Source: Fibrobacterota bacterium (GTDB lineage: Bacteria > Fibrobacterota > Chitinivibrionia > Chitinivibrionales > FEN-1185). From it: 47,871 nt of DNA. The position numbers and the translations under genes are program-made. The stretch covers positions 37,003 to 84,873 of the forward strand of contig PLWQ01000023.1 of assembly GCA_003165595.1 (NCBI GenBank). Reading direction: 5' to 3'. Below, in pieces: positions 1 through 47,871 of this stretch (positions within the stretch are counted from its first letter, which is position 1; every line of letters begins with the position of its first letter). Under the pieces are notes generated by a model. The model was not told the origin of the DNA. It made no database searches and was given only the letters and a program-made list of their open reading frames with translations.

Positions 1-26
1 ATGCCTCGCAGCTTGCTGCGAGGCAT
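1..26. terminator. Perfect inverted repeat, possible terminator of a gene upstream of the window
   Basis: A perfect 12-bp inverted repeat (1-12 and 15-26) is separated by only TT, giving a very stable hairpin. No T-run follows it on the + strand. On the - strand the tail would lie outside the window, so it could end a gene on either side or be a repeat unit. Function is inferred only from shape and position upstream of purB. Confidence 0.4.
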
Positions 27-100
27 CTTCACTATCCTAATATAGCAATGTAAGAGACTGCCAGCAAGTCTTATCTGAAATCGCGGAATATTTGATTTCC

Positions 101-129
101 TTGTCCTGCTCGACCCGTCTCAATAAACT
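101..129 (+). promoter_or_regulatory. Weak sigma70-like promoter candidate for purB
   Basis: TTGTCC (101-106) and TAAACT (124-129) are separated by 17 bp, each matching 4 of 6 consensus bases. It would give a leader of about 90 nt before the purB ATG. The call rests on hexamer spacing alone. Confidence 0.3.
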
Positions 130-226
130 ATATTTCGTAAGCTGTTGTCGCATTCCCGGAAGATCGGAAGAGGTTCAGGGCGCCGTTGGCGCGCGGGAGC
201 AGGCCACCGGCAAGGAAACCACGATT

Positions 227-1681
227 ATGAGCGAAAAACAACGGGACCGGACCGACGTCTATGTAAATCCCCTGCTCCAGCGCTATGCGGGCAGGGAGAT
301 GCTGTATGTCTTCTCGCCCGACTTCAAGTTCGGCACGTGGCGAAAGCTGTGGATAGCCCTTGCCGAATGCGAGAAAGACCTTGGCCTTCCGATCACGGCC
401 GAGCAAATCGACGAGATGAAGCAGCATGTCCACGACATCGACTACGACGCCGCGGCCGCCTACGAGGCCGCGACCCGGCACGACGTGATGGCCCACATAC
501 ACGCGTTCGGGGACCGCTGCCCGCTCGCGCGCCCCATCATTCACCTGGGGGCCACCAGCGCGTTCGTGGGCGACAACACCGATCTCATCCAGCTCAGGGA
601 AGCGTCGGCACTCCTGCTCGCGCGGCTGACGGCGGTTATTGCGGCACTCAGGGAATTCGCGCTTGCAAACAAAGACCTCGCGACCCTGGGCTACACCCAT
701 TTTCAGCCCGCGCAACTCACCACCGTGGGAAAGCGCGCGAGCCTGTGGCTGTACGAGCTCACGCTCGACTTCGCGGCGCTCGAACAATTTCACGCGACCC
801 TGCCTTTTCTTGGCGTCAAGGGAACAACGGGCACGCAGGCAAGCTACATGAGCCTGTTCGACGGCGATGAGGCAAAGGTAAAGCGCCTCGATTTGCTGGT
901 TGCGGCAAAAATGGGGTTTAGCGCCACCGTGCCCGTTTCGGGCCAGACCTATTCGCGCAAGATCGACGCCACCGCGCTGGCGGTTGTGTCGGGCATTGCC
1001 CAGACATTCCACAAAATCGCAAATGACATACGGCTCTTGTCCCACCTGCGCGAGGTGGAGGAGCCGTTCGAAAGCGGCCAGGTGGGATCATCGGCCATGG
1101 CCTACAAACGCAACCCCATGCGCTCGGAGCGCATCACATCGCTTTCGCGCTACATTATTTCGCTGTCGTCGTCACCGGCGAACACCGCGGCCGAGCAATG
1201 GTTCGAGCGCACGCTCGACGATTCCGCCAACAAGCGTCTTTCGATCCCGGAGGCGTTTCTCGCCGCCGACGCGGTTTGCATCATCGGCCTCAACGTGCTG
1301 TCGGGCCTGGTAGTATATCCGCGCGTCATCGCAAAGCACGTGGCTGAGGAGCTTCCCTTCATGGCAACCGAAAATATTCTCATGGAGGCGGTAAAGAAAG
1401 GCGGGGACAGACAGTCTCTGCACGAACGGATCCGGCGCTACTCCATGGAAGCGCAAAAGGGAATAAAGACCGAGGGAAAACAAAACGATCTCCTCGAACG
1501 CATCCTTGCCGATCCGGTTTTCAACCTGATGCAACAGGATCTCGACAGTATCCTCAACGTATCCTCGTTCGTGGGCAGGGCGCCCCGCCAAGTGGAAGAG
1601 TTTGTCCGCGACCAGGTGGATCCGCTGCTGGCGCGGAGCGGGAAATTCGGGATAGTTGATAAAAAAGAACTTACCGTGTAG
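227..1681 (+). CDS. purB: Adenylosuccinate lyase
   Basis: Cytosolic enzyme of purine synthesis that releases fumarate from SAICAR and from adenylosuccinate. The 484-residue protein belongs to the fumarase/aspartase superfamily. The lyase signature is visible as GSSAMAYKRNPMRSE near residue 290, a form that resembles the longer, eukaryote-like PurB branch (SSAMPYKRNPMRSE). The conserved THFQPAQ segment (near residue 158) carries the expected catalytic-region histidine. The open frame extends upstream to 92, but that stretch looks non-coding. The ATG at 227 begins MSEKQRDR and has an AGGA about 10 nt upstream, so it is the better start. The next gene on the same strand starts about 50 nt downstream, so co-transcription is possible. 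Confidence 0.95.
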   Translation: MSEKQRDRTDVYVNPLLQRYAGREMLYVFSPDFKFGTWRKLWIALAECEKDLGLPITAEQIDEMKQHVHDIDYDAAAAYEAATRHDVMAHIHAFGDRCPLARPIIHLGATSAFVGDNTDLIQLREASALLLARLTAVIAALREFALANKDLATLGYTHFQPAQLTTVGKRASLWLYELTLDFAALEQFHATLPFLGVKGTTGTQASYMSLFDGDEAKVKRLDLLVAAKMGFSATVPVSGQTYSRKIDATALAVVSGIAQTFHKIANDIRLLSHLREVEEPFESGQVGSSAMAYKRNPMRSERITSLSRYIISLSSSPANTAAEQWFERTLDDSANKRLSIPEAFLAADAVCIIGLNVLSGLVVYPRVIAKHVAEELPFMATENILMEAVKKGGDRQSLHERIRRYSMEAQKGIKTEGKQNDLLERILADPVFNLMQQDLDSILNVSSFVGRAPRQVEEFVRDQVDPLLARSGKFGIVDKKELTV

Positions 1682-1732
1682 GAAACGGCGGGCTGCGTTC
1701 GCCGGGCCCGCGCGGCGACGATCGGCGGTTGC

Positions 1733-2659
1733 ATGCGGCGCGGTCCGGGGTATGCGGCTGGGCCGACGAATGTACAAGCATTCGAACCGCTCAACCGAAA
1801 ACGTTTGCAGAACGAGAAAAGCGAGACGCCCTTGGTCGCCGACTATCATGTCCATACGCCCTATTGCGGGCACGCGCAGGGAAAGATCGTCGATTATATC
1901 GAGACTGCCCTCGCCGTGGGAATAGCGGAAATCGGTTTTTCGGACCACCTCGGCCGCTACTATCTTGCCAAGAATCAGCGCAAGCGGTACTGGGACTGGG
2001 GCATGCGGGAACGCGACATTGCCAGGTATTTCTCCGAACTGCTCGACCTGAAAGAAGCCTACGAAGACCGGATAACGGTGCGCATCGGGCTCGAAATGGA
2101 CTATATCGAGGGCGCAGAGCAGATTGCCGAGGCCATCTGCTCGCATTACCCGTTCGATTTCCTGCTCGGATCCATCCACTGCCTGCCCGTCCTGGGCTGG
2201 CGCCATATTTCGGAATATGTAAAGGCCGACCAGCGGCAGGTATACGAGGCATATTTCGATGCGGTGCGCTCGGGCGTGCAGTCGAAACTGTTCCAGTCCC
2301 TTGCCCATATCGATTTCATCTGGCGCTATGTGGCCTGGCCGGAGGCGCCGCAGGATCTGATGGAAGAGTACATATCCAATGCCGTGTCGCTTGCCGAAAA
2401 GAACAATGTTTGTGTTGAGATAAATGCCAATGGGTTCTTGTGGTCGCAAATCAACGACGGTCGGAACTACAACTTGTTCGACATGACCATCGAGGCCGTC
2501 AAGAAGCACAACGCCTCCGTAACCATCGGCTCGGATGCGCACACGCCAAACCTTGTGGGCAAAGCCTTCCCGCAGATTCTTGCCATCCTCAAGAGCAAAG
2601 GGATCGAGACATTCTCGGTGTTCGAACAAAAGCAGGGGAGGCGGACAAGGCTGGGGTAG
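1733..2659 (+). CDS. PHP-domain histidinol-phosphatase-like hydrolase (HisK type)
   Basis: PHP metallo-phosphoesterases of this type remove phosphate from histidinol phosphate in histidine synthesis. Visible metal-binding motifs are DYHVHTPYCGH near the N terminus, GLEMDYIEG, GSIHCLP and the C-terminal GSDAHTP. The order and spacing fit the HisK/YtvP branch of PHP proteins. The first ~30 residues after the ATG at 1733 are not conserved-looking, and an in-frame TTG at 1832 just before the HVH motif is a possible alternative start. No other histidine genes are nearby, so the exact substrate is an inference from family, and another phosphoester is possible. Confidence 0.8.
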   Translation: MRRGPGYAAGPTNVQAFEPLNRKRLQNEKSETPLVADYHVHTPYCGHAQGKIVDYIETALAVGIAEIGFSDHLGRYYLAKNQRKRYWDWGMRERDIARYFSELLDLKEAYEDRITVRIGLEMDYIEGAEQIAEAICSHYPFDFLLGSIHCLPVLGWRHISEYVKADQRQVYEAYFDAVRSGVQSKLFQSLAHIDFIWRYVAWPEAPQDLMEEYISNAVSLAEKNNVCVEINANGFLWSQINDGRNYNLFDMTIEAVKKHNASVTIGSDAHTPNLVGKAFPQILAILKSKGIETFSVFEQKQGRRTRLG

Positions 2660-2933
2660 CGGTGTCCCGCTCACCCTGCAGCGCACGGGACGACTGCCGG
2701 TTTGGAGCACTTTTGCGCGGCGTGAACGAGCATGTGGGAAAAGTCTGCCGCGTTTTCCGAAAGAGACCGCGGCCTATGGCCGTGGTTCCTTGCCCCTGTG
2801 CGCCAACTAAATGTTGATACGTCAACCACAATCATGTATTTTTACTTGGGCCGGGCGATTACCGCCCGCAAAGTGATCTTTACGATGAGCGGGGCTTTGA
2901 GAAAACGGCAGGATTCCCCAAGAGAGGTTTGTC

Positions 2934-3164
2934 ATGGCTGAGTTTGTCTATGCTTGTTCGGTGAAGACCGGTCATCCCCGCAAGAGCTTCATTCAGGAAC
3001 CCAAGTATCCTCTCTTCTGCTGCGGACGAAGCATGGTGAGGGTTTTTGACAAAAGCGAGGAAGACGAAAACTCCGGCGGGCCGGCAACAGCTCCGGCGGC
3101 AAAAATCGCAAAGAAGAAAGTGCGGTCTTTGGGCCGGCTCAAAGACAAGCGACGGAGCAGGTAG
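2934..3164 (+). CDS. Small unknown protein with a basic tail
   Basis: A 76-residue frame starts at an ATG preceded by AGAGAGG at good ribosome-binding distance, which is the main reason to accept it. The N-terminal half contains two adjacent cysteines in YPLFCCGRSM. The C-terminal half is acidic, then Ala/Pro-rich, then strongly basic (KIAKKKVRSLGRLKDKRRSR), the kind of tail that can bind nucleic acid. I do not recognise a family. It lies alone between the PHP gene and smc, with about 270 bp of apparently non-coding DNA before it. Confidence 0.55.
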   Translation: MAEFVYACSVKTGHPRKSFIQEPKYPLFCCGRSMVRVFDKSEEDENSGGPATAPAAKIAKKKVRSLGRLKDKRRSR

Positions 3165-3329
3165 CGTCTCTTCGGAATAGTCTCAGAAGAACCTCAAAAG
3201 ATTGCCGGTTCCGGCGTCTCTCCCGCAAACGCGGAAGTTCCACCTATTCCTATAATATGGGACGTTTTTCCTGCTCTTTGCCGGCACCAAAACCCCCTCA
3301 AAAATCTTCTTTTCCTCTTAAATCTTTTG

Positions 3330-3358
3330 TTGACTAGACCCCCCATATATTGTATCTT
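3330..3358 (+). promoter_or_regulatory. Sigma70-like promoter for smc
   Basis: TTGACT (5 of 6) at 3330-3335 and TATCTT (4 of 6) at 3353-3358 are spaced by exactly 17 bp in an otherwise AT-rich, non-coding stretch. The leader to the smc ATG would be about 87 nt. Confidence 0.55.
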
Positions 3359-3451
3359 AATTTAGTTAAGCCTCTAGCTCTTGTAGCGCCCTATATCATA
3401 ATCGGAACGGAACCTTACCACGACACCCGCTTAAAAAAGGAAGCAGCAATC

Positions 3452-6400
3452 ATGGTGTTACGCAAGCTCTCGATCTTCGGGTTCAAGTCCTTTGCAGACA
3501 AGACGGAAGTGGAATTCGGTGAAGGCGTTACGGCGGTCCTCGGCCCCAACGGATGCGGCAAGAGCAACGTGATCGACGCAATACGATGGGTATTCGGAGA
3601 GCAGAAACCGTCGGCCTTGCGCAGCGCGAACATGCAGGACGTTATCTTCTCCGGCTCACAGAAACGGTCTGCGCTCAACATCGCCGAAGTGACATTGACA
3701 ATAGAAAATACGAGGAAGATCCTGCCCTCCGAATTCAACGAAATCGCCATCACCCGCAGGATATTCCGCAGCGGCGAAAGCGAATATCTCATCAACAAAG
3801 TACCGTGCCGCCTGCGCGACATCCACACCATGTTCCTGGACACCGGCATCGGCAGTACGGCATATACCACCATCGAAAATTCGATGATCAATTCGATACT
3901 CAGCGACAAGGCGGAAGAACGCCGGGTCCTGTTTGAAGAGGCGGCCGGCATCGGGAAGTACAAGGAACGCCGCAAGGAAAGCCTGCGCCAGCTCGACCGC
4001 ACGCGTCAGGACCTGCTCCGCATCAACGACAAGGTGCAGGAGGCCGACCGTCAGGTGCGAATGCTGGCGCGACACGTGGAAAAGGCGAACCGGTACAAGC
4101 GCTATTTTACCGACCTCAAGACGATCGAGGTGGGGTTCGAAAACAAGCGGTACGCAACCTACACGGCCACGCTTGATGCGCGTAAGAAGGAGCTTGACGA
4201 ATCGGAACAAAAACGCCAGACGGTTCGCGCCAAGGCAGCTGCGGCCGAGGCAACCATCGAGAAGATGCAGATCACGGCGCTTCAGCAGGAAAAAGAGCTC
4301 GAAATCGCCTCAAAGCATGTCGCCGAGGCAAACGAGTCCATTATCGGGCTCGACCGCGATATTTCCGTTGCCAAGGAGCGCATGGCGAACCTTCGCGGGA
4401 ACGTGGAGCGGAGTGATCGCGAAAGCCAGAGTCTCGATGAACAGATCGCAAGCGCCGGCGTGCTCAGGATGCAGGCCGAACAGGGAATTGTCGGGCATTC
4501 AAGCGAGCTTGTCGGGTTCGAGGAAAAGGTGGGCCGCGCCCGCGGCGAACTCGCGGCCTTCGACGATCGGGTGTCGCAAAGCAGGCAGGAATCCGAGCGC
4601 ATTTCCTCGGAACACATCGAGACCATCAATGCCATCGGCGAGCTCAATAACTCCGTTGCCACCCTCAAGACAAATTACGCCAATTGCCTGGAACGCGGGG
4701 AGCACGATCAGAAAGAACTTGCCGCCCAGCAGGCCCGGCTCGACGAGTACCGGGATGCCATGGAGGTGTGCAGGCGGCAACTGGAATCGGCGCACGAGTC
4801 GCACAAGAACCTGTCCGCTTCGCGCGAGGCGTTGTTGGCCCGCATCGAAAAGGAAGACGAACAGTACCAGTCTCTTGTCGAACGCGAGAAACGCCTCGAA
4901 GCCCAAATTGACGCATGCAAGTCTCAACGCACGTTTCTGGAAGGTCTCGACGCGGCGTTTGAGGGCTACGAAGGCGGCGTCAAGGCGGTGCTCACCAAGA
5001 ATCTGCCCGGCGCGGCCGGCATCGTCGCCGACCTGGTGCGCGTGCCCGACGAGTCCATGCTCGGTCTGGTAGAGCGCGTGCTGGGCCAATCGATCCAGAC
5101 CCTGGTTTTCCGCACCGATGCCGACCTCAAGAACGCGGTTTCGTTCCTTCGCGCGGAGAATGCGGGTTCGGCACGCATGGTTTCCATGGAGCGCCTCAGT
5201 CGTTCGTCGTTTGAGTCGCACTTTGCGCATGCGTCCGCGGAACCCATGCGGAAATTCGTCCAGACCGCCGACGAATATTCGTGCGTCGCGGATTATCTGT
5301 TCGCCCACACCTACTGCACCGCCACTGCCGACGAGGCGATCGATCGCTCCAACGAGTATGGGAGGGGAATTTTCGCCGCGAGGGACGGCGTGGTGTGCCT
5401 GGAGAACGGGTGCGTGCTCGCGGGCGCTCCCAAGAAACAGCAGGCGGGCATTCTTCAGCGCAAACAGTCGATAGAAAAATGCGTGGCCGACATCGACAGG
5501 TTCGAAAAAGAGTACCAGCGGGTGATTCACGAGAAGGAAATCTGCATCATCAACCGCGACGAAGCCAAGTACGCTCTTGTCGAGGTTGACGAAAAGCTCA
5601 ACACCGGGCGCCAGAAGCAGCAGGAACAGGAAACAACCATTCGCCATTACGACAACGAGAGCCGCACCGTTGAGGCCACCATGGAAGAATTGCGAGCCGA
5701 AATGGCGCGCACGCGCGAACGCATGGTCAGCCTCGACGCGCAGATCAAGACCGCCGACCTGCGGTGCGAAGATCTGGGCGGCAGGCGCCTGGACCTCGAG
5801 GCACGTGTCGAGCGGTCGCGCACCGCGCTCACCGGCATGCAGGAGGAGCGCAACAGCATGGCCGAGCACCTCAAGAACATCGAGCTCGAAATGATGGGTC
5901 TCACCAACAGGATACAACAGGAGAAACAGGACATCGAGCGTCTCCTGTCGGATGTGCGGCATTACACGGCCAAGAAGGAAAAGGTGGCGCAAGAGAAACA
6001 GCAGGCGCTTGCCGAAATAGAATCGCTGGAATCGTCGATCCGCGGTGAGGAGGAACAGCTCGGATTGCAGATTGTAAAACGATCCGACCTCGAACAGGTA
6101 CGGGCCGTGCAGCGCGACAAGTATAATGCCGTCCTCATCGAAATCGAGGAGATCCGGAAGGTTCTCAAGGCGGATACGGGCGACAGCGAAGAGCTGTCGA
6201 ACAGGATTCACGGCCTGGAACTCGACCAGACGCGGGACGAGCAGGAGAAGCGGCGCATCCGCGAGCGAATTTACGAGGCATACAAAGTGGACCTCGAATC
6301 GCCTGACGAAGAAATCGCCGGCATTGAAGAAGACGAAGCGGCCGTGGTGGAGCGGATCAACGTATTCAAGGAACGGCTGCGCAGGCTGGGCGACGTGAAC

Positions 6401-7000
6401 ATGGCCGCGCTCACCGATTTTGAAACCGAAAGCGCGCGCCTGCGCGAGATGACGGTTCAGCGCGACGATCTGCAGACTGCGGTTGACGATCTGGAAAAGG
6501 CCATCAAGAAACTCGACAAAGAGGCGCGCGTACAGTTTACGACCACGTTCGAGCAGGTGCAGAAGAACTTCATCACCATGTTCACCACCCTGTTCGAGGG
6601 TGGTGAAGCGCAGCTCACGCTCGAGGAAAACGCGGATCCGCTGGAAGCAGCCATCAATATCAACGTGCGGCCGGCGGGTAAGAAGATGCGCGGCGTGGGC
6701 CTGTTGTCGGGAGGCGAGCGCGCGCTCACTGCCATTTCGCTCCTGTTTTCGCTCTATCTTGTAAAGCCGTCGGCCTACTGCATCCTCGACGAGCTCGACG
6801 CGCCGCTCGACGACGCCAACATCGGCAGGTTCGTGAGCATTCTCAAGAAATTCTCCGAGCAAACGCAGTTTATCGTGATAACGCACAACAAGCGCACCAT
6901 GGAAGCGGCCGATTTGCTCTACGGCGTCACGCAGCAGGAAAAGGGCGTGTCGACCATCGTGGGCGTGAAGTTCGAGGAAGCGGCCCTGCAAGCCGCATGA
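3452..7000 (+). CDS. smc: Chromosome partition protein SMC
   Basis: SMC forms the ATP-driven ring of bacterial condensin, with ScpA and ScpB, and compacts and segregates the chromosome. The protein is 1182 residues, the usual SMC length. Walker A is GPNGCGKSN at residues 31-39. Two long charged coiled-coil arms flank a hinge at roughly residues 515-640. The C-terminal head carries the ABC signature LLSGGERALTAIS and the Walker B stretch CILDELDAPLDDAN. The frame is open to 3350, but the ATG at 3452 begins MVLRKLSIFGFKSFADK, the canonical SMC N terminus, and has an AAAGGA upstream. Its stop overlaps the next start as ATGA, implying translational coupling. No scpA/scpB genes are in the window. 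Confidence 0.97.
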   Translation: MVLRKLSIFGFKSFADKTEVEFGEGVTAVLGPNGCGKSNVIDAIRWVFGEQKPSALRSANMQDVIFSGSQKRSALNIAEVTLTIENTRKILPSEFNEIAITRRIFRSGESEYLINKVPCRLRDIHTMFLDTGIGSTAYTTIENSMINSILSDKAEERRVLFEEAAGIGKYKERRKESLRQLDRTRQDLLRINDKVQEADRQVRMLARHVEKANRYKRYFTDLKTIEVGFENKRYATYTATLDARKKELDESEQKRQTVRAKAAAAEATIEKMQITALQQEKELEIASKHVAEANESIIGLDRDISVAKERMANLRGNVERSDRESQSLDEQIASAGVLRMQAEQGIVGHSSELVGFEEKVGRARGELAAFDDRVSQSRQESERISSEHIETINAIGELNNSVATLKTNYANCLERGEHDQKELAAQQARLDEYRDAMEVCRRQLESAHESHKNLSASREALLARIEKEDEQYQSLVEREKRLEAQIDACKSQRTFLEGLDAAFEGYEGGVKAVLTKNLPGAAGIVADLVRVPDESMLGLVERVLGQSIQTLVFRTDADLKNAVSFLRAENAGSARMVSMERLSRSSFESHFAHASAEPMRKFVQTADEYSCVADYLFAHTYCTATADEAIDRSNEYGRGIFAARDGVVCLENGCVLAGAPKKQQAGILQRKQSIEKCVADIDRFEKEYQRVIHEKEICIINRDEAKYALVEVDEKLNTGRQKQQEQETTIRHYDNESRTVEATMEELRAEMARTRERMVSLDAQIKTADLRCEDLGGRRLDLEARVERSRTALTGMQEERNSMAEHLKNIELEMMGLTNRIQQEKQDIERLLSDVRHYTAKKEKVAQEKQQALAEIESLESSIRGEEEQLGLQIVKRSDLEQVRAVQRDKYNAVLIEIEEIRKVLKADTGDSEELSNRIHGLELDQTRDEQEKRRIRERIYEAYKVDLESPDEEIAGIEEDEAAVVERINVFKERLRRLGDVNMAALTDFETESARLREMTVQRDDLQTAVDDLEKAIKKLDKEARVQFTTTFEQVQKNFITMFTTLFEGGEAQLTLEENADPLEAAININVRPAGKKMRGVGLLSGGERALTAISLLFSLYLVKPSAYCILDELDAPLDDANIGRFVSILKKFSEQTQFIVITHNKRTMEAADLLYGVTQQEKGVSTIVGVKFEEAALQAA

Positions 7001-7536
7001 CCTCCATGCGAACCGTTGCCGTAATCATTTTCGTCGCGATGGCGGCATTCTTTGTCGCCTGCTTCTATGCAGGCATATTCGACGAAGTCGGCATGTCGGT
7101 GAGCGAGCAGGGGCCCTACTGTCTGGTATACCGGGAGCATACCGGTCCCTACCGCGATGTCAGGTTCGTCCGGATCGACGTCTGCACGTATCTCCGCGAC
7201 CGCGGCGCCGCAGTTCCCGCCAGGTCATTTGTCAGGCTGCTCGACAACCCGCAGAAGGTGAAGCCCGAAAACCAGCGGAGTATCGCGGGCTATGTAACCG
7301 ACAGCCTTCTCCCAAATGTCCAGCCGCCCTACAAAACCGATATTTTCCCCCGGACCCGCGCCGTGAGCGCCGTCTTTCCCGTCCGGTCCTTCCTGTCGCA
7401 AATTACCGGGCCGCTCAAGTTCTACCCGAGGCTGTTTCGCTATTGCGGCAGGGAGAAGCTCGAAACAAACGGGCCGGTCTTCGAGCTGTACGACTCGGCC
7501 GCGAAGAAGATTGAATATGTGGCGCCGGTAAAGTAA
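6997..7536 (+). CDS. Membrane-anchored GyrI-like domain protein
   Basis: A 179-residue protein with one N-terminal hydrophobic segment (residues about 6-27) followed by a soluble domain. The soluble part shows features of GyrI/SOUL-like effector-binding folds: the GPYCLVYREHTGPY start, a VRLLDNPQKV segment, and a late FPVRSFLSQ strand-like stretch. Proteins with this layout (TM plus GyrI-like domain, as in eukaryotic TEX264) exist, but their bacterial function is unclear. The start codon overlaps the smc stop (ATGA), so it is probably translated in coupling with smc. Fold assignment is from motif likeness only. Confidence 0.7.
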   Translation: MTSMRTVAVIIFVAMAAFFVACFYAGIFDEVGMSVSEQGPYCLVYREHTGPYRDVRFVRIDVCTYLRDRGAAVPARSFVRLLDNPQKVKPENQRSIAGYVTDSLLPNVQPPYKTDIFPRTRAVSAVFPVRSFLSQITGPLKFYPRLFRYCGREKLETNGPVFELYDSAAKKIEYVAPVK

Positions 7537-7612
7537 AGGCGCCCCGCATTTCTCGCCGGCTTTAGCCGGGGCAGCCTCCGTGCGCTCCGGCCGCAGGTAG
7601 TATTTTAATCGC

Positions 7613-9397
7613 ATGTCCAAGCCCGACTCCGCGGTCCCCACAAAGAAGGCCACGCTTTTCCTCCTGTCCTATGCAAAGAGACACGCGCTGTCCATTGCCG
7701 GCGGCATGGTCCTGCTCATAGCCGTTGACCTGTGTCAGCTGATCATTCCGCAGATCGTCCGTGCAACGGTCGATCTACTCGGCGGGGAGCATTTCGCGCG
7801 CAGCGCCATCTTGATAAATGCCGGCAAAATAGCTGGGCTCGCCCTTGCCATGGTGGCGGTCCGTTTCTTGTGGCGGCTGTGCATCATGCGGCCGGCAAGA
7901 AAGATAGAGACGGAAATGCGTGAAGACATGTTCGCGCACCTCACCGGCCTTTCGTTTTCCTATTTCAACAGGACAAAGACCGGCGACCTCATGGCGCTTC
8001 TCGTCAACGATCTCAACGCCATCCGCATGGCCGCGGGACTCGGGCTCACCGGACTTACCGATGCGCTGTTCATGGGGTCCATGTCGCTGGCGTTCATGAT
8101 GTCGATAAACGTTCCCCTCACGCTGCTTACGGTGATTCCCCTTCCGGTGATCGTCTTTGTCATGATACGGTTCGGCAAGGTGATCCAGACACGGTTCTCC
8201 GACGTCCAGGAATCCTTCGGCGATATCTCGTCGCGCGCCCAGGAATCGTTGTCGGGAATCCGGGTCGTCAAGGGGTTTGTGCAGGAGGATCAGGAACTGC
8301 GCGGTTTCGTGCGGGAGTGCGACGGCTATGTGGAGAAGAACATCCGCCTTGTAAAGCTGTTCGGCTTCTTCTTCCCGCTCATCAGTTTCCTTGCCGCGCT
8401 GTCGCTGTCGCTGCTGTACTTCTTCGGCTCCCGATTCGTGCTCCAGAACGCCATCAGCCTCGGGCAATTCGTGTCGTTTTCGTTTTACATAGGCCTGTTC
8501 GTGTGGCCGATGATGGCGGTGGGATGGGTGTTCAACCTGTATCAGCGCGGAATCGCATCCGCAAAGCGAATCATAGAGCTCATGGAAGAGAAGCCGGATG
8601 TCCGGCCCGCGCCGGCGGGAAGCGCGGCCGCGGTCACCGGGGGCCGCATTGAATTTCGCGACCTCTCATTCCGGTACGGGCCGCACGGCCCGGACGTACT
8701 CAAGCACATCTCCCTCACCGTTGCGGCGGGCGCGTCGCTCGGGATCATGGGAAAGCCGGGGTCCGGCAAGACCACGCTCATCTCGCTGCTGTTTCATCTG
8801 TTTCCCGTGGAGCCTGGAAGGATTGTTGTTGACGGATACGATATCAACGACATTCCCGCCGCCTTGCTGCGCGCGTCGATCGGGTATGTGCCGCAGGATT
8901 CGTTTCTGTTTTCCGACACCGTGGGAAACAACATCGCGTTCGGCGTGGAGGAAGGGGCGGCGGAAAACAGCACGATCACGCGCGCCGCAACGCTTTCCGC
9001 CATTCATCGGGACATTCAGCAGTTTCCCGGCGGTTATGCCACGCAGATCGGGGAACGAGGGATAACGCTCTCGGGCGGGCAGAAGCAGCGGCTGGCAATC
9101 AGCAGGGCTCTGCTCATCAAGCCCGCGATCCTCGTGCTCGACGACGCGCTTTCGTCGGTGGATGCGGCCACCGAGCGGCAGATATTCTCCTCGCTCACGC
9201 CGGAAATCAGGGGCCGCACATCCATAGTTATCGCGCACCGCGTTTCCACGGTGATGGGTTGCGATTCGATAGTGGTCCTTTCCGAAGGAGAAATAGCGGA
9301 ACAGGGCAGTCACCGGGAACTGCTGGCCGGTGACGGGTTCTACTCCCGGCTCTACCGGTTGCAGACGCTTGAAGAAAACATCGCGGAAGAGGAGTAA
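7613..9397 (+). CDS. ABC exporter half-transporter with degenerate ATP site (YheI/LmrC-like)
   Basis: A 594-residue type IV exporter half with six N-terminal membrane helices (residues about 20-310) and a C-terminal nucleotide-binding domain. Visible motifs are Walker A GKPGSGKTT, signature LSGGQKQR, and Walker B LVLDD at residues 507-511. The residue after the Walker B Asp is Asp511 rather than the catalytic Glu, which marks the degenerate subunit of heterodimeric exporters. It ends 6 nt before the next gene, which encodes the matching half with a catalytic Glu. The pair would export lipids, drugs or peptides from the inner membrane; the substrate cannot be read from sequence. Confidence 0.93.
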   Translation: MSKPDSAVPTKKATLFLLSYAKRHALSIAGGMVLLIAVDLCQLIIPQIVRATVDLLGGEHFARSAILINAGKIAGLALAMVAVRFLWRLCIMRPARKIETEMREDMFAHLTGLSFSYFNRTKTGDLMALLVNDLNAIRMAAGLGLTGLTDALFMGSMSLAFMMSINVPLTLLTVIPLPVIVFVMIRFGKVIQTRFSDVQESFGDISSRAQESLSGIRVVKGFVQEDQELRGFVRECDGYVEKNIRLVKLFGFFFPLISFLAALSLSLLYFFGSRFVLQNAISLGQFVSFSFYIGLFVWPMMAVGWVFNLYQRGIASAKRIIELMEEKPDVRPAPAGSAAAVTGGRIEFRDLSFRYGPHGPDVLKHISLTVAAGASLGIMGKPGSGKTTLISLLFHLFPVEPGRIVVDGYDINDIPAALLRASIGYVPQDSFLFSDTVGNNIAFGVEEGAAENSTITRAATLSAIHRDIQQFPGGYATQIGERGITLSGGQKQRLAISRALLIKPAILVLDDALSSVDAATERQIFSSLTPEIRGRTSIVIAHRVSTVMGCDSIVVLSEGEIAEQGSHRELLAGDGFYSRLYRLQTLEENIAEEE

Positions 9398-9403
9398 CGG
9401 TCT

Positions 9404-11557
9404 GTGGACTTGTTTCACGAGGAAGAGACCGACAGCGGCAGGATGTTCGACACGCGCATCATGCGTATCCTGTACGGGTATGTCATGGCCTACAAAAAGC
9501 AGCTGTTCTTCTCACTTGCCTGCGTGGTGGTGATCACGTCGGCCACGCTCGCCGTGCCGTTCCTCGCAAAGACCATCATCGACCGGTACGTTGTAAAACA
9601 GGGATACCTGGTGAACGAGGGGCTGCTGGCGCGCGCGGGAAGCGCCGAATTGTCGAAACGGGAAAAGAAGGCGCTGCCCCTTGCAAACGGATATTCGTTT
9701 CTGTTCCAGTCGCAGCTTTCGTTTTTCTCGCAATCGCAGCTGCGCGGCTTTACCGCGTCGGGCGCGCTGTCGACCCGGAAATACACGCTTGTCGAGCGGC
9801 CCGACGAATCGGGACGGGTGGCCGCCGTGCTCGCGTCCCTCGTTGCAGATGGGAAAGCCATCGCGTACCCCGGCGGTATCTTCCTGGTGAAACCCGCCGC
9901 GCTTACCGAATTTACAAATAGAGAATTACTTCTGGTGCGCCGTACCGACGCCGCCAACATCATGCGGTACGTTCTTTTCATACTCGCCATCTTCGCGGTG
10001 CAGTTCGTGGCGTCGTACCTGCAGATCGTGTCCCTCATGAGGCTGTCGCAGCGCGCGATGCGCGATTTGCGCCGCGATTTATTCGCCCGCATTCTGTCGC
10101 TTGAGGTGTCTTATTTCGACGCAAACCCGGTGGGCAGGCTTGTCAACAGGGTCACCAACGACATCGAAGTGCTCAATGAGATGTTTTCGTCGGTGCTGGT
10201 TACTCTGTTTCAGGACATTCTGATTCTTGCCGGAATCACGGCGGTGATGTTTGCCGCAAACGTCTACCTCGCCTGCGCCGTGGCAGTCACGTTTCCCTTT
10301 TTGTTCGCGGTGACGCTGGTGTTCCGGGTGAAGGCGCGTGGCGCGTACCGCATCATACGCACGAAGATCGCCGAACTTAACGCCTTTCTTAACGAGAACA
10401 TTTCCGGGATCCGCATTGTCCAGGTGTTCGTGCAGGAACTCAAGCAACTCAGGAAATTCCGGCATATCAACAACGAGGTGTACCACGCAAACGTCCGCCA
10501 GTTGTACGTGTACGCGGTGTTCCGGCCGCTCATCGATTTCTTCCGGTGGTTTGCCGTTGCCGCCGTGATATACCTCGGGGCGAATCTCATCGCCGACGGC
10601 ATTGTGTCCTACGGCCTTGTGCTTATGTTTCTTTCCTACATCGGCAGCTTCTTTGAGCCCATCGGAGACCTGTCGGAAAAATTCGACATCATGCAGAGCG
10701 CCACGGCTGCCGGCGAGAAGATCCTGTCGGTGTTTAACGCCACGGCGGCCCGCGAGGCGGCCGGTCCGGGACAGGATGAAGCGTTCCGGAAGCGGTGCGG
10801 CGCGCCGCCTCGCGGTCGTGTGCGTCTGCGGGGAGAAATCGCATTCGACAATGTGTGGTTCGGGTACACACCCGGCCAATGGGTATTGCGCGGAGTTTCG
10901 TTTTCCGTCAAGCCGCATCAGACGCTTGCGATCGTGGGGGAGACCGGGTCGGGAAAGTCCACGATCATAAGCCTTCTGTCGCGGCTCTATGCGGTGCAAA
11001 AAGGGGCTATCTCCGTTGACGGCATGAATATCGCCGAAATTCCCTTCGACATTCTGCGCGGCAACATCGCCACCGTGATGCAGGATGTGTTCCTGTTCTC
11101 GCGCACCCTGCGGGAAAACGTGACGCTTGGCTCGGAGTACAACGAGGAAATGTTTCGGCAGGTGGCGCAGGTCACCCATATCAACAAATTCATCCGCCGT
11201 CTTGCCCTCGGCGAAAACGAACGCGTGATGGAACGCGGAACAACGTTTTCGGCGGGCGAGCGGCAGCTTCTGGCGTTCGCCCGCGCGCTGTACGCGGACC
11301 CTTCCATCCTTGTGCTCGACGAGGCGACGTCGAATATCGACACCGAAACCGAGCGGCTCATCCAGGACGCCATTTCGCACCTTGTGAAGGGGAGAACGTC
11401 CATCGTGGTGGCGCACCGGCTGTCCACAATCCAGAGCGCGCACACGATCCTTGTGCTCGAAAAGGGCGTTATTGCGGAGGAAGGCAACCACGCATCGCTG
11501 CTTGCGAGGCGGGGATTGTATTATGAGCTTTATAAGCTGCAATTTGGGGCAAGCTAG
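9404..11557 (+). CDS. ABC exporter half-transporter with catalytic Glu and long TM1-TM2 insertion (YheH/LmrD-like)
   Basis: A 717-residue partner of the preceding half-transporter. It starts at GTG 9404, with GGAG about 10 nt upstream inside the end of the first gene. TM1 (about residues 25-50) and TM2 (about 186-210) are separated by roughly 130 residues, about 100 more than usual, probably an extracytoplasmic domain. The ATPase domain has Walker A GETGSGKST, a divergent signature FSAGERQ, and Walker B LVLDE with Glu640. Together the two genes form one consensus site (this Glu640 with the partner's LSGGQ) and one degenerate site (partner Asp511 with FSAGER). Confidence 0.93.
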   Translation: MDLFHEEETDSGRMFDTRIMRILYGYVMAYKKQLFFSLACVVVITSATLAVPFLAKTIIDRYVVKQGYLVNEGLLARAGSAELSKREKKALPLANGYSFLFQSQLSFFSQSQLRGFTASGALSTRKYTLVERPDESGRVAAVLASLVADGKAIAYPGGIFLVKPAALTEFTNRELLLVRRTDAANIMRYVLFILAIFAVQFVASYLQIVSLMRLSQRAMRDLRRDLFARILSLEVSYFDANPVGRLVNRVTNDIEVLNEMFSSVLVTLFQDILILAGITAVMFAANVYLACAVAVTFPFLFAVTLVFRVKARGAYRIIRTKIAELNAFLNENISGIRIVQVFVQELKQLRKFRHINNEVYHANVRQLYVYAVFRPLIDFFRWFAVAAVIYLGANLIADGIVSYGLVLMFLSYIGSFFEPIGDLSEKFDIMQSATAAGEKILSVFNATAAREAAGPGQDEAFRKRCGAPPRGRVRLRGEIAFDNVWFGYTPGQWVLRGVSFSVKPHQTLAIVGETGSGKSTIISLLSRLYAVQKGAISVDGMNIAEIPFDILRGNIATVMQDVFLFSRTLRENVTLGSEYNEEMFRQVAQVTHINKFIRRLALGENERVMERGTTFSAGERQLLAFARALYADPSILVLDEATSNIDTETERLIQDAISHLVKGRTSIVVAHRLSTIQSAHTILVLEKGVIAEEGNHASLLARRGLYYELYKLQFGAS

Positions 11558-11620
11558 ACACTTGTCATTGCGGTACGAAAATCGCGGCAAAGCTCTAAAC
11601 GAGCGGATGAGAAAATGGAA

Positions 11621-12031
11621 TTACGCCAGGCCTTTGTCCTGCGGAGGTTCCAGCAGGCAGTTTACGGCAGCTTCCACGGTCGGCTGCAGCGCATTTCCCA
11701 GGATAGGAGAAATACCGATGACGTCGAAAAGATTCCTTACTTCGTTTGCCGGGTCATTCGGCACGACCACGGCCATCCGGCCTTTCCCTTCGTCACAAAA
11801 AGACTTCCAGCTCCGGGTAACATTGCTTATTCCTTCGCTCGATATGTAGTCGCAGCTGGACAGGTCGAGTATGAACCTCGCGACCCCTTGTTCCCTTAGT
11901 TTGGCAAGTATCCTGGCGTATTCCGTGGCGTGGGAATGCAGGTAGGCCTTGCCGAACACGCGAAGCACCGCGATCCCGCGGTCAACGCGAACATCAAACA
12001 GCGGCGAGGAGACGGTGCTGCTATTCGACAT
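11621..12031 (-). CDS. STAS-domain anti-sigma-factor-antagonist-like protein
   Basis: A 136-residue single STAS domain like SpoIIAA/RsbV, which bind anti-sigma kinases in partner-switching control. The diagnostic strand-loop-helix reads FILDLSSCDYISSEGISNV (residues about 53-71). In SpoIIAA the corresponding loop is DSSG with a phosphorylated Ser before the Gly; here that position looks like Glu66, so normal phospho-switching may be absent. The ATG at 12031 has GGTGAG upstream at good distance. The gene overlaps the end of the PtsN-like gene by 11 nt, so it belongs to that operon. No anti-sigma kinase or sigma factor lies nearby. Confidence 0.85.
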   Translation of the reverse strand: MSNSSTVSSPLFDVRVDRGIAVLRVFGKAYLHSHATEYARILAKLREQGVARFILDLSSCDYISSEGISNVTRSWKSFCDEGKGRMAVVVPNDPANEVRNLFDVIGISPILGNALQPTVEAAVNCLLEPPQDKGLA

Positions 12032-12488
12032 ATTTGTTCTCACCCCGGGCAATTACTTCGAGGAATTTTTCCGGGTCTTCCGTTTCCACAAGGCTGCTTC
12101 GAATCTCTTCGTACGACATGATTCTCGACAGCGACGAAAGGAGCTGGGTGTACTGGGCCGAGGCATTTGCGGGGGATAGCATCATGAAAATGAGGTGAAC
12201 GGGCTGTTCGTCGATGGCGTTGAAATCAATGCCTTTTACACTGCGGCCGGCAATCATAAAAACCCTGTCGATGCCTTCGATGCGCGCATGCGGAATGGCG
12301 ATCCCATAGCCTATTCCCGTGGACATTTCCGCTTCGCGGTCGAGAATCTTGTGTACAATGAGGTCCTGGTCCTTTACATCGTACAAGGATGCCAGGTATT
12401 TGCCCATCTGGGTGAGGAGGGCGGCCTTGTCCGTGGAATCCAGATTGGTGATAATGCCGTTCTTCTGGAGAATATCTTGGATTTTCAC
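12021..12488 (-). CDS. PTS EIIA-type phosphocarrier (PtsN/fructose family)
   Basis: A 155-residue EIIA domain. The phosphorylatable histidine sits in TGIGYGIAIPHARIEGI at His67. Lone PtsN-type EIIA proteins regulate potassium, nitrogen or envelope functions rather than sugar uptake. The GTG at 12488 is chosen because AAGGA lies 6 nt upstream and the N terminus then reads KIQDIL, typical for the family. The start overlaps the stop of the upstream membrane-protein gene as GTGA, and its own end overlaps the STAS gene. Three genes are therefore translationally linked. No EI or HPr is in the window. Confidence 0.88.
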   Translation of the reverse strand: MKIQDILQKNGIITNLDSTDKAALLTQMGKYLASLYDVKDQDLIVHKILDREAEMSTGIGYGIAIPHARIEGIDRVFMIAGRSVKGIDFNAIDEQPVHLIFMMLSPANASAQYTQLLSSLSRIMSYEEIRSSLVETEDPEKFLEVIARGENKYVE

Positions 12489-12751
12489 GACGGTTCCTTG
12501 TTGCTGGTGTCGGCACGCTCCGAATCCCGTTTCTTGTTCCTCTGCTCCATATACATAATGGTTCTGCCGATTGCGTAGATTACGAGCCCGCACAATGCGC
12601 AAAAGTAGGTAACGCTCCTCAGATGGTGCGTCATGAAATGAGTGATAAGGCCGGCGCCATAGAAAACGGCGCAAGCTGCAACCACAAGAAATCCCGCAGC
12701 CATGATCTGAAATCCATGCAGTCGCACATATCCCATTGTCGATCGGAGCAT
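12485..12751 (-). CDS. Small two-helix membrane protein
   Basis: An 88-residue protein with two hydrophobic segments (about residues 14-37 and 46-67) and a charged C-terminal tail rich in Lys, Arg and Glu. I do not recognise a family. The ATG at 12751 has GAAGG about 10 nt upstream; an internal ATG at 12736 is less well placed. Its TGA overlaps the GTG of the PtsN-like gene, which is good evidence that it is a real first gene of the membrane protein-EIIA-STAS operon. It may anchor or sense for the two soluble regulators; that is inference. Confidence 0.65.
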   Translation of the reverse strand: MLRSTMGYVRLHGFQIMAAGFLVVAACAVFYGAGLITHFMTHHLRSVTYFCALCGLVIYAIGRTIMYMEQRNKKRDSERADTSNKEPS

Positions 12752-12950
12752 AGGCCGTGACCTTCGGAAGGCAAACGGGTTACAACGTAGCTGCGGAAAA
12801 AGGATGCGAAGAGGTGGCTGGCGACGCAAGTGCCGGTGTCCTGGCCGGCAGCGCTGCTTGTCCGTGTCTGTTTCTCATGTACTTGTTCCCATGGGAAAAA
12901 GAAAGACGTGTCAAAGGCAGCATTAATATAGATGATTACCGACCGGAGTA

Positions 12951-13961
12951 TTACATAACGGTGCCATCGGCAGGCTGTATCAGCCCCTGCCAGGCCTCGA
13001 CGGAGACGGCCGAAAGGTCCCTGAACATTTCCGCCGCTTTGTCCGGATTTGACACGACAACGCGGACCTCAATCCTGTCCTTTTCGAAAAACGGGTCGGG
13101 CAAGAAATGTATCGATGAAGGATGTGGGTTTGCCTTTCGGGAAAGCTCGTTCCAGGCCTGGAGGGCCGCGTCGAACCGGGGGTGGCGCAAGGAATGCAAG
13201 ATTGACCTCAGCTTCTCGATTCTTTGCGGGTCGTTGAGCGAGACGTCGTTCTTGACGGCGGCACATTCGGGCAACGCCAGAATGTCGCCGGCCCCGCAGT
13301 CTCGGCTCGAAGCGATTTCCGCAAGCCATTGCAGGAATTCCCGTTCTGCCTGCTGCGACAGCCGAAGTGAGCCGAAGAACCCGGCAAAGGACGATCTGTC
13401 CTTTTCGGAGAGCGCGCGGAAATCGGCCGCGTTTTGCACATGAATGCGGTCGGAGCACACGGCGGCTACGACATCGCCCGGGCATTCGGAAAGATCGGCA
13501 AGCTCCGCAGCCTCGTTCCACCTGATGCCGAGGAGCTGCGCGACAGCCGTCTGGTCTTTCGCATATCCTTGCCCGGCCATCCATTTGTAAAAGACAAAGC
13601 GTTCGCCGATGTGAGCGCCCCTGCTGCGATTGACCAGAATCCTCAGCAGCCCCGCCTGCGAGGCGGTGAGCGGGCCCGCCGCAATGCCACACGCGCAGAA
13701 CGCCCGGCCCAGCCCTCGAAGTGCGAGATATCGTTTGCATCCGTCGACAATGGAAAAGCTGCCGCCGTCATTTTCTGCAACGAGCAACGGAAGCAGCTGC
13801 GACGCGTCGGGCAGGGGCGCCGATGCAGCCGCCGGATCAAACAGTCCGGCCGGCAGCGTAAGCCTGCTCATCTGCACCATTGCGCAATCGACGACCGCAG
13901 CTCTCGCTACAAGCTCACGCTCAAGAGCCGAAATCTCTTGCGATTTGTGAATATTGTTCAT
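12951..13961 (-). CDS. Divergent ParB-like protein
   Basis: A 336-residue protein with the architecture of ParB/Spo0J family proteins. An N-terminal region (residues 33-95) contains the core-like IVDGCKRYLALRGLG. A helix-turn-helix-like segment follows at about 118-160 (GERFVFYKWMAGQGYAKDQ, then AQLLGIRWNEAAEL), with a long C-terminal helical region. In canonical ParB the core motif is GERRxxA and binds CTP; here it is GCKRYLA, so CTP gating may be lost or altered. No ParA gene is adjacent. The ATG at 13961 overlaps the end of the glycosyltransferase gene by 41 nt; an ATG at 13880 would avoid overlap but has no better ribosome site. It could be an orphan regulator rather than a segregation protein. 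Confidence 0.65.
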   Translation of the reverse strand: MNNIHKSQEISALERELVARAAVVDCAMVQMSRLTLPAGLFDPAAASAPLPDASQLLPLLVAENDGGSFSIVDGCKRYLALRGLGRAFCACGIAAGPLTASQAGLLRILVNRSRGAHIGERFVFYKWMAGQGYAKDQTAVAQLLGIRWNEAAELADLSECPGDVVAAVCSDRIHVQNAADFRALSEKDRSSFAGFFGSLRLSQQAEREFLQWLAEIASSRDCGAGDILALPECAAVKNDVSLNDPQRIEKLRSILHSLRHPRFDAALQAWNELSRKANPHPSSIHFLPDPFFEKDRIEVRVVVSNPDKAAEMFRDLSAVSVEAWQGLIQPADGTVM

Positions 13962-14754
13962 ATTCCTGCTGTTTTCCTCTCTTTTTGCAGCCATTGGCGA
14001 ATATAAGGGCCTTCCTTGCGAGCGCGGCCCGCGCCAGAACCGCCTGCGCGGCCGAAAGCCTCCCGGACCGGAGAATGTCCAGGATGCTCCGTATCCGAAA
14101 CCTGTCGAGCCATGGTACGGTTGCGGAAAGCTGGTCCGCATGTCCGCCAAAGCGGGTGAGCAGGTATTCATCAACCAGCCCGACGGGATAGCGGCAGGTT
14201 ATTCTGAGCCACAGGTCGTAGTCTTCGCATGCGGGAAGTGACTCGTTGAAACCGCCCGCCTCCGCAAACAGCTCCGTGTCGATGACGACCGAAGACGGCG
14301 TCACCATGCACCGGGCGAGGCTTTGGTCAAAAATATGTCCCTGGCTTTTTTCGTGCGTGGCAGGCGGGTTGACGCGAATTCCGCGCCTGACCCAGATCTC
14401 GCGCGTCTGGAAAATCCTGAAGCCGGGATTGCTCTCGTGCCACGCCATTTGCTTCTCAAGTTTCCGGGCATGCCACTGGTCGTCGGAGTCCAGAAAAGCA
14501 ATCCACGCGCCGGACGCGGCAGACACGCCGGCGTTCCTGGCGGCCGAGACTCCCCGGTGCAGCGGAAGTCGGATGAACTTTACGGAAGGCAAAAGCCCGT
14601 GTGCCTCCAGCTCCTCGCTGGTTGTGTCGGCGGATGCGTCGTCAACCACGATGCACTCAAAGTCGCGCATGGTCTGGTCAAGCACCGAGCCCACCGCCCG
14701 AATCAGCAAAGCAGCCCTGTTGAAAGTGGGAATGACAACCGATAGCAGAGGCAT
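13921..14754 (-). CDS. Family 2 glycosyltransferase
   Basis: A 277-residue GT-A fold enzyme that transfers a sugar from a nucleotide-sugar donor. It begins MPLLSVVIPTFNRAALL, has VVDDAS in the nucleotide-binding strand, and AFLDSDDQW as the metal-binding DxD region near residue 90. The later CEDYDLWLR segment (ED motif) supplies the likely catalytic base. No transmembrane segments are seen, so it acts at the cytoplasmic face, probably on an envelope glycan. It lies downstream of a strong terminator and so should have its own promoter in 14755-14832. Confidence 0.9.
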   Translation of the reverse strand: MPLLSVVIPTFNRAALLIRAVGSVLDQTMRDFECIVVDDASADTTSEELEAHGLLPSVKFIRLPLHRGVSAARNAGVSAASGAWIAFLDSDDQWHARKLEKQMAWHESNPGFRIFQTREIWVRRGIRVNPPATHEKSQGHIFDQSLARCMVTPSSVVIDTELFAEAGGFNESLPACEDYDLWLRITCRYPVGLVDEYLLTRFGGHADQLSATVPWLDRFRIRSILDILRSGRLSAAQAVLARAALARKALIFANGCKKRGKQQEYEQYSQIARDFGS

Positions 14755-14832
14755 GGCGACAGAAATCTCCGTTGTGGCAGAAAAGATAGTTTACGCTGTG
14801 GAAAGAAGGGGTGCGGCCGGACGCGGGGCGCG

Positions 14833-14869
14833 AAAAAAAATCCACATGGCGGATCGGTCCGCCATGTGG
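14833..14869 (-). terminator. Rho-independent terminator of the HTH gene
   Basis: A perfect 12-bp stem (14842-14853 with 14858-14869), tetraloop TCGG, is followed on the - strand by eight T residues (14833-14840). It lies 33 nt beyond the stop of the 94-residue HTH gene and is a textbook intrinsic terminator. Confidence 0.92.
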
Positions 14870-14901
14870 AAAAGGTCGATAGCCTGACGCTGGAAACGTG
14901 A

Positions 14902-15186
14902 TTACTTTTTCTTTTTTCCTTTTCCGGCAAGGCTGATGATGCGATAGGTCTGAGAAACGGACAATTCGAATTTCTTGGCGATATCGGTGCCTGTCTTTCC
15001 GCCTTTGTACATCCCAAGAATCTTCTTGTTTCTCTCGGCATTCTTCGCGATAAGCGAATCGATGCCGTACTTGTTGCGCAATTGATGGATCGCTTGACGG
15101 GTGACACCGACCTTGTCGCCGATTGCCTGGTCGGTTCCCAGTTTCTTCTGAAGCGCGGTAAGCTGCTGTTTGCTGAGTCTGGCCAT
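14902..15186 (-). CDS. Small helix-turn-helix protein
   Basis: A 94-residue basic protein with two HTH-like units. The first is about residues 17-37 (TDQAIGDKVGVTRQAIHQLR), and the second about 60-88 (KTGTDIAKKFELSVSQTYRI), ending in KGKKKK. This resembles small resolvase-tail or homeodomain-like DNA-binding proteins. The ribosome site GAAAGGAG is ideal, 7 nt from the ATG. It is a complete single-gene transcription unit with its own promoter and terminator, which suggests strong, independent expression, as for a nucleoid-associated protein. Its targets are unknown. Confidence 0.85.
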   Translation of the reverse strand: MARLSKQQLTALQKKLGTDQAIGDKVGVTRQAIHQLRNKYGIDSLIAKNAERNKKILGMYKGGKTGTDIAKKFELSVSQTYRIISLAGKGKKKK

Positions 15187-15219
15187 GATGACTCCTTTCT
15201 TAAGGTGGATTGATTAAAT

Positions 15220-15248
15220 ATAATATTGGTACAACGCAAGGTACACAA
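15220..15248 (-). promoter_or_regulatory. Sigma70-like promoter of the HTH gene
   Basis: On the - strand TTGTGT (15243-15248) and TATTAT (15220-15225) are spaced 17 bp apart in AT-rich DNA, giving a leader of about 25-30 nt with the strong ribosome site. Confidence 0.6.
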
Positions 15249-15309
15249 TTTTGGTTTTTTTTCGGGTCGTTCTCCCGTTTGGGAAGCATTTACAAAATAG
15301 TGGCTCTTC

Positions 15310-16323
15310 CTATCGCGCGCCAACGGAAACGACGGAATCGTGATTAAAGCAGACGTATTGGCTGCCGTACAGCCATTGCTGCGGGCACGACCGGCGGCTG
15401 GTATCGGTGACCACCGAATGCGGCCGGCCCCAGCTTACGGTGACTTGCTCCTTTGTCATGCCGCTCACAATGGTGTGGCGGTTGACGGCGCTCCAGGTGA
15501 GGCTGTCCCATTTATAAAGGTCGGCGGGGTTTGACTCGAACAGCTCTTCGGCCCACGGCTGCTGCGGCAGTATCTCGTTTTCCATGGTGTTTGTCCAGCT
15601 GATGCCCGCGGGAATGAATCCCTTTTCTTTCCCCGCGGTTTCCACGAGAAGCCACAACGGTCTTGGCGGAAGCGGCGTGAGGCCCCACGAAACCCCGGTT
15701 ACCTTGAGCTTGTCCTGGATCTTCACCGTGATCTTCCCGTACGCGCCGGTGGCCGAATCGTAGGTGCCGATAAACCCGCGACGCGAATACACGGTCTTCC
15801 TCACCCACTTCTTTGTGGCGCTGTCGAGATCGCTTGCGCAGGCGATTCCTTCAATCGCTCCCTTGCGCGTCTTTGCAAATACCTGCCGGCCGTTTTGGTC
15901 CAGGGTAAAGGTAACGAGGAATTCGGCGCCCGCCGGTTCCACTGACGTTACCGCAAGGGTCGCGCCGGCAAGCTTGTCGCTGCGAAGGTGCCGTTTGGAT
16001 GTCTCGATCGACGTGTCCACGGGCGCGGTGGCGGCGGCCAGGCTCTTTGACAGGTAAAATTCATATCCGAACTGCCGGAACAGCTTCTGTTTTGCAAGCA
16101 CGACGAATTTTCTGTTGACCCATTGCGTAACAGGAACGAACAGGGCCGAATCGGGAACGCAAAGGGGTGCCGGGGATACGGCCGGCGCGGACGCTTTCCG
16201 CAGCGCTGCGGTATCGCGGTCGGCGCGGACGGCGTTATTTGCGTGTGCGAGGAAGCCCGCGCAGATACAAGCGACTGCCGCTGCTGCAAAAAGCAAGGAG
16301 CCATTTCGGGCGGAATGTTTCAT
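15310..16323 (-). CDS. Secreted unknown protein with BamE-like C-terminal motif
   Basis: A 337-residue protein with a clear Sec signal peptide (residues 1-30, cleavage near LAHA-NN). The middle is not recognised. The last ~60 residues follow the pattern of BamE/SmpA-type tails: IVSGMTKEQVTVSWGRPHSV, then QQWLYGSQYVCF. Such domains are found in outer-membrane assembly lipoproteins and many periplasmic proteins. An in-frame GTG at 16332 is an alternative start; the ATG at 16323 gives a better signal peptide. It follows the MurJ-family gene on the same strand after 143 bp. Confidence 0.75.
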   Translation of the reverse strand: MKHSARNGSLLFAAAAVACICAGFLAHANNAVRADRDTAALRKASAPAVSPAPLCVPDSALFVPVTQWVNRKFVVLAKQKLFRQFGYEFYLSKSLAAATAPVDTSIETSKRHLRSDKLAGATLAVTSVEPAGAEFLVTFTLDQNGRQVFAKTRKGAIEGIACASDLDSATKKWVRKTVYSRRGFIGTYDSATGAYGKITVKIQDKLKVTGVSWGLTPLPPRPLWLLVETAGKEKGFIPAGISWTNTMENEILPQQPWAEELFESNPADLYKWDSLTWSAVNRHTIVSGMTKEQVTVSWGRPHSVVTDTSRRSCPQQWLYGSQYVCFNHDSVVSVGAR

Positions 16324-16466
16324 AGGGCGCACTCATACGCGTCTTGCCGTTTGGGATTGTTCTGCGGGAGGGAACGGGGTTCCTGTTTGCAAGGCAAGCG
16401 TGCAGATAAATTAACAATTGCGCCCGGAAAAAGAAACAGATATTACATTTGCCGAAAGATATTGTA

Positions 16467-18044
16467 TCAAACCCTTTTTGCAAATCGCAGGGCCAGTTCC
16501 CTCACGTCTACCACTTTGCCGAAGTGCAAAGCGACCGCCGCCGCCGCAAGGGCGGGAATGCCGGCACCCGCGGCCACGAGCAGGTTCTGGACAAAGGAAT
16601 GTGCACCGATGCGCGGCGCCAGCAGCGTCTTAAGGGCCAGGCACAGCGCCCCCGCGACGGCGCCGATACAAAGCACCTTGCCGAAAACCATGAGCGTTGC
16701 GACGAAATCGGCCCGGAAAGAATGCCGGTTCTCCCATGTCCAGTACAATACGAAGAACTGCACGGTCATCGCCACCGACGACGCCAGGGCGATGCCCATG
16801 GCGCCGAGCAGCGTGCTTAGCCAGAGAAAGCACGGAATGCTTGCCAGCGCTATTGCGGTGCTTGTCACCATGGGAAAAATCATTTTCTGCTCCGCATAGA
16901 AGCTTCGCATCACGATGGTGCTTGCGGCAAAAGGAAACGCGCCGGCAAGATACACCGCCAGGACGGGCGCGGTGGCTGCCGTCGACGCGGCGTCGAACCT
17001 GCCGTGCTGGAAGAGAACGGCAATCACCTGGGCCGATAGCGGGATCATCACGCCGCAGCAGGGAATGAGCAGGGCCGCGATCTTCCGCGTGATTCCATTG
17101 AGGAGGTTGTTCATGTCGCCGAATTTCCGCTCCACCGCAAGCCTCGCCAGAAACGGGTAGGAGGCGACGCCGGCGGCCTGGCCGAACACGCCCACGAAAA
17201 TCATCATGGTCCGCAGCGAATAGTTGATGCTTGCGAGCGCGCCGCCCTTGAGGAACGATCCGAAATAGCGGAAGAATATCTCGTTTGAAAAGGTCATGCC
17301 CGCGCCGATGATAAGCGGAATGGTGACCATAACGTAGGTATACAGGTCCTTGTCCCTGAGATCCAGGATTAACCGGTACCGCATTCCCACCCGGAGGGCG
17401 CCGGGAAGCTGAACGAAAACGTTTCCCACAAGCGACCCGATCAGCACGCCCCAGGCGAATCCCTCGACGCCGATCAACGGGTACAGAATGATCCCGCCCA
17501 GGATGATGCCGCCGTTATAACAGAGCGGCAGGAGCGCAGGCAGAAAAAAACGGTTGTTTGCATACTGGACGGCAAGGAGGAACGCTCCCCAATAGAAAAG
17601 GAGTTGCGCCGGCATGATAATGCGGGTAAGGCGCACCGTCAGGTCGAGCGGCACGCCGTGTCCCATGAGGCCGATTATCTGCCGTGTAAAAACAATGCTC
17701 AGTACCACGAGCACGGCAAGGACGATGGTGCCCGTAGTGAGAAGGTTGGAAAATACCCGCCACGATTTCTCCCGCTCGCCGCTCACGAGGTATTTCTGGA
17801 AAATCGGAATGAATGTGATTGACAGGTAGCCGCCTGCCAGGAAATGGTTCAGGAGCTCCGGGATGATGAAGGACGCGACATAGGCGTTCATCTCCGTGGA
17901 TGTCCCGCAGTATCCGGAGAGCACCGTCTCCCGTGCCAGCCCCATGATCCTGCTGAGCAGCACCGAGGTCATCATGATGACGGATGCAATTGCAATGGAG
18001 CGCTTGAGATCGGGTGCAGATGAAGGCTTTTGTAAAGTTGACAT
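16467..18044 (-). CDS. murJ: MurJ/MviN-family lipid flippase
   Basis: A 525-residue polytopic membrane protein with about 14 helices, of the MOP-superfamily MurJ group that flips lipid II for peptidoglycan synthesis. The N-terminal SRIMGLARETV keeps the two arginines that align with E. coli Arg18 and Arg24. The later family segment reads ASFIIPELLNHFLAGG, so positions aligning with E. coli Asp39, Arg52 and Glu57 appear to be Asn, Asn and Gly. These are functionally important in E. coli MurJ, so this may be a paralog moving another lipid-linked glycan. The ATG at 18044 is chosen because the upstream in-frame stretch looks non-coding. Confidence 0.85.
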   Translation of the reverse strand: MSTLQKPSSAPDLKRSIAIASVIMMTSVLLSRIMGLARETVLSGYCGTSTEMNAYVASFIIPELLNHFLAGGYLSITFIPIFQKYLVSGEREKSWRVFSNLLTTGTIVLAVLVVLSIVFTRQIIGLMGHGVPLDLTVRLTRIIMPAQLLFYWGAFLLAVQYANNRFFLPALLPLCYNGGIILGGIILYPLIGVEGFAWGVLIGSLVGNVFVQLPGALRVGMRYRLILDLRDKDLYTYVMVTIPLIIGAGMTFSNEIFFRYFGSFLKGGALASINYSLRTMMIFVGVFGQAAGVASYPFLARLAVERKFGDMNNLLNGITRKIAALLIPCCGVMIPLSAQVIAVLFQHGRFDAASTAATAPVLAVYLAGAFPFAASTIVMRSFYAEQKMIFPMVTSTAIALASIPCFLWLSTLLGAMGIALASSVAMTVQFFVLYWTWENRHSFRADFVATLMVFGKVLCIGAVAGALCLALKTLLAPRIGAHSFVQNLLVAAGAGIPALAAAAVALHFGKVVDVRELALRFAKRV

Positions 18045-18117
18045 CAGGATTTTGTCGCGGTAAAATGAGATCCGCACGCCGCGGGTGCATGCCGGCGGCA
18101 TATAGAAATAACTGCGC

Positions 18118-18321
18118 TTCGGACTTTTTTAGTGGGTCCTGTCGTGATACTGGCCCTCCAGGCCCTTGTAATGCGGCAGAACTACCGGGCACGCAGGAGC
18201 TTGTGCAAGGCGGAGCGCCTTGGATGACAATCGCTTGCGCGAAATTCCGCTCCTGCATGCCCGGGCCGCTGGTACAAGGTCCTTTCAGTCCAGCATCCCG
18301 CCACCCACTAAAAAGTCCGAA
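18118..18321. repeat. 204-bp hairpin/MITE-like element with about 20-bp terminal inverted repeats
   Basis: The left end 18118-18137 and right end 18303-18321 are inverted copies that differ only by one T in the run. An internal pair (18185-18200 with its complement near 18250-18265, one mismatch) and a small inner hairpin allow the whole element to fold back on itself. It sits between the divergent murJ-like and GIY-YIG genes and encodes no plausible protein. It may be a miniature transposable element or a structured transcript. The rest of this intergenic region (18322-18507) shows nothing further. Confidence 0.65.
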
Positions 18322-18507
18322 CAACCAAAATAACAGGGCGGATGCCGGCGCACAACTGTTTTCTCCCGCAACGCACAGCTGCGGCGGCTCGCGCGGCCGA
18401 ATTGTTTGCAAACAAGAAACTGCCGCGTGCCGCCGCCGGTTGCGTTTCCCGGGGTAAAGAAGGTAATTTACAACTCACATCGTCATATTTTGTCGAAAGA
18501 ATGCGGC

Positions 18508-19932
18508 ATGCATGAAGAAATAATCGACTATCTGCGGCAGCACGGCCCGGTTTCGTCGCTTGTTCTTGCGCAGGAATTCCTCAAGTTCAAGAATCCCGTG
18601 GAGAAAATCGCGCACCTGGCAGTGGTCGGCATTCTGGGCAGAGACCGGCGATTCCGTCTTGACGACGACAATCTCTGGCATGCCGTGGCGCAGGCCGAGC
18701 CCGCGGGCACATCGCCGCTCCTCGCCGATATCCCCTGGGCCGTCGTTTACTTTCTGACGCTTCCGGCCAACCCGTCCGTTGCGGTGCATGTGTCGGCATG
18801 GACCGCGGTCGAACCGCCCGAACTGCTGTTCGAACGGTGGCTTGTTGATCCGGCCTCGCTTCCCTGGGAAGAACAGCAGACGCTCGCGAGCGTGAGTGAT
18901 GCGCCGTTTCCCGACGAATCGGGAACCGAGAAGGCGGCTCGCCTCGTTGCCGCATGCGAAGGGAAAACGCCGCTGTTTCTTTCGTGGCGTCAGCAGGCGC
19001 TCTTTGCGAATCTCGCCACCCGGGCCGGCGTGCCGCCCCCCGATGACGCCGTGCTGGCGGGGTCGCTGTTCTCATGCTGCTCACGCCCCTTGCCCAGGCC
19101 CCTGTCTCTTGACGAATGCAATAAGGCGATATTCGGCTCGCCGGTTCCGGATTGTTATGCCTACAAGCGCGGGGAATATTTCGCGCTGTGCTGCCGTGCG
19201 CTGTTCGACGAAATGCGGCAATCGGGCATCAAGCGGTTTTCGCAGATAGAGGAGGCCGAGCAGAAAGAACTGTTTGCGTTCGATTTTTCATCCAAGACGT
19301 TTACCCGGGACGATATAACAAACGCGCCTTCGACGCCCGGCGTGTACGGATTCAAGGCAAAAGAAGGTTCCTACCTGTACATCGGAAAAGCCTCGAATCT
19401 CCGGAGAAGGCTGGCAAGCTACTTTCGCGAATCCGACGAGTCGCCGGACAAGCTTTCCCGCATACGCGCCGAATCGCACACGCTGGTATCCTACCCCTGC
19501 GGTTCCGAGCTGGAAAGCCTTGTGTACGAATACAGGCTTATCCGGAAGCATTCCCCGACGCTTAACACACAGGTGGCGATCGCAGAGCGCAAGGGCGATT
19601 TCCAACCGCTTGACGACTGCATAGTGCTCCTGCCGCACGCGGAAAAAGAGAAGGGCATGTCGTTCTGGTTCCGCAAAAACCAGAAGATAAACATGCGGCC
19701 CTTTTGTTCCGACTTTCGCGATGGCCCTGCCATCGAACCCGAGCTCGAAGCGTTCTTCTTCGGCGGCATGCTCCCGCCCCTTCCCACCGACTTTCCCGAG
19801 CAGGAAATCGCCACGCGCTGGGTAAAGCGGCGAAAGGACGATTTGTGCATCGTGTGGGTGAACCGGTCGGGATCGGGGAGAGAGCTTTGGGAACAGATGC
19901 GGGGATTTTGGAAGGAGTGCGTCGGCAAATGA
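18508..19932 (+). CDS. wHTH - inactive DEDDh exonuclease-like - GIY-YIG nuclease fusion
   Basis: A 474-residue three-part protein. Residues 1-60 look like a winged helix-turn-helix. Residues about 70-235 follow the layout of DnaQ-type exonucleases (LVDPASLPW, a LFLSW...ALFANLATRAG stretch, and a terminal helix), but the acidic catalytic residues are missing. Residues about 274-360 form a UvrC-type GIY-YIG nuclease: TPGVYGF (Tyr280), YIGKASNLRRRL (291-302), and the helix GSELESLVYEYRLIRKH with the metal-binding Glu. Fusions of DnaQ exonuclease with the UvrC N-domain are known in DNA repair. Here only the GIY-YIG part seems active. The ATG at 18508 fits the wHTH start. Confidence 0.8.
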   Translation: MHEEIIDYLRQHGPVSSLVLAQEFLKFKNPVEKIAHLAVVGILGRDRRFRLDDDNLWHAVAQAEPAGTSPLLADIPWAVVYFLTLPANPSVAVHVSAWTAVEPPELLFERWLVDPASLPWEEQQTLASVSDAPFPDESGTEKAARLVAACEGKTPLFLSWRQQALFANLATRAGVPPPDDAVLAGSLFSCCSRPLPRPLSLDECNKAIFGSPVPDCYAYKRGEYFALCCRALFDEMRQSGIKRFSQIEEAEQKELFAFDFSSKTFTRDDITNAPSTPGVYGFKAKEGSYLYIGKASNLRRRLASYFRESDESPDKLSRIRAESHTLVSYPCGSELESLVYEYRLIRKHSPTLNTQVAIAERKGDFQPLDDCIVLLPHAEKEKGMSFWFRKNQKINMRPFCSDFRDGPAIEPELEAFFFGGMLPPLPTDFPEQEIATRWVKRRKDDLCIVWVNRSGSGRELWEQMRGFWKECVGK

Positions 19933-19973
19933 AAACGTTCTGAGAAAAGAACGCTGATTGCGGCGGTGGAACC

Positions 19974-19989
19974 TGTGACCTCCATCACA
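19974..19989. promoter_or_regulatory. CRP/FNR-family binding palindrome upstream of the amidohydrolase operon
   Basis: TGTGACCTCCATCACA is a perfect TGTGA-N6-TCACA palindrome, the half-site consensus of CRP-family activators. A candidate -10 (TATTTT, 20011-20016) would place the start near 20023, centring the site at about -41.5, the class II position in which CRP replaces a -35 hexamer; no good -35 is present. The regulator itself is not in the window. Confidence 0.65.
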
Positions 19990-20086
19990 CCGCATGGCAT
20001 GGTTACATCGTATTTTGTGCTTGCGGGCTGTGAACACAGCGCCAATGTCGGGCGCACCCCCTTGTGAAAGAGACCGTGGAGAACAC

Positions 20087-22594
20087 ATGAACGGTGAATA
20101 TCAGGTTCAAACGGACAAGAAAGAGAAGATCAAACTCGATTCCGATATCGTGGAAGCAACATGGCTCTGCGGCGCAGCTCATGGCGGCACCAATGCCGCG
20201 CTCAAGGTGACAACCTACGCCGTCGCCGAACGCTCTTCCATCGAAATAAAGGGTTTCAGTTCAAAGGGCAAAGCGCCCGGTACAATAAAGGGCGAAATTT
20301 ACAACAACGAATTTGCAGGAGAACTGCCGATTCCCGAAAAAGTCGAGCTTGGCGCGCAAATCGGGTTTGAAGCAAAACTTCCCAAGCACGGCCTCAAACA
20401 GGACTGCCAGTTTACCATCCCCGCAATACCGGCCATCCAGGTTTCCAAAATGTGCTGGGACAAAACAGAAGTGCATCGTGGAGACATTGTCACGCTTACC
20501 ACGCAATTTGTCAACCCCCTGCCCGGCGCCCAGGCGCAGATAATTATTTACGAATACGATCCGGACGGTCACCACGAAAAGTATTGCTCGTTTCCCGTGG
20601 AAATTGAGAATGACAAGATTGAAGTCAAGTGGGAGTTTCCATCCACGTACGACGTATCTCAAATCCCGACCGAAGAAGAACGGCAGAAGTATCAGAAGCA
20701 TTATGTGCCGGTGGAGTTTTTCTTTCTGGTGGTCATTGACGGGGTGAGAGTGGGGGAAGGGCAGGAGAGCGGGAAATTAAAATTCAAAGATGCGATTACT
20801 ATTAATTTGACCGACGGAGAGGGAAAAGAATGTGCCGATATAGACTACACGCTTGATGGCCCCGACAATAAGGTGACTAAAGGGAAAAGCGACAAGTCAG
20901 GAACGATAAATGTCAAAGATTTGCCCGCAGGGCCTTATAAACTGAGTTTTGCGGGGATTAGTTTTGCCGCCAAGGTCGGGACCGTGGAGAAAATCGACGG
21001 AAGTTTGGTAACAAGAGTACGCCCAACCGAAAGGATAATCGTGAAATCGGGCGAGCAGTATTCATTTATCGTCACGCTGCCGCATGGAGTTATTGATGGG
21101 CATATGCATACTCAAAGCGGCAAGTGCGCTCCGCTACCGCTGTTATATGCTCCTATTCACGATGCAATTGGTATTAATATCGCGCCCGCGCCGCGCACCT
21201 GGATAGAAAATCTCGCTATGTTCAAAGAGGTTGGCCGGGTGCAAAAACAGGCCGGCGACGCCATCGCGGCCAGGGTTTGCAAGGAAAATGCCAATACTTA
21301 TTCAATTGACGGTAATATTCTTTCCGACGAGCAATATAAAGACTCCGACGAATTTATCTCCATAATGGTATCACAGCCCATGGACATGGATTATGCGCAT
21401 ATTGCCGGTTATCCGCCGGAGAGCAGCCTAATTTATCATGCCGATGGTAACAAAGTTATCTATTACAACCGCATGAAAGCCAACGCTCCAGAGACAAGCG
21501 GGACCATTGTCGATGTATCGCATGAAAGAGTGCTGGACAAACAAAAGAAATATGTATGGCGATTTAAGGATTGGCTTACCCAATACTCGGAATTGCGGTC
21601 AGCTGTGCTTGTAAATCCCTTAAAGATTTTGCCGATGTATAATTACGATCCAAGGCGATGGTCAAAAAGTGAAAGTACAAGAGAAGACCGGGCATGGGTG
21701 TATGGGCCATGGAACCTGCCGTTTAAGGAGATCGCATCAGAAACAACTCCTGGTCTGTTCCTTGGTTTTAAGATGTATCCGCCATTGGGCTATCGTCCTC
21801 TCGACAAAAGGCTTCCTCACCTAGTTGATTTTTACAGCGTTTGTCAACAAAGAAACATACCAATTCTAACGCACTGCTCGCCCGGCGGGATGACCACTCA
21901 TGAGTCCAATTTCTATTGTGAACTCGACAATGTCAAGCTTGACCCTGTTGACGTAATATCCGGCGCAAAGCCCCGTTGCCTTGGCTACAATCCTCATGCT
22001 CCGCTTGGATATTTTTATGACAAATACGTTCATCCCAAGAATTGGAGAGAAGTGCTGTCAATAAACCCCAATTTGCGATTGTGTCTCGCACATTTCGGTG
22101 GCGATGAGTGGAGCAAGGGCGGAGGCGAGGCAAGCGACTGGGTGCAGGAGATAATTGCGCTAACAAAGGAATTCCCTAATGTTTACACCGACGTCGCTTG
22201 CTTTAACCTTGCCCAAGTTAAAGATGCTTTTGGTCGCTTTTTGCGCGAAAACAAATATCCGCATCTAAAGGACAAGTTTCTATTTGGAACCGACTGGTAT
22301 CTTACGCTTCTTGTAATGGGAAAAGGCGATTATAGGGTGTATTGCGAAAATTTCAAAAAATTCTTTGATGGCATTGATAAAAGTTTGTGGACGCGGTTTA
22401 CGCTGCTCAACCCTTATGAATTTTACGGGCTTGGAAACAAAAACAAAATGGAAAAAATGGCCGGCTCTTTAAAAGACGCATTTGACCTCAACAATAAAGA
22501 TAAGAAACAATTCGAAACGAAAATCGACGAAGGAATGGAAAAAATCCTTGGTCTCCAGCATCGGATCGATAAGATAAAGTCGAAGCAGCAATAA
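20087..22594 (+). CDS. Amidohydrolase-like TIM-barrel protein with N-terminal effector-type beta modules
   Basis: An 835-residue protein starting at an ATG with GGAG 5 nt upstream. Residues about 123-190 (WDKTEVHRGDIVTLTTQF, IIYEYDPDGHHEK) resemble the beta-sandwich extensions found after VgrG spikes and in type VI cargo proteins. Residues about 237-290 (ITINLTDGEGKECADIDYTL, GTINVKDLPAGPYKL) are SpaA/transthyretin-like. The C-terminal ~500 residues match amidohydrolases: Asp337-x-His339-x-His341, Lys562, His596 (THCSPGG), His669 (AHFGGDEW) and Asp736 (FGTDWY). No signal peptide is seen. It is AT-richer than its neighbours. The stop overlaps the next start (TAATG). The barrel substrate is unknown. 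Confidence 0.8.
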   Translation: MNGEYQVQTDKKEKIKLDSDIVEATWLCGAAHGGTNAALKVTTYAVAERSSIEIKGFSSKGKAPGTIKGEIYNNEFAGELPIPEKVELGAQIGFEAKLPKHGLKQDCQFTIPAIPAIQVSKMCWDKTEVHRGDIVTLTTQFVNPLPGAQAQIIIYEYDPDGHHEKYCSFPVEIENDKIEVKWEFPSTYDVSQIPTEEERQKYQKHYVPVEFFFLVVIDGVRVGEGQESGKLKFKDAITINLTDGEGKECADIDYTLDGPDNKVTKGKSDKSGTINVKDLPAGPYKLSFAGISFAAKVGTVEKIDGSLVTRVRPTERIIVKSGEQYSFIVTLPHGVIDGHMHTQSGKCAPLPLLYAPIHDAIGINIAPAPRTWIENLAMFKEVGRVQKQAGDAIAARVCKENANTYSIDGNILSDEQYKDSDEFISIMVSQPMDMDYAHIAGYPPESSLIYHADGNKVIYYNRMKANAPETSGTIVDVSHERVLDKQKKYVWRFKDWLTQYSELRSAVLVNPLKILPMYNYDPRRWSKSESTREDRAWVYGPWNLPFKEIASETTPGLFLGFKMYPPLGYRPLDKRLPHLVDFYSVCQQRNIPILTHCSPGGMTTHESNFYCELDNVKLDPVDVISGAKPRCLGYNPHAPLGYFYDKYVHPKNWREVLSINPNLRLCLAHFGGDEWSKGGGEASDWVQEIIALTKEFPNVYTDVACFNLAQVKDAFGRFLRENKYPHLKDKFLFGTDWYLTLLVMGKGDYRVYCENFKKFFDGIDKSLWTRFTLLNPYEFYGLGNKNKMEKMAGSLKDAFDLNNKDKKQFETKIDEGMEKILGLQHRIDKIKSKQQ

Positions 22595-23943
22595 TGATAG
22601 CGATAAAAACCGTTATTGTTCTTGTGCTTGTCTCGCTCGGCATTGCGCCTCGCGGATGCCTGAGCGAGCATATTCCGATAAAGGAAATAAAACAAAACAG
22701 ATTGGAGATACCCGCAATGAAACAACAACTTATTGAGCAATACGGGAAGAACACAGTGGTATTTCCCAACTCAGTTGCAATGGACGAGGAGGTGCACCAT
22801 TTGTTCCCGGTTCCTCGGAAGAATTCGGTGGGAACCAACGACCTCGATAACGCAATAACTTTTCTGGAATTGGGAGATGAATCGGTAAGGCGGCATATCA
22901 TTGCCAGGGATTTTCTGGAGGAGGTAAGCGGCGATTACAAGTTCGGTTTTACACCTGTTTTTTCGCAGGATGAAATCGTTTACACCCAGACACGCGGAAT
23001 GGTGTGCATTAATGCAAAAACCGGCAAAGCTAACCTTTACGATCTTTGCGGAATTCAGGAACAAATAGGCGGAATTGCAGTTATTGATCCGGCAAAAAAG
23101 CTGTTCGTGACGGAATTGTTGCGTCCTTTGGCTCCGGATTATGAGCGATTTCTCCAAGTTATTCAGCCGGTAACCGAAGATTCGGTTAAAGTTATCGGGG
23201 AAGTAGCTGCCGGGATGAAAAAATTCGATTATGGTTCCCCATGGTTTGTCTATCAGGGGAAGTTGTTTGTTTGTGATGATTCGGTTCCAACCATTAAATG
23301 CTTTGATGCCACGTTAACGCCGGCAACCCATATTCTAACGGAAACTTTTAAAAAGGAGAACTGGCGGCTTCTTGGTATTAGCGAAATAGATGTCCATCCC
23401 ACAATGCCTTTTGCATTATTGCTTGCAAGAGGAAAAGACCCGGCCCTGTCCGAATCTCGTTCTGATCTTTCACCTCAGGAGAAAAAAGCGGTTATCGAGT
23501 CCTTGGCAAAAGCCGGGCCGTTTCTTTGGATTCTTCGATGGGACATAGCCGACCCTCAAAAGCAATTGGTTCCCCTGGTGACACATAAAACCAGCCTGTT
23601 GCCCGGAATTCAAGCCGAAGGATCGAAATATGATTCCGAAAAGTTCGTTCAGATTTCATCTTTCGATTTCTCTCCGGACGGTAGGTGGCTTGTTTACCGC
23701 GACAATTCCCGGCTGAATAATACTCCTGGCTCCAACCCTGAAATAGCCGGTCCTGATTTTGTTGCCGTTCCAATTGACAAAAAGTATCCATATTTCCTCG
23801 GTAAACCAATTATTCTTGGGCCGGTGCTTAGGAAATATGAGAAACCGGTAGCTACGGCCTGGGCAACCGACCCAACAACCTTTGTTGTAAGCGACGGCCA
23901 AGTTCTTTATTGGTGGAATTTGGAGAAATTGCCGAGGGGATAA
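22594..23943 (+). CDS. Exported propeller-like unknown protein coupled to the amidohydrolase gene
   Basis: A 449-residue protein with an N-terminal hydrophobic signal (about residues 3-18) followed by Gly-Cys at 21-22. The Cys could be lipidated, although ProArgGly is a poor lipobox. The mature part has repeated short strand patterns and phrases such as ISSFDFSPDGRWLVYRD, ATDPTTFVVSDGQVLYWW and VVFPNSVAMDEE, suggesting a beta-propeller. Its ATG overlaps the stop of the amidohydrolase gene (TAATG), so the two are made together. An effector and a periplasmic partner or immunity protein is one model; a receptor plus enzyme is another. No family is recognised. Confidence 0.75.
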   Translation: MIAIKTVIVLVLVSLGIAPRGCLSEHIPIKEIKQNRLEIPAMKQQLIEQYGKNTVVFPNSVAMDEEVHHLFPVPRKNSVGTNDLDNAITFLELGDESVRRHIIARDFLEEVSGDYKFGFTPVFSQDEIVYTQTRGMVCINAKTGKANLYDLCGIQEQIGGIAVIDPAKKLFVTELLRPLAPDYERFLQVIQPVTEDSVKVIGEVAAGMKKFDYGSPWFVYQGKLFVCDDSVPTIKCFDATLTPATHILTETFKKENWRLLGISEIDVHPTMPFALLLARGKDPALSESRSDLSPQEKKAVIESLAKAGPFLWILRWDIADPQKQLVPLVTHKTSLLPGIQAEGSKYDSEKFVQISSFDFSPDGRWLVYRDNSRLNNTPGSNPEIAGPDFVAVPIDKKYPYFLGKPIILGPVLRKYEKPVATAWATDPTTFVVSDGQVLYWWNLEKLPRG

Positions 23944-24042
23944 TCTATCGTCTTCGGTCATTTCAAAGCCCTAAAGAGCCATAAAGTTCCCACCTTCGTA
24001 CAGGGTAATTACTATATTCCTGATCGTGAAATTTTGCAATGT

Positions 24043-24058
24043 TGTGACCTGCATCACA
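24043..24058. promoter_or_regulatory. Second CRP/FNR-family palindrome, upstream of the Ig/RCC1 lipoprotein
   Basis: TGTGACCTGCATCACA differs by one spacer base from the site at 19974. Relative to the promoter at 24097-24125 (start near 24132), it is centred at about -81.5, a spacing compatible with class I activation by a CRP-type protein. Confidence 0.65.
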
Positions 24059-24096
24059 CTCCCGCGATTCCATCAATGGTATTTTAGAAGACAGAA

Positions 24097-24125
24097 TTGC
24101 CATCAAATTTGTTTATTGTTATAAG
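24097..24125 (+). promoter_or_regulatory. Sigma70-like promoter of the Ig/RCC1 lipoprotein gene
   Basis: TTGCCA (24097-24102), 17-bp spacer and TATAAG (24120-24125) lie 25 bp before the ATG, with ribosome site GGGAGG just upstream of the start. Confidence 0.6.
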
Positions 24126-24149
24126 AATCCATGTCCGGGAGGATGCCGA

Positions 24150-27100
24150 ATGTATTCCAAGAGTCTTTTCGCCGCGTTGCTGTTTCTGGCGTCACTTTTC
24201 CTTGTACTTTCCTGCTCGCCGACCGAAAGCCCATTCGTAAAAGGAAATGCAACGGTAAATCCAATCCTTTATAATTCCCTGAAGCAGGACAGCGTGAAAA
24301 GTATTTCGGACACGGTGGGCGATACGGTAAAAGTTGGCTTTACCACGTATTTGCCCGACTATATCGATTCCGTTACTGTCTCAATCGGCAATGGCGCCAA
24401 GATTGATACAAGCCATACTTTTGTCAAGAATTCCGTCTGGCCCGATACCGTGTGGATCAAGCTTGCATTCCGGTCCTCAGGTTTGCGAACCGTAACACTT
24501 TTCGCATTTATAGGCGGAACTACAATAACGAAATCCGCGGAAATTACGATTCTGCCTCGACCAATTACAATTTCCGCCGTTACCGCAAGCGCCTCCGTGG
24601 TCCAAGGCGACTCTATTGCCCTTACCGCCACCGTATCCGGCGTCGGACCGTACACCTACAAATGGTTCAAAGACACATCCGTCGTCACAGGTGCATCACT
24701 GTCTTCATACGCGATTCTTAATTTTCAGCCCGTAAATGCCGGCAGCTACACCTGTTTGATAACAGACCAATGGGGTGATACGGCGCGCACGACACCTCCT
24801 ACCGTGCTTGCAATCACGATGCTCCATGCCGTGCCGAAATGGGCGCATGATACGATTCACATTGCGGTGAGCGAAGGATCTGTGGATTCGATAAACCTTG
24901 CCGATTCCTGCATGGTTTCCAACGGCGGATCAATCGTGGCCTACACGCTCAAGAACGGATCAACAATTGCCGATTCGCTGCACGGCTCCGTATGGAAGTA
25001 TGCGCCGATATTTACAGATTCCGGCTCGTACACAATCCGGATTCAGGCGTCAACCGCAACCGATTCGGCCACGCTTACCATGGTGCTGCATGTTGTGAAT
25101 GTAGACCGGCCACCCCAATTTGACGCAGGTAAACCGCTTACGTCTTATGCCGTCAAGGGCGGAGCGATGCTGTCATTTGCCATCAATGCCACGGATCCTG
25201 ATGGCGATTCTGTTTCCTGTTTTATCAAGAGTTCGACGCTTCCGCGCACTGCACCGGTGCTGGCCGCAAAGACTGTTACCTGGCAGTCGGCTACTACCGA
25301 CAGCACCAATGCCGCAATCGTGATAGGCGCGTCGGACGGCCTTGACACAACTTTTATCACGATCCAGGTTGCGGTCGGCAAGGTAAACGCGGCTCCGTCG
25401 CTCGGGGCCCAATACCTGGCGCAGACGGTAGGCAAAGGTCAGACAATCCGTATCTACGAAGGCGACAGCGCCAAGCTCACCTTTTCCGTTACCGATCCGG
25501 ACTCCGGCCAGACACATGTCTTGAGAATTGCCGATAGATCGCCGCTTTCCTGCGGGACCGTGGTGTTCGACAGCGTCAATTACAAATTCATGTTTGTGCC
25601 GTCGTTTAGTTGTGCAACAAAGGACAGTGTTCTTTTGTCAAATATCGCATTTGTCGTGACGGATAATGGCACTCCTCCGCTGTCCGATACGCTCAAGGTC
25701 AACTTTGACGTAATCAACGTGGACAGAGCGCCCGTTCTCATGGTAGTGCATGACACAACCGTATTTCAGAGCAAGCCGCTTAATTTTATGGCGCAGGCAA
25801 TTGACCCTGATAATGATCCGGTGACGATAACCGCATCAGGGCTTGCCACAGCCTCTTTGCCTGATTCCGCAAAGTTCAACCCCAAAACCGGATTGTTTTC
25901 ATGGACTCCCGCGTTCAATCAGACAGGGACGTTTTCCATCGTGTTTTCGGCTTCGGACGGCAACCTTACAGCCAAAGACACTACCACGATTATTGTGAAA
26001 AAAACCGATCGAGCGCCGGTGTTTAATGCGATTCCCGCGACATTGACCGGTGCGGAAGGAAGCGTTCTAAAACAATATGTTAAGGCCACAGATCCCGACG
26101 GAGATGCAGTCACGCTTGCCACTGTAGGCGCGCCCTTTACAAAGGGTGCAACAATTGTAAGCGACACATTATCCTGGACGCCGGGATATTCCGACTCCGG
26201 AACCTATCAGGTGTCTTTTATCGCGTCGGACGGAATTTTGTACGACACCGTAACAATCACCGTAAAAATCGCCAACACCAACAGGCCGCCGGTGGCAACG
26301 GCGCAATCGGTAAATGCGGGCAGGAACACCGCCAAGACGATTATTCTTTCCGCAACCGACCCTGACGGAGACCCGATTGCTCAATTCAAAATTACCAAGG
26401 TTGCATCAAACGGGACCGCAACGTTGTCTGATCAAGTTGCCGGAACTGTCGTCTACACGCCCAACCAAGGGTTCATAGGAGTCGACACATTCTCCTTCAG
26501 CGCTTCGGACGGAACTCTGTGGAGCTTGACGTCTGCAAATGTGACAGTCACGGTCGACTCAAACAAGGTTGCACCTCAAATTACCACAGAACCGCGAATC
26601 GACACTACCATCAATCAAGGCGGTACGTTTACGATTACCGTGGCGACCAACAACGCATTCCCGTCGCCAGCCTATTTGTGGTATCAGGGAATTAAGGGGA
26701 GCGGGACGCTTAAGGGTACAACTTCAAATCCGGTTTATTCCAAAGTTGGCGTTGCAGCGGCAGACTCTGGAAATTACTACGTGATAGTGTCGAATACTTC
26801 CGGGGCGGACACGTCGTCATATTCACACATTACCGTGGATGTCCCGCCGTCAATTGTCACGGGACCCGTCGCTCCGGGGGCAAAGTGTCAAGGAGATTCC
26901 ATAACCTTGGGTGTTACTGCAAGCGGCACGCCGCCGTTGAGTTATCAGTGGCAGCTGGCGGGAAACAATATCACAGGCGCTATCGCCGCGTCCTATCACA
27001 TTGCGAGCATCTCATCGGCTAATGCCGGCATCTACACGTGTGCGGTGAGCAATGTCTGCGGGGCTTCGGCTGCGGCATCAACACAGGGTGTCACATTGAC

Positions 27101-29024
27101 GGTGAACACTGCTTCGACTGCCCCAAATGGCGCAACCGCGAATCCGACAACCATCTGTTCCGGTAGCAGCTCCAGCTTGTCGGTGAATGGCGGGTCACTC
27201 GGTACGGGTGCATCGTGGAAATGGTACACGGATGCGGCATGCTCGATGCCGGTAACGGGAACCAACACCGGGACGCCAATTTCCGTTTCTCCAACGTCAA
27301 ACACCACCTACTACGTACGGGCAGAAGGCGGGTGTGGAAGTACAGCCGCGGCGAGCGCGACTGTTACGCTTAATGCTGCTTCGACTGCCCCCACGAGCGC
27401 AACCGCGAGTCCAACGAATATCTGCAGTGGAGGCACCTCCAGTTTGTCGGTGAATGGCGGCACGCTTGGCTCGGGCGCCACCTGGAAATGGTACACGGAT
27501 GCGGCATGCTCGATTCCGGTAACGGGAAACAACACTGGGACGCCGATTACTGTTTCTCCAACGTCAAATACCACCTATTATGTGCGGGCGGAAGGAACCT
27601 GCGGACCCACTACTGCCGCCAGCGTAACGGTTACATTAAATATCGCGCCCGCCATAACAACGCAGCCTGTTCAGGATAACCTGTGGCCTACTCAGACATC
27701 AGCTTCATTTTCCGTTGCTGGCAGCGGAACAGGGTTAACCTATCAATGGCTAAGACGGCCTCACAACGGAACTCCGGCAAATATTAGCGGCGCCAATTCC
27801 GCCACGTACACGTTTGCGCCCGTAAAAGCCACAAATGATCAAGATAAGTATAGCTGCCAAATAACAAATACGTGCGGGACAATTACGAGCAATGAGGTTC
27901 TGCTGAATTATATCCAGGCAAATTCGGTCGCGCCCGGATATGGCTTCACCCTTTTCCTGTGCACCGACGCAGGCGTTGCTAACGGTGTTTGGGCTGTTGG
28001 AAACAATGCCTTTGGGCAATTGGGAGACGGTACTACAACAAGCAAAAGCGCTCCGGTAAGAGTAATGGCTTCAAGCGGGGTTCCGCTCACAGGTGTAACA
28101 GCGATAGCTGCCGGTGGAAATTTCAGCATGTTCTTGTTGTCCGATGGCTCTGTTTGGACTTGTGGCGACAATTCGTCCGGTCAGTTGGGAATAGGGACAA
28201 CGATAGCGTCCTCTTCCTACCCTGTCAAGGTTACCGGTATCTCCAATGCAATCCACATTGCAGCGGGATACAAGCATAGTGTCTTTCAAACAAGCGATGT
28301 GGCACCGATATATACCTGCGGTGACAATACGTATGGGCAAGGGGGATACGGTTCCCAAGGAATGACCTATTCCCCGATCAACGTAACAGTTAGCACCGCA
28401 TATTTGGCGGGCGGTACGCAAGACAACATTAGTGCTGGTGATTACCACACTGTTGTTTATTCATCTTATGATGCAAAAGCCTATGCATGCGGCCTCAATA
28501 CTTCCGGGCAATTGGGAGATGGAACTACGACTAACCGCACATCTTTTGTGCAAATGCCTCAGATGCCAGGTTACGCCAGTTCTATTGGAACAGGTGCAAA
28601 CCATACTATGGAATATGGATCAAATTATACATGGATGTGCGGCAACAATGCCTCCGGACAACTGGGTAACAATAGTACAGTTTCCGCGAAAACGCCAGTT
28701 GATATTTCATCAAGCCTTTCGGGATACTCCTGGATGGTTTTTGCGGGAGGCTCAAACCACAGTCTTTTTTGGGATAATGCTACAACGCTGATGGCTTGCG
28801 GTGACAACAGCAAAGGTCAACTTGGAATTGGAAGTACGACGAATAGTTTGGTTCCAACCGCCATCAGTTTCACCGGATCGATAGCCCAAGTTGCCGCGAG
28901 ATCAAATTCCTCATTCATTCTTACCACGGACGGAAGGGTTTATGGTTTTGGGGATAACTCCAATGGACAGCTTGGCGACAAGACCACCACCAATCACACT
29001 TCCCCAACCTGGATAACCTGGTAA
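24150..29024 (+). CDS. Giant surface lipoprotein with cadherin/Ig-like domains and an RCC1 propeller
   Basis: A 1624-residue protein with a type II signal peptide; lipobox VLSC predicts lipidation at Cys22. Residues about 130-800 hold Ig-like and cadherin/Ig-HYR-like repeats with calcium-type motifs (TDPDGD, IDPDND). Two further Ig-like domains lie at about 807-985. Two near-identical 89-residue repeats follow at 988-1165, encoded by tandem 267-bp DNA copies. The C-terminal ~365 residues carry seven RCC1-type repeats with the GQLGDGTTT signature, forming a seven-bladed propeller. The layout suggests an adhesin or binding protein on the outer surface. It shares a CRP-type site with the preceding operon. 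Confidence 0.88.
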   Translation: MYSKSLFAALLFLASLFLVLSCSPTESPFVKGNATVNPILYNSLKQDSVKSISDTVGDTVKVGFTTYLPDYIDSVTVSIGNGAKIDTSHTFVKNSVWPDTVWIKLAFRSSGLRTVTLFAFIGGTTITKSAEITILPRPITISAVTASASVVQGDSIALTATVSGVGPYTYKWFKDTSVVTGASLSSYAILNFQPVNAGSYTCLITDQWGDTARTTPPTVLAITMLHAVPKWAHDTIHIAVSEGSVDSINLADSCMVSNGGSIVAYTLKNGSTIADSLHGSVWKYAPIFTDSGSYTIRIQASTATDSATLTMVLHVVNVDRPPQFDAGKPLTSYAVKGGAMLSFAINATDPDGDSVSCFIKSSTLPRTAPVLAAKTVTWQSATTDSTNAAIVIGASDGLDTTFITIQVAVGKVNAAPSLGAQYLAQTVGKGQTIRIYEGDSAKLTFSVTDPDSGQTHVLRIADRSPLSCGTVVFDSVNYKFMFVPSFSCATKDSVLLSNIAFVVTDNGTPPLSDTLKVNFDVINVDRAPVLMVVHDTTVFQSKPLNFMAQAIDPDNDPVTITASGLATASLPDSAKFNPKTGLFSWTPAFNQTGTFSIVFSASDGNLTAKDTTTIIVKKTDRAPVFNAIPATLTGAEGSVLKQYVKATDPDGDAVTLATVGAPFTKGATIVSDTLSWTPGYSDSGTYQVSFIASDGILYDTVTITVKIANTNRPPVATAQSVNAGRNTAKTIILSATDPDGDPIAQFKITKVASNGTATLSDQVAGTVVYTPNQGFIGVDTFSFSASDGTLWSLTSANVTVTVDSNKVAPQITTEPRIDTTINQGGTFTITVATNNAFPSPAYLWYQGIKGSGTLKGTTSNPVYSKVGVAAADSGNYYVIVSNTSGADTSSYSHITVDVPPSIVTGPVAPGAKCQGDSITLGVTASGTPPLSYQWQLAGNNITGAIAASYHIASISSANAGIYTCAVSNVCGASAAASTQGVTLTVNTASTAPNGATANPTTICSGSSSSLSVNGGSLGTGASWKWYTDAACSMPVTGTNTGTPISVSPTSNTTYYVRAEGGCGSTAAASATVTLNAASTAPTSATASPTNICSGGTSSLSVNGGTLGSGATWKWYTDAACSIPVTGNNTGTPITVSPTSNTTYYVRAEGTCGPTTAASVTVTLNIAPAITTQPVQDNLWPTQTSASFSVAGSGTGLTYQWLRRPHNGTPANISGANSATYTFAPVKATNDQDKYSCQITNTCGTITSNEVLLNYIQANSVAPGYGFTLFLCTDAGVANGVWAVGNNAFGQLGDGTTTSKSAPVRVMASSGVPLTGVTAIAAGGNFSMFLLSDGSVWTCGDNSSGQLGIGTTIASSSYPVKVTGISNAIHIAAGYKHSVFQTSDVAPIYTCGDNTYGQGGYGSQGMTYSPINVTVSTAYLAGGTQDNISAGDYHTVVYSSYDAKAYACGLNTSGQLGDGTTTNRTSFVQMPQMPGYASSIGTGANHTMEYGSNYTWMCGNNASGQLGNNSTVSAKTPVDISSSLSGYSWMVFAGGSNHSLFWDNATTLMACGDNSKGQLGIGSTTNSLVPTAISFTGSIAQVAARSNSSFILTTDGRVYGFGDNSNGQLGDKTTTNHTSPTWITW
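27111..27644 (+). repeat. Tandem duplication of a 267-bp coding unit
   Basis: Copies 27111-27377 and 27378-27644 are highly similar at DNA level and encode the 89-residue domains that begin with STAP and contain the WKWYTDAACS and TYYVRAEG signatures. Near identity at silent sites points to recent duplication or gene conversion within the lipoprotein gene. Confidence 0.9.
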
Positions 29025-29055
29025 TCCTCCGCCCAGTGATGTCAAGACCTGGCTG

Positions 29056-29101
29056 TTGACGGAACAGGAAGAACACTGCAAGGCGTTCTTCCTGCCGTCA
29101 A
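29056..29101. terminator. Hairpin downstream of the lipoprotein gene
   Basis: A 17-bp inverted repeat with a two-base bulge (29056-29074 with 29085-29101) lies 31 nt beyond the stop. It lacks a T-run, so it may stabilise the 3' end rather than terminate. The remaining 29102-29240 shows no convincing gene. Confidence 0.45.
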
Positions 29102-29240
29102 ACCGTGAGATACGGCTGGTGCGTTCGAACCCATCTTCGGCGCGTTTTCTTTCAAGGTTGCGAAAAATGGCGAAGCCAAGGGTGCTTGGGTGCTCACAAG
29201 ATCACGGGATCATCCTACTCGATGGTAGTTTATCGAACTC

Positions 29241-30389
29241 TTACCGCGAGGTCCTGGCGAACCGCTGACCCTTCCACGCAAATCTGCCGAACACGCCCAG
29301 CACCACGGCGCAAACCACCATGGGCAATTGGATCAACGAGGCAAACGGGATAAATCTTCTGAGTCGCTGCTCCCCGAACAACTTCGTGCCCGGCATCATG
29401 AGCGACATCTCGCCGAGAAACTTGACAACCAGCATAGCTCCGCACAGTCCGAACCCCGCGGGCCGAAAGAACCCGGCGACGAGTGCCGCAACGGTCGCAC
29501 AATAAAATAGAAACACCGGTACGAGCAGGCATATCTGTCGAGCACTGTAATGCACGGTCTTTGAGCCCCAGCGTTTGCGCTGTTCGAACACGCCCCGAAC
29601 GGTAGTCGTCGGCAGGGTCGTCACCTTTCCCGCGGCGTCGGCCATGTAGCGGATGCGCCATTTCTTGCTGCGCCATATCCGCTGCAGGAGCAGGTCGTCG
29701 TCGCCGGAAACCACCGAACCGAGTTTCCCGTACCCGTGCGCCTGGTCGAATGCCGCCTTGCGAAAGGCAAAATTGTTGGCATTTGAATTTATGGGCAGAT
29801 CCGCGCCGATGGCCGCCGCGGCAACCACGCCGTGCGAGAGGAAATCCACGGCCTGCAGCCCGAAGAACAGGCGGTTCATTCCCGCGACGTCTTCGTACAC
29901 GGTAATACCCTGAACCAGCCCTGTGTGCTCGTCGAAATACCGGTCAATGGTTTCGAGCCAGGTCGGCGGAACCGCGCAATCTGCATCGGTAAAGACAATT
30001 ATTTCGTTGGCCGCGGACGCGATCCCCAGCGCGACGGCGTGCTTCTTGGGCGACATGCCAGCCGGCGTTTCCCGGACGGAAACGACGGACAGGTTCGGAT
30101 GGCGTGCCGCAAGCTCTCCGGCAACCGAAGCTGTGGCATCGGTGGAGCGGTCGTTGACAAGTATCACTTGGTACTGCGAGGCGCCGATGGTTTGGTTGAG
30201 AACCGAGTTCAGGCAGCGCCCAATGGCGCGCTCTTCGTTGCGGGCAGCTATGACAATTGAGAATTTCAGGTTATGCGGAGAGACAAGGTGGCGGGACGAG
30301 AGGCGGCGGAAGCCGGAATAGAGAAACAGAACGACGGCAACGTAGAGCGCAGAAAGAAGGGCGCAGATGATGGTAAAATATGCGAGCAT
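29241..30389 (-). CDS. Membrane GT2 glycosyltransferase
   Basis: A 382-residue processive-type glycosyltransferase. One N-terminal transmembrane helix (about 3-25) precedes the GT-A domain: FSIVIAARNEE, VNDRSTD, the DxD motif VFTDADC near residue 137, GDDD near 220, and EQRKRW, the Q/RxxRW-like acceptor motif. Three or four C-terminal helices (about 285-375) follow. This plan is seen in hyaluronan/poly-GlcNAc synthase relatives and in lipid glycosylation enzymes, so an envelope glycan or glycolipid is the probable product. It is monocistronic, convergent with the lipoprotein gene. Confidence 0.9.
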   Translation of the reverse strand: MLAYFTIICALLSALYVAVVLFLYSGFRRLSSRHLVSPHNLKFSIVIAARNEERAIGRCLNSVLNQTIGASQYQVILVNDRSTDATASVAGELAARHPNLSVVSVRETPAGMSPKKHAVALGIASAANEIIVFTDADCAVPPTWLETIDRYFDEHTGLVQGITVYEDVAGMNRLFFGLQAVDFLSHGVVAAAAIGADLPINSNANNFAFRKAAFDQAHGYGKLGSVVSGDDDLLLQRIWRSKKWRIRYMADAAGKVTTLPTTTVRGVFEQRKRWGSKTVHYSARQICLLVPVFLFYCATVAALVAGFFRPAGFGLCGAMLVVKFLGEMSLMMPGTKLFGEQRLRRFIPFASLIQLPMVVCAVVLGVFGRFAWKGQRFARTSR

Positions 30390-30415
30390 ACGATGGAATG
30401 TTTGCTCCTGGGTTC

Positions 30416-31057
30416 CTACGGCTTCATGGCCGCTGTTGTCAAAGGATCTTCATGATAAGATCCGGCAGTTTCTTTGGCAAGCTGATTCTCCGAGTCAATT
30501 GACCATTGCAACGGATTGTCCCTAATATACTTTCGCATGAAATATAACGATTTGTCATTGCGGATGACATGATCGTGATAATTTCGTTGCCAAAGCGTCG
30601 TGGCGGGTTCCAACGGCCGATACCATTTTGTGACCCCGGTTTTAAAACCGCGTACGATGGAACCAATGGACCGGGGGATGACGTGTTGGTATCTGTTGGT
30701 GTGGGACGTTTGTGTGTTTCGATGTTTTCGTAGGGGTTCAAAATCCTGAACCCCTACAGGGTGTTCGAAATCGCGAATCATGATAATAAAATGAACATGA
30801 TTAGGCATGACAATGAATTCGTCCAACCCTGCCTGCGGGAAATGTTTCGGGATCTCCAACAAACATTTTTGCGCACAATCGCCTGCGTCGCTACGCATCA
30901 TCCTTCCGTCAACAATGTCGCCAAACAGGCGTTGTTTCCGATCGTGGATACAAACAGTAATGAAATAGGCGCCGGGTTTCGAATAATCGTGATGCCTCAG
31001 ACGGATGGACCTGCGGTTGTGATAACCGGTCAGCTCGTTGAGAATGCCGGAGGACAT
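30416..31057 (-). CDS. REP-associated tyrosine transposase (RAYT, Y1 HUH family)
   Basis: A 213-residue HUH single-strand transposase. The HUH motif is MPNHVHFII (His87, His89). The C-terminal helix NYHDHVIRNDKSLYFMRKYI carries the candidate catalytic tyrosine, Tyr160, although the more usual YY pair is YH here. RAYTs are domesticated relatives of IS200/IS605 that spread REP hairpins. An 11-bp perfect inverted repeat lies inside the coding sequence and is translated as VGVQDFEPLRK, so a REP-like unit appears to be part of the gene. It sits next to a truncated secreted-protein gene. Confidence 0.92.
   Translation of the reverse strand: MSSGILNELTGYHNRRSIRLRHHDYSKPGAYFITVCIHDRKQRLFGDIVDGRMMRSDAGDCAQKCLLEIPKHFPQAGLDEFIVMPNHVHFIIMIRDFEHPVGVQDFEPLRKHRNTQTSHTNRYQHVIPRSIGSIVRGFKTGVTKWYRPLEPATTLWQRNYHDHVIRNDKSLYFMRKYIRDNPLQWSIDSENQLAKETAGSYHEDPLTTAAMKP
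30730..30757. repeat. REP-like hairpin inside the RAYT gene
   Basis: GTAGGGGTTCA (30730-30740) is followed by a 6-nt loop and its exact complement (30747-30757). It keeps the reading frame of the transposase. No second copy was seen elsewhere in the window. Confidence 0.8.
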
Positions 31058-31109
31058 TGCTCATTCCCTCAAAAAACATACAGTGTATCCTGTTCACCAC
31101 ATGCCTCAA

Positions 31110-31855
31110 TATACAAGCAACCCTTTACGGATCGCAAGCCGCTGCCTTCGGCCACCGGTGTTTGGCCCGACAATCGTCGCGATCCGAGCCCGCAACCGGG
31201 GTCCTACCCGTTTTTCCGGTTCGCGTCACCGCCGGTCGTTGTGGACCTCGACAACGACGGCAAGGCCGAGGTGTTGTTCACCACGTGGACGCAGAAAGGC
31301 TCAAACGCGACCGGCGACCTGTTCGTGCTCGACTACCTGGGCAATCTACTGTACAAAGTGGCGCTTCCCCCTCCGTTCGGCGGCGCAACCTGGAACGGCG
31401 GGCTCGCCTCGCCGACAGTTGACAAGATAGACACCTCAGGCGATCTTTCCGTTGTAACAAACACCGCCGCAAGCGGCATCGTTGTCTACGATCTGCCGGG
31501 CACAAAAAACGCCCGGATGCTGTGGGGAACGGGGAGAGGGAATTACCGGCGGGACGGGAATGTTTTCAACACGAATGCGGCTGTGAGGCCCGGCGCCGGC
31601 GGCAGCGTTGCCGCGAGCGGCGGCCACGGCGGGCTGATTCGCTGCACCTTTTGCGGGATGAAGAGAACGCTGGTTGTGCCGTTTGGATTGGAACGGGGAT
31701 TCGAAGCCGCCGTGTTCGATGCGGCGGGGAAGAGGATCCCGAGTTGCGTGGCCGGGGAGGCGCTCACGGTGCAGGCAGGCCGGGCGGGACTGTATTTTGT
31801 CAAGATTGCCGGAATGGACGGACGGGGAAGCGCGGTTGTCAAGGTAGTGAGGTAA
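31110..31855 (+). pseudogene. C-terminal remnant of a secreted VCBS/FG-GAP-type protein
   Basis: From about 31110 the frame encodes a convincing C-terminal half of a secreted protein. It has an FG-GAP/VCBS-like calcium loop VVVDLDNDGKAEVLF, propeller-like blades, and a final beta domain (KRTLVVPFGLERGFEAAVFD, GRAGLYFVKIAG) like the C-terminal sorting domains of FCB bacteria. No start, ribosome site or signal peptide precedes it: upstream in the same frame is only the antisense of the RAYT gene. The likely explanation is 5' truncation by insertion or rearrangement at the RAYT. The exact breakpoint is uncertain. Confidence 0.75.
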
Positions 31856-31998
31856 GGGTTTGTTCGCCTGATACCAGACTAAAGCAGACATTATCTCTCA
31901 AGACGAATCGGCTTTCACAAGAAAAGGGCCACTGGACAACAAGAAGTACCGTCACTTCTGATTTCTCATACGGAGATCTTAACTCTTTCGGCAGACGC

Positions 31999-32343
31999 TC
32001 ACACCGCCAGGACAAGCCTAATTCCCTCTTCAACCTCGCTGACAATGTCTTCGGGCAATTTTGTAATCCTATGTGAAAGGTAGCTTTTGTCGATTGTTAC
32101 CAACTGGGAAACGTTTATTACCGAGTCCTTTGGAAGGTGACTTGCACGTTTGGAGAGCAGCACGTTTCCAGGCGCCTGAGAGAGGCGGAGATTGGAGGTA
32201 ATTACGGCGGCAATCACAGTGCTGATCATACTCTGATTGAAATCGTTAGATTGAACAATGAGGACGGGATGACGGTATCCGGGCTCCGATGCCTCGGGAA
32301 TGGGCAAGTTGGCCCACCATATTTCGCCCCGGTGAATTACCAT
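31999..32343 (-). CDS. mazF: MazF/PemK-family mRNA interferase toxin
   Basis: A 114-residue toxin that would cleave mRNA at short sequences. Diagnostic features are the start RGEIWWANLPIP, the RHPVLIVQSNDFN strand with the conserved arginine, and later NVSQLVTIDKSYL with the Ser/Thr-rich active-site strand. It begins within the last codons of the RHH gene (7-nt overlap), the normal antitoxin-toxin order, giving a coupled type II system. Confidence 0.95.
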   Translation of the reverse strand: MVIHRGEIWWANLPIPEASEPGYRHPVLIVQSNDFNQSMISTVIAAVITSNLRLSQAPGNVLLSKRASHLPKDSVINVSQLVTIDKSYLSHRITKLPEDIVSEVEEGIRLVLAV

Positions 32344-32582
32344 TTTTCTCTCTTGATGCTGGTCAATTGCATCTTTGCAATTGATTCCGGGAGTTGAAAA
32401 TCGCTTCGTGGCTTGCCGCCATATACGGCATTAAGTCGTTCTGTCGTGTCGGTTCTGGCGACCTCCCGAATGAAATGGGAGGCGGCTGCGGCAAAGAAGC
32501 AGCTTCTCGACATTCGTAGGCGCTGTGCGGTGCGTTCGGCCGACTTGAACAGAGGGTCTGGAAGCGAAATGGCTGTTTTCAT
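32337..32582 (-). CDS. mazE: Ribbon-helix-helix antitoxin (MazE/PemI-like)
   Basis: An 81-residue protein. The first 45 residues (MKTAISLPDPLFKSAERTAQ, then RMSRSCFFAAAASHFI) form a typical RHH DNA-binding domain. The C-terminal part would wrap and block the MazF toxin. The ATG at 32582 is chosen because it follows a good -10 by only a few bases, so the message may be leaderless; there is no ribosome site for this or the longer frame. An operator palindrome overlaps its promoter, fitting autorepression by the antitoxin complex. Confidence 0.9.
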   Translation of the reverse strand: MKTAISLPDPLFKSAERTAQRLRMSRSCFFAAAASHFIREVARTDTTERLNAVYGGKPRSDFQLPESIAKMQLTSIKREKW

Positions 32583-32588
32583 GATTAT

Positions 32589-32618
32589 AGTATAACTCGG
32601 GTTATACCAATCTGTCAA
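32589..32618 (-). promoter_or_regulatory. mazEF promoter with overlapping operator palindrome
   Basis: On the - strand TTGACA (32613-32618, perfect) and TATACT (32589-32594) are 18 bp apart. The 18-bp palindrome GTATAACTCGGGTTATAC (32590-32607; 7-bp arms, 4-bp centre) covers the -10 and spacer. Bound antitoxin would block RNA polymerase. Transcription should start at or within a base or two of the antitoxin ATG. Confidence 0.75.
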
Positions 32619-32715
32619 ATGTTATTGGAAACAATAGATTTGGCTAAACAATGCGGCGAGACAAGCCTCGATCCAGCAGCTCTTTAACTTTTCAACTACT
32701 CAACTTTTCAACTCC

Positions 32716-34359
32716 CTAGCATTCATACTTCGCCGCCAGCGGAAACCGCCGTCCCATGCCGAACGCCTTGGGCGTCACCTTGAGTCCCGGCGCGGCCTGC
32801 CGTCTCTTGTATTCGCTGTTCTTGACCGCTGCGACTACCCACGACACGGTCTTTTCGTCGAATCCCTTGTTCACGATTTCCGAAGCGGATAGTCCGTCTT
32901 CCACGAACAGCTCGATAATCGGGTCGAGGATTTCGTACGGCGGCAGCGTGTCCTGGTCTTTCTGGTTGGGGCGCAACTCTGCGGAAGGAGGCTTTGTCAG
33001 ACTGCTTGCCGGAATGATTTCCCTGCCTCGGTTGACGTGGCGCGCCAGTTTGTACACCATGGTTTTGGGAAGGTCCGAAATGACGCCCAGGCCGCCGTTC
33101 ATGTCGCCGTAGAGCGTGCAATAGCCTACGGCAAGCTCGCTCTTGTTTCCGGTTGACAGAAGGATGTGACCGAATTTGTTGGACAGTGCCATGAGTATGG
33201 TGCCGCGCACGCGCGCCTGAATGTTTTCTTCGGCCAGGCCGGGCACTATCCCGGCAAAGGCCGGCTCCAGCTCTTTAAGAAACGCCGCGAACGGCCCTTC
33301 TATGGGAATAACCGAAAATTTGATGCCAAGGTTTTTCGCTACGGCGCGAGAATCGGCAACGCTGCCTTCGGACGAATAGCGCGAGGGCATGGTAACGCCC
33401 CATACGTTTGCCGATCCCAGGGCGTCAACCGCAAGCGCGGCGGTGAGGGCGGAGTCGATGCCGCCCGACAGCCCGACGAGCGCCTCTAAGAATCCGCATT
33501 TGTGAATGTAATCCGACAGGCCTGTGACGATGGCGGCATGCGCGCTCTCTATGGTGTCGAGACGGGGCGGCTCGATTGCCGGACCGAACGCGGCAGTGTC
33601 GACCACCTGGACGCATTCCGCGAACGGGGGGAGCTTCGCGCGGAGGGCTCCGGACGCGTCGACAATCATGCTGTTGCCGTCGAAGACGAGCTCGTCGTTG
33701 CCGCCGGTCTGGTTGACAAAAATAAACGGCATGCCGTGACGGCGCGCGTGATTCTGCACAATGGCGTAGCGCGTCGCCTCCTTGCCGAGGTAGAACGGCG
33801 AAGCCGAGAGATTGACAAGCAGGGTAGCGCCCAGGCCGGCAAGCTCGGCGACCGGGTCGAAATCGTACAGCAGCTTGTGCCACATGTGCGGGTCGTTCCA
33901 GGCATCTTCACATACGGTAATGCCGAGCCGCTCACCTTTGAACGGAACCACTGCGCGGCGCGGCGCAGGATCAAAGTAGCGCGATTCATCGAACACGTCG
34001 TAGGTGGGCAAGAGCGACTTGGCCTGCTCAAAGACAATGTTGCCGTTGCATACAAGCAGGGCCGAATTGGACAGTCGCTTGCCGTTGGGCCTGTTGTTGG
34101 GCATCGCAAAACCGAAGAGAATGCCGGCACCGGGCACCGATGAGGAGAAACGCCGGATTTCGTCAAGAGCGCGCATACCGCTCTCGGCGAACCACGACTG
34201 TTCGAGCAAGTCGCGCGGCGGATATCCCTGGACAAACAATTCCGGAAACACAAAAAGGTCCGCGCCGGCCGACGTCTGGGAGACCGCGGCAACGAGCTTG
34301 GCCGTATTGCCGGCAATATCGCCGGTAATCGGATTGAGCTGGCACAGCGCGATTTTCAT
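32716..34359 (-). CDS. nadE: Glutamine-dependent NAD+ synthetase
   Basis: Final step of NAD synthesis: amidation of nicotinate adenine dinucleotide with glutamine as ammonia source. The 547-residue protein has an N-terminal nitrilase-type glutaminase with triad Glu40 (FPE), Lys114 (AKSLLPTYDVFDE) and Cys150 (ITVCEDAW). It has a C-terminal synthetase domain with the pyrophosphatase loop SGGIDS at 298-303 and the STGNKSE segment. Length and order match bacterial two-domain NadE. The start at 34359 gives the family N terminus MKIALCQLNP. Confidence 0.97.
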   Translation of the reverse strand: MKIALCQLNPITGDIAGNTAKLVAAVSQTSAGADLFVFPELFVQGYPPRDLLEQSWFAESGMRALDEIRRFSSSVPGAGILFGFAMPNNRPNGKRLSNSALLVCNGNIVFEQAKSLLPTYDVFDESRYFDPAPRRAVVPFKGERLGITVCEDAWNDPHMWHKLLYDFDPVAELAGLGATLLVNLSASPFYLGKEATRYAIVQNHARRHGMPFIFVNQTGGNDELVFDGNSMIVDASGALRAKLPPFAECVQVVDTAAFGPAIEPPRLDTIESAHAAIVTGLSDYIHKCGFLEALVGLSGGIDSALTAALAVDALGSANVWGVTMPSRYSSEGSVADSRAVAKNLGIKFSVIPIEGPFAAFLKELEPAFAGIVPGLAEENIQARVRGTILMALSNKFGHILLSTGNKSELAVGYCTLYGDMNGGLGVISDLPKTMVYKLARHVNRGREIIPASSLTKPPSAELRPNQKDQDTLPPYEILDPIIELFVEDGLSASEIVNKGFDEKTVSWVVAAVKNSEYKRRQAAPGLKVTPKAFGMGRRFPLAAKYEC

Positions 34360-34393
34360 GATGCCTTCTAACGCTTAGGAGGAAAATACGGCC

Positions 34394-34550
34394 TCACCGC
34401 AAAGACGCAGAGAACGCAAGGACCGTAGTAAAGTTGTTTTCCGTGCCTGCCGAAGGCTTCGTGACTGGCTGGAGACTTGCCTCACGTCAATCACCATCAC
34501 GCGGTAAGAAACTATCATTGCCCTTTGCGTCCTTTGCGCCTTTGCGGTGA
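34394..34550. repeat. 157-bp MITE-like intergenic element with CACCGCAAAG-type inverted ends
   Basis: The left end 34394-34420 (TCACCGCAAAGACGC...) and right end 34522-34550 are imperfect inverted copies of about 27 bp. Terminal repeats of the form 'tcaccgcaaaggcgcaaag' are common in intergenic DNA of many bacteria. The element occupies almost the whole gap between gpmI and nadE and encodes nothing. Confidence 0.7.
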
Positions 34551-34566
34551 ATCTTCCCTTGGTTTC

Positions 34567-36078
34567 TTATCTGACAATGAGCGACTCGCCCGTCATCTCG
34601 GCCGGCTTGGCTATGCCCAGCAATTCGAGCATCGTAGGCGCGATGTCGCACAGCCTGCCGCCGTCCTTGATCTTCGCCGAACCCGCGCCGATAAGCATGA
34701 GGGGCACCGGATTTGTCGAATGCGAGGTCATGGGCGAGCCGTCGGCGAGCTTCATCTGCTCGGCATTGCCGTGATCCGCCGCCACGATGCATACCCCGCC
34801 CTTCGCAAGCGCCGCCTCGATCACGTCGTGCACGCACGTGTCGATGGTTTCCACTGCCTTCACGGTTGCGCCGAATACGCCCGTGTGCCCCACCATGTCG
34901 CAGTTGGCGAAGTTGGTGATCACCGCGTCGTACTTGTCCGATGCGATTGCCTCCACGAGCTTGTCGCGCACCTCAAAGGCGCTCATTTCGGGCTTGAGGT
35001 CGTAGGTGGCGACCTTTGGACTGTTCACCATGATTCTGTCTTCGCCGGGGAATGGATCGTTTCTCTGGCCGTTAAAGAAGAAGGTGACATGCGCATATTT
35101 CTCGGTCTCGGCGCACCGGAGCTGCTTGAGCCCGCTGTTGGAAAGAACTTCGCCGAGAATGTTGGTGGAGGGAATTTCCGGATACGCCTCGGTGAAGTTG
35201 CCCTTGTCGTAATAGTGGGTCATGGCGACGAAATGGATGTTGTGCCTGACAACTGCGAATTCCTTGAACGACGGTTCTACGATCGCCATGGTGAGCTGGC
35301 GCGTACGGTCGAACCGGAAGTTGAAGAAAATGATGACGTCGCTGGCGCCTATGCCGGAGAAATTGATGAGCCGCGGCTTGATGAATTCGTCGTTCTCGCC
35401 GGCTGCATAGGCATCGTCGATTGCCGCCTGCCAGCTTGCAGCAGGCTTGCCCTGGCCCTGCATGAGGGCACGGTATGCGAGTTCGGTTCGGTCCCACCGC
35501 TTGTCGCGGTCCATGGCAAAGTACCTGCCGATCACCGTGGCCACCCTGCCGGTTCCTGTTTTGTTAATTCCAGCCTGAAGCAGCGCCAGGTGCTCTCGTG
35601 CGGATTGCGGGGGCGTGTCGCGTCCGTCGGTGATGGCGTGCACCAGCACGTTGCCAAGGTTGCGCCGCTTGCACAGGTCGAGCAGGGCCACGCAGTGCCG
35701 CGTTACCGCGTGCACGCCTTCCTCCTGGATAAGGCCGATAAGGTGGAGCGTGCTGTTGCGCTTCTTTGCCGTATCGATGGCGTCGCAGAAAGCCTTGTTT
35801 GTAAAGAAGTCGCCGTCGGAAACGGATTTGTCAATTCGCGTGAGGCTCTGGTACATGATGCGGCCCGACCCGATGTTGAGGTGGCCCACTTCACTGTTGC
35901 CCTGGTACCCGCCGGGCAGGCCGACGCTGAGCCCCGAGGTCTGGATAAGCGTATGCGGGTAGGAAGCCAGGTATGCGTCTGTAAAAGGCGTCTTGGCGAC
36001 ATAGATTGCGTTGGTGTCGTCGCTTTTTCCCTGTCCCCACCCGTCGCGGATAATGAGACAAACGGGTCTTTTCTTCAT
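34567..36078 (-). CDS. gpmI: 2,3-bisphosphoglycerate-independent phosphoglycerate mutase
   Basis: Glycolytic/gluconeogenic interconversion of 3- and 2-phosphoglycerate in the cytosol, using two Mn ions. The 503-residue protein is of the alkaline phosphatase superfamily. It begins KKRPVCLIIRDGWGQG, has the catalytic serine Ser62 in GYQGNSEVGH, the substrate segment HAITDGRDTPP, and C-terminal metal ligands in FANCDMVGHTG and AADHGNAEQM. The ATG at 36078 has AAGGAG 9 nt upstream; the longer open frame to 36153 is AT-rich and non-coding. Confidence 0.97.
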   Translation of the reverse strand: MKKRPVCLIIRDGWGQGKSDDTNAIYVAKTPFTDAYLASYPHTLIQTSGLSVGLPGGYQGNSEVGHLNIGSGRIMYQSLTRIDKSVSDGDFFTNKAFCDAIDTAKKRNSTLHLIGLIQEEGVHAVTRHCVALLDLCKRRNLGNVLVHAITDGRDTPPQSAREHLALLQAGINKTGTGRVATVIGRYFAMDRDKRWDRTELAYRALMQGQGKPAASWQAAIDDAYAAGENDEFIKPRLINFSGIGASDVIIFFNFRFDRTRQLTMAIVEPSFKEFAVVRHNIHFVAMTHYYDKGNFTEAYPEIPSTNILGEVLSNSGLKQLRCAETEKYAHVTFFFNGQRNDPFPGEDRIMVNSPKVATYDLKPEMSAFEVRDKLVEAIASDKYDAVITNFANCDMVGHTGVFGATVKAVETIDTCVHDVIEAALAKGGVCIVAADHGNAEQMKLADGSPMTSHSTNPVPLMLIGAGSAKIKDGGRLCDIAPTMLELLGIAKPAEMTGESLIVR

Positions 36079-36389
36079 CACGCAAAGCTCCTTGTGAAAC
36101 GAACTATGGAATTCCACTGCTTCCGCAGATTTTAGTGCCCATAAATATAGCAAATATCATATATTAAGAAGCAATATATATTGAACGAGACCGGGGTTGT
36201 GGACTGACACTTGCGCGAAGGCAACGTGCCGTAATTGGATGGACACCCGGCGGTAGTCTGCGTTTTGTCTACGGGGGCGTGATCGGTTTGCGGCAAGACT
36301 GCAAAAGAAATGTATGTCCCGAAATTGCTGTTTGCCAATAACGAAATGTTCGGGTAATTTCAACCAAGATAACCGCATAGCAGCATTGG
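36079..36389. other. Intergenic region upstream of gpmI
   Basis: No gene is supported here. An AT-rich tract at about 36135-36190 probably contains the gpmI promoter on the - strand, but several overlapping TATA-like hexamers prevent a firm choice. The structured repeat element follows directly. Confidence 0.5.
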
Positions 36390-36538
36390 TTTTCGCGCCA
36401 GGCCGGACTGGAGTGGCGCGCAAAAGCGCGGTGCCGGTCGACCCCGCCGAAGGCATGGGGCGATCCGGCACCGAGGCCGAATGGCCGAGCCCGTAAGGAG
36501 GGCCGCCGCCGCAGGCGGGGCGCCCAAAGAATTTTTTA
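36390..36538 (+). ncRNA. Candidate structured RNA / hairpin repeat, copy 1
   Basis: About 150 bp that can fold into four consecutive stems. P1 pairs TTTTCGCGCCA (36390-36400) with TGGCGCG-c-AAAA (36414-36425). P2 pairs GTGCCGG (36431-36437) with CCGGCAC, enclosing TCG/CCCC with GGGG/CGA and a GCC-GAA-GGC tip. P3 is GGCC-GAAT-GGCC. P4 pairs CGCC/GGCG near 36505-36520. It ends CGCCCA-AAGAA-TTTTTT, terminator-like. A second copy at 47081-47232 keeps the core sequence and changes both sides of the stems together. Strand is assumed from the T-run. It lies just upstream of the sheath cassette. Confidence 0.55.
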
Positions 36539-36550
36539 ACAGAAGTAAAA

Positions 36551-36564
36551 GAATCAAATGATTC
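36551..36564. promoter_or_regulatory. Short perfect palindrome before the sheath cassette
   Basis: GAATCAAATGATTC (6-bp arms, AA centre) lies 15 bp before the ATG at 36580, where an operator or a stem masking the ribosome site could act. Chance occurrence cannot be excluded. Confidence 0.3.
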
Positions 36565-36579
36565 CAGGTAACCTAACCC

Positions 36580-38265
36580 ATGGATGACCCAAAATCCCCC
36601 ATCGATTCCTTCGACGTCTCTCTCGGCTCAACGCCGCCTTCTCCACCCGTTCCCGGTCGGCTGGATCGCTGGAACATCCTGGTCTGCTCCGACCTCGGGT
36701 TCGCTTCCAAAAAGCCGCAGCAGGTACGCATTGCCGAGTGGAACGAATTCCTGCAATCGCAGCAGGTGGTTCTGTCGGGCACGGCTCAGAATACATTGAC
36801 GGAAGGGAACAAGCCGTTGTACGTTGAGTATCCCGTACGGTCGGCAAAGGATTTTTCCATCGACAGCGTTGAGCAGAATGTCCCCCAGCTCGCGGCCTTT
36901 TCCAAGACGCTTTTTGCGATTCGCCAACTGCTCGACGGCAAGACCGGACAAGCGGACGCGGCAGCCATGATCGCACGGGCGGAACTGCCCGCGCACGAAA
37001 AACAGGTGGTGATGAGCATGCTCGGCTCGGCGCCGCCTGCGGTGCGGCGTAAGGAGCAAAAAACATCGGACGGGACGCCGGTGGACAGAATTCTGTCCAT
37101 GGTGAGCCCTGCTCCGGCTGCCGCTGCGCCTTCCGAGGCCGGGGGCGGCCCCCGGGATCTGGCGGGAGCGCTGGCCGAATCCGTTTCGGGCGCACGGGAC
37201 ACGTTTGACAAAGAGAAACTCCTTGCCTATGCGGATGCGTGCGAAAAAAGGATCAGGGTCCAGGCAGCCGCACTGCAGGATCAGCCGTTTTTTGCCTTGC
37301 GCCGTGCCTCGTGGAACTGCCTCATGACGCTTGCAAGGGTCGTGGGAAGAAAGGCGGAGGCTTCGGTGAGCGTGTTTTCGGCCGAAGCCGACGACATGCC
37401 GCAGCGATTCGCGCAGGTGCTCGGCTGGTGTATGGAGCAGGGATGTTCGCCCGACGTTGTCGTCTGGGACTACGACGTTTCGTTCACAAACGCACATGCC
37501 GAAACAATGGAGACCGTGGCAACGGCCGCGGATCAGTACAAGTGCATGGTGCTGGCACCTGCTTCTCCCGCCGACCCGCTGTTCTCCGGTATTTCCGGCC
37601 GGCAGAGCGTGCAGCACGTGTTCGGCGAGGTGCGATTCCTGCCGTTCAAGAAATTGCGTGAGAATTCGCACGCCAGATGCCTTTGCCTGTGCGCGCCGCC
37701 GCTCGTGCTGTTCGGATCGGCAAACGGCTCGCTCCACGCCAACAGCCGGTCGCCGTGGTATGCGGCCATCAGGTGGACCGAAATGTTGATTTTAGAGAGG
37801 AATCCGGTTGCGGCGCGCGGGCCGCAGCCCGACGCCCAGAGCGTCTTTTCGGGCGGCCCGGTGTTTCTCGACCGCATCGCCCCGTCGGTTGCCGCCGAGG
37901 CCGCGGCCATGGGGCTCACCCTGTTCGGCGAGACGCTCGCGGATGCGACGCTCGACAAAGCCGTTACCGTGGTGTCAACCGAGGCGGTCGACGCAAGTTT
38001 CACCAGCTTTGCATTCAACCTTCTTGTCAATCGTGTGATCCGCCAGTGCGGCCTGCGACTGCTCGCGGCGGCGCCCGGGTCCGCGCGAGCGGATGCCGCC
38101 GCCGCGCTGGGCGACTATGTGCGGCGTGAGTGCGATGAGTGCGGTATTGCCGCAGGCGGCGATGCGGTGAGCGCGGTTGTGCGGGGCGACGGCGCCATTG
38201 CCGTTGCCGTCGATTCCGAAACCACTATTTCCGGACATCCGGTCCGGTTCACGTTTTCATTGTAA
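36580..38265 (+). CDS. Fused TssB-TssC-like contractile sheath protein (type VI secretion family)
   Basis: A 561-residue protein that reads as one sheath subunit with TssB and TssC parts joined. Residues 31-125 follow TssB: WNILVCSDLG, NTLTEGNKPLYVEYPVRS with DFSIDSVEQNVPQL, and LLDGKTG at 117-123, which aligns with YMDGKTG of E. coli TssB. A Pro/Ala/Gly linker (about 176-195) follows. Residues 212-561 follow TssC: EKRIRVQAAALQ, FFALRRASWNCLMTLARVV, PDVVVWDYDVSF, FKKLRENSHARCLCLCAPP (357-374; compare SLRESDDARYVGLAMPR) and a final VRFTFSL strand. The TssC part is about 350 residues rather than about 500. No signal peptide, so cytoplasmic. No other Tss core gene is in the window. First gene of a four-gene cassette. 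Confidence 0.82.
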   Translation: MDDPKSPIDSFDVSLGSTPPSPPVPGRLDRWNILVCSDLGFASKKPQQVRIAEWNEFLQSQQVVLSGTAQNTLTEGNKPLYVEYPVRSAKDFSIDSVEQNVPQLAAFSKTLFAIRQLLDGKTGQADAAAMIARAELPAHEKQVVMSMLGSAPPAVRRKEQKTSDGTPVDRILSMVSPAPAAAAPSEAGGGPRDLAGALAESVSGARDTFDKEKLLAYADACEKRIRVQAAALQDQPFFALRRASWNCLMTLARVVGRKAEASVSVFSAEADDMPQRFAQVLGWCMEQGCSPDVVVWDYDVSFTNAHAETMETVATAADQYKCMVLAPASPADPLFSGISGRQSVQHVFGEVRFLPFKKLRENSHARCLCLCAPPLVLFGSANGSLHANSRSPWYAAIRWTEMLILERNPVAARGPQPDAQSVFSGGPVFLDRIAPSVAAEAAAMGLTLFGETLADATLDKAVTVVSTEAVDASFTSFAFNLLVNRVIRQCGLRLLAAAPGSARADAAAALGDYVRRECDECGIAAGGDAVSAVVRGDGAIAVAVDSETTISGHPVRFTFSL

Positions 38266-38282
38266 CGCGGGTGGGGGTGATT

Positions 38283-39266
38283 ATGAAAAGGACTCTTGTG
38301 TCAATTACCGGCGTCGCATGCGTCGTTATGTGCGCCGCTTCCGCGCCCAGAGTCGCCGCAACCGGAGAATTCGTGAACCACACGGTGCGCAAAGGCGAAA
38401 CCGTAAGCCTCATCTGCATCGACTTCTACGGCCACTACCGCGGGGAGCTGGGAAAGGCCGTTGGGAAGGACAACCCGTCGCTCAAGGACATCAACCTCAT
38501 CATTCCCGGCCAGGTGCTTGCGCTGCGCAATCCCGATTACAAGAGTGAAAGAGCAGCAAATGTCAACCCGGTGTTCGAACGCACGGTAAACGCGACGCAG
38601 GGCGTCGTTACCTATGTCGAAGGCGACGCGACCATTCTTGCCAAGGGAGCAAAGGCTCGCCAGAAGCTGACGGCTAACACCATCGTCAACCCGGGCGACG
38701 CGATCGCCACCGCGGAGAACGGCAGGGTCGAGCTTATTGTCAATCGGGAGACCGTGGTCCGGCTTAAGGAGAATACGCACATGACCCTGGAGGCGTTCCG
38801 CGACGCGGGCAAGGATGAGGGAAAAACCAGGTGCGGGTTCAGCCTGGGTTCGGTGTGGACCAAGATGAAGAAGTTCCGCGACAAGGTGAGCCGGTTCGAC
38901 CTCGAGCTCCCCATGGCGATCGCGGGGGTTCACGGCACGGTGTACGAAGCCTCCATTGCAAAGGACAGTTCCTCGGAAGTCAAGGTGTATACCGGCGAAG
39001 TTGCGGTAAAGAACAATCCGGCCGCTCCCCCGGCATCGGCCGGCGAGCCCGGAGAGGTGAGCGGCCCCGGCGAGGTCGAAGGACCGCAGGAAGTAAGCAT
39101 GGACCAGTGGGTGACCATCGTTCACGACATGCAGAAGATCCGCATAGACAAGAAAGGCAAACCGAAGCCGGTTGAAGAGTTCAAAAGGAACGACGCCGAT
39201 TCGTGGGAAAAATGGAACGCAGAACGTGACAAGCGGATAGCGGAACTTTTCGAGGAGAGCGAGTGA
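38283..39266 (+). CDS. Secreted LysM-FecR domain protein
   Basis: A 327-residue protein with a Sec signal peptide (about residues 1-26). A LysM-like domain (residues about 30-82: VNHTVRKGETVSLICIDFYG, IIPGQVLALRN) should bind peptidoglycan. A FecR domain follows (about 100-245: GVVTYVEGDATIL, VNPGDAIATAENGRVELIV, AGVHGTVYEA), then a Gly/Glu/Pro-rich linker and a charged tail. FecR domains are periplasmic sensing or scaffold units. The ATG at 38283 has a G-rich ribosome site and lies 17 nt after the sheath gene; its TGA overlaps the kinase ATG (TGATG). It would link the wall to the membrane kinase. Confidence 0.9.
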   Translation: MKRTLVSITGVACVVMCAASAPRVAATGEFVNHTVRKGETVSLICIDFYGHYRGELGKAVGKDNPSLKDINLIIPGQVLALRNPDYKSERAANVNPVFERTVNATQGVVTYVEGDATILAKGAKARQKLTANTIVNPGDAIATAENGRVELIVNRETVVRLKENTHMTLEAFRDAGKDEGKTRCGFSLGSVWTKMKKFRDKVSRFDLELPMAIAGVHGTVYEASIAKDSSSEVKVYTGEVAVKNNPAAPPASAGEPGEVSGPGEVEGPQEVSMDQWVTIVHDMQKIRIDKKGKPKPVEEFKRNDADSWEKWNAERDKRIAELFEESE

Positions 39267-41668
39267 TGAATCCCAAGAAAGCGGCGGTGCTCGGCATCGG
39301 CACCGTGCTGCTGACGGCGGTGATGTTTTTCAATCCGCTGCGTTTTGTGGAAAACGTATTCTACGACCTCAATTTCGCTTTTGCAAAATCGACCGCCGCG
39401 TGCGATTCGGTGGTTGTGGTGGGCATCGACGCGGAGAGTATCAGCGGCGTGGGCACGTGGCCGTGGCCGCGCGCCGTGATCGCGCAGCTCGTGAGCACGC
39501 TGCAATCGTATTCGCCGCGCGTGGTTGCGCTGGACATCCTGTTTCCGCCCAAACGTGAAGACCCCAGGGGAAACGACAGCCTCGCGCGGACATTTGCAAA
39601 AGTAAACAAGCTTATTCTGCCTTTTCGCGCCACCTTCCGCGCCGGAGACGAAGGCGCGGCCGCAGGCGTTGTTCCGCCGTCGGTCTACAAGCAGCGGTTT
39701 CTCATGGTGACCCACAAGAGCGGGCTCGAAAACGCCACGTTCTTTTCCGCAAACCGGATCGACGCCTCCGACGATGCGTTCACCGCGTCGGCCGCCCAGA
39801 GCGGGGTTATCAACGTCACCACTAATAAAATGGACCAGAAGTTGCGGGAAATCGTGCATGTCATCAAAGCGGGCGACGACTATTATCCGTCGTTCGGGCT
39901 GTGTGCGGTGTCCGCGTACCTGGGCGTGAAGCCCGATGAATTCGTGCTCGACGGAAAACCGCAGGTGAAACTGGGCGAAAGAAGCGTGCCTCTTTCCACG
40001 TACGCGGGGAGCACGCTCATCCGCTACCGCGGACGGTCCGGCACCGTGCGCACCCTGCCCGCGATCAAGGTGCTGCAGGGAGCGGTGGACGCGGCTTCGC
40101 TTCGCGACAAGCTGGTTTTCGTGGGCGTTACCGACGCGCTCGCCGGCGCCGATTTCTTCACCACGCCGGTGGGAGCGCAATTTCCCGGCGTGGAGCTGTG
40201 GGCGACCTCGGCCATGGATATTCTGCAGGGATCGTGGGTGCGGAATCTCACCGGCATTGGTGCATTTGTAAATATCCTGCTCGTCTTCCTCGTGTTCCCG
40301 GGCCTGGCGCTTGTGTTCCCGCCCAAAAGGAAGGCCCTGTACCTGGGGACGGGATTCATGGTTGTCGCGGCCAGCGTTGCAATCGGGTGGTGGCTGTTTT
40401 CGCAGCAGCACCTGTTTTGGAACCCGGGGTATCACGTGTACGCGCTGTTCTTCTCAATTGTCTATGTGGCGGCGCTTACCGGAGCTCCCACGCTTGTGGA
40501 GTCCACGGCGCTGGATTTCGAAGTTCCCGCCGCCGGAGACCGCGATTTCCTGCCGCCGCCCCGTGAAGAGGATTTCATCCGCGAATTGCCGCAGGCCGAA
40601 ACGGCAGCGCACATCGCACACAAGCTGGTTCCGGAATCGGCGCTCGCTGCGCAGCAGCCGGGTGAAACCTTTTCCGGCACCATGGTGGAGGAGCATCTCT
40701 ACGCGTCCAGCAGCGACCCAGCGATGGAGAACGGTCCCGCTGCCGAGACGAATTTACGTTTGTCGCCCGAACAGGCATCGTCCTTTCAGAACCTGGCCGG
40801 CGGAAGGATCGTGAGGCTCCTGGGCAGCGGCGGCATGGCCGACGTGTATCTGGTATGGAACCCGCGGCTCGAAGTGTATCGCGCCGTCAAGGTGATCAAG
40901 CCGGGCCAGCCGTCAAACCTGCTTGCCCGGTTCGAAACCGAAATCCGGATCCTTTCCAAACTCCAGCATCCCAACATTGTGCAGTTTTACAACGTGGGGG
41001 AATGGTATTCTCTTCCGTACATCGAGATGGAATACGTGCCCGGCGCGGCCATGGACGACGTTCAGAAGAAATGCACGGTGCTGAGCCCGCAGGAGACGGC
41101 CGCCGTGGGCATCCTGGTATGCCGAGCGCTCGAATACGCGCACCGCAAGGCGGCCACCATCTACGGAACAACCTACAAAGGCGTCATTCACCGGGACCTC
41201 AAGCCCGCCAATGTGATGCTGTCCAAAAGTGGCCGCGTCAAGCTCACCGATTTCGGCATTGCCCGGCCCCAGGACGTGAGCCTCCACACTATGGATACCG
41301 GCGCCGTTGTGGGAACGCTGCCGTATCTGGCGCCCGAGCAGCTCAGCGGCAAGGACATAACCGCACGCGTCGACACCTACGCGCTCGGCGCAACCCTGTA
41401 CGAATTCCTGAGCGGCCAGCGCACCTTTCCCCAGACCGACATACCGGCGCTTCTCTCCGCAAAATCAACGGGCGAATGCAAGCCGCTGCCGGCGTATGTA
41501 CCCAAGCCGCTTTCGGCGGTTGTGGCCCGGGCAATGTCGGTAAAGGCAGTAGACAGATACGATTCGGCCGCGGCCATGGAACACGATCTGGACCGGGTGC
41601 TGCGGGGCATGGGTACGACGTCGGGGTACGCAATTCTCGAAAGCCTTACGAAACGTTTCTATGCATAA
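39266..41668 (+). CDS. CHASE2-sensor Ser/Thr protein kinase
   Basis: An 800-residue membrane kinase. TM1 lies at about 7-24, then a periplasmic CHASE2 domain (about 25-320: VVVVGIDAESISGVGTWPWP, VVALDILFPP, LVFVGVTDALAGADFFTTPV). Three helices follow at about 325-410, then a linker and a Hanks-type kinase (about 512-790): GSGGMADVYLVWN, AVKVIK (Lys), HRDLKPANVM near 641-651, DFGIARP and LAPEQL. All catalytic residues are present. The ATG at 39266 overlaps the upstream stop; a GTG at 39263 is an alternative. In type VI loci such a kinase (PpkA) phosphorylates an FHA protein; the FHA gene is next. Confidence 0.93.
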   Translation: MNPKKAAVLGIGTVLLTAVMFFNPLRFVENVFYDLNFAFAKSTAACDSVVVVGIDAESISGVGTWPWPRAVIAQLVSTLQSYSPRVVALDILFPPKREDPRGNDSLARTFAKVNKLILPFRATFRAGDEGAAAGVVPPSVYKQRFLMVTHKSGLENATFFSANRIDASDDAFTASAAQSGVINVTTNKMDQKLREIVHVIKAGDDYYPSFGLCAVSAYLGVKPDEFVLDGKPQVKLGERSVPLSTYAGSTLIRYRGRSGTVRTLPAIKVLQGAVDAASLRDKLVFVGVTDALAGADFFTTPVGAQFPGVELWATSAMDILQGSWVRNLTGIGAFVNILLVFLVFPGLALVFPPKRKALYLGTGFMVVAASVAIGWWLFSQQHLFWNPGYHVYALFFSIVYVAALTGAPTLVESTALDFEVPAAGDRDFLPPPREEDFIRELPQAETAAHIAHKLVPESALAAQQPGETFSGTMVEEHLYASSSDPAMENGPAAETNLRLSPEQASSFQNLAGGRIVRLLGSGGMADVYLVWNPRLEVYRAVKVIKPGQPSNLLARFETEIRILSKLQHPNIVQFYNVGEWYSLPYIEMEYVPGAAMDDVQKKCTVLSPQETAAVGILVCRALEYAHRKAATIYGTTYKGVIHRDLKPANVMLSKSGRVKLTDFGIARPQDVSLHTMDTGAVVGTLPYLAPEQLSGKDITARVDTYALGATLYEFLSGQRTFPQTDIPALLSAKSTGECKPLPAYVPKPLSAVVARAMSVKAVDRYDSAAAMEHDLDRVLRGMGTTSGYAILESLTKRFYA

Positions 41669-41689
41669 CCTTATTTCCGTGTGAGTGAC

Positions 41690-43354
41690 ATGAGCTACTA
41701 TTATCTGGAAGTAATTCGGGGTGTGGAAATCGGGCGACGCTATCTTCTGAGCGACGGTGCGATAAGCGTGGGAAGGAGTTCGCAGAACACGGTGCCGCTG
41801 CATCCGGGGGAAAAGAGCGTGTCCGGCCACCACGCAATTATTTACAAAAGCGGCGATCGCATAAGCCTGCAGGACCTGGAAAGCACCAACGGTACCTTTG
41901 TCAACGAACAGCTCACAACCGAGTGCGAACTTTCGGTGGGAGACGTGGCGGGATTCGGCAAGACGGGGCCACGGCTCAAGCTTGTGGTGTCCGACAAAGA
42001 ACTTCCTCTCGATGGAGGGAAAGCCCAGATTGCCTCGGCCGACTCCACAAGCATCCGCACCGTGGAAGACGAGCTGCAGCACTTTGCAAACAGGGATGCG
42101 CCCGAGACTACGGGCAAGGAAGACCTGAATCTCATTACCAAGGTACGCCTCAGGCTGCCCAAGGATTCCGAGGGCCTGCAGAATCCCTCGTACACCATGC
42201 AGATGGAAAAGAAGATCCTCGAAAAGAAGCTCGGCGCCAGCGACATGCACGATCTCATGCGGGACGGCAAGCGGCTGGAGAAGATAATCGACCGCGGGAA
42301 TATCGGCGCGACGCAGGCATCCATGCTGCGTACCGTGCGCGTGGCCCACAAGCGGTCCAATAAGCAGTGGTTTGTCGTTTTGGGATGCGTGGTGGCGGTG
42401 TCGGTGCTTGCGATTTCTTTTTTCGCAATAAGAGCCTCTCAATACAAGTCGCTGCTGTCAAAGGGAATGTCGCTGCGGGCCACTCTCGATTCGTACGAGT
42501 CCCAGATCGCCGAAGCGAACAAGGACCCGGACGCCAACAAGCGGCGGCTCGATTCGCTCATCAGCGAGCTCGACAAGGCCAAGAAGCAGCTTGCGTCTGT
42601 AAAGCAAGACGTGCGCCAGAACGACTACGGCAAATTCTACTCCGACCCCATGGAGAAGACCATCGACGAGGTGCTGATGCGCTTCGGCGAGACCGATTAC
42701 CACATCCCCAAGGAAATGGTCGCCCGCGTCAAGTATCATATTTCGGTGTATTCGGGCGGCCTGCACAGCACCATTGCCAAGTATGTGGGCCGCAAGGAGA
42801 AGTATTTCCCCATGATCCGCCGCATATTCCGCGAGAACCAGCTGCCCGAAGACCTGGCCTACGTCTCGATGCTCGAAAGCGGGTTCAACCCGCGCGCGCT
42901 GTCGCACGTGGGTGCGCGCGGCATGTGGCAGTTCATGCCGGAAACCGGCAGGCGGTACGGGCTCCGGGTCGACGCCACCGTTGATGAACGGTGCGATCCC
43001 GACAAAGCAACCGCGGCCGCCGCAAAGTACTTCCGGGAACTCATCGCCATTTTCGGCGGCCAGAGTTCGGTGATGCTGGCCATGGCGGCCTACAACGCCG
43101 GCGAGGGCAGGATCGTGGGCGCGCTCCGGAAAATCGACAACCCGATGCGGAACCGCGATTTCTGGTACATTTACAGAATGGGATATCTTGCCGAGGAAAC
43201 GAACGAGTACATACCGCGCGTGATGGCACTGCTCATTATTTCGGAGCACCCGGACCAGTACGGATTTACCCAGGTGCCCGCAGCCCCGCCCGAGACCGCC
43301 GATGCGGAGAACGATTTTATTCCGCTTGACAATATCAAGAATCCGGGCAGGTAG
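41690..43354 (+). CDS. FHA domain - transmembrane - lytic transglycosylase fusion
   Basis: A 554-residue protein. An N-terminal cytoplasmic FHA domain (about 20-100: ISVGRSSQNTV, SVSGHHAIIY, LQDLESTNGTFVN) binds phosphothreonine. A charged linker, one transmembrane helix (about 225-246) and a coiled coil lead to a periplasmic SLT lytic transglycosylase (about 370-500). Its catalytic Glu396 is in MLESGFNP, with ARGMWQFMPETG and AYNAGEGRI as supporting motifs. A GTG at 41681 is an alternative start. The order couples phospho-signals from the neighbouring kinase to local wall cleavage across the membrane. Such one-chain FHA-SLT fusions are unusual. Confidence 0.92.
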   Translation: MSYYYLEVIRGVEIGRRYLLSDGAISVGRSSQNTVPLHPGEKSVSGHHAIIYKSGDRISLQDLESTNGTFVNEQLTTECELSVGDVAGFGKTGPRLKLVVSDKELPLDGGKAQIASADSTSIRTVEDELQHFANRDAPETTGKEDLNLITKVRLRLPKDSEGLQNPSYTMQMEKKILEKKLGASDMHDLMRDGKRLEKIIDRGNIGATQASMLRTVRVAHKRSNKQWFVVLGCVVAVSVLAISFFAIRASQYKSLLSKGMSLRATLDSYESQIAEANKDPDANKRRLDSLISELDKAKKQLASVKQDVRQNDYGKFYSDPMEKTIDEVLMRFGETDYHIPKEMVARVKYHISVYSGGLHSTIAKYVGRKEKYFPMIRRIFRENQLPEDLAYVSMLESGFNPRALSHVGARGMWQFMPETGRRYGLRVDATVDERCDPDKATAAAAKYFRELIAIFGGQSSVMLAMAAYNAGEGRIVGALRKIDNPMRNRDFWYIYRMGYLAEETNEYIPRVMALLIISEHPDQYGFTQVPAAPPETADAENDFIPLDNIKNPGR

Positions 43355-43393
43355 AGACGCAGCGGGTAGAGGCGTAGCGCGCTGCGTCTCTAC
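43351..43393. repeat. Hairpin with 13-bp arms covering the stop codon of the FHA-SLT gene
   Basis: GTAGAGACGCAGC (43351-43363) pairs perfectly with 43381-43393, and the TAG stop lies in the stem. There is no T-run on the + strand. Repeats with GTAGAGACGC ends are common intergenic palindromes in bacteria, so this may be an inserted repeat that also ends the message. Confidence 0.6.
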
Positions 43394-43466
43394 TTCAAAA
43401 AAATCTCACCCGTGCTGTTCGATATTCTGGCGAGGGTAATGCCAAAATTCCTGTGTTGTAGAAAGC

Positions 43467-43496
43467 GTCACCCCTTTCCTTCCGGAAAGGGGTGAC
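43467..43496. repeat. Perfect 13-bp inverted repeat
   Basis: GTCACCCCTTTCC and its complement are separated by TTCC. The hairpin is strong, but no T-run adjoins it on either strand. It may be a REP-like unit or an RNA-stabilising stem. Confidence 0.6.
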
Positions 43497-43817
43497 ATGC
43501 GGCCGGCGCAAACCGCTTGGGGGGTGGCAATGTGACGCGCCGCTGGATACCGACCTGCCTCAAATATACCACCGAACGGGCGGTTGTTAAAGGCCGCGAT
43601 GAGAATTCGTTTTCTGCGAGAAAACACCAGTTGTCAAGCATGAGTGATGCGCCCGGTTCGAAAAATGGCAGGCGAGGATTCTTTGTCTTGTTTGTCGGCA
43701 GGAGAGCAGCGGAACATTTCGTTTCTTCCCAGGCGTCTCAGCGCCTCCATGAGCGCTCCTACGGGGAACCGGAGGGGTCTTGTATGCTGAGCCCCATCAA
43801 TTCTTGACCGCTATTGC
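43497..43817. other. Intergenic region without a supported gene
   Basis: A 96-codon open frame at 43517-43807 lacks a ribosome site and a plausible composition. I see no promoter, RNA or repeat that can be defended here. Confidence 0.5.
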
Positions 43818-44210
43818 CTACTCCGACAACACGTCAAAATGCCGCCGGTACCTGTCCGGAATGTTGATGGGCACGGCATAGCCGATTTCCTTGAGCGCGC
43901 TTGAAATTATGACGATGCCGTCATTGTAGAAAGCCTCAATTCGCCTGTTTCTGTCCTTGATGCCCTTATAGTCCGATGGAGACGCAAAGGTCCAGTCCGC
44001 TCCGGATTTGTTGACAACCAGCCGGAAGTATTTGTCGATGTCCGTTTCTCGAAATCCCAGTTTTTTGAGGAGAACCGAATGTTCCATGGCATCGTCGATG
44101 TTCGAAACAAGCATGGCGTCGCCCGAGAAGGAAATCAAGACCAGGAGCGGATCATTCGCCTGCGCGGCAGCATCGACGGCCGTCTTGTCGGGGTAGTACT
44201 TTTTGTCCAT
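43818..44210 (-). CDS. Unknown 130-residue protein
   Basis: A soluble protein with no signal peptide or membrane segment. It starts MDKKYYPDKTAVDAAAQAND, then PLLVLISFSGDAMLVSNIDD, and ends YAVPINIPDRYRRHFDVLSE. Alternating strands and helices suggest a compact alpha/beta fold. I do not recognise the family. The start at 44210 has no clear ribosome site; TATA-like sequence just upstream allows a short or leaderless message. It is divergent from the radical SAM gene, with 126 bp between. Confidence 0.65.
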   Translation of the reverse strand: MDKKYYPDKTAVDAAAQANDPLLVLISFSGDAMLVSNIDDAMEHSVLLKKLGFRETDIDKYFRLVVNKSGADWTFASPSDYKGIKDRNRRIEAFYNDGIVIISSALKEIGYAVPINIPDRYRRHFDVLSE

Positions 44211-44336
44211 GCGTATCAATATACTTTTCGGCAGAAACATTCTTGGCGACACGGGGCACAGACACAAGTGCCGGGGCGACAAGAAACGGAGTATCCGATC
44301 GCCGCATTTTGAAGCTGAAGTATATTTCCCAATCAC

Positions 44337-45317
44337 ATGAAACACGCGCCTTCATACACGTTTTTGTCCCCATCGGACTGGGACGAACGCATCGCGGCCG
44401 CGGACGATCTGGCCTCGCCGTGCATGCTGTGCCCGCGCGCGTGCCGCGTCGACAGGCGGGAAGGCCGTACGGGGTATTGCCGTGCAGGGAACGAGCTTTA
44501 CATTTCGAGCATTTTCCCGCATCACGGCGAGGAACCGCCCATTTCCGGCACTCGCGGCTCGGGCACGGTTTTCTTCTCTCATTGTTCGCTGCGGTGCTGC
44601 TTCTGCCAGAATTTCCAGATATCGCAGGAGAGTGAGGGCGAGCCGTACACGGTGGAACGGCTCGCTCTCAAGCTGCTCGATTTGCAGGGAGCAGGCGTGC
44701 ACAATGTCAATCTCGTGACGGGCACGCATTACCTGCCCCGGATCCTGCGCGCGCTTCGGGATGCCGCCGGCCGCGGGCTTGCGATTCCCCTTGTGTGGAA
44801 CTCCAGCGGCTATGAGCGTGCGGAGGCGCTCTCTCCGCTCAAAGGCGTGGTGGACGTGTATCTGCCGGACATGAAATACGGTTCCAATGAATCGTCACAG
44901 CGCTACTGCAAAGCGCCGGATTATGTGGAGGTCAACCGGTCCGCGATCCGCGAAATGTTCAGGCAGGTAGGGCCCCTCAAAACCGACGGCAGCGAGATTG
45001 CCTTTCGGGGAATGTGCATCCGTCATCTTGTATTGCCCGAGGGAAGGGCGCATTCGGGCTTGGTGTTTGAATTTCTCCGCTCCACATTTGATGCGGCGGA
45101 CATCACGCTCAGTCTTATGGCGCAATTCCGACCGATGTACCGGGCAGGGGAGTTCCCCGAACTTTCGCGCGGTATCAATCGCGGCGAGTACGAGACTGCG
45201 CTGGAGGAAGCCGAAGCCTCGGGATTCAACGTCTTTCCTCAGGATCTGCTCAGGCTCGACGACAGCTTCTGCATCGATTTTGCAACGAGAAAGCATGAGC
45301 CGTTGACAGGCAGGTAA
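44337..45317 (+). CDS. Radical SAM protein, PflA-like
   Basis: A 326-residue radical SAM enzyme. The cluster-binding motif is CSLRCCFCQN (Cys83, Cys87, Cys90; CxxxCxxC). Four further cysteines near the N terminus (29, 32, 36, 48; CMLCPRAC...YC) resemble the conserved Cys-rich start of the 'putative pyruvate formate-lyase activating enzyme' family (COG1313). Downstream motifs are LVTGTHYLP and VDVYLPDMKYG. No glycyl radical enzyme lies nearby, so its target is unknown. Members of this family are widespread as orphans. Confidence 0.88.
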   Translation: MKHAPSYTFLSPSDWDERIAAADDLASPCMLCPRACRVDRREGRTGYCRAGNELYISSIFPHHGEEPPISGTRGSGTVFFSHCSLRCCFCQNFQISQESEGEPYTVERLALKLLDLQGAGVHNVNLVTGTHYLPRILRALRDAAGRGLAIPLVWNSSGYERAEALSPLKGVVDVYLPDMKYGSNESSQRYCKAPDYVEVNRSAIREMFRQVGPLKTDGSEIAFRGMCIRHLVLPEGRAHSGLVFEFLRSTFDAADITLSLMAQFRPMYRAGEFPELSRGINRGEYETALEEAEASGFNVFPQDLLRLDDSFCIDFATRKHEPLTGR

Positions 45318-45411
45318 GCACGCGGATGCGGGAATTGCGGAGCTGTCTTGGACGGAAAACGCGGAAGATGACGGGTACGCTTATCCGCGTACGCACACAC
45401 GCGTACGCGCG

Positions 45412-45591
45412 CTAAACAAACAGCTCTTCCCACGGCGAGGACGCGGATTTCTTTGTCTGCTTTCTCGGTTTTTCGCGCGACTCCTTGTCAATCGCGTGCA
45501 GGAAAAACCGGGAAATGCTGTAAAGAAATCCCGCGAACACCAGCGCCCATATCGTGAGCCAGTACCAGGAGGGTTGTTTTTTGAAGAACAT
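45412..45591 (-). CDS. Small single-helix membrane protein
   Basis: A 59-residue peptide with one transmembrane helix (WYWLTIWALVFAGFLYSIS, about residues 9-27) and a basic, cytoplasm-like tail (KESREKPRKQTKKS). A GGA about 9 nt upstream of the ATG could serve as ribosome site. It is divergent from the PPC-domain gene. No family is recognised. The composition looks coding. Confidence 0.5.
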   Translation of the reverse strand: MFFKKQPSWYWLTIWALVFAGFLYSISRFFLHAIDKESREKPRKQTKKSASSPWEELFV

Positions 45592-45679
45592 TGCGGCCGA
45601 TCCGTTGTAAAAAGTTGTGAAGAACCCGTTAACCACCCTAATAATATAATTGTTGCTTTCATATGTGAAGGAGAATCGC

Positions 45680-46138
45680 ATGGAATATGATGTCGGCAGC
45701 GCAGGAAAAATAATCGTGATGCGGCTTAAGGACGGCGATCCCGTGTACGCGTCCATCGAACGCGCCGCGTCCGCGGAGCATGTCGCGTGCGCGGCGGTGT
45801 GGATCGTGGGCGGCGTTCAGAACGGCGGCGTGGTTGTCGGGCCAAAGGTCAAGGACATTTTCCCGCTTCAGGTTCTGGAGGAACGGTTCTCGGATGCCCG
45901 CGAAATTGTCGGATTCGGAACGATATTTACAAACGAACAGGGCGAGCCGAAGCTGCACCTGCACGCGGCGATCGGCAAGGGTGCGTCGGCCATTGCGGGG
46001 TGCCCTCGCCTGGGCGCCGATTGCTGGCTGATCGACGAGGTAATCATGCTCGAAATTGCGGGACTTTCCGCGAGCCGGAAGAAGGATGCGCGTTCCGGCC
46101 TTGAGTTGCTGGCTCTGGGGAAAGGAAGAAAACTCTGA
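45680..46138 (+). CDS. PPC (DUF296) domain protein
   Basis: A 152-residue protein made of one PCC/PPC domain (YIG-type trimer fold), found alone in bacteria and fused to AT-hooks in plants. The signature is GFGTIFTNEQGEPKLHLHAAIGKG (positions about 76-99), with the conserved histidines of LHLH, plus AAVWIVGGVQNGGVV near the start. The ribosome site GAAGGAG lies 7 nt before the ATG at 45680. Bacterial members have no agreed function; DNA binding should not be assumed, since no AT-hook is present. Confidence 0.9.
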   Translation: MEYDVGSAGKIIVMRLKDGDPVYASIERAASAEHVACAAVWIVGGVQNGGVVVGPKVKDIFPLQVLEERFSDAREIVGFGTIFTNEQGEPKLHLHAAIGKGASAIAGCPRLGADCWLIDEVIMLEIAGLSASRKKDARSGLELLALGKGRKL

Positions 46139-46155
46139 AACTCGGTTGCAAGTGA

Positions 46156-46184
46156 TTGCAGCACGCCCGTGCTTTTCATATATT
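46156..46184 (+). promoter_or_regulatory. Sigma70-like promoter of pal
   Basis: TTGCAG (46156-46161), 17-bp spacer and TATATT (46179-46184) precede pal, giving a leader of about 40 nt that contains the strong AGGAGG ribosome site. Confidence 0.6.
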
Positions 46185-46228
46185 ACTATCAGCTATGGAA
46201 ATCTTACAATTCCCCCAGGAGGTCTGTC

Positions 46229-46771
46229 ATGAGAACACGTACATGGATCGCAATCATCGCCGGTGCCGCATGTTTTCTGGTCGCTGCCGGATGTTCCAAA
46301 AAGGTCACCAAGGTTGAAGAACCGCTCCAGAAGCCCAAGACCGAGCAGCCGGTGCCCAAGCCCGCAGAATCGCAGGCGGTTCAGCTGCCCGACTCCTTCA
46401 AGGTGGAGGATCTCGATTCCAAGATGAAGGAAATACTTGTGCCGGTCTACTTCAATTACGACAAGTACGATTTGATGCCCGAAAGCGTGTCCAAGCTCGA
46501 AAAGATCGCCCCGTTCCTGCAAAGCAACACAGCCATCCGCGTTCTCATCGAAGGCAACGCGGACGAACGCGGATCCGCGGAGTACAACGTGGGCCTCGGC
46601 GAAAGCCGCGCCCGCTCTATAAAGAACTACCTCACCACCTACGGCATTCCCGACAACCGCATGGAGATCACCTCGTACGGCAAGGAACGGCCGGCGTTTC
46701 CCAATTGCGGAAGCGATGAGTCGTGCCATGCGAAGAATAGACGTGTGGAGTGGAAAATTCTTGCTAAGTAA
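46229..46771 (+). CDS. pal: Peptidoglycan-associated outer-membrane lipoprotein
   Basis: A 180-residue lipoprotein with a type II signal peptide; the lipobox VAAGC gives lipidated Cys22. A Pro/Lys/Glu-rich linker leads to an OmpA-like domain (about 68-180) with VYFNYDKYDLMPES, IEGNADERGSAEYNVGLGESRA and the diaminopimelate-binding Asp and Arg of that motif. Pal ties the outer membrane to the wall and works with TolB; no tol genes are in the window. The ribosome site AGGAGG is ideal. A nearby type VI anchoring role is possible but not indicated. Confidence 0.95.
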   Translation: MRTRTWIAIIAGAACFLVAAGCSKKVTKVEEPLQKPKTEQPVPKPAESQAVQLPDSFKVEDLDSKMKEILVPVYFNYDKYDLMPESVSKLEKIAPFLQSNTAIRVLIEGNADERGSAEYNVGLGESRARSIKNYLTTYGIPDNRMEITSYGKERPAFPNCGSDESCHAKNRRVEWKILAK

Positions 46772-46802
46772 CAAAGCTCTTTCTTGTACTTGATATTCTG
46801 GA

Positions 46803-46936
46803 GGGGACACCGCTTCGCGGTTTCCCCTGGGGCGCAGCTTCCGCCGTGAAGCGGCGGCGATCTGCGCCCACACCCTTTCCTGCGGAAACACGCACGAGTC
46901 GCGTTGCTTGCGCAACGTGAGTGTCGTGTTTCCGCA
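46803..46936. other. Three consecutive GC-rich hairpins downstream of pal
   Basis: Hairpin A pairs 46803-46812 with 46818-46827 (one mismatch). Hairpin B pairs GGGCGCAG (46830-46837) with 46862-46869 and encloses CCGCCG/CGGCGG. Hairpin C pairs TGCGGAAACACG (46881-46892) with 46925-46936 and has an inner CGTTGC/GCAACG stem. They follow the pal stop by 30 nt and may form its 3' end or a separate structured element. 46937-47080 shows nothing clear. Confidence 0.6.
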
Positions 46937-47080
46937 ACGCCTTCTCTGCGGTATGCCGCTTGGCGGCGATAAAACCACAATCAGGTCCTCTCCTCTCAGT
47001 AATTTAGTTTGTTGCGTTTGTAAACGCATTTGCATAGTACATTTTGTGAACATGATGAGGGGTTGGCGCATTACCCTATT

Positions 47081-47232
47081 CCCGCGCGTTAGGGGGGACC
47101 GCAAGGCGCGCGGGAGCGCGGTGCCGCCTGACCACGGCCCAACGGGCCATCGTGGCAGGCGGTACCGAGGCCAATAGGCCGAGCCTGGAGGGAGAACCGC
47201 CGCCGCGAAGCGGCGGAACGCCCATATTCTTT
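47081..47232 (+). ncRNA. Candidate structured RNA / hairpin repeat, copy 2
   Basis: Homologous to 36390-36538. P1 pairs CCCGCGCG (47081-47088) with CGCGCGGG (47107-47114). P2 pairs GTGCCGCCTG (47121-47130) with CAGGCGGTAC, enclosing CCACG/CGTGG and GGCCC/GGGCC. P3 is GGCC-AATA-GGCC. P4 pairs CCGCCGC with GCGGCGG. The core GCGCGGTGCCG, ACCGAGGCC and GGCCGAGCC segments are shared; stem bases that differ do so on both sides. The ppdK promoter lies downstream, so it is not in the ppdK leader. Confidence 0.55.
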
Positions 47233-47276
47233 GTGGCAAATCAACGAGGAATTGCCAAACCTATCTCCCCTTTTCC

Positions 47277-47305
47277 TTGAATCTCTTCCCGGTACCATAT
47301 ATTTT
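47277..47305 (+). promoter_or_regulatory. Sigma70-like promoter of ppdK
   Basis: TTGAAT (47277-47282) and TATTTT (47300-47305), spacer 17 bp, lie about 62 bp before the ATG, which has GGAGG 7 nt upstream. Confidence 0.5.
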
Positions 47306-47367
47306 CTTAGTCTTTTTCGAGCATCACCTCACTTCACACCAATATTCATTTCTATCTGGAGGCTCAT

Positions 47368-47871
47368 ATGGCTAAATACGTCTACTTCTTCGGCGGCGGA
47401 AAAGCCGACGGAAACGAATCGATGAAAAATCTTTTGGGCGGCAAAGGCGCCAACCTGGCCGAAATGGCCGGACATCCCGCGCTCAAACTGCCTGTCCCGC
47501 CCGGATTTACGATTACCACGGAAGTCTGCACCTATTACTACGACAACAAGAAGACTTATCCCAAAGAGCTCAAGGAACAGGTAAACAAGGCTCTTGCTCA
47601 GGTTGAAAAGATCATGGGCAAGAAGTTCGGCGATCCCAAAGACCCGCTTCTCGTGTCGGTACGTTCCGGCGCACGGCGCTCCATGCCCGGTATGATGGAC
47701 ACGGTGCTCAACGTCGGGCTCAACGATGTCACGATCCAGGGCCTCATCGCCAAAACCAACAACCCGCGTTTCGCCTACGACGCGTACCGCCGGCTCGTGA
47801 TGATGTATGCCGACGTGGTCATGGAAAAAGCCGCAGGCATCGAGCTCCCGGGCGGCAAGGGAATACGCAAA
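47368..47871 (+). CDS. ppdK: Pyruvate, phosphate dikinase (N-terminal part; runs off the window)
   Basis: Interconverts pyruvate, ATP and phosphate with phosphoenolpyruvate, AMP and pyrophosphate; in many anaerobes it replaces pyruvate kinase. The first 168 residues show the ATP-grasp nucleotide-binding domain: [45 protein letters not shown] and [20 protein letters not shown]. The catalytic histidine and PEP domain are beyond the window. It has a clear ribosome site and its own promoter. Confidence 0.96.

Follow-up and report, generated by a model that had tools for sequence, protein, structure and literature searches.

A phosphothreonine reader fused to a lytic transglycosylase in Fibrobacterota probably opens the wall for T6SS assembly

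The stretch of Fibrobacterota DNA analysed here, 47,871 nucleotides long and called the window throughout, holds a gene whose product joins an FHA domain to a lytic transglycosylase, raising the question of which process would need a phosphothreonine reader and a wall cutter in one chain. The first-pass annotation had read this fusion as a direct route from kinase activity to local wall cleavage. The gene, referred to below as FHA-SLT, has the following parts.

41690..43354, + strand: FHA-TM-SLT protein, 554 amino acids (open reading frame, Pfam, family alignment, AF2)
41762..41959, + strand: FHA domain, Pfam span (Pfam, family alignment, Foldseek)
42368..42430, + strand: single transmembrane helix, about residues 227-247, N-terminus in (hydrophobicity)
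42440..42625, + strand: heptad-periodic helical (coiled-coil-like) stretch, residues 251-312 (3.5-residue periodicity, AF2 helices)
42833..43129, + strand: SLT (lytic transglycosylase) domain, MltD-type (Pfam, hmmsearch, Foldseek)
42875..42877, + strand: codon of catalytic Glu396, in MLESGFNP (sequence, family alignment)

The reading frame is unbroken from the ATG at 41690 to 43354, with a GTG in the same frame 9 bases before the ATG, at 41681; since the family alignment begins at the methionine of the ATG (MSYYYLEV...), the start originally assigned is the correct one. In the numbering of the GTG frame, Pfam places the FHA domain at residues 28-93 (1.9e-14) and the SLT domain at residues 385-483 (7.1e-25), the order along the chain being FHA, a low-complexity linker, one transmembrane helix, a heptad-periodic helix and the MltD-type SLT. 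The hydrophobic helix has a mean Kyte-Doolittle value of 2.8, and the 25 residues before it carry five positive and no negative charges, which places the N-terminus in the cytoplasm, while the sharp 3.5-residue periodicity of residues 251-312 is consistent with a coiled coil. The AF2 model begins with an FHA sandwich predicted with confidence and continues with a disordered linker (110-167), a long helix (207-276) running through the membrane, a second helix (284-312) and the SLT fold; its pTM is only 0.43, and the mutual arrangement of the domains is not fixed by it. Searched with Foldseek, the model retrieved MltD (8rhf, 4e-9) and FHA domains (3po8 and others), and hmmsearch matched the SLT domain to the MltD structure 8rhe at 2e-32. 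The protein scored 106 bits against the NCBIfam MltD equivalog NF008050, below its 508-bit cut-off, and 30 bits, in the N-terminal region only, against NCBIfam TagH (TIGR03354), whose cut-off is 120 bits.

Both domains retain the residues on which their activities would depend. Glu396 is invariant across the family and aligned with the glutamate that MltD and Slt have in their ES motif, and the AAYNAGE motif is likewise invariant in the alignment. With the SLT fold, the ES-motif glutamate and the AYNAG motif that mark lytic transglycosylase family 1 (SLT/MltD type) all present, FHA-SLT is a predicted member of this family with its catalytic residue intact. In the FHA domain, Arg29, Ser45, His48 and Asn67 (GR, SxxH and NG motifs) are invariant; such an Arg/Ser/His/Asn set on this fold is the mark of phosphothreonine binding, the Foldseek matches are themselves phosphothreonine-binding FHA domains, and the domain is thus a predicted phosphothreonine reader with its binding residues intact. 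In all these respects, namely the fusion in one membrane-spanning chain, the single helix and coiled coil between its domains and the intact Glu396, the first-pass annotation was borne out.

The fusion is also a real and conserved gene. Full-length relatives at 45-77% identity occur all through the order of the host, and a scan of the phylum found the fusion in 39 of 168 Fibrobacterota genomes, with scores far above those of plain MltD. The prospect, raised at the outset, that a sequencing frameshift or a misassembly had joined two separate genes is ruled out, the architecture being full length in more than 30 genomes. To the nearest relative, dN is 0.15 and dS 1.06 (a ratio of about 0.15), indicating purifying selection, with constraint strongest in the SLT domain (dN 0.09). 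Outside Fibrobacterota, the best among the matches listed were plain MltD-type proteins without FHA. Separate MltD-like genes exist all through the phylum and serve housekeeping there.

In the window, FHA-SLT closes an operon of four genes with a common orientation, spaced 17, -4 and 21 bases apart; three genes come before it.

36580..38265, + strand: fused TssB/TssC sheath-like protein, 561 amino acids (Pfam, hhalign, Foldseek)
38283..39266, + strand: exported FecR-domain protein with a LysM-like N-terminal region (Pfam FecR 2.9e-9; LysM match 1.6e-4), its frame open from 38139
39263..41668, + strand: CHASE2 sensor and Ser/Thr protein kinase, 801 amino acids (Pfam, motifs)

The kinase has its Lys, HRD and DFG motifs intact and its gene ends 21 bp upstream of FHA-SLT. 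Of 38 loci, 20 have a kinase gene no more than 5 kb from FHA-SLT; the other 18 have none at this distance, a point against the reading preferred below. At L069 and L079 neither a kinase nor a T6SS gene is close by. These kinases come in at least two configurations, one with CHASE2 and one without CHASE2 but with PEGA and, in some cases, DUF2169. A DUF2169 gene was seen adjacent to FHA-SLT or a few kb from it at four loci (L056, L068, L194 and L196; here and below, codes in G, L, f and g denote genomes, loci, families and genera of the 168-genome sample), and a radical SAM protein encoded downstream (44337-45317) is kept in 12 loci, the window included.

The only T6SS linkage of FHA-SLT within the window is the TssB/TssC-like gene. 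Its product matches VipA (1.1e-6) and VipB (1.8e-3) in Pfam and aligns by hhalign to TssB and then to the N-terminal domain of TssC, and the seven best Foldseek matches of its AF2 model (pLDDT 66) are T6SS sheaths; no VipB_2 C-terminal domain was recognisable in it. This protein could be a sheath regulator. Its gene lies outside the core T6SS cluster, and roughly a dozen genomes in the order have weak TssB-profile matches in long open reading frames (550-640 amino acids). The T6SS of the host is encoded on contig 41 (TssA, TssB, TssC and Hcp) and on contig 39, where TssK, TssL and TssM are accompanied by a second Ser/Thr kinase and a PEGA protein.

Other parts of the window hold a low-GC stretch at 19994-23943 (0.45-0.49 against about 0.58), which encodes an 866-amino acid protein with an Amidohydro_2-like C-terminal domain and, after a one-base overlap, a 449-amino acid protein for which Pfam gave no match; the pair might be a T6SS effector and its partner. 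Positions 24150-29024 encode a surface-type protein of 1624 amino acids that has Ig/cadherin-like repeats and ends in an RCC1 propeller, and a MazF/PemK-type toxin gene lies at 31999-32343 on the minus strand.

Across the 168 genomes, we counted as tssB-positive those with a true TssB, leaving out genomes that matched through the fused TssB/TssC-like protein alone. By this count tssB is present in 50 genomes, comprising 36 of the 39 carriers of FHA-SLT versus 14 of the 129 non-carriers, and FHA-SLT is absent from 115 of the 118 TssB-negative genomes (Fisher p about 1e-21, computed without phylogenetic correction). The three carriers without a true TssB (G002, G015 and G028) are all fragmented assemblies, two of them less than 80% complete. 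The 14 TssB-positive genomes without the fusion, 12 from one family and two from another, indicate that FHA-SLT is not universally needed for T6SS and that T6SS in other lineages must get across the wall by other means. Shared ancestry alone is argued against by contrasts within genera, where G035 has FHA-SLT and TssB and G030 neither, and G036 has both and G010 neither, as well as by family f11, in which genus g40 carries both and genus g28 neither. T6SS has been named as a trait of Chitinispirillum that is not found in Chitinivibrio (PMC4814513).

Physical linkage points the same way. A core T6SS gene lies within 10 kb of FHA-SLT in 10 of 38 loci, whereas at most a few percent would be expected by chance, as estimated roughly from the sizes of genomes and clusters. 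Five genomes (L055, L056, L057, L059 and L066) have the gene at the border of a T6SS operon, 160-766 bp away from either hcp or tssA. These operons contain tssB, tssC, hcp, tssF and tssG, and most of them tssE, tssH and tssM as well; the gene identities in the operon of G025 were confirmed by Pfam. At linked loci FHA-SLT is often divergent from tssA or hcp, and at L052 the FecR, kinase and FHA-SLT genes together diverge from tssA-tssB-tssC-hcp. At three further loci (L190, L194 and L076) it lies 122-343 bp from tssM, and G026, G037 and G012 have a second, divergent T6SS with its own FHA-SLT beside tssM. L190 (G026), L194 (G037), and L195 and L076 (G012) represent this second T6SS lineage of the order, and at L190 two large Ser/Thr kinases adjoin the second system. 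The clade of G012 with the second copies of G026 and G037 is recovered with a support of 1.0 in the tree of TssB as well as in that of FHA-SLT, indicating that each type of T6SS is accompanied by an FHA-SLT of its own. Genomes that have two T6SSs also carry two FHA-SLT genes, and most genomes have one FHA-SLT copy per T6SS. The rule is not strict in family f11 genus g40, in which six genomes have one tssB match each, since two of them (G164 and G160; L191, L192, L214 and L215) carry two FHA-SLT paralogues. Taken together, the genomic evidence supports well that FHA-SLT is dedicated to T6SS.

What FHA-SLT would do for, or apart from, T6SS can be read in several ways. As a kinase-controlled general wall remodeller, acting in growth, division or turnover and unrelated to T6SS, it would fit the CHASE2-kinase and LysM-FecR genes that adjoin it in the window, its MltD-like SLT, which is a housekeeping fold, and its position away from core T6SS genes in most main-clade genomes, the host of the window included. 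Such a role is nevertheless unlikely, because the gene is missing from nearly all T6SS-negative genomes, sister species of carriers among them, is found in or near T6SS operons at ten loci and is duplicated along with a second T6SS, while the phylum has its separate MltD-like genes for housekeeping. Alternatively, the FHA domain may be the main part of a T6SS scaffold equivalent to Fha/TagH, with the SLT mainly an anchor in peptidoglycan: none of the other FHA matches of the host lies on its T6SS contigs 41 and 39, the FHA residues are invariant, and lytic transglycosylases can be wall anchors, as reported for AgmT (PMC11444678). Against this, the invariant Glu396 and AAYNAGE motif and the lowest dN falling in the SLT suggest that catalysis is under selection, and we hold the scaffold to be quite improbable.

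T6SS lytic-transglycosylase effectors exist (PMC10433429) and the gene is found in T6SS loci, so that FHA-SLT could also be thought of as a toxin for other cells, with FHA serving for loading or control. The protein, however, is anchored by a transmembrane helix with its FHA domain in the cytoplasm, has no PAAR, VgrG or Hcp fusion, is strongly conserved across species at the dN/dS given above, is present in one copy per T6SS in most genomes, and lacks a conserved small immunity gene among its neighbours at the compared loci, all of which make an effector very hard to credit. The reading that we consider probable is that FHA-SLT is a T6SS-dedicated lytic transglycosylase, anchored in the inner membrane and targeted by its FHA domain, and that it opens the wall so that T6SS can assemble. 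Of the kinase-to-wall-cleavage route first proposed, the conserved fusion, the intact residues and the adjacent kinase gene all stand, whereas the link to T6SS had been missed, and the proposed cleavage is now better understood as wall opening for assembly of that machine.

In the mechanism that we propose for wall opening by FHA-SLT, the LysM-FecR protein would sense the state of the wall or envelope, and the CHASE2 kinase would respond to the envelope signal by phosphorylating threonine, either in itself or in a T6SS protein of the inner membrane or baseplate. Through this phosphothreonine the FHA domain would dock FHA-SLT at the T6SS assembly site, where the periplasmic SLT could cut glycan strands locally, so that the TssJLM/sheath machine would cross the wall and assemble. 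The phosphorylation target, the recruitment and the order of steps are as we infer them, phospho-dependent docking being suggested by the FHA residues and the neighbouring genes. Since a disordered linker and one transmembrane helix separate reader and enzyme, recruitment is more plausible than allosteric switching. We also entertain, tentatively, the larger possibility of a closed trans-envelope loop that licenses T6SS, in which LysM-FecR would sense the wall, the CHASE2 kinase would mark a T6SS protein and FHA-SLT would open the wall at that place, with the TssB/TssC-like protein perhaps acting as a gauge of sheath status.

How T6SS passes through its own wall is known in few systems, those of MltE, via TssM, and TagX, and on our best reading FHA-SLT would work like one of these, fused to an Fha-like reader. 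In other phyla, assembly of T6SS requires that the wall be opened locally (PMC10433429, PMC5061870). As reviewed in PMC10433429, MltE of enteroaggregative E. coli is recruited and stimulated by TssM and is needed for passage of the T6SS membrane complex through the wall, and so it resembles FHA-SLT, in the role proposed for the latter, in being a lytic transglycosylase for T6SS wall crossing; MltE, however, is a housekeeping enzyme, whereas FHA-SLT is restricted to T6SS, spans the inner membrane and has an FHA domain. TagX of Acinetobacter is a wall-cutting enzyme that is encoded with a T6SS and without which this T6SS is not built (PMC5061870) but, unlike FHA-SLT, an endopeptidase without FHA or a transglycosylase fold. 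MltD is the closest enzyme fold to the SLT domain and yet differs in that it lacks both an FHA domain and a cytoplasmic part and, as a rule, carries LysM repeats. On the side of the reader, Fha binds phospho-TssL in Agrobacterium, and threonine phosphorylation can gate T6SS assembly (PMC10433429). Fha/TagH with PpkA/PppA resembles the operon of the window in placing an FHA protein and a Ser/Thr kinase at T6SS. We know of no Fha/TagH protein fused to an enzyme.

Wall cutters dedicated to other envelope-spanning machines include VirB1 (T4SS), EtgA (T3SS) and FlgJ (flagellum) (PMC5061870). No description of a fusion of FHA and transglycosylase tied to T6SS was found in the literature searched, which reached few subscription journals. 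To our knowledge, VirB1, EtgA and FlgJ have no phosphothreonine reader and do not serve T6SS. FHA-SLT would bring together local wall opening and the control of T6SS assembly by phosphorylation, two processes so far investigated separately, and with reader and cutter on one chain the question can be tested with a single protein. If our reading is true, one polypeptide merges the phospho-control of Fha with the wall opening of MltE or TagX, and, together with the fused TssB/TssC-like protein, it suggests that Fibrobacterota have a set of T6SS components peculiar to them.
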